Assembly (NCBI RefSeq): GCF_001904635.1
Contig: NZ_MRCB01000010.1
Span: 3,562-43,838 of the forward strand
Direction: 5' to 3'
DNA: 40,277 bases
DNA from: Hydrococcus rivularis NIES-593
Lineage (GTDB): Bacteria; Cyanobacteriota; Cyanobacteriia; Cyanobacteriales; Microcystaceae
A program made the position numbers and the translations under genes. Below, one piece after another: positions 1-40,277 of this stretch. The notes beneath the pieces were generated by a model that was not told where the DNA came from, did not search any database, and was given only the letters and a program-made list of their open reading frames with translations. How positions within the stretch are numbered: the stretch's first letter is position 1; each line of letters starts with the position of its first letter.

Positions 1-1563
1 TCCTTGAACCGCTTCCGGGAGAACGGCGGATTTTGGATTGGTATTAGAGGTTCCTGACTGAAATTGTCCTGCTAGCTTGGGTAGGGGAGCAGTGTAGACG
101 ATATTAAATTCGCCGCGATCGAGTTTGGGAATAAAACCTTTGGGAATGAGGGGAATAAGGGCAATTCCTGAGGCAAAGCTCAAGATTGCTATTGCGACTA
201 CGACTTTACGATTGTGCAGCGACCAGCGAAGTAAATTTCGGTAATTATTGGCGATCGCGCCTTGGGAATTATTCCTCGCTTCCAGTCTTTGTAAAGATTC
301 ATTGCCATTGTTTCTGGGTTTGAGCCAGTAAACTGCCAAGACGGGCGATAAAGTTCGAGCAACCAACAAGGAGAACAGAACGGCGGCAGAAACAGTCAGT
401 CCGAAGGGCTTAAAAAACTCGCCGACGGCATTTCGCATCAACGCCACTGGTACGAATACTGCGGCAATGGTTAAGGTTGAAGCCGTCACTGCCAAACCGA
501 TCTCATCGGTTCCCTTGATGGCAGCTTCTCTTGAATTTTCTCCTTTCTCAACGTGGCGAGCGATATTTTCGACATCGACGATCGCGTCGTCTACAACTAT
601 CCCAATTACCAATGCCAGAGCAAGTAAAGTAATGGTTTCTAAATTAAACCCCGCGATCGCCATTACGATAAAAGTTCCCAGCAGCGATATGGGAATGGCG
701 AGAGCAGTAATTAGGGTCGCTTTGAAATTGCGCAAAAACGGAAAAATGACTAAGATAGCCAAAACGATCGCGCCGATCAGCGCATCAATCGTAGCTTGGG
801 TAGCTTCGCGGATGTAATCGGCTTGCGTTTCTGCTAAAACTAGCTGTAGGTCAGGAAATTTGGCTTGTAATTGTTGGACGGCTTGCTCAACTTGAGTGAC
901 GACATCTAAGGTATTTGCTTGACTGTGCTTGATAATCTGGAGAGCGATCGCATCTTGCCCGTTAAAACGCACCCGCGTCGGCAAGTTAGGTCTAAGATCT
1001 CCCAATAGATTAACCTTGAGAACTCCCGGCAATTGCTCGATCTGCGGGACAATCTGTGCTTTGGCAATTTGAATTAATTGGCTGAGGCTTTTATTTTCAC
1101 CTTTGATAGCGTAGCTAATTGCAGACGACTCGTTGAGATCGATGGGAACTACTTCAAAGGTTGTTTTTGGCGGTAGGGAAACTTGCGTTAAAGCTTCCTT
1201 AACTTTTTCCGTGGCAGATTCTAGCTTGGTTCCCGGCACGAATAAAACCTTGACAACCGTTTGTCCGGGATAGGTAGAAGAGGAAAGTTCGTCAAGTCTT
1301 TCTAGAGATTGAAGCGGTTTTTCGATTGGTTTGGTGAGTTGGTTTTCTGTATCTAGCGTTGTTTCTATCGGTGCTTGCGCGGTGACGACTACTACAGGAA
1401 AAGTAATATCGGGAAACAAGGCATATTTGAGAGAACTAAAGGCAAAAATTCCTGCCACGCTTACGGCAATCCAAAAAGCGATTGTTATTCGAGGAAATTG
1501 AATAGCAAGACGCGAAATATTCAGTCGTTCTCTCAAAGAAAGCTTGCGCGAAGACTGTTTCAT
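1..1563 (-). CDS. RND-family efflux permease, N-terminal part (cut by window start)
   Basis: This frame is open from an ATG at 1563 down to base 1, giving about 521 residues without a stop. It encodes the N-terminal half of an AcrB/HAE1-type RND permease, an inner-membrane proton-driven exporter that normally has about 1,000-1,050 residues. After a short basic N-terminus (MKQSSRKLSLRERLNISR) comes the first membrane helix (IAFWIAVSVAGIFAF), then the periplasmic porter domain. A cluster of membrane helices follows. It contains the motif GIVVDDAIVDVENIARHVEK, whose paired aspartates match the proton-relay aspartates of transmembrane helix 4 in this family. The C-terminal half and any membrane-fusion partner lie outside the window, so drug, metal or lipid specificity cannot be assigned. 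Family assignment is secure. Confidence 0.93.
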   Translation of the reverse strand, partial: MKQSSRKLSLRERLNISRLAIQFPRITIAFWIAVSVAGIFAFSSLKYALFPDITFPVVVVTAQAPIETTLDTENQLTKPIEKPLQSLERLDELSSSTYPGQTVVKVLFVPGTKLESATEKVKEALTQVSLPPKTTFEVVPIDLNESSAISYAIKGENKSLSQLIQIAKAQIVPQIEQLPGVLKVNLLGDLRPNLPTRVRFNGQDAIALQIIKHSQANTLDVVTQVEQAVQQLQAKFPDLQLVLAETQADYIREATQATIDALIGAIVLAILVIFPFLRNFKATLITALAIPISLLGTFIVMAIAGFNLETITLLALALVIGIVVDDAIVDVENIARHVEKGENSREAAIKGTDEIGLAVTASTLTIAAVFVPVALMRNAVGEFFKPFGLTVSAAVLFSLLVARTLSPVLAVYWLKPRNNGNESLQRLEARNNSQGAIANNYRNLLRWSLHNRKVVVAIAILSFASGIALIPLIPKGFIPKLDRGEFNIVYTAPLPKLAGQFQSGTSNTNPKSAVLPEAVQG

Positions 1564-1664
1564 CACCAAATTTAAGATAAACGCTAGCGATTGGGATTTG
1601 TCTGATTCTGAAAGATTCGTCGATTTGTCGTCGAAAAAGCTTGTTCTGTTATGGTTCTATCAAG

Positions 1665-2003
1665 TTATTCCTCGTACATAACTTCCTCAAAACAGGACTC
1701 TCCCACTGCTGTTAGGGTTTCTGCTGCTGCTGTATTATTTTTAGATTTTTTTACTAACGATCTAAATTCTTCAAGTGTATACCGAGAGCGAAATCGATTA
1801 ATCGTGCAATTGCATAAATCTTCAGCTACGTCTTGGGGTAATTTTTCCCTAGTCGCTCGTTGAAGGCATTCTTTTCTATAATCTTCAAAAGTATATTGAG
1901 TAGATGAAGCTTGAGCTACGGATAATATTCGGCTTTTTGCTGGAGAGGATAGGGTTAGTTCCAGGATACCGATAAGAAAAAGGTTATGCAGTACTGTTTT
2001 CAT
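1665..2003 (-). CDS. Small secreted cysteine-containing protein, unknown function
   Basis: A 112-residue protein. The N-terminus has a charged start and a hydrophobic stretch (VLHNLFLIGILELTL) followed by a small-residue segment (SSPAKS), consistent with a Sec signal peptide. The mature part is polar and mostly helical. It has four cysteines: one in KECLQRA, two in DLCNCTINRF and one in ESCFEEV. That number suits two disulfide bonds in the periplasm. The pattern of a CxC followed by 'FRSRYTLEEF' looks like a small conserved cyanobacterial hypothetical, but I cannot name the family. It ends about 100 bases after the start of the RND gene on the same strand, so the two could be co-transcribed. 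That link is inference. Confidence 0.7.
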   Translation of the reverse strand: MKTVLHNLFLIGILELTLSSPAKSRILSVAQASSTQYTFEDYRKECLQRATREKLPQDVAEDLCNCTINRFRSRYTLEEFRSLVKKSKNNTAAAETLTAVGESCFEEVMYEE

Positions 2004-2153
2004 AACATTTAATTAGGAAAAAACTTTCCTGGCAAGCCACAATAAGCACCTGTCCTCCGAAAGTGTAGTCTTTTGCTCTAATCTGGTCAAATAGTCCTAC
2101 TTGAACCGTCTTCTAGAAAAAAGTTCCTTCTATAGAAACCGCAGAGCTTTTGC

Positions 2154-2159
2154 TATACT
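2154..2159 (+). promoter_or_regulatory. Extended -10 element upstream of tRNA-Cys
   Basis: The sequence TGCTATACT (2151-2159) is a near-consensus extended -10 box (TGnTATAnT). It ends 17 bases before the mature 5' end of tRNA-Cys. No good -35 hexamer is visible at the right distance, which is usual for extended -10 promoters. Confidence 0.45.
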
Positions 2160-2176
2160 AATATAGGTGCTAAAGT

Positions 2177-2248
<72 letters not shown>

Positions 2249-2490
2249 TATATCAATTTCCTCCTTTCTGACTACAGATGAAGAGAGAGGGAACTGTGGG
2301 AAGTGTGGGTGGAATTAAATAAGGGATTTGTAGCAAGCATTTTTGAAAACGATATCAGTGAAAAAGATTTCCAACTGGTTGAGTGACAAATCTTTGTCCC
2401 CTCATCCCTAAATCCTTTCTCCCACAAGGGGCGAAGAAACTTCAGACAAAACTCAACTAGGATCTCCAATCCAATGATGAGAAAAAATCC

Positions 2491-3594
2491 CTAACAAATT
2501 CTTGGAAGTTGATCGCCAACCAACATATCTACAATGCGTTCGGTGCCGAATAAAGTTTGCATCAGCACCACTCCCTGCGGCGAGTCGATTACCTCTCCGA
2601 TAATAGTTGCCTTTTCTGCGGTAGGATGTGCCCTCATAGCAGCTAGAACGGTTTGGGCGCGATCGCTAGGAACAACTACCGCTAACTTGCCCTCATTGGC
2701 TAAGTATAGGGGATCGAGTCCCAATAGTTCGCAAATGCCTTGAACCTCTTCTCGCACGGGCATTGAAGACTCATACAGGCGTATTCCCACTTCAGAACTG
2801 AGGGCAAATTCATTGAGTACCGTTGCCAGTCCGCCGCGCGTGGCATCCCGCATCGCCCGAACCTCTGGGCAAACATCGAGAATGGCATCGACTAAGCTAT
2901 TGAGTGGCTGAGAGTCACTTTCGATCGCGCTAGAGAAAGACAGTTCGCCGCGGGCAATTAAAATAGCCGCACCATGATCGCCGAGATAGCCATTGACGAT
3001 AATTTTGTCTCCCGGCTGGAGGTTGCGAGCAGAAATGGAAACGTCAGGGCGAATTACGCCAATTCCTGTCGTATTAATAAAAATTTTGTCAGCCGAACCT
3101 CGGTGAACGACTTTCGTGTCGCCCGTGACGATTTTTACGCCAGCCTCATCAGCCGCCGCTTTCATACTTCTAGCTACTCGACGCAGCGCGTCTACGGGCA
3201 ATCCTTCTTCGAGAATCATGCTACAGGAAAGGTAGAAAGGTTTTGCGCCGCTGACGGCAAGATCGTTTATTGTACCGTGTACGGCTAAGGAACCAATATC
3301 GCCGCCTGGGAAAAAAATCGGATCGACGACGTAGGAATCGGTGGTGAAAGCCAAGCGATCGCCAACAGCAATCAACTCTGCTAAACTGACTCTAGCTTGA
3401 TCTTCTAGTTCTGCCAGCAGGGGATTATCAAAGCTACCGACAAAAATATCGTCAATTAAGTCGCGCATTGCTTTACCGCCGCTACCGTGAGCGAGAGTAA
3501 TGGTAGCATCCCGTACCTTGGCGCGACGGCGGCGGACTTGTTCGACTTTTTGGAAAAGGGAATGTTGAGTCGGGTTAGTTGGATTATGAGTCAT
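2491..3594 (-). CDS. hypE: Hydrogenase expression/formation protein HypE
   Basis: HypE is an ATP-dependent cytosolic maturase. It receives a carbamoyl group from HypF on its C-terminal cysteine and dehydrates it to the cyanide ligand of the NiFe-hydrogenase iron. The protein shows the glycine-rich N-terminal start of the PurM-like fold (TLAHGSGGKAMRDLI), an AIR-synthase-like second half (RDATRGGLATVLNEFA) and the diagnostic C-terminal PRIC ending with the acceptor cysteine. I place the start at the ATG at 3594 (367 residues, MTHNPTNPTQ), because homologues begin close to this point. The frame stays open to 3648, with another ATG at 3606. With the 3594 start the gene overlaps the upstream cupin gene by 11 bases, which suggests translational coupling. 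No other hyp or hydrogenase gene is in the window. Confidence 0.93.
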   Translation of the reverse strand: MTHNPTNPTQHSLFQKVEQVRRRRAKVRDATITLAHGSGGKAMRDLIDDIFVGSFDNPLLAELEDQARVSLAELIAVGDRLAFTTDSYVVDPIFFPGGDIGSLAVHGTINDLAVSGAKPFYLSCSMILEEGLPVDALRRVARSMKAAADEAGVKIVTGDTKVVHRGSADKIFINTTGIGVIRPDVSISARNLQPGDKIIVNGYLGDHGAAILIARGELSFSSAIESDSQPLNSLVDAILDVCPEVRAMRDATRGGLATVLNEFALSSEVGIRLYESSMPVREEVQGICELLGLDPLYLANEGKLAVVVPSDRAQTVLAAMRAHPTAEKATIIGEVIDSPQGVVLMQTLFGTERIVDMLVGDQLPRIC

Positions 3595-4045
3595 AGGGGC
3601 TGCCATCTCGATGCATAAAAATCCAAGCGCCAGCACGATCTGTTGCAATTAGGTCATCATCGGGGTAATTGACTGTATCATGGCAAGTGCGATCGCCAAT
3701 CTCTAAGTAAATGACATCTGCACTAGAACGATTGAGTAAATAATGACCATTTGCTTCTCCTGCCGGAAATCCTGCTGCCATGCCCGATCTTAAGATTTGT
3801 TCGCCAGCATTGGTTACTAGCGTAGCTTCACCTTCCAAAATATAGATAAATTCATCTTGTTTCGTATGCCAGTGACGCAGCGCAGAACGGCTTCCCGGTT
3901 TGAGTTTGACCAGATTGACCCCAAAATTTTTGAGCTTTGCCACATCCCCTAGCCGTTTCTTTACTCTTCCTGCGACTAGGGATTTAAATTGTTCGGGGTA
4001 ATTTGAACCTCTTCGTTCGGGTACGTCTTTGGGATCGATTATCAT
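3584..4045 (-). CDS. Cupin-domain protein
   Basis: A 153-residue single-domain cupin. Motif 1 is visible around HWHTKQDEFIYILEGEATLV (two histidines and a glutamate, the usual metal ligands). Motif 2 is visible as FPAGEANGHYLLNRS, with the glycine and a later histidine. The protein ends with a conserved-looking tail (TVNYPDDDLIA, then FMHRDGSPYDS). Proteins of this shape bind a divalent metal and act as small dioxygenases, isomerases or sugar-binding sensors. The substrate cannot be read from the sequence. The 3' end overlaps the probable hypE start, so the two genes form one transcription unit. A functional tie to hydrogenase maturation is inference. Confidence 0.85.
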   Translation of the reverse strand: MIIDPKDVPERRGSNYPEQFKSLVAGRVKKRLGDVAKLKNFGVNLVKLKPGSRSALRHWHTKQDEFIYILEGEATLVTNAGEQILRSGMAAGFPAGEANGHYLLNRSSADVIYLEIGDRTCHDTVNYPDDDLIATDRAGAWIFMHRDGSPYDS

Positions 4046-4198
4046 AATTACGCGCTAGCAGATTTATACAACCTGAGGCAAACTTCAGCAGGATCGATGC
4101 ACTTTTCCTCTAGCGTAGCCGAATTGCTTAACTTTCGCGATCGAGTGCGTTAGACTTATCGTTAATGCACTTTTAGAATTTGTTAATAATTACTTAGC

Positions 4199-5677
4199 AT
4201 GAAAAAAGCATCTAATAATACCTCTGGAGATTTTGAACGCAAAAAATTAGATGTCGATCTCTTAACGGTTTCATTAATTGCTTTGCTTATAACAATAGTT
4301 ATTTATTTAATTGTACTTCCTTTTAGAACTTCTTTTATTGGTATTTTATTATATGACCGAGGTCTGACCCAACCTTTTGCAATCTATTTTGCATGTATTG
4401 TAGCAACTTTAAATTTTCTTAAGTTTATCAAGCTGCAAAAAGAGTTGAAAGCGCTCAAAAATTTTTGGATTCCTGAAACTATTCAGTTAGACGATCCCAA
4501 TGCCAAAGATATCGTACAAGTCCAAAAAACTTTAGCAAGAGATGGTCGTTTAATTGCAATTCGTTGCAGCCGCGTTATTGCTGCTTATATTCAGTCAGGC
4601 AATCGAAAAGCAGCATCAGAATTAGCTTTAGATGATTCATCTTTTTATGTTAGTGCTTCGGAGTCATCTTATACTTTCCCGCGCATTCTGATTTGGGCAA
4701 TTCCCTTATTAGGATTTATCGGCACGGTTTTTGGGATAAGTGAAGCCGTTAATGGATTTTCTGGGTTACTAGAAAAAGCGGCAGATGTCGAGCAAATTAA
4801 AGAAGGAATTGGAACGGTTACTACTGGTTTGGCAATCGCTTTTGATACAACGCTATTAGCCTTATTTCTTAGCGTTTTAGTGATGATTCCCTTAGTAGCG
4901 ATCGAGCGTCTTGAGTCTCGATTATTATTGGGAATTGATGTTTATATTAACGACCACCTTCTGCCTCGTTTTAAAGATAAAACCGATCTCGACGAACAAG
5001 CGATCGATCGCGCGATCGATAAAGCTGTTAAAGAACATTTACCAGAGCCTGAAGCTTTAATTAAACCCGCCCATGAATATGCTCGACAAGCAGCAACAGC
5101 TTTAGCCCAAAACTTCGTTAGTGAAGTGAGCAAACTTCAAGAGGTTAATTCTAAACTTATCGAACAAATCGGTCAAGTAAATCGCATGGCTCTTGAAGAC
5201 AGATATGCTTATACAACTGCCTTAGAAAAACAAAAAAATACCAATCAAAACTTGATCGCAGAAATTCGCGGCATTGTTGAAGCGATAAAAGGAAACAATG
5301 TATCTGTTTTGGAGAAACAGAAAGAAATCCATCAAACTTTGCTGGGAGAAATTCGCGATCTAATTGGGACAGTAAAAACAACTCATGCAGAAATGTCAAC
5401 AAGTTTTGTCAGTCAAACGCAACAAATTAACGCTCGACTCGAACGCGCTTCACAAATGCTAGGAACTCGAATAGCCGATCTAGAAAAAGCAGCCATGCAG
5501 CTATCAGAAATTAATCAACTTACACAAAGTCTAGAACGGGTTGTAGCATCGCTAGAACAAGCTCGCTATTTAAATCAAGCTCTTATAGAAGTTAGAGAAA
5601 GTCTTATTCAGCTTAAACCCGCTTTAGAAAAAATGAGCAAGCCCCGCATTATTACATTCGTCGATTCAGAAGAATAA
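4199..5677 (+). CDS. MotA/TolQ/ExbB-family channel protein with long coiled-coil tail
   Basis: A 492-residue inner-membrane protein. I see four membrane segments near residues 21-41, 57-77, 162-182 and 207-234. Helices 3 and 4 carry the MotA/TolQ/ExbB signature: IPLLGFIGTVFGISEAV, then GTVTTGLAIAFDTTLLALFL. In this family such subunits form a pentameric ring around two single-span partners and convert ion flow into motion. Unlike ExbB (about 240 residues), the protein continues for about 258 cytosolic residues rich in Glu, Gln, Lys and Leu, with heptad-like spacing. This architecture resembles ZorA of Zorya defence systems, but no ZorC/ZorD-type gene is nearby. It is the first gene of a three-gene operon, with the next gene 22 bases downstream. 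Base composition is AT-rich relative to the genes after 28 kb. The driven process is unknown. Confidence 0.85.
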   Translation: MKKASNNTSGDFERKKLDVDLLTVSLIALLITIVIYLIVLPFRTSFIGILLYDRGLTQPFAIYFACIVATLNFLKFIKLQKELKALKNFWIPETIQLDDPNAKDIVQVQKTLARDGRLIAIRCSRVIAAYIQSGNRKAASELALDDSSFYVSASESSYTFPRILIWAIPLLGFIGTVFGISEAVNGFSGLLEKAADVEQIKEGIGTVTTGLAIAFDTTLLALFLSVLVMIPLVAIERLESRLLLGIDVYINDHLLPRFKDKTDLDEQAIDRAIDKAVKEHLPEPEALIKPAHEYARQAATALAQNFVSEVSKLQEVNSKLIEQIGQVNRMALEDRYAYTTALEKQKNTNQNLIAEIRGIVEAIKGNNVSVLEKQKEIHQTLLGEIRDLIGTVKTTHAEMSTSFVSQTQQINARLERASQMLGTRIADLEKAAMQLSEINQLTQSLERVVASLEQARYLNQALIEVRESLIQLKPALEKMSKPRIITFVDSEE

Positions 5678-5699
5678 AATCCAAAATTAGTATTCAATT

Positions 5700-6164
5700 A
5701 TGAGCAGACGTTCTCATTCTCGACCATCTATTGAAACAGAATTATTTCCTTTTCTATCGGTTCTTGCTTGTACGATTGGGACGTTAATTCTCTTAATTAT
5801 TGTCCTAACAATGCAGCTTTTTACCAGCCAACGGGAAGTGGCTATAGTTGCTAAAAATAAAACCAATGAAATAGGTAAAAATAGAAGTAAAACTCCTCAC
5901 TATATTGAATGTCGCCACGACGGAGTGATTATTCATCCCAGTCAAAAATTTGTTGCCCAAGAAAATTTAGAAGATCCAAATTCTGCTTTAATTAACTTGA
6001 TCAGCGAAGTAAAAGCAAAACGCGATCGCGAGTATGTAATCGTTGCTCTCCGACCGGATGGGCTTGAAGTTTTTCAAAAAGTTAGAGATTTAATCGAAAA
6101 AGAGGAAATCGATATCGGTTACGAACCCGTCGAGAAAGATTGGAAACTTAAAATAAATAATTAA
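5700..6164 (+). CDS. ExbD/TolR-like single-span protein, first paralogue (channel aspartate replaced)
   Basis: A 154-residue protein. A short basic N-terminus (MSRRSHSRPS) is followed by one membrane helix at about residues 17-41 in the context ELFPFLSVLACTIGTL, which matches the ExbD/TolR/MotB helix. The position that carries the proton-binding aspartate in ExbD (PFxDV) is Ser20 here. After a linker, a periplasmic domain runs from HYIECRHDGVIIHP (residues 67-80) to VALRPDGLEVFQKVRD and IDIGYEPVEKDW (residues 115-148). The next gene encodes the same domain, so the two proteins are paralogues. There is no OmpA-like peptidoglycan-binding domain, so this is not a MotB or ZorB. It probably partners the upstream ring protein. 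Confidence 0.8.
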   Translation: MSRRSHSRPSIETELFPFLSVLACTIGTLILLIIVLTMQLFTSQREVAIVAKNKTNEIGKNRSKTPHYIECRHDGVIIHPSQKFVAQENLEDPNSALINLISEVKAKRDREYVIVALRPDGLEVFQKVRDLIEKEEIDIGYEPVEKDWKLKINN

Positions 6165-6209
6165 TCTTTTTCAAGCTATTGTATTACAAATCAGGCTCTA
6201 GACACAAAA

Positions 6210-6920
6210 ATGAACCGAAGAAGACATCTAAAACCTGCCCATCCTACCCAAAATTTAGATTCATTCTTAGATATTCTGACTAATACCGTCGGAGTGTTAA
6301 TGTTTATCAGTTTGTTTATTAGTCTGATCTCGATTCAAGCTAGTACGACAATTCGCACTCCTTTAGTTTCTAAAAGCGAGAAAAAAGCACACTATTTTGA
6401 GGTTCGCGGCAATAGAGTTACTTATCTAGACGATGCAGCAATCGATCGCCAGCTAACTATTTTAGTCTCATCTTTGCCCAGATGCGATCGCCCCGATATC
6501 CCTCAGAATCTAGATTCAGATCTCTACCAATACTATCTCAGCGATATAGAAGAATACGAAGTTTGCACGAATAGAGTTTTCGAGAGATTGAAAGGCTTTC
6601 AAGCGCAGACGAAAAACTACAACGTGCGATTAGTCGGCGTAGATGCCATAATGTACGAACCCACAGGAGAAAATAGCGGCGAAACGATCAAAGAAATCGC
6701 CAAATCGGATTCCGAATTCAGAACCGTTTTAAGAAAGCTCAATCCTCAAACCGATTATCTCGCTTTTATCGTCAGACCGGATAGCTTTTCTGCTTTTCGT
6801 GCTGCCAGACAACAAGCTTGGGAAAAAGGCTTTGAAATCGGTTGGGAACCTCAGTCAGTAGAGAAACCGATTGTCTTTAATATCTCCGGTTCGGGCGGCA
6901 GAGCGGTGGGCGTACAATAG
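6210..6920 (+). CDS. ExbD/TolR-like single-span protein, second paralogue (aspartate kept)
   Basis: A 236-residue protein with a basic N-terminus (MNRRRHLKPA) and one membrane helix at about residues 20-41. It reads DSFLDILTNTVGVLMF, and Asp21 aligns with the proton-carrying aspartate of ExbD/TolR. The periplasmic part opens with HYFEVRGNRVTYL (residues 61-73). It has an extra central region of about 70 residues with two cysteines (RCDRPD, EVCTNRV), then ends with FIVRPDSFSAFRAARQ and FEIGWEPQSVEKP. Those two end blocks match the preceding protein's RPD...IGYEP block. It lies 45 bases after that gene. The extra central region may decide what this subunit contacts in the periplasm (inference). 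Confidence 0.8.
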   Translation: MNRRRHLKPAHPTQNLDSFLDILTNTVGVLMFISLFISLISIQASTTIRTPLVSKSEKKAHYFEVRGNRVTYLDDAAIDRQLTILVSSLPRCDRPDIPQNLDSDLYQYYLSDIEEYEVCTNRVFERLKGFQAQTKNYNVRLVGVDAIMYEPTGENSGETIKEIAKSDSEFRTVLRKLNPQTDYLAFIVRPDSFSAFRAARQQAWEKGFEIGWEPQSVEKPIVFNISGSGGRAVGVQ

Positions 6921-7555
6921 ATCGGGATAAATACTTAAAATAGACGCGATCGCTGTTTAGCGCTACTTATTAAAAAATTCCTAAATTTAGAATAATTAGA
7001 TGGAACGAAAAAAAATTTGTGTATTACACTATAACAATATATTCGGAAAAAATCTCAAGCTACTCGTGCTTGGATTGTCTATTCTAAGAGTCTCTGCTGT
7101 CTAGGATTAGGATAGATCGTTGGGAACTCTGACATGTAACCCAATCGATCGCTCATTGGTGTGAGGTCAGTCAATCGCGGCAAGTACGAAAATTAACTCT
7201 CTAGACTGATAGACGAGTTAAGCAAAAGTTCTAAGATCGAAAGCAAGTCAAGCTTGAAGTCTTCTTCTTCTAAAAGTCATTAGTTTCTTGTCTAAGACTC
7301 AGCAACAAATTCAAGTCGCTTTTTAGAGTGGCTTTATGGTTGAGGCTGGTAAAAGAAGCTAATCACAGCCTAAGTCGAGCAAGATCCTATCTAGCGTGTG
7401 ATTTAGATCGTAGGCGCAAAGACTCTGAGATGACATCTTAATAAGTAGCGCCCCCAAAAATCGAGTAGACAGTCTAAAGACTGGCTGAGACGATCTATTT
7501 TCCGAAATCATCTCATTTAAAAATGGAGTTTGAAGATAAGGATGTGAAAAAAAAC
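6921..7555 (+). other. Long intergenic region / probable leader of the DUF2949 gene
   Basis: No convincing ORF is present on either strand over about 630 bases. The sequence is not obviously repetitive. It contains short hairpins, for example CAGTC-TAAA-GACTG near 7472-7486. It could hold a long 5' untranslated region or a small RNA, but I recognise no known RNA family in it. Confidence 0.4.
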
Positions 7556-7744
7556 ATGAACGTTACTCATTCTCATTTACTACGCTTTTTACAAGAAGAA
7601 CTGGCTTTGCCTGCCGATTCCCTAGCAATCGCACAACGATCTGCCGAACAAGATCGAGGTCCGCTGCCAATGATTCTCTGGCAATACGGTTTAATCACCC
7701 TAGAAGAATTAGACCGGATTTATGACTGGCTTGAAGAGATTTAA
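7556..7744 (+). CDS. DUF2949-family small protein
   Basis: A 62-residue protein, MNVTHSHLLRFLQEELALPA... to ...LPMILWQYGLITLEELDRIY and DWLEEI. This pattern (an N-terminal FLQEEL helix, then LPMxLWQYGLxxLxxLDxxxDWL) matches what I know as the cyanobacterial DUF2949 family. It has no membrane segment or catalytic motif, and its function is unknown. The frame stays open to an ATG at 7523. I prefer the ATG at 7556 because an AAGGA sequence lies upstream at 7538-7542 and homology begins near that point. The region before it is unusually long and gene-free, and a strong terminator lies 125 bases after the stop. Confidence 0.8.
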   Translation: MNVTHSHLLRFLQEELALPADSLAIAQRSAEQDRGPLPMILWQYGLITLEELDRIYDWLEEI

Positions 7745-7868
7745 CGTCAGCGAACATCGGCAAGGAGTAAATCGTTAATGTCTAGACAACTCAATTTTAG
7801 AGACAACTATTTCTCTCAGGATTTCGGTTTAAAACATCGATTGCCAAAACCCTCAAATATAACTTCAA

Positions 7869-7900
7869 AGCGGGTCGATTTAAGACCCGCTCTTTTTTTC
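7869..7900 (+). terminator. Rho-independent terminator after the DUF2949 gene
   Basis: A perfect 8-bp stem, AGCGGGTC (7869-7876) with GACCCGCT (7884-7891), encloses a 7-base loop. It is followed directly by CTTTTTTTC. This is a textbook intrinsic terminator for plus-strand transcription. Confidence 0.88.
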
Positions 7901-7950
7901 CCTCAAAAAAGCCTTGATAAGCTACAAGCGCGTTTAAATTAAATTCATTA

Positions 7951-8400
7951 CTATTCCTTTAGATCGCTATTTTGTGCGGGATCGGAAGTTTGTTGAAGAT
8001 AATGTACTTTGCAAGTAGCCCCGCGATACTTTCCTTCTATCTCCACTTCAGTGACGCTACTGGTAGAAGCCGGCGGTTCGTAGGTGACGCCGCGATACTT
8101 GCGGATCGTTTTTCTCTCAACTTCATTGGATGTAGAAGTAGCACGAAAAGCGTCGGCTTTCTCTTGCCGTTCTGTCTCAAGCTGACTTTCCAACTCTAGT
8201 TTCAACCAGAATTGTCTGACAATAATAAAAACCAAAACAAGAATTAAAAGCTGAACTTGCCAAGGTGCCATAACCAGAGATGCAAGGAGACTCATAATCG
8301 TCAATGCGCCAGTTAAATAGGCGATTTCATCGGCGGATTTTTGAGAGATGTAGCCACTTATCAGACCAGTAGTTAGGGGAATCAAGAAAAGCCAGCGCAT
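7951..8400 (-). CDS. Membrane-anchored protein with DUF4278-like motifs
   Basis: A 149-residue protein. The N-terminal 65 residues hold two or three membrane segments (FLIPLTTGLISGYI, YLTGALTIMSLLASLVMA, VQLLILVLVFIIV). A charged helical linker follows (LKLELESQLETERQEKADAF). The C-terminal part carries two related motifs, RKYRGVTYEPP and GKYRGATCKVHYL. These resemble the start and end blocks of the small cyanobacterial DUF4278 proteins (YRGxxY ... GKYRGxxx). The protein therefore looks like a DUF4278 module tethered to the cytosolic face of a membrane. Function is unknown. Expression is monocistronic and convergent with the DUF2949 gene. Confidence 0.75.
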   Translation of the reverse strand: MRWLFLIPLTTGLISGYISQKSADEIAYLTGALTIMSLLASLVMAPWQVQLLILVLVFIIVRQFWLKLELESQLETERQEKADAFRATSTSNEVERKTIRKYRGVTYEPPASTSSVTEVEIEGKYRGATCKVHYLQQTSDPAQNSDLKE

Positions 8401-8705
8401 AATTGCTACCTCGATGCCAAAGTAGAAATGTTTTAGCGAGTATATAAAGCGATCGCCACTAATTATCCTATTTTTTATGTCTTAGATCTGCTCGATATTT
8501 TCCGTGATCTTAAGTACATAATTCAGCCTTGACGAACCTATCTTCATGAAAACTTAAAAAAATGGGCAATAAATTTAAATTTTTCGTGAAGTTTTGATTT
8601 TTTCTGAATTTTAGCTGGCAAATTCTCCATAATAAATGCGAATAATAACTATTACAGCTTGTAGTCTTATATAGAATTAACCACGATATCCTGACAAGAA
8701 CCTCT
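8401..8705. other. Divergent intergenic region, AT-rich
   Basis: About 305 bases separate the divergent DUF4278-like and sugar transferase genes. The stretch is AT-rich and contains no ORF or clear repeat. It presumably holds both promoters, but I cannot point to a convincing pair of -35 and -10 boxes. Confidence 0.3.
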
Positions 8706-9380
8706 ATGGATTCATCCGTTAGCTCTCTAATTCGGACATCTTACCTAGAACAACCGAGCGCAGAGCAAGCAGTTCATCCCTCCGTCTATAGCAAAAGGAA
8801 ACGCTTAATCGATATTGCAGGAGCTTTAGTAGGACTAGGAATTACTGCTATTTTGACTGTTCCTATTGCCATTGCAATGCAATTCGATAGTCCGGGCCCT
8901 ATTTTTTACAGTCAAGTTCGCTGCGGGTTGAGGGGAAAACCCTTCCGAATCTGGAAATTTCGCTCCATGGTAGTAGATGCCGACCAAAAAAAACATTTAG
9001 TTCGAAATCAAGCTCAAGGACATATCTTCAAAAACGAAAACGACCCTCGCATTACTCGCGTTGGCAGGTTTCTCCGTCGCACTAGCTTAGATGAATTACC
9101 CCAATTTTGGAACGTTTTGATGGGGGAAATGAGTTTGGTAGGAACTCGCCCGCCTACCCCCGATGAAGTTCAAAAATATGACAGCCATCATTTCGAGCGT
9201 CTTAAGGTCAAACCGGGCATGACCGGAGAATGGCAAGCCAAGGGTCGCTCTAACGTAAAAGATTTTGAAGATATCGTTCGCATGGATATCGACTACCAAC
9301 GCCAATGGTCGATTCTATACGACCTCTATCTGATTTTCAGGACGATTGCCGTCGTATTCGCAGGCCAAGGAGCGTATTGA
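8706..9380 (+). CDS. Polyprenyl-phosphate sugar-1-phosphate transferase (bacterial sugar transferase family)
   Basis: A 224-residue protein of the short, single-domain class of initiating sugar transferases. These transfer a sugar phosphate from a nucleotide sugar to undecaprenyl phosphate, the first step of exopolysaccharide or O-antigen assembly. After about 28 residues comes the entry motif KRLIDIAGALVGL and one membrane or re-entrant helix. The catalytic core follows: FDSPGPIFYSQVRCGLRGK, FRIWKFRSMVVDAD, RRTSLDELPQFWNVLMGEMS, LVGTRPPTPDEV and KPGMTGEWQAKGRS. These blocks cover the Asp-Glu pair and the arginines conserved in the family. No other polysaccharide gene is adjacent, so the pathway and the sugar cannot be assigned. 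Confidence 0.92.
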   Translation: MDSSVSSLIRTSYLEQPSAEQAVHPSVYSKRKRLIDIAGALVGLGITAILTVPIAIAMQFDSPGPIFYSQVRCGLRGKPFRIWKFRSMVVDADQKKHLVRNQAQGHIFKNENDPRITRVGRFLRRTSLDELPQFWNVLMGEMSLVGTRPPTPDEVQKYDSHHFERLKVKPGMTGEWQAKGRSNVKDFEDIVRMDIDYQRQWSILYDLYLIFRTIAVVFAGQGAY

Positions 9381-9399
9381 GGAAAGTAAAAAGTTAGAA

Positions 9400-9474
9400 G
9401 TAAAAAGGCAAAATAATAGAGAGAGAATTTCAAGGGCGAATTACCGTTTTTGATTTTTACCTTTTGCCTTTTAC
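9400..9474. repeat. Short inverted repeat between the sugar transferase and pgsA
   Basis: GTAAAAAGGCAAAA (9400-9413) faces TTTTGCCTTTTAC (9462-9474). The arms are complementary apart from one extra A and are separated by about 48 bases. The AAAGGCAAAA/TTTTGCCTTT sequence looks like a dispersed intergenic repeat and may form a long stem in the transcript upstream of pgsA. Confidence 0.55.
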
Positions 9475-9482
9475 CTTGACTG

Positions 9483-10025
9483 ATGAACTTACCAAACTGG
9501 ATCACGTTTTCTCGTCTATTAGGATTGCCATTTATCTTCTATTTTTTGCAGGTGCCAACTCCTCAAAATCGCTGGATTGGCTTGGCAATCTTTTTGTTAG
9601 CAGCTAGTACTGATTGGGTTGATGGCTATTTAGCACGCCAACTCAACCAAATAACGGAGCTGGGAAAGTTTCTCGACCCTTTGGTAGATAAGTTACTGGT
9701 ACTAGCTCCCCTGTTAGTCTTAATTGAGTTAGAGAAAATTCCTGCTTGGGGAGTTTTTTTAATTTTAGGACGAGAATTGGCGATCGCAGGTTGGCGCATC
9801 AATCCCAATTTGACAGGCGAAAGCTCTATTAAAGGGGCTAATTTCTGGGGCAAACTAAAAACTGTCAGTCAAATCATCGCCGTTGCGCTTTTGATTGCCC
9901 CATTATCAGAAGCATGGACTATCCTATCGCTGGTCGCTTTTTGGATTTCCGTTCTTCTTACTTTGATTTCTGGCGTTATTTATCTGTTACCCCAAAAAAG
10001 TAGCTATTCCTCTTCAGCAGGCTGA
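9483..10025 (+). CDS. pgsA: CDP-diacylglycerol-glycerol-3-phosphate 3-phosphatidyltransferase
   Basis: A 180-residue integral membrane enzyme that makes phosphatidylglycerophosphate from CDP-diacylglycerol and glycerol 3-phosphate. This is the committed step to phosphatidylglycerol, which is essential in thylakoid membranes. The CDP-alcohol phosphotransferase signature is complete at residues 44-69: D44-WV-D47-G48-YL-A51-R52, eight residues, G61-KFL-D65-PLV-D69. Four to five hydrophobic segments surround it. The N-terminus MNLPNWITFSRLLGLPFIF is typical of PgsA. The length is normal (about 175-185). It is convergent with the ABC1 kinase gene. Confidence 0.93.
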   Translation: MNLPNWITFSRLLGLPFIFYFLQVPTPQNRWIGLAIFLLAASTDWVDGYLARQLNQITELGKFLDPLVDKLLVLAPLLVLIELEKIPAWGVFLILGRELAIAGWRINPNLTGESSIKGANFWGKLKTVSQIIAVALLIAPLSEAWTILSLVAFWISVLLTLISGVIYLLPQKSSYSSSAG

Positions 10026-10067
10026 AAATTTGCTATTTCTAGCATCTTCGACTAACTAAATTCACCT

Positions 10068-10149
10068 CCCATGAACGAAAAGCTGCTGCTGGATAAATCT
10101 TGCGATCGCAGAAACTTTACCATTCCCATGAACGAAAAGCTGCTGCTGG
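10068..10149. repeat. 25-bp direct repeat at the 3' end of the ABC1 kinase gene
   Basis: Two identical 25-bp copies lie at 10068-10092 and 10125-10149, offset by 57 bases, which is 19 codons. Read on the minus strand, the right copy encodes the last residues of the kinase (PAAAFRSW, before the stop). The left copy lies just downstream of the stop codon in the same frame and could encode the same peptide. It looks like a duplication of the C-terminal coding tail followed by decay. Confidence 0.75.
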
Positions 10150-12135
10150 TTGAAGCGCTTTCTGAGAATCGGGATAATTATAAATCTCGTTTTGAGGCTC
10201 TTGCGATTCTAACAAGAGGCTGCGAATGAATCTCGCGATCGCTTTTTGCACTAATTTCTCGACTATTTGTTGACCCATTTGTTGAGTTTTTGGCTTAGTT
10301 ACCAGTTGCGTTAGCATGGGTAGCAAATGCATTGGATCGAATCCGGGCGTTTCTTGTAAGATACGCAAGATATTTTTTAGATGTTCGATAGTCTGAGAAT
10401 TCTTTCTCAACTCTGGGGGAGTTTCTTGCACGGCTACTCCCACTTGTTCGCGAACGGCAGCCGACCAATTAAACAAAGTTCGACGACCAACAAGATCGAT
10501 CGCATTAACTAATTCATCGACTAATTTCTCGCGAATAAATGTCCCGCGATCCGAAAAGAGAAAATCGATCGCTTGATTTAGTGCGCTACTGAAATCATAG
10601 TCGGGGGAATTTTTGGCATTTCGTAATAAATTTTCCAGTCGATTCCAGCGAAAACTCCCTTCTTTAAATAAAAGGTCGCGCAAGGACGATCGCAATTGCG
10701 GGGAAGGATCGGTAAGCAAGCGTTTAGCGATATAAGGATAGGCTTTACTCAGAACTTTAAAGTTAGGGTCAATACCGATCGCAATTCCTTCTAAAGTTAC
10801 CATCGAACGAATAATTAAAGCATAATATGCCGGAACTCTGAAGGGGAATTCATACATCATTTCCGACATTTGATCGGTAATGCTTTTGAAATTTAACTCC
10901 GCTACGCTTGCTCCTAAAGCATTTCCAAATACCTTCGCTAAAGCAGGAATAATTGGACTTAAATCGGTATCGGGCTTAAGAAAATCTAACTTGACATAAT
11001 CATAAGCCAAAGCTTCAAAATCTCGGTTCACTAAATGCACGACTGCTTCGATCAAACCGTAGCGTTGATAAGGCTTGATATTGCTCATCATGCCAAAGTC
11101 TATATAAGCTAATTTTCCATCGGTCGTAGCCAATAGATTGCCAGGATGGGGATCGGCATGAAAAAAACCGTGTTCTAGCAGTTGGCGCAGAGAACAATTA
11201 ACGCCTACTTCTACTAAATGGGCGGCATTAATTCCTTGCGCTTCAATGGCTTTAATATTAGTTAGTTTTGTCCCGTCGATCCATTCCATTGTCAGAACGC
11301 GCCGTCCCGTGTATTCCCAATAAATTTTAGGCACGTAAATTTCAGGAAGATGCCCGTAGAGTTCGGCAAATTTTTCAGCATTTTTGCCTTCGTGGCAATA
11401 ATTCATTTCTTCAAAAATTCGGCTGGCGAGTTCGTCAGTGATTGCCACTAGATCGGAACGGATTTGCTTAAGATTTTTCTGCGCCCAGCCAGCCAAAGAA
11501 CGCATGATATAAATATCTAAAGTAATGCGTCGAGCTAAATCGGGACGCTGAACTTTAACGGCAACTTTTTCTCCTGTTCTCAACCGTCCTTGATAGACTT
11601 GTCCTAGAGAAGCAGCTGCGATCGGTTTTTCAGACAGTTCTGCATAGATTTCGTCTGGTTTGGCACCGAGTTCTTCTTCAATAAAGCGATAAGCAATTTC
11701 ATTAGGAAATGAAGGTAGTTGATCTTGTAGCGTGGTTAATTCCTGAAGATAAGCTGGTGGAACCAAATCGGGTCGCGTCGAGAGAGCTTGCCCTACTTTA
11801 ATATAGGTAGGTCCTAAATTCGTTAACATTTCTCTGAGTTGAATTGCTCGTTTTTGTTGATTGCGTTCGAGTCTTCCGCTAATTTTGTCCGTCCATAGCC
11901 TGAAAGCAAAAAAAATAAGCGGCAAAATAATCTCAATCAATCGTCCTAAAACCTGGAAGGGACGAGAGCGATAATAGGCATTAATAACGTCTGGATGGTA
12001 GCGCCAACTTTCAGGGTCCTTATCGTTTACCGGTCCTAGGTTTTCTCTGTGTTTTTCTGGAATGTGCAGCGGCCGATCTTCAATCGTTACAATGTCTTGA
12101 GATTGCAACGTTGGCGATAGAGTAGTTTGTGACAT
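10117..12135 (-). CDS. ABC1/AarF/UbiB atypical protein kinase family member
   Basis: A 672-residue protein of the ABC1 (ADCK/UbiB) family. In plants, algae and bacteria these atypical kinases or ATPases control quinone synthesis and plastid lipid metabolism. Family landmarks are the KxGQ motif in TYIKVGQALSTRPDLVP (about residues 110-126), the Ala-rich nucleotide loop in PIAAASLGQVYQGRL, the lysine of VAVKVQRP, and the catalytic HADPHPGN with IDFGMM. An N-terminal hydrophobic stretch (RLIEIILPLIFFAFRL, residues 65-80) and the C-terminal helical region fit membrane association. Cyanobacteria carry several paralogues. This one is closest to the long chloroplast-like type, and its substrate is unknown. 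The C-terminal tail contains the 25-bp repeat. The gene is divergent from recN. Confidence 0.93.
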   Translation of the reverse strand: MSQTTLSPTLQSQDIVTIEDRPLHIPEKHRENLGPVNDKDPESWRYHPDVINAYYRSRPFQVLGRLIEIILPLIFFAFRLWTDKISGRLERNQQKRAIQLREMLTNLGPTYIKVGQALSTRPDLVPPAYLQELTTLQDQLPSFPNEIAYRFIEEELGAKPDEIYAELSEKPIAAASLGQVYQGRLRTGEKVAVKVQRPDLARRITLDIYIMRSLAGWAQKNLKQIRSDLVAITDELASRIFEEMNYCHEGKNAEKFAELYGHLPEIYVPKIYWEYTGRRVLTMEWIDGTKLTNIKAIEAQGINAAHLVEVGVNCSLRQLLEHGFFHADPHPGNLLATTDGKLAYIDFGMMSNIKPYQRYGLIEAVVHLVNRDFEALAYDYVKLDFLKPDTDLSPIIPALAKVFGNALGASVAELNFKSITDQMSEMMYEFPFRVPAYYALIIRSMVTLEGIAIGIDPNFKVLSKAYPYIAKRLLTDPSPQLRSSLRDLLFKEGSFRWNRLENLLRNAKNSPDYDFSSALNQAIDFLFSDRGTFIREKLVDELVNAIDLVGRRTLFNWSAAVREQVGVAVQETPPELRKNSQTIEHLKNILRILQETPGFDPMHLLPMLTQLVTKPKTQQMGQQIVEKLVQKAIARFIRSLLLESQEPQNEIYNYPDSQKALQPAAAFRSWEW

Positions 12136-12344
12136 AAGCTTAAATCCAGGCGTTTGGGGATAGACCCTTTTAATAAAAGGTTAGGATATAGTTTGTCTTT
12201 TCTCTTTGTAAACTATTGTAACAACTTCCCTTCCAAGTCGTATTGGTAAATTAAATAAAGTGTGAGTAGTTTAGGAAGCTAAAATAACTGATTCCACTTT
12301 ACGCCAAGGGAAGTTGACAAAGGGATCGCTTCTTAGAATTCTCT

Positions 12345-12360
12345 ATTCTGAATTCAGAAT
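12345..12360. other. 16-bp palindrome directly before recN
   Basis: ATTCTGAATTCAGAAT is a perfect palindrome that ends 5 bases before the recN start codon. It occupies the ribosome-binding region. It could be an operator or simply a copy of a common TTCTGAATTCAGAA-type intergenic repeat. It does not resemble the cyanobacterial LexA-type box that I would expect for an SOS operator. Confidence 0.5.
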
Positions 12361-12365
12361 TTAAA

Positions 12366-14174
12366 ATGCTTTCTTGCTTGCGGATAAAAAACTTTGCTCT
12401 GATCGACCAACTAGAACTGGAATTCAGTCGGGGTTTAACCGTCCTGACGGGGGAAACAGGCGCGGGAAAGTCGATTATTTTAGATGCAATTGACATTGCT
12501 TTGGGGGGGAAAGCGAATAACCGCCTAATTCGGCAAGGCGCTCAACAGGCAATTGTAGAAGCGACGTTTCGGGTGAATGCCGACGTTCGAGCTTGGCTAC
12601 AAGAGTTAGAGATCGATCTACTAGAAGATGAAAGCGTGGTTTGCTCTAGAGAATTGACCGTTGTGGGAGATTCTTTGCGATCGCGTTCTCGGATCAATGG
12701 CATACTCGCTAACCGTCAGTTGATGGCGAAGTTGCGCGATCGCCTGGTAGAAATTACCGCTCAAGGTCAAACCGTTCAATTAATGGACTCTAGCATGCAA
12801 AGAGAGTTGCTCGATCTCTATGGTGGCAGACCCCTATGGCAACAGCGCGAAATAGTCGCCTCTACCTATAATATCGCTCAAGCGGCTAGATCGGCTTTAG
12901 AAAAACGCCGTCAATCGGAGCAGCAAAGATTACAACGACTAGATTTACTAAACTATCAAGTCAAAGAACTAGAGTCTGCTAACTTGAGCGAACCAGAAGA
13001 ACTCGAGCAACTCGAACAAGAACGCGATCGCCTCGCTCACGTCGTCGATTTGCAACAATTGAGCTATCAGGCTAACCAGATTCTCTACCAAAGCGATAGC
13101 GAACAACCCGCCGTTGCCGATCTATTGGGACAAGCGGAATCTATCTTAATGGATATGGCTAAATATGACGAAGGGATCGAACCGATTCTAGAAATCATTA
13201 GAATGGCACTCAATGAAGTCATCGAAGCGGGACATCAAATTAATACCTATGGCGACGGATTAGAAGCCGATCCCGAACGACTCGCAGAAGTAGAAGAAAG
13301 AATTCTTTTCCTAAAACGCCTCTGCCGCAAATATGGAGCGAGTTTAGCCGAAGTCATTTCCTATTATCAACAACTACAGCAAGAACTTGCCGAATTAACC
13401 GATAGCGATCGATCGGTAGAAAAACTAGAAGCTGAAGATCGAATGGCTCAAGAAAATTTAAATCAAGCTTGTCAAGAGTTAACCAAGTTACGCCAACAAG
13501 CCGCTACTAAATTAGAGAAACAGTTGACTGAAGAATTAAAACCCTTGGCAATGGACAAGGTAGTTTTTGTGTGTCAAATCGATCCTTGCCCTCCCACGGC
13601 GACGGGTAGCGATCGCGTTGTTTTTTATTTTAGTCCCAATGCGGGAGAAAAAATTCAACCGCTTGCTAGCACCGCTTCTGGCGGCGAAATGAGCCGATTT
13701 TTACTCGCGCTCAAAGCGTGTTTTTCTGACTCCGAAAAGCAATCGGGGACGTTAATTTTTGACGAAATCGATGCGGGAGTATCGGGAAAAGTCGCTCAGG
13801 CAATTGCTGAAAAACTTCATCATTTAAGTCAAAAACATCAGGTTTTGTGCGTTACTCATCAACCCTTAGTAGCAGCAATGGCAGATTCCCATTTTCGAGT
13901 AGATAAACAAATTATTGAAGAATTCCCCTCAGACCTACAAGATAATAACGGTCAGAGTCATCTGCCAGAAATTCGGACGGTTGTAAGGGTGAGATCGCTA
14001 GAAAATCTTCAGATGCGGCGCGAGGAACTGGCACAACTGACAGGAGGACATTCGGCAGAAGATGCGATCGCGTTTGCAGAGTCTTTATTGGCGAAAGCTC
14101 AAGCGGCGAAAGGGTTGAGCGTAGAAGAGCCTCACGCAGAGGCGCAGAGGCGCAGAGGAAGGAGAAAGCGTTAA
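12366..14174 (+). CDS. recN: DNA repair protein RecN
   Basis: A 602-residue SMC-like ATPase that acts early at double-strand breaks. The N-terminus is canonical (MLSCLRIKNFALIDQLELEF), with Walker A GETGAGKSIILDAI at about residues 30-43. Long helical arms span about residues 150-400. The ABC signature TASGGEMSRFLLALK, Walker B LIFDEIDAGVSG and the H-loop CVTHQPLVAAMA follow in order. The last 20 or so residues (VEEPHAEAQRRRGRRKR) are not RecN sequence. They are encoded by a GCAGAGGC-type tandem repeat that has extended the reading frame. The gene is followed 7 bases later by a JAMM peptidase gene and is probably co-transcribed with it. Confidence 0.96.
   Translation: MLSCLRIKNFALIDQLELEFSRGLTVLTGETGAGKSIILDAIDIALGGKANNRLIRQGAQQAIVEATFRVNADVRAWLQELEIDLLEDESVVCSRELTVVGDSLRSRSRINGILANRQLMAKLRDRLVEITAQGQTVQLMDSSMQRELLDLYGGRPLWQQREIVASTYNIAQAARSALEKRRQSEQQRLQRLDLLNYQVKELESANLSEPEELEQLEQERDRLAHVVDLQQLSYQANQILYQSDSEQPAVADLLGQAESILMDMAKYDEGIEPILEIIRMALNEVIEAGHQINTYGDGLEADPERLAEVEERILFLKRLCRKYGASLAEVISYYQQLQQELAELTDSDRSVEKLEAEDRMAQENLNQACQELTKLRQQAATKLEKQLTEELKPLAMDKVVFVCQIDPCPPTATGSDRVVFYFSPNAGEKIQPLASTASGGEMSRFLLALKACFSDSEKQSGTLIFDEIDAGVSGKVAQAIAEKLHHLSQKHQVLCVTHQPLVAAMADSHFRVDKQIIEEFPSDLQDNNGQSHLPEIRTVVRVRSLENLQMRREELAQLTGGHSAEDAIAFAESLLAKAQAAKGLSVEEPHAEAQRRRGRRKR
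14133..14158. repeat. Short tandem repeat inside the 3' end of recN
   Basis: The sequence contains GCAGAGGC-GCAGAGGC-GCAGAGG, a tandem of an 8-base GCAGAGGC unit. Repeats of this kind are common and dispersed in cyanobacterial genomes. It is translated as HAEAQRRRG at the extreme C-terminus of RecN. Confidence 0.75.
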
Positions 14175-14181
14175 TCTCAAT

Positions 14182-14637
14182 ATGATTCGAGCTACTTTAG
14201 AACAAATCCAACAAATTCGCGCTCATGCAGAAAACACTTATCCTGAAGAATGTTGCGGTTTGCTGATAGGGAAGATTGAGGGAGAAAACAAAATTCTGAT
14301 AGAAGTGATAGCGACAGAAAATAGCTGGAATGCAGAAGCAACAGAGTTTTTGTCCGTAGAGGCTGGGAGTAAGCAAAATCGCTTCAGCATTGCGCCAGAG
14401 GTTTTGTTTCGGGTACAGAAGGAAACGCGCGATCGCAATTTATCTATTATTGGCATCTATCATTCTCATCCCGACCATCCTGCCATTCCCTCAGAATTTG
14501 ACCGCGCGATCGCTTGGCAGCAATACTCGTATATGATAATATCCCTAAGTCAAGGACGTGCCGTAGAGATACGCAGTTGGTTTTTGGATGAAAATCGTCA
14601 ATTTCAACCCGAAAACAATTTCTCTAACCAACTATAG
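14182..14637 (+). CDS. M67-family (JAMM/MPN+) metallopeptidase
   Basis: A 151-residue single-domain JAMM protease. The zinc site is visible as HSHPDHPAIPSEFD, which fits HxHPx7Sx2D, with an upstream glutamate in YPEECCGLLIG. Bacterial proteins of this type cleave C-terminal extensions from ubiquitin-like sulfur carriers, as Mec+ does in the CysO pathway, and so expose the di-glycine for adenylation. Its co-occurrence with a MoeZ-type adenylyltransferase about 1.2 kb downstream supports a sulfur-carrier role, but no carrier protein gene is visible here. It follows recN after 7 bases, so expression is likely shared with it. Confidence 0.88.
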   Translation: MIRATLEQIQQIRAHAENTYPEECCGLLIGKIEGENKILIEVIATENSWNAEATEFLSVEAGSKQNRFSIAPEVLFRVQKETRDRNLSIIGIYHSHPDHPAIPSEFDRAIAWQQYSYMIISLSQGRAVEIRSWFLDENRQFQPENNFSNQL

Positions 14638-14689
14638 CTAATTTTTCTATTGGTTCACAATTTTAAAACCTTTGGTAATTATACCAACC

Positions 14690-15670
14690 ATGACAATTCT
14701 CGCTCGAATGCCTAGATGTCCGCTATCAGATAACGCGATGAAACCTTGGATGTCTATGCCTATCGATTGGCTGAAAGGCGAACCCACTCCCTATGGAGAA
14801 ATTTATTGGTGTGAGGAATCCCAATACGGACTTGTAATGCCGCGTCCGGATCGAGAATCGGTACGAAGCTTTTACGATTTGAAAGCTTATTATACTCACG
14901 GAAGCAATCATGTTACAGAAAGTGAAAAAAATACCTTTTTAGATTGGCTTCGCGTTAACATTGCCTGGAGATTCGATCGAGGAACTGAGATAACAGCCAA
15001 TTTTATCGATCGCTCTCTTGCGGGTAAAATATCTAGTATTTGTGAAATCGGTTGCGGCAACGGCGAATTACTGCAACAACTAAAAGAGATCGGACATAAG
15101 GTTTGCGGGGTAGAACCCGATGAAAAAGCGCTTGCCTTTCTCAAAGACCTAGATGTTTATCCTGGGACAGCAGAAGAAATGCCCACAGCCGTTATGTCGC
15201 GCTCTTTCGATCTAGTTATTATCAAACACGTTCTCGAACATTGCCTCGATCCTTTAGTAGCTTTGAGGAATGCATACCAGCTACTTCGTTCGGGTGGGAT
15301 ATTAGTCTGCGAAGTCCCTAACAATTGTGCGCTGCAACTGTCTTATGATGGAGTCACTTGGCCCTTTCTCGATATACCGCGCCACCTAAACTTCTTTACA
15401 CCTACAAGTCTGCGTGCAATTTGCGAGAAATCGGGTTTTAAGATGCAGTCTTTATTTTTTAGAGGCTATACTCGGCAATTTAGTAATTCCTGGATTAATA
15501 CGCAAGCTTTCATTTGGGATCGCCTTAGAGACGCTCAAGCTCAAGCCGATGCCTATCCATTACCGAAGAGAATCTCTCAAGTCCGCGTCTGGAAACACTT
15601 ATTCGTTTCTTTATTGGCTCGTGCTGAAAAGAAATATGACTCTGTTGGTATCATAGCAATACGACCATGA
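14690..15670 (+). CDS. Class I SAM-dependent methyltransferase
   Basis: A 326-residue methyltransferase of the Methyltransf_23-like type. SAM motif I is ICEIGCGNGELLQQL, followed by the acidic end of strand 2 in VCGVEPDEKAL. Motif II-like SFDLVIIKHVLEHCLDP and GGILVCEVPNN follow, then the IPRHLNFFTPTSL block common in sugar or lipid methyltransferases. About 100 residues precede the fold and contain an aromatic patch (GEIYWCEESQYGLVMPRP). I start at the ATG at 14690 (MTILARMPRC). The frame extends to 14672, where an upstream ATG gives six more residues. Substrate unknown. Confidence 0.88.
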   Translation: MTILARMPRCPLSDNAMKPWMSMPIDWLKGEPTPYGEIYWCEESQYGLVMPRPDRESVRSFYDLKAYYTHGSNHVTESEKNTFLDWLRVNIAWRFDRGTEITANFIDRSLAGKISSICEIGCGNGELLQQLKEIGHKVCGVEPDEKALAFLKDLDVYPGTAEEMPTAVMSRSFDLVIIKHVLEHCLDPLVALRNAYQLLRSGGILVCEVPNNCALQLSYDGVTWPFLDIPRHLNFFTPTSLRAICEKSGFKMQSLFFRGYTRQFSNSWINTQAFIWDRLRDAQAQADAYPLPKRISQVRVWKHLFVSLLARAEKKYDSVGIIAIRP

Positions 15671-15812
15671 ACCTTGTTAGTTTTTTTGGAGCCTTGTGTT
15701 GCAAAAACGAAAAGCGATCGTCTAGAGAAGCCATTGGCAGACCGAATAAGGCATTTAAGAACATTTGCTGAAGTCCTCTAGAGAAAGCGATATTGTTTGT
15801 TAGACAACTGCT

Positions 15813-16991
15813 ATGTTAAATCCGAACTTAGAAGAAATAGAACTCTCTAAAGAAGAGTATCAACGGTATTCTCGCCATATTATCTTGCCAGAAGTCGGGC
15901 TAGAAGGTCAAAAACGCCTTAAAGCTGCTAGCGTACTTTGTATCGGTACGGGTGGACTCGGTTCGCCTTTACTACTCTATTTAGCTGCTGCGGGAATCGG
16001 ACGCATCGGCATTGTCGATTTTGATGTAGTCGATAGTTCCAACTTGCAGCGTCAAATCATCCACGGAACTTCTTGGGTAGGGAAACCGAAAATTCAATCG
16101 GCCAAGGATCGCATTCTGGAGATTAACCCCTACTGTCAGGTGGACTTATATGAAGTCCGCCTCACCTCCGACAATGCCCTAGATATTCTCAAACCCTACG
16201 ATGTCATCATCGATGGAACTGATAACTTCCCCACCCGCTATCTCACCAACGATGCTTGCGTCATCTTGAATAAACCCAACGTTTACGGTTCTATTTTCCG
16301 CTTTGACGGACAAGCGACCGTTTTCAACTACCAAGACGGACCTAATTATCGCGATTTATACGAAGAACCACCACCGCCGGGAATGGTTCCCTCTTGCGCG
16401 GAAGGAGGAGTTTTAGGCGTTTTACCTGGGGTCATCGGTACGATTCAAGCTACCGAAGCCATTAAAATTATCTTGGGCGTACCCCCAGAAAATACCCTCA
16501 GCGGGCGGTTGCTGGTGTACAACGCCATGAATATGACGTTTCGGGAATTGAGACTCAGACGCAATCCCAATCTGGCTCCGATTGAGAAACTGATTGACTA
16601 CGAACAATTCTGCGGCATTCCTCAAGCAAAAGCACAGGAGGCGCAACAGCAGATGGAAATTTCAGAAATGACAGTTCAGGAGTTAAAAGCACTCATCGAC
16701 AGTGGTGCAGATGGTTACGTTCTAATTGACGTTCGCAACCCCAATGAATACGAAATTGCCAAAATTCCAGGATCGATTTTAATTCCGTTGCCTGAGATCG
16801 AAAATGGTTCGGGTATCGGAAAAGTTAAAGAACTGGTCAACGGTCATCGCTTAATCGCCCATTGCAAGATGGGAGGACGTTCTGCCAAGGCATTGAGCAT
16901 CCTCAAAGAAGCAGGTATTAAAGGCATCAACGTCAAAGGCGGAATTACTGCTTGGAGTAAGGAAATCGACCCCAGCGTCCCACAATACTGA
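15813..16991 (+). CDS. moeB: MoeB/ThiF-type adenylyltransferase with C-terminal rhodanese domain (MoeZ type)
   Basis: A 392-residue two-domain enzyme that activates the C-terminus of ubiquitin-like sulfur carriers (MoaD, ThiS or CysO type) and then transfers sulfur. Residues 1-265 form the E1-like domain, with the nucleotide loop GTGGLG (45-50), IVDFDVVDSSNLQRQ and the catalytic-region cysteine Cys195 in PPPPGMVPSCAEGG. The two CxxC zinc pairs of E. coli MoeB are absent, as is usual in MoeZ proteins. Residues 285-392 form a rhodanese domain with active-site Cys351 in HCKMGGRSA. The gene stands alone between a methyltransferase gene and a long intergenic region. Confidence 0.93.
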   Translation: MLNPNLEEIELSKEEYQRYSRHIILPEVGLEGQKRLKAASVLCIGTGGLGSPLLLYLAAAGIGRIGIVDFDVVDSSNLQRQIIHGTSWVGKPKIQSAKDRILEINPYCQVDLYEVRLTSDNALDILKPYDVIIDGTDNFPTRYLTNDACVILNKPNVYGSIFRFDGQATVFNYQDGPNYRDLYEEPPPPGMVPSCAEGGVLGVLPGVIGTIQATEAIKIILGVPPENTLSGRLLVYNAMNMTFRELRLRRNPNLAPIEKLIDYEQFCGIPQAKAQEAQQQMEISEMTVQELKALIDSGADGYVLIDVRNPNEYEIAKIPGSILIPLPEIENGSGIGKVKELVNGHRLIAHCKMGGRSAKALSILKEAGIKGINVKGGITAWSKEIDPSVPQY

Positions 16992-17020
16992 TTAAAATTT
17001 TGGGTCTTTTATCCTATTCC

Positions 17021-17052
17021 AATTAGGAACGGTTCGCCAACCGTTCCTAATT
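17021..17052. terminator. Perfect 14-bp hairpin after moeB
   Basis: AATTAGGAACGGTT (17021-17034) pairs perfectly with AACCGTTCCTAATT (17039-17052) around the loop CGCC, 30 bases after the moeB stop. There is no U-tract after it on either strand. It may be a factor-dependent or RNA-stabilising stem, or a repeat, rather than a classic terminator. Confidence 0.6.
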
Positions 17053-17108
17053 GCTGTTGGCAAAAGAATTTCTAGATAACAGATAAAAAATATTTTCTTT
17101 GTGATTTT

Positions 17109-17216
17109 TTAGAGTTGGGTCAGCAGCGCTACGATAATGCTCAAAGCCAAAATAATACCTACTATCGTCAAAACATCGCGAGTACGAGGTGTTGGGGGAA
17201 CGCCATATTCTGTCAT
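17109..17216 (-). CDS. Putative 35-residue single-span membrane peptide
   Basis: Translation from the ATG at 17216 gives 35 residues. A polar, proline-containing head (MTEYGVPPTPRTRDV) is followed by one clean membrane helix (LTIVGIILALSIIVALL) and the end TQL. An AAAAAGGAG sequence precedes the ATG with 13 bases between. The shape (short stromal or cytosolic head, one helix, almost no tail) is like the small subunits of photosynthetic complexes. It does not match PsbX, PsbM, PsbN, PetN, PetG, PetM, PsaM or PsbY as I remember them. It lies in an otherwise empty interval between moeB and ispH. It could be a real gene missed because of its size, but I cannot name it. Confidence 0.5.
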   Translation of the reverse strand: MTEYGVPPTPRTRDVLTIVGIILALSIIVALLTQL

Positions 17217-17449
17217 GACTAAAACTTGGCTCCTTTTTAGAAAACTATTGCGAACTTTTTATTAATATTCTGAGATAAATATAGATAAATACATCTATCT
17301 TGTGGATTATTTAAATCACAGTCATTTTCATAGTAATGGGAGATGAAATTTTTAGTTTTAAGGTGAAAGACAGAGGTTTTCTCCTTCTTTTGCTATACTC
17401 CATAAAAATTTAGAAATTTCAGAATTAAATTAATCTATATAAAGGAAGA

Positions 17450-17489
17450 GAAAGCCTATCCTTGCTGGTTTAGCTTAGGACAAGCTTTC
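17450..17489 (-). terminator. Probable terminator of ispH
   Basis: On the minus strand, GAAAGCTTGTCCT (from 17489 down) can pair with AGGATAGGCTTTC (down to 17450). This gives 13 consecutive pairs including two G-U, around a 14-base loop, about 20 bases after the ispH stop. The following TCTTCCTTTATATAG is T-rich but not a clean U-tract. Confidence 0.5.
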
Positions 17490-17509
17490 GGGTTTAGGTT
17501 TATTAAAAA

Positions 17510-18718
17510 TTAAGCGATCGCGATCGATCCCTTCAATTCAAATAATTTCTCGATCGCCTCTTCTACGATCTTATCTGGCGTAGAGGCGCCAGAAGTGACT
17601 CCAACGACGATAGAACCTTCTGGCAGCCAATTTTCTGTCACTTCTAAATCCTTACCCAGTGGTTTGTGTTCGATGCGATTGCCTGGACCAATACGAGCTG
17701 CACTGTCGATATGATAGGAGGGAATGCCGCGCTCGATCGCGATCTCTTGCAGGTGAGTCGTATTAGACGAGTTGTAGCCGCCGATGACCAACATCAAAGT
17801 TAAACTTTCTTCGACGAGGTTAAACATTGCATCCTGACGTTCTTGAGTGGCATCGCAGATAGTATTGAAGCTCATAAAATGCCGATCTAACTCCGTGGGA
17901 CCATATTTCTTAAGCATGGTTCGCTCAAAAAGCTTGCCGATTTGTTCGGTTTCGCTTTTGAGCATGGTAGTTTGGTTGGCAATGCCAATTTGTTCCAAAT
18001 CCCTGTCAGGATCGAAGCCTTCTGAATAGGCGTTTTTAAACTTCGTTAGAAATTCTTCTCTATTGCCGCCGTTGAGAATATAGTCGCAGACGTAATTAGC
18101 TTGTTCTAAATTGAGGACGACTAAATAGGTTCCTGCAAAAGAACTGGTCGCGATCGTTTCTTCATGATTGTATTTGCCGTGAATAATAGAAGTATAATTG
18201 CGTTTTTTATGCTTTTCGACCGAATTCCAAACTTTAGAGACCCAAGGACAAGTCGTATCCACAATCGTGCAACCTTTTTCGTTGAGCAGTTGCATTTCCG
18301 CGACACTAGCACCGAAGGCGGGTAAAATCACGACATCGCCGCTCTCGACAACGGAAAAATCTTTTTTGCCATCTACAACAGAAATAAATCCTACTTCCAT
18401 CTCCCGCAAACGCTGATTCACTGACGGGTTATGAATAATTTCATTGGTAATCCAAATCCGTTCGGTGGGGAAGTGCTGGCGGGTTTCATACGCCATCGCG
18501 ACTGCGCGTTCGACTCCCCAACAAAAACCGAACGCTTCCGCCAGTCGAATCGTAACCTCTCCCCGTTGCAGCCGATAGTTATTGTTGCGGATTTCTTGAA
18601 TTAGATTGCTTTGATATTCGGTATTCAAAACCCCCATGACTTCGGCTTCGCGACCGAATCCCTTACGGTGGTAGTTTTCAGACTGTTGCAGCGATCGCTT
18701 AAAGGCTTTAGTATCCAT
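17510..18718 (-). CDS. ispH: 4-hydroxy-3-methylbut-2-enyl diphosphate reductase
   Basis: A 402-residue IspH/LytB, the last enzyme of the MEP isoprenoid pathway. It reduces HMBPP to IPP and DMAPP with an iron-sulfur cluster. The cluster ligands are Cys66 ([12 protein letters not shown]), Cys156 ([13 protein letters not shown]) and Cys287 ([13 protein letters not shown]). The protein is about 80 residues longer than E. coli IspH, with the N-terminal extension [20 protein letters not shown], typical of the cyanobacterial and plastid form that uses ferredoxin. It stands alone on the minus strand, with a probable terminator downstream. Its products feed carotenoid, phytol and quinone synthesis. 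Confidence 0.96.
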
Positions 18719-18939
18719 GTTTTTACAAGCTATGTTCCCTTATTCTTAACTCATTGTAGAGGCGACCCCTAGCGATAACCAAATCCTGTAGAAGCGATCG
18801 CTCCAATCGATTTACAATTTTTTTATCCAATGAGAGAGTTTGAGAGAGCTATAAAACCCCGTCCTCATTTAACCTCATTCATGTTCATCAACAGTGCCAC
18901 AAACAAATTCATGGTCATAGAGCTTAGTCCAGATAGCTT

Positions 18940-19015
18940 GAGCCGTGTGATGAAAAATCGTCGAGCACGGTTCTTAGAGGGGGAGGATATGGCGACATAT
19001 TCCTCTCTACTCGAC
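18940..19015 (+). mobile_element. 3' end of a group II intron (domains V and VI), 5' part and reverse transcriptase missing
   Basis: GAGCCGTG (18940-18947) pairs with CACGGTTC (18966-18973, one G-U). It contains the catalytic AGC triad at 18941-18943 and a GAAAA-type loop, so it is a recognisable domain V. It is preceded by AGCTT and followed by the linker TTAGAGGGGG typical of bacterial introns. Domain VI follows as GAGGATATG (18983-18991), a GCGA loop and CATATTCCTC (18996-19005), ending CTACTCGAC near 19015. No reverse transcriptase and no 5' GTGYG end are visible upstream. This is a truncated intron, about 30 bases before the Gfo/Idh start codon. The boundaries are approximate. Confidence 0.8.
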
Positions 19016-19045
19016 AAAGACATCGAGCGTAGCGAGGTGGCTTAA

Positions 19046-20080
19046 GTGGGGGAGGATGTCAAGAAAACTGGAATTGTTATTTTAGGGGTCGGACGCTGGG
19101 GTGTCCATTGGGTACGAAATTTTTTTCACCATCCCCAAGCCGAACTTCTTGCCATTGTCGATCTCTCTGCTCAAAGATTAGCAGAATGTCGCGAGAAATT
19201 TCATCTCGACGAGACGAAAGTAGTTCTCGCCAAGGATTGGGAAGCGGTACGACAGCTAAAAGGCATCGATGCAGTAGTCATGGCTACGCCTGCTTCGACT
19301 CATTATCCACTCATTGCCGATGCGTTACGGCTTGGCTATCATGTTTTGGCAGAAAAACCCCTTACCCTCGATCCGAGTGAATGCTTAGAACTGACGCGCC
19401 TTGCTCAACAACAACAGCGACAGTTATTGGTCGATCATACCTATCTATTTCATCCTGCCGTGGAACGAGGTCGGCAAGTAGCGCGATCGCAACAGTTAGG
19501 AGAATTGCGCTATGGTTATGCCAGTCGTACCCATTTAGGACCAGTCCGTCAAGATGTGGATGCTTTGTGGGACTTAGCAATTCACGATATTGCCATTTTT
19601 AATGATTGGTTGGGGCAAATTCCTACGCAGGTGCAGGCTAGGGGAAGCGTTTGGTTGCAAGAGGGTTTGCCGGATTTAGTTTGGGCGACGCTGATTTATC
19701 CAAATGGGTTTCAAGCCAATCTTCATTTGTGTTGGTTGAATCCCGACAAACAGCGACGACTCTGTTTGGTGGGAACGCAGGGAAGTTTAATTTTTGATGA
19801 GATGAACTTACAAGCACCGTTAATGCTTCAGCATGGCTATTTTCAAAAGCAAGGAGAAGGGTTTATTCCTGTCGGACAATCAAGCGAGGTGTTGGAAATC
19901 GAAGCGGCTGAACCGTTGAAAAAAGTTTGCGATCGCTTTTTGCAAATGATTCGTTCTCAAGAAACTTGTTCCCTTTCTTCTGGTTGGGTTGGCGCTCAAT
20001 TAGTACAAGTTCTCAGTTGTTTGAGCCTTTCTCTACAACGACAAGGAGAGATAATTTTTGTGCCTCAGTTGCACCAGTGA
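19046..20080 (+). CDS. Gfo/Idh/MocA-family oxidoreductase
   Basis: A 344-residue NAD(P)-dependent oxidoreductase of the glucose-fructose oxidoreductase/inositol dehydrogenase family. The Rossmann motif is ILGVGRWGVHWVRNF, followed by AIVDLSAQRL. The family lysine lies in HVLAEKPLTLDP, and the substrate-side histidines in LLVDHTYLFHPA and LWDLAIHDIAI. The start is a GTG at 19046, preceded by GAGG at 19034-19037 with 8 bases between. No in-frame ATG is available upstream of the fold. A group II intron 3' end lies directly upstream, so the native promoter or N-terminus may have been altered. The substrate (sugar, polyol or UDP-sugar) is unknown. Confidence 0.9.
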   Translation: MGEDVKKTGIVILGVGRWGVHWVRNFFHHPQAELLAIVDLSAQRLAECREKFHLDETKVVLAKDWEAVRQLKGIDAVVMATPASTHYPLIADALRLGYHVLAEKPLTLDPSECLELTRLAQQQQRQLLVDHTYLFHPAVERGRQVARSQQLGELRYGYASRTHLGPVRQDVDALWDLAIHDIAIFNDWLGQIPTQVQARGSVWLQEGLPDLVWATLIYPNGFQANLHLCWLNPDKQRRLCLVGTQGSLIFDEMNLQAPLMLQHGYFQKQGEGFIPVGQSSEVLEIEAAEPLKKVCDRFLQMIRSQETCSLSSGWVGAQLVQVLSCLSLSLQRQGEIIFVPQLHQ

Positions 20081-20215
20081 TGGTGCTTCGCGACGGATTC
20101 GGACATTATGAACCTTCGCCTTCAAAGTTAGCCGCCGCGCAGGAGGCAAGCGGAGCGTCCAAGCAGCGCCAAATTATTACTGATATTAAATCTGGTTGAA
20201 CAAGCATAGTATTGG

Positions 20216-20257
20216 GTAGTGCAAGCATCCCGCTCGCGAGTAAGATGCTCGCACTAC
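20216..20257. repeat. REP-like palindrome
   Basis: GTAGTGCAAGCATC (20216-20229) faces GATGCTCGCACTAC (20244-20257). The 14-bp arms have one mismatch and a short spacer containing CTCGCGAG. It looks like a dispersed intergenic palindrome, and it sits immediately left of a MITE-like repeat copy. Confidence 0.7.
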
Positions 20258-20266
20258 CTACTTATG

Positions 20267-20349
20267 CTTCTCCCCTCTCCCAAATAGGGAGAGGGGTTGG
20301 GGGTGAGGGCAATCGACTATTTCTGTCATTAATGAATGAAAAATGGTAT
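20267..20349 (+). repeat. MITE-like repeat, copy 1 (left end missing)
   Basis: Bases 20267-20349 match the copy at 38849-38933: a CCTCTCCC-AAATA-GGGAGAGG hairpin, a GGGGGTGAGGGC segment, a CAATCGACTAT segment, and the right end TCATTAATGAATGAAAAATGGTAT. The left terminal inverted repeat present in copy 2 is replaced here by an unrelated palindrome, so this copy is 5'-truncated. Confidence 0.85.
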
Positions 20350-20518
20350 TAGCACCTATTTTAAGAGGTTTGAAATCAGGAAGATATTTTTTCTTTTTCT
20401 CCTTGAAAGGAGAAGCTTGTACCCTCTTAAATTTTGAATTTTGAATTGTTTTGGAGAGATTGCCGAGCTAAACGCGATCGTGCTTAACTTGTATAAAGTT
20501 AATTCAATCGCGTTATAG

Positions 20519-20788
20519 ATGAAAATCGATTTTATAACTCTGTTGGGATTAATAGCTGGAATTCTGACGACGCTTGCCTATCTACCGCAGGCGATCAAAA
20601 CTTGGCAATCTAAATCGGCTGACGACATTTCCTGGAGCATGTTGATAATTCTCAGCGTGGGAATCGTGCTATGGCTAGTATACGGCGTTTCGATTCGCAA
20701 CATCCCCTTGATTGTCGCAAATGTGGTGACTTTTTTTCTAACCTCTATAATCTTGGTTTTGAAAATTCGATACAAGAATGTTGTCTAG
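20519..20788 (+). CDS. SemiSWEET-family sugar transporter (PQ-loop)
   Basis: An 89-residue protein with three membrane helices (about residues 5-20, 38-56 and 64-83). This is the triple-helix unit of SemiSWEETs, which dimerise to transport sugars down their gradient. The PQ motif is in TLAYLPQAIKTWQSKSADDI, followed by SWSMLIILSVGIVLWLVYG. The length is exactly that of the family (85-100). The substrate is not determinable. Monocistronic. Confidence 0.92.
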   Translation: MKIDFITLLGLIAGILTTLAYLPQAIKTWQSKSADDISWSMLIILSVGIVLWLVYGVSIRNIPLIVANVVTFFLTSIILVLKIRYKNVV

Positions 20789-20930
20789 AAAGATCGAGGT
20801 TTGAATAGCGATTCGGAGTCAGCAAAGCTTTAAGAAGATCGAATAGCTGATTGGCAAGCAGCATCCGCTTGGCAACTGCTATCCTGAGTCCCAGGACGAC
20901 AGGATTCTTGAATCAATAAAAAAATTTTTG

Positions 20931-21719
20931 ATGCTTCCAATTAAAACCTATAACCAAGAGCGAATAAAGATCGATATTACTAAAGATACTTGCGATCGCA
21001 TAGAAAATCACTATGGAAGTTTGGCTAAATTTATAGATAAATTACAGTCTTTCAATGTCACTTTGGAGAAGAATAGAGACGAATATAATATCAATCCCTA
21101 TTCCGACAAACTCGGACAAGGAATTTATATCCTCGCTAAAGATAGTTCTGAATTAGAAATCTTTCCTCATGCTAGTCTAGCTTTCAAATGCTCTCAAGGA
21201 AAATTCTTGGCTGAAAATCTGAAAAAACAGTTTGACAGGAGCATTCAACTGTCTATTGAGTTTGAAACTAAACTCAATGCTAAAGAAAGAGCGATGCTGC
21301 AAATTTGTCCGGTTTATTTGCATTTTGAAACCAGCGCGATCGATGTCTTTTTTAAACAGATTCTCTTTATGCAAAATATTGAAGGCGGCGTAACATTAGG
21401 AGAAACAAAAACTGGTTTTAGTCTGGAATTCTGCCAAGTTTTTAAGATACCTAGTCTCGAAGAAATTCTTGTCAAGCCTCAGTTTAATTTACATCTATTA
21501 CTAGATAAAGATCGTCAACGACAACTCTTAAAAATTCAAACAGTTTATCTGTTTCGGAGATTGTTATCAAAAGGAATTAGAATTTTTAGTTTAAATCAAA
21601 AAAATATTTTGCTCTCTCAAGATAAATATATAATTATCGATCCCACTATAGATTTTTTGAAGCCTATATCTCCACTTTATAATATCTTGACCTATCAACT
21701 GTGTACTCACATAGCATAA
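20931..21719 (+). CDS. Uncharacterised protein with degenerate kinase-like C-terminal motifs
   Basis: A 262-residue soluble protein from the ATG at 20931 (a TTG three bases earlier is also in frame). I do not recognise the family. The middle region has LGQGIYILAKDSSELEIFPH (residues 61-80). The C-terminal part contains FSLNQKNILLSQDKYIIIDP (residues 219-238). That resembles the H-x-D-x4-N-I-L catalytic loop and the following IDF/IDP metal-binding strand of small-molecule and RIO-like kinases, but the catalytic His/Asp pair is replaced. It may be a pseudokinase-like or glycan-related protein, which is inference from short motifs. AT-rich, monocistronic. Confidence 0.65.
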   Translation: MLPIKTYNQERIKIDITKDTCDRIENHYGSLAKFIDKLQSFNVTLEKNRDEYNINPYSDKLGQGIYILAKDSSELEIFPHASLAFKCSQGKFLAENLKKQFDRSIQLSIEFETKLNAKERAMLQICPVYLHFETSAIDVFFKQILFMQNIEGGVTLGETKTGFSLEFCQVFKIPSLEEILVKPQFNLHLLLDKDRQRQLLKIQTVYLFRRLLSKGIRIFSLNQKNILLSQDKYIIIDPTIDFLKPISPLYNILTYQLCTHIA

Positions 21720-21975
21720 ATTTTCGGAGCCCTGTTTCTTCATTCTTGCACTTACGCTTTACCCCACAAGAGAATTCATGACATTTATGGTGCCTTAAAC
21801 CTCGATGCTGTTTTTGCGAGTCGCCGAACTCGAATCGAATGAGGATAGTTTATTTAAATTACCAGCAGATCTACAAAAATCAGTGTAATTACTGAGTTAC
21901 GAGTCTCTGTATTTAATTTAAAATTCTATTTTAGATCTATCGATCGCAAACCTTACGAGTTCTGTTGGAACTGGG

Positions 21976-22956
21976 ATGGATTCTTCTGCGCACCTGCAAA
22001 CCGAATCAACCACCGCCAAACCAATGCCAGTAGTGCAAACTTGGAATTTGGGGAAAATATACCGCACAGGCTTTTGGCTCAATCAAAAAATTCAATCCTT
22101 AAAAAGCTGCTCTCTGTCAGTATATGAGGGAGAAACTTTTGGCTTGCTCGGACCTAACGGCGCGGGAAAAACGACTTTATTAAAGACGCTACTAGGCATA
22201 GTCCGCCCTACTACAGGACGCGCTGTATTACTCGATCGTCCCATAGGCGATCGCTGTGTCAAACAACGAATCGGCTATCTTCCCGAAAATGCCTATTACT
22301 ACGATTATCTCACGGGGATAGAATTTTTACAGTTTGCCGCTGGCATCTTTCAAATCCCTGCATCGGTGCAGAAAAAACGCATTCCCGAACTTCTCGATTT
22401 GGTGGGATTAGATCGCAAAACTGCTCGCAAAAAGCAACTGAGACAGTATTCTAAGGGAATGCTGCAACGCATTGGCATGGCGCAGGCATTGATCAACGAT
22501 CCCGAATTGGTCTTTTTAGACGAACCGATGTCGGGACTCGATCCGATGGGACGTTACCAAGTTAGGGAAATTATTCTCTCCCTCAAAAAACAGGGAAAAA
22601 CTATCTTTTTTAATTCTCACGTCCTATCGGATGTCGAGCAAATTTGCGATCGCATTGCCATCTTAGCCAGAGGAGAATTAATTTGTATGGGTTCTCTCGA
22701 TGAGATTCTCGGTAGAGCAGACATTTACCAAGTCGTCGTCAAGGGAGGCGATGCCGAAGAACTCAAGCAGTGGATTGATGAGTTAATCTGGGAAGATAGT
22801 TGCTGGCACGGTCATCTCAAAGGCGATCCTCAAGAATTTCTCGTTGCGATCGATAAAATGAATGCCCAACTTATTAGCATGAACCTAGCGCGTGCTTCCC
22901 TGGAAGAATTTTTTATCCGTCAGTTGAGAGAGCGAGGGATTACTTCTAGCCAGTAG
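21976..22956 (+). CDS. ABC transporter ATP-binding protein
   Basis: A 326-residue ATPase of the ABC-2/CcmA-like class. Walker A is GLLGPNGAGKTTLLKTLLG, the signature is QYSKGMLQRIGMAQAL (the SKGM variant usual in this class), Walker B is ELVFLDEPMSGLDPMGR, and the H-loop is FFNSHVLSDVEQ. About 70 C-terminal residues after the core (ADIYQVVVKGGDAEELKQWI onward) form the accessory domain. No permease gene is adjacent on either side, so the membrane partner is encoded elsewhere. Substrates could be lipids, polysaccharides or drugs. Confidence 0.93.
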   Translation: MDSSAHLQTESTTAKPMPVVQTWNLGKIYRTGFWLNQKIQSLKSCSLSVYEGETFGLLGPNGAGKTTLLKTLLGIVRPTTGRAVLLDRPIGDRCVKQRIGYLPENAYYYDYLTGIEFLQFAAGIFQIPASVQKKRIPELLDLVGLDRKTARKKQLRQYSKGMLQRIGMAQALINDPELVFLDEPMSGLDPMGRYQVREIILSLKKQGKTIFFNSHVLSDVEQICDRIAILARGELICMGSLDEILGRADIYQVVVKGGDAEELKQWIDELIWEDSCWHGHLKGDPQEFLVAIDKMNAQLISMNLARASLEEFFIRQLRERGITSSQ

Positions 22957-23043
22957 CAACTAATTAGTCAGTTAACGGACATTGTGTTGTAATGAAAGGA
23001 TAGCCGTTGCACAATTGTTGCTGTTTCTACAAACAAACCTTTG

Positions 23044-23727
23044 ATGGAGACTAAAGCCATTGGCGAGCTTTTTCCTTTATTTATCGGCGCCAGTCCAGAA
23101 ACGTTAGAAAGGCTTGTTTCTGTTGCCCAAAAACAGGACTACTCAAAAGATAGTGCCGTTATTACGGAATCTGCCTGGGGCAAGGCGGTTTTCTTTATTG
23201 TCTGCGGTTGGGTAAAAATCCGCTCTTTGTATGGCAATCGGGAAGTTACCCTAGAAATTCTTAGTCGCGGCAATTGTTTTGGCGAGATGGCAGTCCTCGA
23301 TGAATCTCCTCGCGCTACAGAAGCGATCGCACTTTCTGACGTACGATTACTAAGTATTTCGGCTCAACGCTTCCTGCAAATGCTCCTCAAAGATCCCGCG
23401 CTGCATCACCGCATGTTACAGTTAATGGCACACAGAATGCGCCAATTGTACTATCGTTTTCAATTATATCGTCATCCTCCTAGATTTAAGCTAATTAAAA
23501 CATTAATTTTTCTTGCAGAGAACTACGGTCAACCTACGGAAAAAGGTACTAAAATTTTAAATATTCCCCATCAAGATTTAGCCGATCTGGCAGGCATTAA
23601 CTGTGAAGAAACGAGCCGACTTTTGAATAAATTGCAGGATAGAGGTTGGCTAGAAATCGAACCGAGCGATCGCGCTTTATACTTAACGAATATCAAACAA
23701 CTCTATCACCTTGCCAAACAGTTATAA
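23044..23727 (+). CDS. Crp/Fnr-family transcriptional regulator
   Basis: A 227-residue regulator. Residues 1-125 form a cyclic-nucleotide-binding-like beta-roll, with GNCFGEMAVLDESPRATEAI matching the phosphate-binding cassette region including the arginine. A long dimerisation helix follows (LHHRMLQLMAHRMRQLYYRF). The C-terminal winged helix has the recognition stretch IPHQDLADLAGINCEETSRLLNKL. The cassette arginine and glutamate are kept, so cAMP or a related nucleotide is possible. I start at the ATG at 23044. A TTG immediately before it is also in frame. The stop is 2 bases before the M61 peptidase start, so the two are co-transcribed. Confidence 0.9.
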   Translation: METKAIGELFPLFIGASPETLERLVSVAQKQDYSKDSAVITESAWGKAVFFIVCGWVKIRSLYGNREVTLEILSRGNCFGEMAVLDESPRATEAIALSDVRLLSISAQRFLQMLLKDPALHHRMLQLMAHRMRQLYYRFQLYRHPPRFKLIKTLIFLAENYGQPTEKGTKILNIPHQDLADLAGINCEETSRLLNKLQDRGWLEIEPSDRALYLTNIKQLYHLAKQL

Positions 23728-23729
23728 GC

Positions 23730-25511
23730 ATGACCAAAGCGAATCTCATCCAACAGCAAAGCTCATCTTTAACTCTTCCTATTATTTCTTATGAGGTAGC
23801 CATGCCTCAACCTACCTCTCATCTCTTTGAGGTAACTTTACAAGTTGAAAATTGGCAATCTCCCACGCTCGATCTCAAAATGCCTGTTTGGACGCCCGGA
23901 TCGTATTTAGTACGGGAATATGCGAGAAATATACAAGATTTTGTTGCCCACAGTAGCGACAAAAATCAGTCATTAATTAGTCGTAAAATTAGTAAAAATC
24001 ACTGGCAAGTAAAAACCTCAACTTGCTCGAAAATAACTGTCTACTACCGGGTCTTTGCCAACGAACTTTCAGTCCGCACCAATCATTTAGATGCAACCCA
24101 CGGCTATTTCAATGGTGCGGCATTATTCTTCTTTATTCCAGGCTTAGAAAAGCAGCCTATCGAAGTGACAATTTTACCGCCAAACCCCGATTGGAAAATA
24201 ACGACTTCCTTACCTTCAGTCGCCGGAAAAAATAATACCTTTAAGGCACAAGATTTCGATACTTTAGTCGATAGTCCCTTTGAAATTGGCATCCATCGCC
24301 TCTACAATTTTGAAGTTTTGGGCAAACCGCATCAATTAGCCATCTGGGGAGAAGGCAATGCCAATCCAGAGAAAATTATAGAAGATACGAAAAAAATTAT
24401 TGAGGTAGAAGCCAACCTCTATGGAGAATTGCCTTATGAAAAGTACGTCTTTTTACTTCATTTATCAAATAATGGTTTTGGCGGATTAGAACATCAAAAT
24501 TCTTGTTCGTTAAATTATCCTCGCTTTGGGTTTCGTGCCAAGGATAAATATAATCGCTTTATCCAATTAGTCGCTCACGAATTCTTCCATCTGTGGAACG
24601 TAAAGCGAATTCGCCCAAAAGCTTTAGAAACCATTGATTACGAACGAGAAAATTACACGACATCCTTATGGTTTTCGGAAGGAACGACCAGTTATTACGA
24701 CCTACTAATTCCATTACGGGCGGGTATTTATGATGATAAGACCTTTTTGGAGAATTTAGACAAAGAAATTACTCGCTTTTTAACTATTCCAGGACGAAAA
24801 GTACAACCTTTAAGCGAATCGAGTTTTGACGCTTGGATTAAATTATATCGCCGAGATGCTAATAGCGATAATTCCCAAATTTCCTATTATTTAAAAGGGG
24901 AATTAGTTTCATTATTGCTAGATTTATTAATTCGAGAACGCCATAATAATGCGCGATCGCTTGATGATGTTATGCGTCAAATGTGGCAGCAGTTTGGGAA
25001 AGAGGAAATTGGTTTTACTCCCGAACAATTGCACGAAGCGATCGAATCGGTGGCTGGAATAGACTTAAGCGACTTCTTTGAGCGTTATATTGATGGAACT
25101 GATGAATTACCCTTCGATAAATATCTCGAACCCTTCGGCTTGCAACTCAAAAGCATTCTAGAAGAAGATCCCTATCCGTATCTAGGCATGAAAGTACAGG
25201 CAGAAAACAACAAACAAGTCATTAAATTTGTCGAAGCCGGTTCTCCAGCAGGAGTAGCTGGAATCGATGCAGATGATGAATTGCTAGCGATAAATGGGAT
25301 GCGAGTCACTGCCGAACTATTGAACGAACGACTCAAAGATTATCAAGCTGGTGATATCATTCAAGTTACAGTCTTCCACCAGGACGAACTGAGAACGCTT
25401 ACAGTCCAACTAGCAACCCCCCAACCCAGTCGTTATGAAATTGTACGGATTGAGAATCCTTCAAATATTCAAAAACAGAATTTCGTTGGTTGGCTGGAAA
25501 GAGTTAACTAG
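23730..25511 (+). CDS. M61-family metallopeptidase with C-terminal PDZ domain
   Basis: A 593-residue peptidase of the glycyl-aminopeptidase (M61) family. It has an N-terminal beta-rich domain (TPGSYLVREYARNI), then GFGGLEHQNS, and the zinc motif HEFFH at residues 283-287 with the third ligand Glu317 in WFSEGTTSYYD. A C-terminal PDZ domain (about residues 490-575) contains YLGMKV and the GSPAGVAGIDADDELLAING block. No signal peptide is evident from the ATG at 23730, so it is probably cytosolic. The open frame extends 28 codons upstream into the Crp gene, but the ATG at 23730, two bases after the Crp stop, is the sensible start. The operon context links it to the Crp/Fnr regulator and ilvE. Confidence 0.93.
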   Translation: MTKANLIQQQSSSLTLPIISYEVAMPQPTSHLFEVTLQVENWQSPTLDLKMPVWTPGSYLVREYARNIQDFVAHSSDKNQSLISRKISKNHWQVKTSTCSKITVYYRVFANELSVRTNHLDATHGYFNGAALFFFIPGLEKQPIEVTILPPNPDWKITTSLPSVAGKNNTFKAQDFDTLVDSPFEIGIHRLYNFEVLGKPHQLAIWGEGNANPEKIIEDTKKIIEVEANLYGELPYEKYVFLLHLSNNGFGGLEHQNSCSLNYPRFGFRAKDKYNRFIQLVAHEFFHLWNVKRIRPKALETIDYERENYTTSLWFSEGTTSYYDLLIPLRAGIYDDKTFLENLDKEITRFLTIPGRKVQPLSESSFDAWIKLYRRDANSDNSQISYYLKGELVSLLLDLLIRERHNNARSLDDVMRQMWQQFGKEEIGFTPEQLHEAIESVAGIDLSDFFERYIDGTDELPFDKYLEPFGLQLKSILEEDPYPYLGMKVQAENNKQVIKFVEAGSPAGVAGIDADDELLAINGMRVTAELLNERLKDYQAGDIIQVTVFHQDELRTLTVQLATPQPSRYEIVRIENPSNIQKQNFVGWLERVN

Positions 25512-25542
25512 GAATCCAAGATCCTTTCATCCAAAATCCAAA

Positions 25543-26466
25543 ATGCAAACGATGCATAATTTCCTTCCCATTGCTTATTTTGAAAACCAATTTATTGAAT
25601 TTGAAAACGCAAAAATTTCTGTTGCTACCCATGCCTTACATTATGGAACGGCAGCATTTGGCGGATTGCGTGGCATTCCCGATTCTCAAAATCCTAACCA
25701 AATTTTACTATTCAGATTAGATCGCCATTGCAAACGACTAAGCCAAAGTGCTAAATTTCTAAATTACGAAATACCAGCCGATAAAATTCAGCAAATTATA
25801 GTTGATTTTGTCAAGAAAAACAGACCTACAGTATCTTTTTATATACGTCCTTTAGTCTATAGTTCTGGATTAGGAATTGCGCCCAGACTTCATAATATTG
25901 AAAAAGATTTTTTGGTCTATGGTTTAGAAATGGGAGATTATTTATCTCCCGGCGGAATTAGCTGTCGCATTAGTTCTTGGTATCGTCAAGAAGATCGCAG
26001 TTTCCCTCTCAGAGGAAAAATTACGGCTGCTTACATTACTTCAGCTTTAGCCAAAACGGAAGCGGTAGAATCAGGCTTTGACGAAGCAATTTTAATGAAC
26101 TCTCAGGGGAAAGTTTGCGAAGCAACGGGCATGAATATATTTATTGTCAGAAACGGACAATTAATTACCCCTGGATACGACCAAGATATTCTCGAAGGAA
26201 TTACCCGAGATAGTATTTTAACGATTGCGAGAGATATGGGAATTCCAGTCGTAGAAAGACCCGTTGATAAATCTGAATTATTTATTGCTGACGAAGTATT
26301 TTTAAGCGGAACTGCGGCTAAAATCACTCCTGTTAAAAGGATCGAGAGATTTGAATTATCACCAGAGAGACCAATTACAGATCGGTTAAAAGAAAAATTA
26401 ACGGCAATCGTAGAAAATAAAGATCCCGACTATAAAGAGTGGGTCTACATTATTCCCTTGGATTGA
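25543..26466 (+). CDS. ilvE: Branched-chain amino acid aminotransferase
   Basis: A 307-residue class IV PLP aminotransferase, the last step in valine, leucine and isoleucine synthesis. N-terminal HNFLPIAYFENQFIEF and ATHALHYGTAAFGGLRG are typical. The catalytic lysine is in RGKITAAYITSALAKTEAVE, the cofactor region in SQGKVCEATGMNIFIV, and the end motif is VFLSGTAAKITPVKRIE. I place the start at the ATG at 25543 (MQTMHNFLP). A second ATG at 25552 is equally plausible, and the frame stays open into the M61 gene. It starts 31 bases after the M61 stop. The protein is more divergent than the standard E. coli type but close to the cyanobacterial one. Confidence 0.92.
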   Translation: MQTMHNFLPIAYFENQFIEFENAKISVATHALHYGTAAFGGLRGIPDSQNPNQILLFRLDRHCKRLSQSAKFLNYEIPADKIQQIIVDFVKKNRPTVSFYIRPLVYSSGLGIAPRLHNIEKDFLVYGLEMGDYLSPGGISCRISSWYRQEDRSFPLRGKITAAYITSALAKTEAVESGFDEAILMNSQGKVCEATGMNIFIVRNGQLITPGYDQDILEGITRDSILTIARDMGIPVVERPVDKSELFIADEVFLSGTAAKITPVKRIERFELSPERPITDRLKEKLTAIVENKDPDYKEWVYIIPLD

Positions 26467-26485
26467 AATTAAATTTCAGAGTGTC

Positions 26486-26794
26486 ATGAGTAGTAAAATT
26501 TTCACACCGCCAGAAGAAAAAATTACTTTGTCAGGTATTAGTTGGCAAACCTATGAAACTTTACTGAAAGAACTCAGCCATCGCCGCCTACGCCTGACCT
26601 ACAATCGTGGCACTCTAGAAATTATGGCACCGTCCCCCGAACACGAACTGTATAAAAAAGTATTAGGTCGCTTCGTTGAAACTATAGCCGAAGAGTTGGA
26701 AATAAACATTTATCCCCTTGGTTCAACTACTTTCCAACGCCCACAATTAAGTGGTGCCGAACCTGATGAATGTTTTTATCTTCAAAACCCCTAA
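26486..26794 (+). pseudogene. Uma2-family (DUF820) endonuclease-like protein, C-terminally truncated
   Basis: This frame encodes 102 residues of a Uma2 protein, a cyanobacteria-rich family with a PD-(D/E)XK-like fold and about 190 residues. Present are the start (MSSKIFTPPEEKITLSG), RRLRLTYNRGTLEIMAPSPE, HE and the block AEPDECFYLQN. Homology stops just after that, in the middle of the catalytic core, and the frame ends with NP and a stop. The normal DLVVEV segment with the second acidic residue is missing, so the product should be inactive. The break point coincides with the start of a truncated glycosyltransferase on the other strand. Confidence 0.82.
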
Positions 26795-27089
26795 CTTTTG
26801 CCAGCGACGACCCGATGTAATAACTTTAGCTGGCGCAATCGTAATTTTACCTTTTTTCTTTAGGGGTAATATGAATTCAAAATCTTCCATGATAGGAAGA
26901 ATAGGAAAGCCTCCGATTTCCCGAAAAATAGAGGCTTTGAGAAAGATAGCTCGATCGCCATAGGGAAGAGAACAAAAGCGCGATCGCAAATTCACCATCC
27001 TCTCAACTAATCGTAAAGAGTCTAGATAAAGATTCTTGAACGTTTGCGGCTTCGTTTAAAACAGGAATAATGATGCTAATTTTAGTCAT
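26790..27089 (-). pseudogene. Family 2 glycosyltransferase (TIGR04283-like), internally deleted remnant
   Basis: On the minus strand an ATG at 27089 begins MTKISIIIPVLNEAANVQES, the classic N-terminus of a GT2 enzyme, but hits a stop after 28 codons at 27003. A second frame then continues with RSRFCSLPYGDRAIFLKA, IFREIGGFPILPIMEDFEF and VITSGRRWQKLGVLK. That is the C-terminal part of the same family (LPYGD, GGFPxxPIMED, SGRRW). About 130 residues of the middle, including the DxD region, are gone. The remnant ends at about 26790, where truncated Uma2 sequence begins. Confidence 0.85.
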
Positions 27090-27174
27090 CTGACAGTTAT
27101 AAAAAAATTGTAATTACTTTAGCGGTGCCCAACCAAAAAGGGAATCCTTACATCTAGCAGCCATCCAATAGGGA

Positions 27175-27225
27175 GCCAGGAACTTAAGTTCCTGGCTAAT
27201 CGTGTAAGTCCACTTAAGTGGACTT
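27175..27225. repeat. Paired perfect palindromes centred on CTTAAG
   Basis: A 22-bp perfect palindrome, whose left half is GCCAGGAACTT, lies at 27175-27196. A second, 20-bp perfect palindrome (AAGTCCACTTAAGTGGACTT) lies at 27206-27225. Both are centred on CTTAAG and are separated by 9 bases. They look like one dispersed intergenic repeat unit in non-coding, decayed sequence. Confidence 0.85.
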
Positions 27226-27660
27226 TGTAAACGAGCTGGAGAACAGCAATCGCAGGCTAGCTGGGAAAGGGAACTTCTTGAACAAGAGAGGGAATCACGA
27301 TTAGTTCTCCTTTAGTAAACTAAATTGGTTTTACGAGCGTCAAGCCGCACAGCGGCAATTCGTCGCTGCTCGCCCCCCGGTTGCGCGGCGGTTCGTAATT
27401 ATTACCCCATGACTAAAGTCAGAGGCTTGAAATAAGGATTGAATTGTATGAGTTTTTCTTCTTGAAAGAAGAGCGGAGCCGGAGACGCTCCGCCTCCGGG
27501 CTTGTGTCCAAAAATTACGAACCGACGCGCACGCTGCACGAGCAACCCCCCTTATCAAGGGGGGACAGCAATGATTGTTCTCGACTTGTCCCCCCTTCCT
27601 TGGGGGGATAGCGAAGTGCTCCGAGCATCGATACGAATTACGAATGACGAATTATTTTGG
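27226..27660. other. Repeat-rich non-coding region
   Basis: There is no credible gene. The region is a patchwork of palindromic segments. It includes an 8-bp stem CCCCCCTT-ATC-AAGGGGGG (27546-27564), a second hairpin CCCCCC-TTCCTT-GGGGGG (27590-27607), and a GC-rich hairpin around GGAGCCGGAGACGCTCCGCC (27475-27494). It lies between the glycosyltransferase and pirin remnants and is probably debris of several dispersed repeats. Confidence 0.6.
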
Positions 27661-27925
27661 TCACGCTAGGTCAAACAGCAAAATTTCCCCACCTACATCG
27701 GTGCTAATTTCAAGATCTCCCTCACCGTTGATTTGCACCCCGTCGCCTGCCCGAAGCGTTCGCCGTTTAAGGTGGCTATACCTTGGGCTATTTGCAGCCA
27801 TCCGTAGCGACCTGGTTGAATCTGATACGCGATCGCGCTGCCCGGTTCTAGTATAGAAGCATAGAGACAGATATCTTGATGAATGGTCGCGCTGCCTTCT
27901 CGTCCGTCGGGAGATACGACATATT
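27661..27925 (-). pseudogene. Pirin-family (YhaK-like bicupin) C-terminal fragment with frameshift
   Basis: Two overlapping minus-strand frames together give the C-terminal cupin of a pirin-like protein. The first contains VVSPDGREGSATIHQDICLY, ASILEPGSAIAYQI, QPGRYGWLQIAQGIATLNGE. The second continues with AGDGVQINGEGDLEISTDVG and ends GEILLFDLA and a stop at 27661. The frames join if one base is missing near 27756-27760. About 140 N-terminal residues, including the metal-binding cupin, are absent, because sequence before about 27925 is unrelated. It is a non-functional remnant. Confidence 0.85.
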
Positions 27926-28040
27926 TTCTGTAATATTTTCCTTGAATCGAGTTTTTTATTAAACACAATTCTAAAGAGAAGTTTTTGATGAATTCGGAAA
28001 ATCTTTTTAAAGATATAGCAAAATTGATATTAATTTTCAA

Positions 28041-28405
28041 AAATTGTGCTTTTAGTTGATAGATAATATTACCAATCCATGCTATCGATCTATATCAATC
28101 GACTTTAGTTTAAGTCTTAAATTCCTAAATCTTACAGAGCAAATTAACGATCTTCCAATACCGATTTTGAATTAAATTAATACCTTTAGGGGATGAGAGT
28201 AAGGTTTGTTTAAAATAAGAAGAGAGTGCGAAGCGATCGATAAATCCATAAATGTCCTTGGTTTCGAGGCGCATAGCGTTTCCCTATTTGACTTTGACAG
28301 AAAACATCTCCTGCCGAACCGAATGATATGCCGTAGAATGAGGTCATTGGCACAATAAGAATTGCGATCGCATCCTTAGAAGTAGAGTAGAAGTAAGATT
28401 ACAGA
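28041..28405. other. Intergenic region upstream of the TPR protein gene
   Basis: About 365 bases without an ORF. The first half is AT-rich. A possible -10 (TAGAAT) lies near 28335, followed by a HIP1 octamer before the start of the TPR gene. I see no repeat or RNA gene in it. Confidence 0.3.
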
Positions 28406-29611
28406 ATGCAGAGATTATTCAGCCAAATCTGGCAAGGGCTTAAGAATTTCTTCAAGCAGTTATTTAGTCTGGGAAGGACGAAAGCTTCCGGACGCTATCG
28501 GAAAGGAAAAAGCAAGGCGGAGGATGCGCCGTCGGGGCTTTCCGATACCGATTACGAATTTTTATTTAGCCAGTTGCTTGAAGGTGTAGCCCACGGCTGG
28601 CACGAAGGACGAATCCTTAAGTTTTTTCAACAACTTGAAGAACGAGGCAAGCAAAAAGATTGGGTGGCATGGTTAGAACGCTTCGGAGCGAGAGTTCTCG
28701 CCTCAAGCGCACCCAATCAGCAGCTAGCTGCCCGCATGATGCGTTTGGGCGAGCTAGCGCGCTCCTTTCCGGCGATCGAGCAAATTGGAGAGACTTCTTA
28801 TTCTATCGGCAGACAACTATATAGTAGAAATGTCGGCAGCGTTATCTGGGAATATGACGGACCCGATCTAGAAATGCCCGCAGCGCCAACAATTTCCGAG
28901 ACAAACGAAGGCAGGGAATTTGAGTCGGTAACGCCAGAAACTGAGGCTTATTCTGCTGATTCAGCAACAACAGAAACCCTGACGATAGAACAATTACTCG
29001 CCAGGTTGCAGCAGGATAGCAAGCTACTAGCGCAGATGGCTCAACAGTTAGGAGTTGAAACAAACGATCCTCAAGTTATTGTCGAGAGGCTGATCGAGCA
29101 GTTCCAAACCGCTCAGCAAGAGCTGGAAGGGTTGCCTGCGCCCGATACGGTAGAAGGCTGGTTCAATCGCGGGCTGCAACAAGCAAATTTGGGCGATCTC
29201 GAAGGCGCGATCGCCTCTTGGGAATATGCCTTGGCGCTCAACCCCAACCTCCCTCAAGCGTGGCACAATCGGGGTAGTGCCTTGGCGCATCTGGGCAGAT
29301 TGGAAGAAGCACTCGCCAGCTATAATAAAGCCCTAGAACTCGATCCCAGCGACCCTCAAGCCTGGAACGATCGCGCCTATGCCTTGTTTAATCTGCGGCG
29401 GTGGGAAGAGGCGATTATGTGTTGGGATAAAGTCGTCGAACTGCAACCGAACTCTTATGAAAGCTGGTACAATCGAGGCGTTGCCCTAGAAAATTGGGGA
29501 CGACTGGAGTCGGCGATCGCCAGCTATAATAAAGCCCTAGAAATTAACCCCGATTTTGAGTTAGCTAAATCCAAGCGAGATCGGCTTCAAAACAATCGTC
29601 CGAATGCTTAA
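28406..29611 (+). CDS. Tetratricopeptide-repeat protein
   Basis: A 401-residue protein. The first 50 residues are basic and amphipathic (LFSQIWQGLKNFFKQLFSLG, then RTKASGRYRKGKSK), with no clear signal peptide. Residues about 50-250 are helical and acidic without a family I recognise. From about residue 252 four TPRs follow, each with the W-x2-x-G/A-x2-L-x8-A-x3-Y/W-x-A-L pattern: GWFNRGLQQANLGDLEGAIA, AWHNRGSALAHLGRLEEALA, AWNDRAYALFNLRRWEEAIM and SWYNRGVALENWGRLESAIA. Such domains act as protein-binding scaffolds. The partner is unknown. The gene stands alone. Confidence 0.88.
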   Translation: MQRLFSQIWQGLKNFFKQLFSLGRTKASGRYRKGKSKAEDAPSGLSDTDYEFLFSQLLEGVAHGWHEGRILKFFQQLEERGKQKDWVAWLERFGARVLASSAPNQQLAARMMRLGELARSFPAIEQIGETSYSIGRQLYSRNVGSVIWEYDGPDLEMPAAPTISETNEGREFESVTPETEAYSADSATTETLTIEQLLARLQQDSKLLAQMAQQLGVETNDPQVIVERLIEQFQTAQQELEGLPAPDTVEGWFNRGLQQANLGDLEGAIASWEYALALNPNLPQAWHNRGSALAHLGRLEEALASYNKALELDPSDPQAWNDRAYALFNLRRWEEAIMCWDKVVELQPNSYESWYNRGVALENWGRLESAIASYNKALEINPDFELAKSKRDRLQNNRPNA

Positions 29612-29752
29612 AAATTCTCCACAAGAGAATGAACTGCAAAAGTTCCCTTCTAGTCGATAATTAAATGAGTATTAGAAAATACAGGTTCTCCTTTGGAGAA
29701 TTAATTATCTAATCAGTGTTAGAAAACTTCGATCTAAGTCCGAATTCTCCCT

Positions 29753-30619
29753 ATGAAAAAACTACTTGAGGGGTTGCAAAGGTTTCAAACTGGCTACTTT
29801 AGCTCCCACAGAGAACTCTTCGAGCAACTTGCCCACGGTCAACACCCCAGAATTTTGTTTATTACCTGCGCGGACTCGCGGATCGACCCCAATCTAATTA
29901 CCCAAGCAGAAGTAGGCGAGTTATTCGTAATTCGCAATGCCGGCAATATTATTCCGCCCTTTGGGGCTGCCAATGGCGGAGAAGGTGCTTCTATAGAATA
30001 TGCGATCGATGCGTTAGGGATCGAGCAAATCGTCGTTTGCGGACACTCCCACTGCGGAGCGATGAAGGGGCTATTGAAATTAAATAGCTTAGAAGAAAAA
30101 ATGCCCCTGGTGTACAATTGGCTCAAACATGCAGAAGCCACGCGCCGAGTTGTCAATGAGAACTACAGTAGTTATATAGAGGGCGAAGAATTATTAGAGC
30201 TTACTATCGCTGAAAACGTTCTCAATCAGTTAAGTAACTTACAAACTTATCCGAGCATTCGATCTAAACAGCACCAGCAAAAACTATCTCTCCATGGCTG
30301 GATCTATCGCATCGAAACTGGGGAAGTATTAGCCTACGATCCCGTATTGCACGACTTTGTTCCTCCTCAGAGTCGTCTAACTTTTCCCGAACCGGAATAC
30401 GTTCTGCATCCGAGTGCGCCACTTGCGCACTATGCCCCTTTTAAAGTGCCGGATAAGGTGCCGGATATCTCACCAATGTCTACACCAGAGACTAGATCGA
30501 GGATTCAAGAATCTTTGCCTGCGAGTAACGGAAACGGGAATAATCCTGTGGGCTATTCCCATTTATCTCCCGAACAGGCAGAACGCATTTACCGAGGTTC
30601 TCAGAGTAAAGTTCGATAA
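29753..30619 (+). CDS. ccaA: Beta-carbonic anhydrase, carboxysomal CcaA type
   Basis: A 288-residue beta-class carbonic anhydrase. Zinc ligands are Cys39 (ITCADSRIDP), His98 and Cys101 (VVCGHSHCGAM), with the Asp41-Arg43 dyad present. The first 200 residues are the catalytic domain. About 80 extra C-terminal residues (from TFPEPEYVLHP to the tail LSPEQAERIYRGSQ) are characteristic of CcaA/IcfA of beta-carboxysomes, where the extension attaches the enzyme to CcmM. It would convert bicarbonate to CO2 next to Rubisco inside the carboxysome. No ccm gene is adjacent, as is common for ccaA. Near-identical direct repeats AGTATTAGAAAA and AGTGTTAGAAAA (29668 and 29715) lie in its upstream region. Confidence 0.92.
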   Translation: MKKLLEGLQRFQTGYFSSHRELFEQLAHGQHPRILFITCADSRIDPNLITQAEVGELFVIRNAGNIIPPFGAANGGEGASIEYAIDALGIEQIVVCGHSHCGAMKGLLKLNSLEEKMPLVYNWLKHAEATRRVVNENYSSYIEGEELLELTIAENVLNQLSNLQTYPSIRSKQHQQKLSLHGWIYRIETGEVLAYDPVLHDFVPPQSRLTFPEPEYVLHPSAPLAHYAPFKVPDKVPDISPMSTPETRSRIQESLPASNGNGNNPVGYSHLSPEQAERIYRGSQSKVR

Positions 30620-30852
30620 TCAATACTCAGATCGAATTCATTGAATTAGCGATTGGTGGCTTCACAAAAATACACTATTCGCTAACGTCTCTTTTGCTTC
30701 TCTAGAGCCGATTGCAGGTGCCTGGACGGCTCGGCAAGCAAGCTACAACCAATAAGGAGCAGAAGATTCCCAGACACACGTGTTAGAGTTATTTTGCACA
30801 ACTCTATAGCGCGATCGAACCCGCGAGCTAATCATTCACGCACAATAATACC

Positions 30853-31758
30853 ATGATTGCTAAATCTAATTCTTCTCAAGAGCCTGGATTATCCTTTTCT
30901 CTCGATGATTTTGCTAAAGCTCTCGACCAACACGACTATCAATTTGCCAAAGGACAAATAGTACGCGGTACAGTCTTTGAACATACTTCCGAGGGAGCTT
31001 ATGTTGATATCGGCGGCAAATCTCCCGGTTTCGTTCCTCTCAGAGAAGCGTCTGTAAAATCCGGAGTCTCCTTGGCTGAGAGTCTGCCGCTACGAGAAGA
31101 AAAGGACTTTTTAATTGTCAGCGGGCAAAATGAAGAAGGTCAGGTAACGCTGTCGCGCCGTCAACTCGAACTTAAAAAAGCTTGGGACAGCGTAAGCGAA
31201 ATCGCTCAAAGCGGAAAATCGGTACAAATGCGAGTGACGGGAGTCAATAAGGGCGGCGTAACTGGGGAAGTAGAAGGATTGCGAGGATTTATTCCGCGAT
31301 CGCATTTAATTGAAAAAGAAGACTTAGAATCGTTAGTCGGCCAATTGCTGACAGCAACTTTCTTAGAAGTCGATCCAGACAACAAAAAACTCGTCCTGTC
31401 TCAACGACAAGCTGCCCGCGCTGCCGCAATTAGAAAGCTGGAGACGGGGGCGCTAATGGAAGGTAAAGTCGTCAAAATACAACCCTATGGAGTATTTGTT
31501 GACCTGGATGGAGTAACGGGATTACTGCATATCAAACAAGTTAGCGGCTCTCCCATTGATTCTTTAACAACCTTATTTAAAATCGGACAAGAGATTAAAG
31601 TAGTCATTTTGGAGATCGACGAGTATAAAAATCGCGTTTCTTTATCGACTAAAGTCTTAGAAAGTTATCCCGGAGAAATTTTAGAAAAGCTTGACGAAGT
31701 TATGGAACGCGCAATCGAACGAGCCGAACAAGCTAGAACTAACCTTTCTAATCAATGA
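30853..31758 (+). CDS. rpsA: S1-domain ribosomal protein, cyanobacterial short form (Rps1b/Nbp1-like)
   Basis: A 301-residue RNA-binding protein with three S1 OB-fold domains at about residues 32-103, 118-184 and 198-270. Domain 1 reads GQIVRGTVFEHTSEGAYVDI and domain 3 GALMEGKVVKIQPYGVFVDL. Domain 2 carries VEGLRGFIPRSHL, as in S1 proteins. Cyanobacteria have two such proteins of about 300-330 residues, compared with the six-domain enterobacterial S1. The acidic N-terminus followed by FSLDDFAKALDQHDY looks like the shorter paralogue (Nbp1/Rps1b in Synechocystis). It binds mRNA in translation initiation. A 7-bp hairpin (TAGAGTT/AACTCTA, 30784-30806) lies in the leader. Confidence 0.9.
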   Translation: MIAKSNSSQEPGLSFSLDDFAKALDQHDYQFAKGQIVRGTVFEHTSEGAYVDIGGKSPGFVPLREASVKSGVSLAESLPLREEKDFLIVSGQNEEGQVTLSRRQLELKKAWDSVSEIAQSGKSVQMRVTGVNKGGVTGEVEGLRGFIPRSHLIEKEDLESLVGQLLTATFLEVDPDNKKLVLSQRQAARAAAIRKLETGALMEGKVVKIQPYGVFVDLDGVTGLLHIKQVSGSPIDSLTTLFKIGQEIKVVILEIDEYKNRVSLSTKVLESYPGEILEKLDEVMERAIERAEQARTNLSNQ

Positions 31759-31863
31759 TTAGTTATCATAAGCGGTAGTGGGTTGTCTTGATAATTTGTG
31801 ACACAGATCGGGCCAAGAAGCTGCGATCGCGTTACTATTTCCATGTAGCCAGTAATACATTAG

Positions 31864-32229
31864 ATGTCCATGGAGCCAGATTCACTACCAACAGAGGTGA
31901 TTCTGACGCATCCGCGTCAGTTCCTCGGCAAAGTTTGTCTGGATTGGATGCCCCAGCCCGGCAACTATCTCGAATTGAAAGGAAAAACTTACGCTGTTCT
32001 AGAACGCCACCACCACTACCAATATAAAATCGGTGGCTACAGTTTGCACAAAATTTCTCTCTACGTTCAATCCGCCAAAAGTCCTGCAGAAAAAAGCCTT
32101 ATCGATGGACGCTGGGTCGTTGGCGATGCAAGTTGTCGCTTTAATGCGAAATCGGAACTCCTGCGCTGTGCCGTTAATCCTGAAGGTCCCTGCAAAGGCT
32201 GTCGTTTTTACGAGCTGTTAAGTAAGTAA
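31864..32229 (+). CDS. DUF6464-family protein with cysteine cluster
   Basis: A 121-residue cyanobacterial protein. The N-terminal part reads PTEVILTHPRQFLGKVCLDW, MPQPGNYLELKGKTYAVLER, then a histidine run and LHKISLYVQSAKSP. The C-terminal part has four cysteines (DASCRF, LLRCAVNPEGPCKGCRFYE) in a spacing that suggests a small metal or iron-sulfur site. This matches what I know as DUF6464. Function unknown. Start: the ATGs at 31864 and 31870 are both possible. The stop codon lies within a 13-bp tandem repeat. Confidence 0.82.
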   Translation: MSMEPDSLPTEVILTHPRQFLGKVCLDWMPQPGNYLELKGKTYAVLERHHHYQYKIGGYSLHKISLYVQSAKSPAEKSLIDGRWVVGDASCRFNAKSELLRCAVNPEGPCKGCRFYELLSK

Positions 32230-32244
32230 ACTAAGTAAGTAAAC
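32219..32244. repeat. 13-bp tandem duplication across a stop codon
   Basis: TAAGTAAGTAAAC occurs twice in direct tandem (32219-32231 and 32232-32244). The first copy contains the last codons and the stop of the DUF6464 gene. This is consistent with recent replication slippage. Confidence 0.8.
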
Positions 32245-32471
32245 ATAATTATTGCTTAGATCGTAGTGCGTTCGCGTTCGCGTAGCGGAGTCGGAGGTTC
32301 TCAGCGGGTGCAAATCGCCTCACGGCTCATCCTACATTGATATCTAACTATACTGATATCAAATTATATAGATTTTTCTATATAGCCATCTGCGACAAAG
32401 ATTTATTCACAAAAGTTTACAAAGTCTAGTAAGATATCCTTATCAACAGGTAAGTATTTATTCTTATTGCC

Positions 32472-34148
32472 ATGATAGCGGATCGATTTCCCTGGCTTAC
32501 CGCGATTGTACTGCTGCCGCTCGTTGCTTCCTTAGTTATTCCCGCGCTGCCCGATAAAGACGGCAAGCGCCTGCGGTGGTATGCCCTCGGTGTAGGGATC
32601 GCGGATTTTGTCTTAATGTGTTACGTTTTTTGGAAGCATTACGATGCAAGCAGCGCTACTTTTCAACTCGCGGAAAAGTATGCCTGGGTGCCTCAGTTAG
32701 GTCTGAACTGGGCAGTTTCAGTTGATGGGCTGTCTGCTCCGCTCGTGCTTCTGGCAGGATTGGTGACAACGCTTTCGATTCTTGCAGCTTGGCAAGTCGA
32801 TCGCAAGCCTCGCCTCTTCTATTTCCTGATGCTCGTACTCTATTGTGCGCAGATAGGGGTGTTCGTTGCTCAAGATTTGCTGCTGCTGTTTATTATGTGG
32901 GAACTGGAACTGGTTCCCGTCTATCTGCTCGTCTCCATTTGGGGCGGACCGAAACGTCGCTATGCAGCAATGAAATTCTTGCTGTATACTGCAGGCGCTT
33001 CCATATTTATTTTAATAGCGGCACTGGCAATGGCGCTCTATGGCAACAATATGACCTTCGATATGGTCGAGCTTGCCATGAAAGATTACCCGCTTGCTCT
33101 AGAACTGCCGATTTATGCGGGATTGCTGATTGCGTTTGGTGTCAAGCTAGCTGTTTTCCCCCTACACACCTGGCTGCCTGACGCGCACGGCGAAGCCTCC
33201 GCCCCGGTATCGATGATCTTGGCTGGCGTGTTGCTAAAAATGGGCGGATACGGGCTGATTCGGCTCAATCTGGAAATGCTCTCCGACGCACACGTTTACT
33301 TTGCACCAATTCTAGTCGTTCTCGGTGTTGTCAACATTATCTACGGCGGGTTTACCTCTTTTGGCCAGTCCAACATGAAGCGCCGCTTAGCGTATTCGTC
33401 GGTTTCTCATATGGGCTTCGTCCTGCTGGGGATTGCGTCCTTCACCGATTTAGGAATCAGCGGGGCGCTACTACAAATGATCTCCCACGGTTTGATAGCA
33501 GCGGTACTGTTCTTCCTAGCAGGCGTGCTCTACGATCGCACCCATACGCTTGCCTTGGATGAGATGGGCGATATTGGTAAAGTCATGCCCAAAGTGTTTG
33601 CCCTGTTTACGGCAGGTGCGATGGCATCGCTAGCTCTCCCCGGCATGAGCGGCTTTGTCAGCGAACTCTCGGTCTTTGTTGGCGTGACGACCAGCGACAT
33701 CTACAGCTCGACCTTCCGTACCGCGACCGTCTTCCTTGCCGCAGTAGGACTCATCCTGACGCCGATTTATCTGCTCTCCATGCTGCGACAGCTATTCTAC
33801 GGCTCTAATGCAGCACCCGCATGCGTCCTGACCGACGCAGGTTCGGAGAATCAGGATGCGGTTTGCTTCGGCACGAACTGCGTCCTGCCTGCCGAGGCAA
33901 AATATAGCGATGCAAAACCGCGCGAAGTGTTTATCGCTGCTTGCCTCCTGTTGCTGATTATCGGCATCGGGTTCTATCCCAAGCTGGCTACGCAGATGTA
34001 CGACGCGAAAACTGTGGCGGTGAACGCTCAGGTTCGCCAATCTTATGCCCAAATCGCGCAAGCAAATCCCAAAATCTATGCCAAAGGATTCTTATTTCCT
34101 AGAATTGCAGAGCCTGAAGTAGCTTCTGTTTCGGGAATGGTCGAGTAA
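32472..34148 (+). CDS. ndhD: NAD(P)H-quinone oxidoreductase subunit 4 (NdhD)
   Basis: A 558-residue, roughly 14-helix proton-pumping subunit of the cyanobacterial NDH-1 complex, homologous to mitochondrial ND4. It shows the conserved glutamate of [17 protein letters not shown], the pump lysine region [19 protein letters not shown], and [15 protein letters not shown] hydrophilic loop with [20 protein letters not shown] near residue 450 points to the NdhD2 rather than the NdhD1 paralogue, which lacks it. The paralogue choice matters because NdhD1/D2 serve respiration and cyclic electron flow, while D3/D4 serve CO2 uptake. No other ndh gene is adjacent. Its GC content looks higher than that of the 4-7 kb region. 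Confidence 0.95.
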
Positions 34149-34159
34149 TCTTTAATCGA

Positions 34160-34190
34160 GCGATCGCTTTTGCAGGGGCGATCGCTTTTT
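34160..34190 (+). terminator. Terminator after ndhD built from two HIP1 octamers
   Basis: Two GCGATCGC octamers (34160-34167 and 34178-34185) can pair with each other around the loop TTTTGCAGGG, and the second is followed by TTTTT (34186-34190). It lies 11 bases after the ndhD stop and has the layout of an intrinsic terminator. Confidence 0.75.
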
Positions 34191-34315
34191 GGTCTTTCAA
34201 TAAACCTGTGGGTGAAAATAGATTTTCATCCTCGATTGTGAGAGCGCGCGCCATCATGCTCGTCTCTTGCTTCAAATCAGAAAATTTAATTCTTTCTTTT
34301 CCCCAGATCTTGCCC

Positions 34316-35416
34316 CTACCGAAGAATCGATCCCGATTCCAAAACTTTTAGCAGCATTTCTCCCATTTGCCGACAGCCGACTTGCTGCATTCGTGCCGAC
34401 ATAATATCTCCCGTCCGATAGCCCAACTCCAGAACTTGGGAGACGGATTCTTCAATTTTATTAGCCGCTTGGGGTTGATTTAAGCCGTAGCGAAGCATCA
34501 TAGCGGCGCTGAGGACTTGAGCGAGGGGGTTTGCCTTATCTTGACCTGCAATATCGGGCGCAGAACCGTGAACGGGTTCAAATACGCCGGGACCGTCAGC
34601 CCCCAAACTCGCAGAGGGTAACATGCCGATACTTCCCGTCAGCATTGCCGCTTCATCGGAGAGAATATCTCCAAACAAGTTCCCCGTGACGATCGTATCG
34701 AATTGTTTGGGGGCGCGAATTAGCTGCATGGCAGCGTTGTCTACATACAGGTGAGAAAGTTCGACATCGGGATAGTCTTGTGCGATTTTGGTAACGCGAT
34801 CGCGCCACAATTGGGAAACATCTAGCACGTTTGCCTTATCCACCGAGCATAGCTTGTTCCTGCGCTTTCTGGCGATTTCAAAAGCAACCTTGGCAATGCG
34901 ATCGATTTCCGACTCGGTATACGCCATCGTATTCACGCCTCGCCTTTCTCCCGTCTCCGTTTCAAAAATCCCTTTGGGCAGCCCGAAGTAAATCCCTCCG
35001 GTTAATTCTCGAACTACCATAATATCTACCCCTTCTACCACCTCTCGTTTGAGGGTAGAAGCGTCGATCAGTTGCGGAAAAATCGTCGCAGGTCGCAAAT
35101 TGGCAAATAGTCCTAAGCCTGCCCTCAACCCTAACAAGCCAGTTTCCGGGCGTTGATGGCGCGGGAGATCGTCCCACTTATAGCCGCCAATGGCAGCCAG
35201 GAGAACCGCATCGCAACTGCGACAGCATTTCAACGTCTCTTCTGGTAGCGGCTCTCCCGTCTCATCAATTGCCGCACCGCCGATAAGGGCTTCTTGAAAA
35301 TCGAATTGAATCTCAAATTGCTTGCCAATGACTTTCAGCACCTCTACCGTTACTGCCAAAATTTCGGGGCCGATGCCATCGCCAGGAAGTAAGGTGATTC
35401 GGTATTGCTGAGTCAT
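34316..35416 (-). CDS. leuB: 3-isopropylmalate dehydrogenase
   Basis: A 366-residue NAD-dependent decarboxylating dehydrogenase of leucine synthesis. Visible family landmarks are the start [17 protein letters not shown], the substrate arginines in [29 protein letters not shown], the catalytic lysine in CSVDKANVL, the metal aspartates in [11 protein letters not shown], and the NAD motif [20 protein letters not shown]. Normal length. It faces ndhD and is followed on the same strand, upstream, by the GTPase gene. With ilvE at 25.5 kb it is the second branched-chain amino acid gene of the window. Confidence 0.96.
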
Positions 35417-35463
35417 GGTTGAGTTCTAAATCTGCTCGATGTCAATTTATTATCATATCCTAT

Positions 35464-37383
35464 TTATTCCCTCGAAACCTGCTTTAGATAATGCTCGAAC
35501 CGCTCTCGCAGTTGTTCGACCGTCAGATTCTGAGTCCAATACTCCACTAGGGCATGACCGAATGCCCAAGCATTGCGATCGGGCGAGGCAGGGGTTTCCA
35601 GCAGCAACAGCCAGAGGGAGCGCAAGTCAAAGTTGAGCGGGTTTTCACTTGCATTCAAAAGCGAGAACAGCTCGTAGGCCATCTGAAGCTTGCCAATGAC
35701 GACGGGTAGCTGTTCGACTGGTATTTGCTCTGCTAGCAGATAAGCTAGGTTGGGAGATCCGGTGGACAGCGTGGAAATGAACTGGAGAACGGGACTTTTA
35801 AGCAGGGCAGTCAACCTCTGGGCGGTTGCCATTTGAAAGGTGTAGCGATCGATAATCTTGGCGGCAGCAACAGTACGAGCTTCCAGGTTTCTTAAGAAGC
35901 GGGCGAGACGGAGTTGCTTGGCAGGCGCGATCGCGTCTACTAATGCCAACGAGAGCGCGTCCGCACCCCAGGCAACTCGACCCGTTTTGAAATCCCCCGT
36001 CACGACAGGCAGAACCAAATCGCACAAATCCCCCAGTAACTGAGCGCGATATTCGGTAGCTTCTCGAATCGCTTTTTCCTTTGGGCGATCGCCCCATTGC
36101 CAATCGTAGGGAGGTTCCCACTCGCGGATGGGGCGCAGGCGATCGACTTGGGTAACGACCGCGATCGCAGGCAGATCCGTCACTTGTGCTTTGATGTCTT
36201 TGAGAAAATCCACGTCCATTTGCAAGGCAGGATCGAGGGCAGGCGTAACTAACAAAAGTAAATCTGCATGGGTAGCACAGTCCAACACTTGCTCCCGCAG
36301 TTCCCCACGGTTTACCTGTTCGTACCCTGGCGTATCCCAAAGGGTCAGCGTTTCTCCGGTTTGGGTTTGCCAGTGGTAACTGCCAATGCGATCGGTACTG
36401 GGCAAAACATCGACTTGTGTCAGTTCCGACTGAAATAGGGTATTGATCAGACTGCTTTTTCCAGCTCCCGTTCGCCCCGCCAGCAAAATCTTGACGGGTT
36501 TTTGCTCGACTGCTTCAATGGGTTCGGCACGAGCTAGGATTTCTTGCAGGGTTTTGGTTTTCGCCTTGGGTAACGTCGGCATAGGAGAGGGTGCCAAAGT
36601 TGGTGGGGTAGTGCTGCCGTAGAGCGAGATCGCCTGCCGATATAAGTTTCTCAAAGCCGCTTCTCGGAGCAATTGACTTAAATTCACCAGCAATTGCTCA
36701 GTAGCGCGATCGCTCGAACGCTGGCTCGCTTGTCTTGCCAATGCCGCCGCAGGATTCAAGAACCATTGCGCCCAGTTCCACACTTGCAAAAGTTTCCGCG
36801 CCGATGGCTCCAACTTTTGATAGCCTTCGTAGGCTTGGTATACTTGTCCGACTGTAACTTGATTGAGGGCAGGAGATAAGTTTTGTATCCACCTATCCAA
36901 ATCGTCTACTGTTCCCCGAATCAATCCGTAAGCTTGGGGAACATAAATATTCAACAGGGGATATTTAACTTCAGGATTGTAGATCTCAGCGATCGCAGCG
37001 ACAAGTTCCTGGCATCGCTTCCAAAAGGTTGACCAGTCTTCCCAGATGGGGCGATCGTTGTGTGCTGCTTTGAGAATTTCTTGGAGTGCTGTTTCTGCTT
37101 TTTTAGCAGCATCAGTATCTGCCGATAGCTTTATCGTGTCTTCTACAGAAGATTCTAGTTCTTCTTCGGCTTCTGCGATAGCCGCTTCAACCTGCGCCAT
37201 CTGCGATCGAGTCCACTTGACCAATAGCCAACGCCAGCCTACGAATAGAAGCGTGAATACCCCCCAGATCCAGTTAATGCCCCATCGATGAATTTGCCAC
37301 CCCGCCGCTATTAGTAAGAAAGCGACGATCGTGACGAGCGGGATTGCTAATACTATCCACTGCCACGGTTTTAAACGCACCAT
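35464..37383 (-). CDS. Membrane-anchored Era/dynamin-like GTPase
   Basis: A 639-residue protein. The N-terminus has two hydrophobic segments (about residues 10-27 and 38-55), then a charged coiled coil (60-105) and a helical region. The GTPase domain begins near residue 298 with G1 GRTGAGKS (303-310), G3 DTPG (350-353) and G4 TQVD (411-414, a variant of NKxD). The C-terminal 170 residues are helical. This arrangement (membrane anchor, stalk, Era/YeeP-like G domain) is common in cyanobacterial GTPases of unknown role, and some relatives remodel membranes. The variant G4 motif may alter nucleotide specificity (inference). Overall GC content looks high for the window. Confidence 0.87.
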   Translation of the reverse strand: MVRLKPWQWIVLAIPLVTIVAFLLIAAGWQIHRWGINWIWGVFTLLFVGWRWLLVKWTRSQMAQVEAAIAEAEEELESSVEDTIKLSADTDAAKKAETALQEILKAAHNDRPIWEDWSTFWKRCQELVAAIAEIYNPEVKYPLLNIYVPQAYGLIRGTVDDLDRWIQNLSPALNQVTVGQVYQAYEGYQKLEPSARKLLQVWNWAQWFLNPAAALARQASQRSSDRATEQLLVNLSQLLREAALRNLYRQAISLYGSTTPPTLAPSPMPTLPKAKTKTLQEILARAEPIEAVEQKPVKILLAGRTGAGKSSLINTLFQSELTQVDVLPSTDRIGSYHWQTQTGETLTLWDTPGYEQVNRGELREQVLDCATHADLLLLVTPALDPALQMDVDFLKDIKAQVTDLPAIAVVTQVDRLRPIREWEPPYDWQWGDRPKEKAIREATEYRAQLLGDLCDLVLPVVTGDFKTGRVAWGADALSLALVDAIAPAKQLRLARFLRNLEARTVAAAKIIDRYTFQMATAQRLTALLKSPVLQFISTLSTGSPNLAYLLAEQIPVEQLPVVIGKLQMAYELFSLLNASENPLNFDLRSLWLLLLETPASPDRNAWAFGHALVEYWTQNLTVEQLRERFEHYLKQVSRE

Positions 37384-37575
37384 TGTTCCGTACCTGCCTA
37401 GCTCGAACGTCTCATAGGATTATTTCTGGTCTAACACACTTGCGATCGGCGTTAGTCTGCCTGTGGCAGGAAACCTCTCGCGATCGACTAAAGTTTTGAA
37501 AAAATTAGATGATCGGGTCAACAATTTGCTACACTCCAACTTTTAGAGATTGGGAATGGGGAAGGGAATTGTGAA

Positions 37576-38808
37576 GTGGCTGATGACGAACGCACAGAAA
37601 ACTTAAAACACATTCATTCGAGAGACTTTTCGTGGTCGTTCTGGTTCGTTGTACCAATATATCCATATGGCAGGCGGCGAACGATTCGTCACGAGGTCAT
37701 CAAGGATAGGATTTGGACTTTCGATCAGATCCAGGGCATCTTTTATGTGGTCGTGCCCATTCGCATGACCGTCGTTAAGCTAGAGGAAGGGGGACTGCTC
37801 GTCTATGCACCCATTGCGCCTACTCCAGAATGCATTCGGCTCGTCAATGAGTTAGTAGCAGAACACGGCGATGTTAAATACATTATCCTGCCAACGATCT
37901 CCGGTCTAGAACACAAGGTTTTCGTCGGTCCCTTTGCCAGATATTTTCGGAACGCACAAGTTTTTGTGGCTCCCAATCAGTGGAGTTTCCCGATCGATCT
38001 TCCGTTAAGTTGGCTTGGCTTTCCTGCCAAACGCACTCAAGTACTTCCAGAAGATAGTAGCAAAGCGCCTTTTGCCGAACAATTTGACTACGCGATTCTG
38101 GGTCCTATCGACTTAGGACTGCGATCGTTTGAGGAAGTTGCCTTGTTCGACAAGCGATCGCGCACTTTACTTGTTACAGATTCAGTGGTTTGCGTCCCAG
38201 AAGATCCGCCCGCGATCGTGCAATTAGAACCATACCCTTTGCTATTTCATGCCAGAGACAAGGCGACCGACCCGATCGAAGACACTCAGGAAAATCGCCG
38301 TAAGGGATGGCAGCGCATTTCTTTATTTGCATTGTACTTTCGAGCGAGCGTGCTAGAAGTTCCCACATGGGGTGAAGTATTTCTCAACGCATTTAAAGCT
38401 AGCGATCGCTCAAAAAAAGCTTACTTTGGTTTATTTCCCTTTAAATGGAAAAAAGACTGGCAGCGATCGTTTAATGCCCTACGAGGAAACGGTCGTTTGT
38501 TCGTAGCACCGATTCTACAGACGCTCATTCTCAACCGCGCACCTAGAGAAACCCTCGCTTGGGCTGATAAGGTGGCGAGTTGGAACTTTGAGCGCATCAT
38601 TCCCTGTCACTTTGACTCGCCCATTACAGCAGAACCGCAGCAGTTCCGCCGAGCATTTTCTTTTCTAGAGAAGCTCCCTTCTGTCAGTGCGGGCTTGTTC
38701 GCGAGTAGCACATATCCTTTACCAGAAGAGGATTTTAAGGCACTTAAAGAAATCGATGAAGGTCTAACCAAGCGTGCGATCGTGCCGCCACCCAAGGAGA
38801 AGGTGTAG
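37576..38808 (+). CDS. DUF4336-family protein (metallo-beta-lactamase-like fold)
   Basis: A 410-residue protein beginning with GTG at 37576, as no in-frame ATG is available before the conserved part. The opening is characteristic: VVPIYPYGRRRTIRHEVIKD, RIWTFDQIQGIFYVVVPIRM and TVVKLEEGGLLVYAPIAPT. The family is distantly related to metallo-beta-lactamases. The usual HxHxDH is replaced by the softer LPTISGLEHKVFVGPFARYF, with a late IPCHFDSPI histidine, so metal hydrolase activity is uncertain. I see no membrane segment. Function unknown. It is widespread in cyanobacteria and plants. Confidence 0.88.
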   Translation: MADDERTENLKHIHSRDFSWSFWFVVPIYPYGRRRTIRHEVIKDRIWTFDQIQGIFYVVVPIRMTVVKLEEGGLLVYAPIAPTPECIRLVNELVAEHGDVKYIILPTISGLEHKVFVGPFARYFRNAQVFVAPNQWSFPIDLPLSWLGFPAKRTQVLPEDSSKAPFAEQFDYAILGPIDLGLRSFEEVALFDKRSRTLLVTDSVVCVPEDPPAIVQLEPYPLLFHARDKATDPIEDTQENRRKGWQRISLFALYFRASVLEVPTWGEVFLNAFKASDRSKKAYFGLFPFKWKKDWQRSFNALRGNGRLFVAPILQTLILNRAPRETLAWADKVASWNFERIIPCHFDSPITAEPQQFRRAFSFLEKLPSVSAGLFASSTYPLPEEDFKALKEIDEGLTKRAIVPPPKEKV

Positions 38809-38818
38809 GTTGAGTCTA

Positions 38819-38933
38819 ATACCAATTTTCAGGTTTTCGCGATCGACATCCTTCTCCCCTCTCCCAAATAGGGAGAGGGGTAGGGGGTGAGGGCGATCGA
38901 CTGTCTGTGTCATTAATGAATGAAAAATGGTAT
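38819..38933 (+). repeat. MITE-like repeat, copy 2 (complete)
   Basis: A 115-bp element with terminal inverted repeats ATACCAATTTTCA (38819-38831) and TGAAAAATGGTAT (38921-38933), 12 of 13 positions complementary. Inside are a HIP1-related TTCGCGATCGAC segment, the hairpin CCTCTCCC-AAATA-GGGAGAGG, and GGGGGTGAGGGCGATCGACT. It lies 10 bases after the DUF4336 stop. It has no coding capacity. Confidence 0.88.
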
Positions 38934-38961
38934 GACACTTGTTGGTTTTATAGACTCAAAT

Positions 38962-39645
38962 TTAAGGATAACCTGAGTTTTCCCTTCTGCCTTCTGCTAT
39001 CGCGATCGCGCCTACTCCTAAAACCGGAATTTTTTGAGAACGCAGGAGATTGGCTGCCTCTCTAACCGTCGTTCCCGTTGTATAGATATCGTCGATTAAT
39101 AAAACAGGCTCTTTGGGACGGCGTTTTTGCAAGTCTTTCCCCAAAATAAAAGCCTTGCTAAGATTATTTTCTCTCTCTACAAGAGAATTCAAACCGAACA
39201 TGGGTTGTGTGTCTCGTATTCGTTCCAATCCTTTGACTTGCAAACTATGTCCGGTCAATCGGCAAAAACTTTTTGCAATTAATTCGGCTTGATTAAATCC
39301 TCTTTGTTGCAATCGCTTTTGATGTAAGGGAATGGGAATAACGATAAGTTTTTTAGGGCGATCGCGCCCAGGCGCATTGAGCCATGCTTCCCCTAACCAA
39401 TATCCCATTAATTCTCCTAACTGGGGAGAATTGTTATATTTTAATGCCGCGATCGCCATCTTTAATTTTCCGCTATAAATCCCCCAAACAAATAGAGGTA
39501 GATCGCCAGACCAAAATTGACAGGGATTTTGGAAACGACAGTTGTTTAGTTGTTGTTGGCAGTAGTGACAAATATACTCGTCAGCCGAGCGATCGCATAA
39601 AGGACAGTTAGATTTAAGAAATAGAGAAAACCAGCTTTTTATCAT
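38962..39645 (-). CDS. ComF-family phosphoribosyltransferase-like protein
   Basis: A 227-residue protein of the ComF/GntX family. It has an N-terminal four-cysteine zinc module (NCPLCDRSADEYICHYCQQ) followed by a PRTase domain, with GLERIRDTQPMFGL and the PRPP loop VLLIDDIYTTGTTVREA. ComF helps single-stranded DNA handling during natural transformation. Cyanobacteria with type IV pili carry it. I choose the ATG at 39645 (MIKSWFSLFL), which places the zinc module near the N-terminus as in relatives. A longer start at 39708 would overlap the upstream DUF1816 gene by 10 bases. Confidence 0.9.
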   Translation of the reverse strand: MIKSWFSLFLKSNCPLCDRSADEYICHYCQQQLNNCRFQNPCQFWSGDLPLFVWGIYSGKLKMAIAALKYNNSPQLGELMGYWLGEAWLNAPGRDRPKKLIVIPIPLHQKRLQQRGFNQAELIAKSFCRLTGHSLQVKGLERIRDTQPMFGLNSLVERENNLSKAFILGKDLQKRRPKEPVLLIDDIYTTGTTVREAANLLRSQKIPVLGVGAIAIAEGRRENSGYP

Positions 39646-39698
39646 GAAAAAAAATCTCGATGCGATCGCGCTAAGGGAGCAAATAGTATTAAGATTTC

Positions 39699-39989
39699 TT
39701 ACTGGCACGTTGCTTCAGAATCTTTCTCAAAAATCGTTAGCTGTTGGGGTTGACAGCGCTGAATCTGAATGCTGATTCCACGCGCTCCTTCTTCTTGCAG
39801 ATCCTCGATATAGTCGCCGTAGAGACTTTTAGCTTCTTCCTCTGCGTCAAAAGGGCCAAAATAGTACGTACATTGAGGAGATTGAGTATCTATTTTGACC
39901 CACCATCGATTTTGCGCCCAAGACCTAAAGTAATAAACAACTAAAGAAAAGAGGGTGAAATATAGACCGAATAGAAGTATGCCAAGCAT
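39699..39989 (-). CDS. DUF1816-family protein with N-terminal membrane helix
   Basis: A 96-residue protein. One membrane segment (LFGLYFTLFSLVVYYF) precedes a compact soluble domain, WWVKIDTQSPQCTYYFGPFD, AEEEAKSLYGDYIEDLQEEG and ISIQIQRCQPQQLTIF. I recognise that domain as DUF1816, a small cyanobacterial domain that resembles the CpcD-type phycobilisome fold in pattern. Most DUF1816 proteins I know lack the membrane helix, so this one may sit on a membrane surface. It is upstream of comF on the same strand and probably co-transcribed. Confidence 0.82.
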   Translation of the reverse strand: MLGILLFGLYFTLFSLVVYYFRSWAQNRWWVKIDTQSPQCTYYFGPFDAEEEAKSLYGDYIEDLQEEGARGISIQIQRCQPQQLTIFEKDSEATCQ

Positions 39990-40170
39990 TGAAATGGCTC
40001 CCGCACTATCTTAAATATGTCTGTCCATAGTTTTCCCAGGCGGACTCCCCAATTTTTACTATCTTAGATAGAAAAGCTTTTTCTTGAGAACCAAATCATG
40101 CAATTTTTGCAACAATCAATTGATGAGTAGCAACCATAGCGCGATCGCAACTGACTGTCAATGGCAAGTA

Positions 40171-40277
40171 ATAACAATTTTCAGGTTTTCGCGATCGACC
40201 TTGTTCACCCCTCTCCCTATTTGGGAGAGGGGTTGGGGGTGAGGGCGATCGACTATCTGTGTCATTAATGAATGAAA
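40171..40277 (+). repeat. MITE-like repeat, copy 3 (cut by window end)
   Basis: It begins with ATAACAATTTTCA (one mismatch to copy 2), then GGTTTTCGCGATCGACC. The hairpin here is CCTCTCCC-TATTT-GGGAGAGG, so the 5-base loop is the reverse complement of that in copies 1 and 2. The right part GGGGGTGAGGGCGATCGACT and TCATTAATGAATGAAA runs into the window edge. Confidence 0.88.

Follow-up and report, generated by a model that had tools for sequence, protein, structure and literature searches.

A conserved three-gene operon in cyanobacteria that may encode an ion-driven motor with a hetero-dimeric axle

A 40-kb stretch of Hydrococcus rivularis DNA, referred to here as the window, carries an operon of three tandem genes encoding a ring protein (P1) and two different single-span partners (P2 and P3). 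We give an even chance to the reading in which the three proteins form one inner-membrane, ion-driven motor that has a hetero-dimeric P2/P3 axle and an output at the cell envelope. The two partners are unequal: P3 has the ion-carrying aspartate in its membrane span, whereas P2 is mostly without it, a difference that was overlooked in the first-pass annotation of this DNA. The features are as follows:

4199..5677, + strand: P1, ring subunit of the four-span MotA/TolQ/ExbB family, 492 aa, with a long cytosolic tail (Pfam, PADLOC, hydrophobic stretches, Foldseek)
4724..4852, + strand: presumed polar ring facing the axle, from the T176 codon (third span) to D216-T217-T218 (fourth span) (invariant residues)
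4919..5674, + strand: cytosolic tail of P1, about 252 aa, predicted long helices and a conserved P-R tip (AF2, homologue comparison)
5642-5647, + strand: codons of the P1 tail tip, P482-R483 (conserved pattern)
5700..6164, + strand: P2, single-span ExbD/TolR-like partner without a membrane Asp, 154 aa (paralogy with P3, weak ExbD matches)
5757..5759, + strand: P2 Ser20 codon, at the position of the ion-carrying Asp of P3/ExbD (homologue counts)
6210..6920, + strand: P3, single-span partner with a membrane Asp, 236 aa, with an insertion of about 90 aa in its soluble domain (AF2)
6270..6272, + strand: P3 Asp21 codon, presumed ion carrier (homologue counts)

The coordinates, strand and intergenic gaps of the operon (22 bases between ring gene and P2, 45 between P2 and P3) were reproduced exactly as first described. 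The three-gene arrangement is real and not due to chance, as a ring match at E<=1e-8 is present in 83/388 genomes drawn from the window's order, one of the 83 being a fragment (G526) and another a distant relative (G501). Among 92 ring loci, 75 have all three genes and every one of these 75 has the order ring, P2, P3 on one strand. At the level of the class (291 genomes), a ring match at E<=1.7e-33 occurs in 21 and each of the 21 also has P2 and P3. Outside these, P2 was found only in G175 (90% complete) and P3 in G175, plus a fragment in G136. Most genomes of family f36 carry the three genes scattered, yet all co-occur; in three genera of this family they are near-universal (12/13) and dispersed. 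The ring tree mostly tracks families. Two assignments were dropped along the way: f36 as marine Synechococcus, since the picocyanobacterium NB0720_010 belongs to f12, and the identification of the operon with Synechocystis sll0477-0479, for which one paper gave sll0477 only, as the label of an antisense transcript.

P1 contains four hydrophobic stretches (residues 16-52, 59-79, 160-182 and 206-240) and scores 26.1 bits against Pfam MotA_ExbB (PF01618; cut-off 22.9, E 7.8e-6), which bears out its earlier description as a four-span ring protein. By sequence, P1 is a member of the MotA/TolQ/ExbB superfamily, with a membrane core that exceeds the curated cut-off. The closest profile and fold match is ZorA: PADLOC ZorA1, a profile without a stated cut-off, gave E 1.7e-6 and 25 bits, and the best Foldseek matches were ZorA, TolQ and ExbB (probability 1.0, E 2.2e-3 or worse). 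Residues T176, D216, T217 and T218 are invariant in 53/53 aligned homologues and presumably form a polar ring towards the axle, for which the Ser/Thr ring of ZorA and MotA serves as the model (section 6 of PMC11890865). After the last span, P1 continues for some 252 residues, close to the 258 first proposed, and AF2 predicts helices at 288-363 and 369-479 in a low-confidence, single-chain model (mean pLDDT 53). Tails in the ring homologues are mostly 127-153 or 184-253 residues long, and the tail-tip pattern occurs in its strict form in 67/98 rings and in a later, loosened form in 91/98.

A single span at the N-terminus is present in both P2 and P3. Their profiles align over the whole length (hhalign 99.5%, E 2.2e-23) and, on this comparison, the two proteins are full-length paralogues. 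The likeness to ExbD is a different matter. The window's P2 and P3 have no convincing match in Pfam, NCBIfam or PADLOC and none to ExbD PF02472; a scan of the window's genome with PF02472 found the true ExbD pairs, two separate ExbB/ExbD pairs elsewhere, and missed P2 and P3. Pfam ExbD picks up 10/48 P2 homologues at E<=1, with 0.0012 as the best value, and for 50 P3 homologues ExbD was absent among the 25 families listed out of 27. The P2 motif E-L-F-P-F-L-S aligns with E-I-V-P-L-I-D of ExbD at E 0.0046 with a probability of only 7.6%, and the P3 profile gave no alignment with cyanobacterial ExbD. The single-chain AF2 model of P3 (mean pLDDT 75) has a span at 16-40, at low confidence, followed by an alpha/beta domain from about residue 45; it has no significant match among PDB folds, ExbD included. 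No OmpA-like domain was seen in the window P2 and P3 by Pfam, nor among the families listed for their homologues. Of the two ExbD/TolR-like partners first proposed, the single span of each and their paralogy with each other stand; an ExbD match is lacking for the window's P2 and P3. Weak Foldseek matches of the P3 domain to ring nucleases and Cam1 had raised a CARF reading, which was set aside because the ExbD-like order of elements and the presumed periplasmic side misfit cyclic-oligoadenylate sensing.

The difference between the partners is concentrated at one position of the span. Here, P2 has Ser in 77 of 84 sequences (Asp 4, Asn 1, Ala 1, truncated 1), whereas P3 has Asp in 82/83, and Asp21 is invariant across the 50 rows of alignment A4. 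The 77/84 and 82/83 leave out 11 P2 and 8 P3 sequences that were chosen by a motif spanning the site; with these included the values are 88/95 for Ser and 90/91 for Asp, and a BLAST-chosen set covering the same loci agrees (23/26 and 23/24). In one picocyanobacterial clade the P2 site is asparagine. In other picocyanobacterial relatives (L250-L255) P2 has Asp, and so does P3 in L250, L251, L253 and L255, the four whose P3 span was read. As P2 has Asp in these and in 4/84 sequences, a single Asp per axle is not obligatory. Four P2 proteins (L163, L166, L197 and L200) carry an Asp-bearing, P3-like span, and the Asp-bearing P2s sit at two places within an otherwise-Ser group of the ring tree. In the reading with a single-Asp axle, P2 would have exchanged the acid for Ser in one group and for Asn in another, and seemingly recovered it when its span was replaced. 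The P3-like span in four P2s fits both helices sharing one axle, and the hetero-dimer suggested in the first-pass annotation is plausible.

Gene conservation, paralogy, residue pattern and neighbourhoods are observed; from here on we infer subunit numbers, the flow of ions, rotation, a periplasmic placement of the soluble domains and what the motor does in Hydrococcus. Five copies of P1 would form the ring, and a hetero-dimeric axle would be made of a single P2 and a single P3, so that, from the residue pattern, the motor would probably have a 5:1:1 make-up and only one residue that carries ions. Asp21 of P3 would be the sole ion carrier of this axle, and P2 would supply the second helix with Ser at the site. 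The C-terminal domains of P2 and P3 would lie in the periplasm, as suggested by the positive residues that precede each span. The P1 tail, with its conserved tip, may relay movement to a cytosolic partner or receive a signal from it, and the C-terminus of P3 may have the same role on the periplasmic side. The work would most likely be done at the cell envelope.

Neighbouring genes were scanned over about 1.7-14.6 kb of the window, nine by PADLOC (best 25 matches per protein), seven by NCBIfam and four by Pfam. Within this range, the statement that no TonB, TolA, OmpA-like or ZorC/ZorD gene is nearby holds: there is no TonB, TolA, TolB or Pal among the four neighbours scanned by Pfam and the seven scanned by NCBIfam, no flagellar gene among the scanned neighbours, and no ZorC, ZorD or ZorE among the best 25 PADLOC matches of each of the nine. 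The PADLOC matches that were seen fall on genes that are UbiB-like and RecN-like by NCBIfam and on a JAB-matching gene. Tabulation of the neighbourhoods of homologues, also proposed at the outset, revealed no neighbour conserved across the order beyond P2 and P3 and none that names a function; TonB and Tol genes are not consistently adjacent. The largest neighbour clusters are kinases and generic ABC ATPases (17 loci each). Separately, rpoC1, ffh, ylqF and pgsA were noticed by eye to be shared near loci, which was judged compatible with chance.

The strongest hint at a function comes from picocyanobacterial relatives, beyond the window, and was likewise overlooked in the first-pass annotation. 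In three picocyanobacterial genera (G126, G894 and G657), genes for a type I secretion system (T1SS) ABC protein, HlyD, the ring, P2, P3 and a small, probably secreted protein are co-directional, and a giant-protein gene is convergent to this operon. This suggests that the partner of the motor in these organisms is probably the T1SS plus the giant protein, whose retention or movement might be under SiiAB-like control. Beside the window operon there are no T1SS genes by ORF list and NCBIfam neighbour scan. In two genomes of one genus in the window's family (G557 and G552), the divergently oriented neighbouring gene encodes a T1SS-type ATPase (775 bits to HlyB for G557, cut-off 725.6); this adjacency may be due to chance because T1SS-like ABC exporters are common, with 15 matches in the window's genome. 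The picocyanobacterial giant proteins are comparable in size to SwmB (10,791 aa; PMC9387257), on which, according to excerpts of PMC3342319, the unexplained swimming of certain marine Synechococcus depends. A literature search found no locus-tag evidence linking the motor to swimming.

On the features examined, the operon belongs neither to Zorya nor to the Ton, Tol or Mot systems. It resembles ZorAB in that the ring has a long, C-terminal cytosolic tail, predicted as helical at low confidence, and in having ZorA as best profile and fold match. However, P1 scores only 27.7 bits (core) and 18.4 bits (full length) against NCBIfam ZorA NF033915, far under the cut-off of 100 in the comparison with and without the tail that had been suggested. 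Further, the operon has two different partners, in neither of which an OmpA-like domain was seen, and no ZorC/D/E among the scanned neighbours. The MotAB stator differs in that its B subunit has an OmpA-like domain and is accompanied by flagellar genes, neither of which was seen here in the scans. P2 shares with ExbD the order of elements (by eye) and the weakly aligned motif, but unlike ExbBD and TolQR there is a four-span ring with a long tail, there are two partners, and the scanned neighbours include neither TonB nor TolA. A similar case is AglR of Myxococcus, a ring protein that goes with two TolR/MotB-like proteins, AglQ and AglS, as a possible hetero-dimer, which was undecided as of 2022 in excerpts of PMC9389320; there, both partners are described with a conserved Asp, whereas P2 is mostly without. 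The SiiAB proton channel of Salmonella, an auxiliary of the SPI-4 T1SS, consists of a Mot/Exb/Tol-type ring and a single-span partner encoded with the T1SS, whose ABC protein has a C39-like domain, and with a giant repeat protein (excerpts of PMC6272769 and PMC12607715). In gene arrangement, the picocyanobacterial loci look much alike. In contrast, SiiA is one partner with a peptidoglycan-binding periplasmic domain, whereas here there are two paralogous partners, one mostly without Asp, and the window operon has no adjoining T1SS. Of the original proposal of an ion-driven motor unlike TonB, Tol, flagella or Zorya, the ring family and the long tail stand and "uncharacterised" suits the P1-P2-P3 family. 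A wholly new kind of output is improbable, given that the picocyanobacterial motor genes are in a T1SS operon arranged like SiiAB.

The composition of the axle could be read differently, as a P3 homodimer in a 5:2 motor with two Asp residues, with P2 acting apart from it, as a regulator or a decoy exchanged into the motor to brake it. P3 alone has the residue that a conventional axle needs, and the unlinked P2 and P3 genes in most f36 genomes mean that 1:1 production is not guaranteed. However, P2 is kept in 21/21 genomes with a strong ring match, mostly between the ring gene and P3, and a P3-like span replaces that of P2 in two separate parts of the tree, making the homodimer rather unlikely.

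The hetero-dimeric, envelope-directed motor must also be weighed against other outputs, as III-B CRISPR genes (3 loci) and kinase-cluster genes (12 loci) compete with the secretion reading. An antiviral motor, either Zorya-like or a type III CRISPR accessory, would agree with the long ring tail, with PADLOC ZorA1 matches to 45/53 ring homologues and with a Microcystis plasmid operon that is preceded by methylase, SLATT and helicase genes. In addition, III-B cmr genes and the gene of a 510-aa protein immediately precede the operon on plasmid pANACY.03 of Anabaena cylindrica (L147), in G225 (L064) and in G507 (L196). The 510-aa protein looks CARF-like by eye, with no match in the Pfam/NCBIfam scan, and the gene before it in L064 scores 42.5 bits against Csm6, below the cut-off of 150. 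Yet the CRISPR link is limited to 3/92 ring loci, two of which, L064 and L147, are sisters in the tree (L196 was left out as a near-copy); no OmpA-like domain was seen in P2, P3 or the families listed for their homologues, and no ZorC/D/E in the PADLOC matches above. A ring tree that mostly follows families and genes that are near-universal and dispersed in three genera of f36 are unlike a mobile defence island, and we regard this reading as unlikely. Least probable, at a low chance, is a motor of the envelope or surface that serves two-component sensing, for instance of envelope stress or in surface motility, instead of secretion. Here, a kinase-cluster gene is next upstream on the same strand in 12/92 ring loci, and the kinase examined at L169 is a HAMP-HisKA-HATPase sensor kinase. 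All 12 are from the window's family and 8 are from one genus; no kinase is beside the window operon, and outside that family none was found directly upstream of the ring.

We consider it possible, at somewhat less than an even chance, that this is a widespread natural ion motor whose hetero-dimeric axle has a single ion-binding Asp and which, in picocyanobacteria, drives or holds a megadalton secreted protein. No earlier description of a one-Asp, hetero-dimeric axle was found, including in excerpts of PMC9389320, PMC12505986 and PMC12204202, which does not prove absence. Excerpts of PMC9389320 set out a turnstile model in which two sites alternate, each step covers 36 degrees and a full turn takes ten ions; the paper states that a turn with five ions would call for a wholly different model. 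If the present reading is true, an axle with one site should take five ions per turn in steps of 72 degrees, or work by some other mechanism. The turning of 5:2 motors has been argued from axles of two identical copies, in which a single site is hard to alter alone; here, there would be a natural one-site axle in most species seen, encoded by two genes that can be manipulated separately. Cyanobacteria would also gain a motor that has yet to be assigned, which in picocyanobacteria is a candidate for powering giant proteins, and it could test how the whole class of ion motors turns.

The operon encodes a ring protein of the MotA/TolQ/ExbB family (P1, 492 residues) and two single-span partners (P2, 154 residues and P3, 236 residues). 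The ORF calls confirm the positions of the first-pass annotation, in which the genes are 22 and 45 bases apart, and put all three on the plus strand:

4199-5677, plus strand, ORF of the ring protein P1
5700-6164, plus strand, ORF of partner P2
6210-6920, plus strand, ORF of partner P3

This three-gene set is real, conserved and unnamed, and it very probably forms a motor-family complex. P1 passes the Pfam MotA_ExbB cut-off. Hydrophobic stretches (four in P1, one each in P2 and P3) bear out the proposed four-span ring and single-span partners, as well as the long ring tail, which spans approximately 252 residues C-terminal to the fourth span of P1. AF2 gives the tail long helices in a weak model built on four aligned rows (mean pLDDT 53). 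An alignment of 53 rings shows no variation at T176 and D216-T217-T218, whose positions may be those of the polar ring that an excerpt of PMC11890865 describes in ZorA and MotA. The tail tip carries a P-R pattern in 91/98 rings when the pattern is loosened and in 67/98 using the first, stricter one, and it is present in both short- and long-tailed forms. Gln is C-terminal in 89 of 91 P3 sequences, eight of which were chosen by a motif over the ion-carrying site (the membrane position of the Asp in ExbD/TolR/MotB). Conservation of these two ends, the ring tail tip and the P3 C-terminus, suggests that the motor would dock with other proteins on either side of the membrane. Divergent from the operon, on the minus strand at 2491-4045, lie genes for HypE (hydrogenase maturation) and a cupin, which overlap each other as called.

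The partners are related to one another, as the P3 and P2 profiles align along their length (probability 99.5%, E 2.2e-23), with an insertion of approximately 90 residues in the soluble domain of P3. In P2, the ExbD element order is seen by eye, and Pfam ExbD is matched at E<=1 by 10/48 homologues (best 0.0012). Against an ExbD set from related genomes, in which 13/29 loci gave a reading frame, that of L283 apparently a wrong one, P2 scored E 0.0046 at a probability of just 7.6%, with E-L-F-P-F-L-S aligned to E-I-V-P-L-I-D. For P3, no comparable ExbD match was found among the Pfam families listed for its homologues or in the comparison with that set, and a PDB fold search with its AF2 model, which is fairly confident past residue 45, gave no significant match; its relation to ExbD therefore rests on P2. 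Since positive residues precede the span, the soluble domain of the partners would be periplasmic. Two ordinary ExbB/ExbD pairs lie elsewhere in the genome, making this a third, separate set.

The ring query matched 27 of 291 genomes drawn from the class at E<=0.001; in 21 the match is strong (E<=1.7e-33), and in six it is weak (E 5e-7 to 8e-4) and probably due to other family members. P2 and P3 were matched in 22 and 23 genomes, respectively, and both are present in 21/21 strong ring genomes. The extras are G175, with P2 and P3 in a genome that is 90% complete, and G136, with a P3 fragment of 55 residues containing a stop. Of 388 genomes drawn from the order, 83 have a ring match at E<=1e-8, among them G526 with a fragment and G501 with a distant match. 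Gene order was read from 92 ring loci among the longer stretches, excluding L172, L225, L226 and the duplicates L001-L003. All three genes are found in 75 of these, always (75/75) as ring-P2-P3 on a single strand, with median ring-P2 and P2-P3 gaps of 20 and 10 bases (maximum 341 and 1088). In the remaining 17, P2 or P3 was not found there, owing to contig ends, scattering, loss or the overlap filter applied to ORF calls. Scattering is seen in family f36, for example in G069 (three places on two contigs); in G120, P2 is still near the ring gene. The ring occurs in 12/29 genomes of this family, being found in 12/13 from three genera and 0/16 of the rest. Only two of 72,556 plasmid records, both cyanobacterial, covered at least 80% of the ring, and a single-sequence pattern scan of genome contigs, which distant homologues of other phyla could escape, returned just three close relatives. 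The ring tree (79 rows, from 98 cores minus near-copies; three further rings yielded no core) has an uncertain root and some uncertain long branches. As the tree mostly tracks families, frequent loss of an old system looks likelier than high mobility. Locus L001 (JAAUUT010000001.1), labelled Candidatus Gracilibacteria, and L150 (contig C87 of G596, a genome placed in the window's cyanobacterial genus) lie on contigs of 119,852 bases each, with ring genes equal in size and score; the label seems to stem from an error in binning or naming.

The closest profile and fold to P1 is ZorA of the Zorya defence motor. PADLOC ZorA1 is matched by 45/53 rings (best 9.4e-10), and Foldseek places ZorA first, followed by TolQ and ExbB, with probability 1.0 but E 2.2e-3 or worse. 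Against membership in Zorya, the ring scores 27.7 bits, whereas the ZorA cut-off is 100. An OmpA-like domain, a Zorya feature, was not seen in P2, P3 or among the matches listed for homologues, and the absence of Zor genes nearby, noted earlier, held in nine scanned window neighbours (best 25 rows per protein).

Conserved neighbours had been expected to point to the process driven. When 1533 neighbourhood proteins were clustered, P2 and P3 proved conserved, but no further neighbour was conserved across the order; the next-largest clusters were of kinases and of generic ABC ATPases, with 17 loci apiece. A gene of one kinase cluster is upstream in 12 loci, all of the window's family and eight from one genus. 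Type III-B CRISPR genes and a 510-residue protein stand directly upstream of the operon in L147, L064 and L196; the protein is 75-89% identical among them, has no Pfam or NCBIfam match and looks CARF-like by eye. Of the three partial signals (kinase, CRISPR and type I secretion), the last is weighted most, because in three genera the motor genes form part of the secretion operon, in a layout similar to that of SiiAB, the Salmonella SPI-4 auxiliary channel. In these picocyanobacterial genera (G126, G894 and G657), an ABC exporter, HlyD, the three motor proteins (ring, then P2 and P3) and a small protein, probably a secreted one, are encoded in one direction, and the gene for a giant protein converges on them. 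The G126 exporter has cNMP, C39 and ABC domains. The giant protein has 10,749 residues in G126, the only locus showing its full size; the gene reaches the contig end in G894 and G657, is split over two frames in G657, and the G845 locus is cut by its contig. LY254_04120 of Synechococcus sp. NB0720_010 also has 10,749 residues and, in an excerpt of PMC9387257, is compared by its authors with SwmB. Excerpts of PMC6272769 and PMC12607715 describe SiiAB as two Mot/Exb/Tol proteins that control whether a 595-kDa protein is retained at the surface, a process dependent on the proton-motive force. Within the window's own family, an exporter of the type I secretion kind is the divergent neighbour in G557 and G552 of one genus (HlyB score tested in G557 only), but such exporters are numerous, with 15 matches in the window genome. 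That the motor serves a secreted giant protein in this organism is a tentative reading, which we consider rather unlikely.

The partners differ at the ion-carrying site, which is Ser20 in P2 and Asp21 in P3. Asp occupies the P3 site in 82/83 sequences (Ala in G231), and the P2 site (n=84) is Ser in 77, Asp in four, Asn in one, Ala in one (G231) and truncated in one; identical sequences were removed, but those left share ancestry and should not be counted as independent events. Omitted from the counts are 11 P2 (all Ser) and eight P3 (all Asp) chosen by motif over the site. The same pattern appears in a set picked by BLAST that includes these loci (P2 Ser 23/26, P3 Asp 23/24). In G231 (L080, L081), which looks degenerate, the ring is divergent, P3 is on a contig apart from the ring and P2, and Ala is at the site in both partners. 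Further picocyanobacterial loci, outside the counts, have P2 Asn in L230, L248 and L249 and Asp in L250. The more distant L251-L255, a second picocyanobacterial set with a short-tailed ring (~275 residues) and two B partners, carry P2 Asp in 5/5, possibly an ancestral two-Asp state; a ~330-residue protein is upstream in 4/5.

On the ring tree, the loci with Asn in P2 form one starred group. Of those with Asp, L163 and L166/L197 stand at two separate places within a starred group that otherwise has Ser. The Asp-bearing spans resemble the P3 span of their own operon, most clearly in L163. We read this as the P2 span having been swapped for a P3-like one, twice. Such replacement suggests that both helices would occupy the same place, the axle of two helices inside the five-subunit ring, and a mixed axle of P2 and P3 is fairly probable. 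In an excerpt of PMC9389320, the published model couples one ion per 36-degree step via two alternating sites. The interest of this family lies in its unequal axle, which usually has one site, in contrast to the two of that model.
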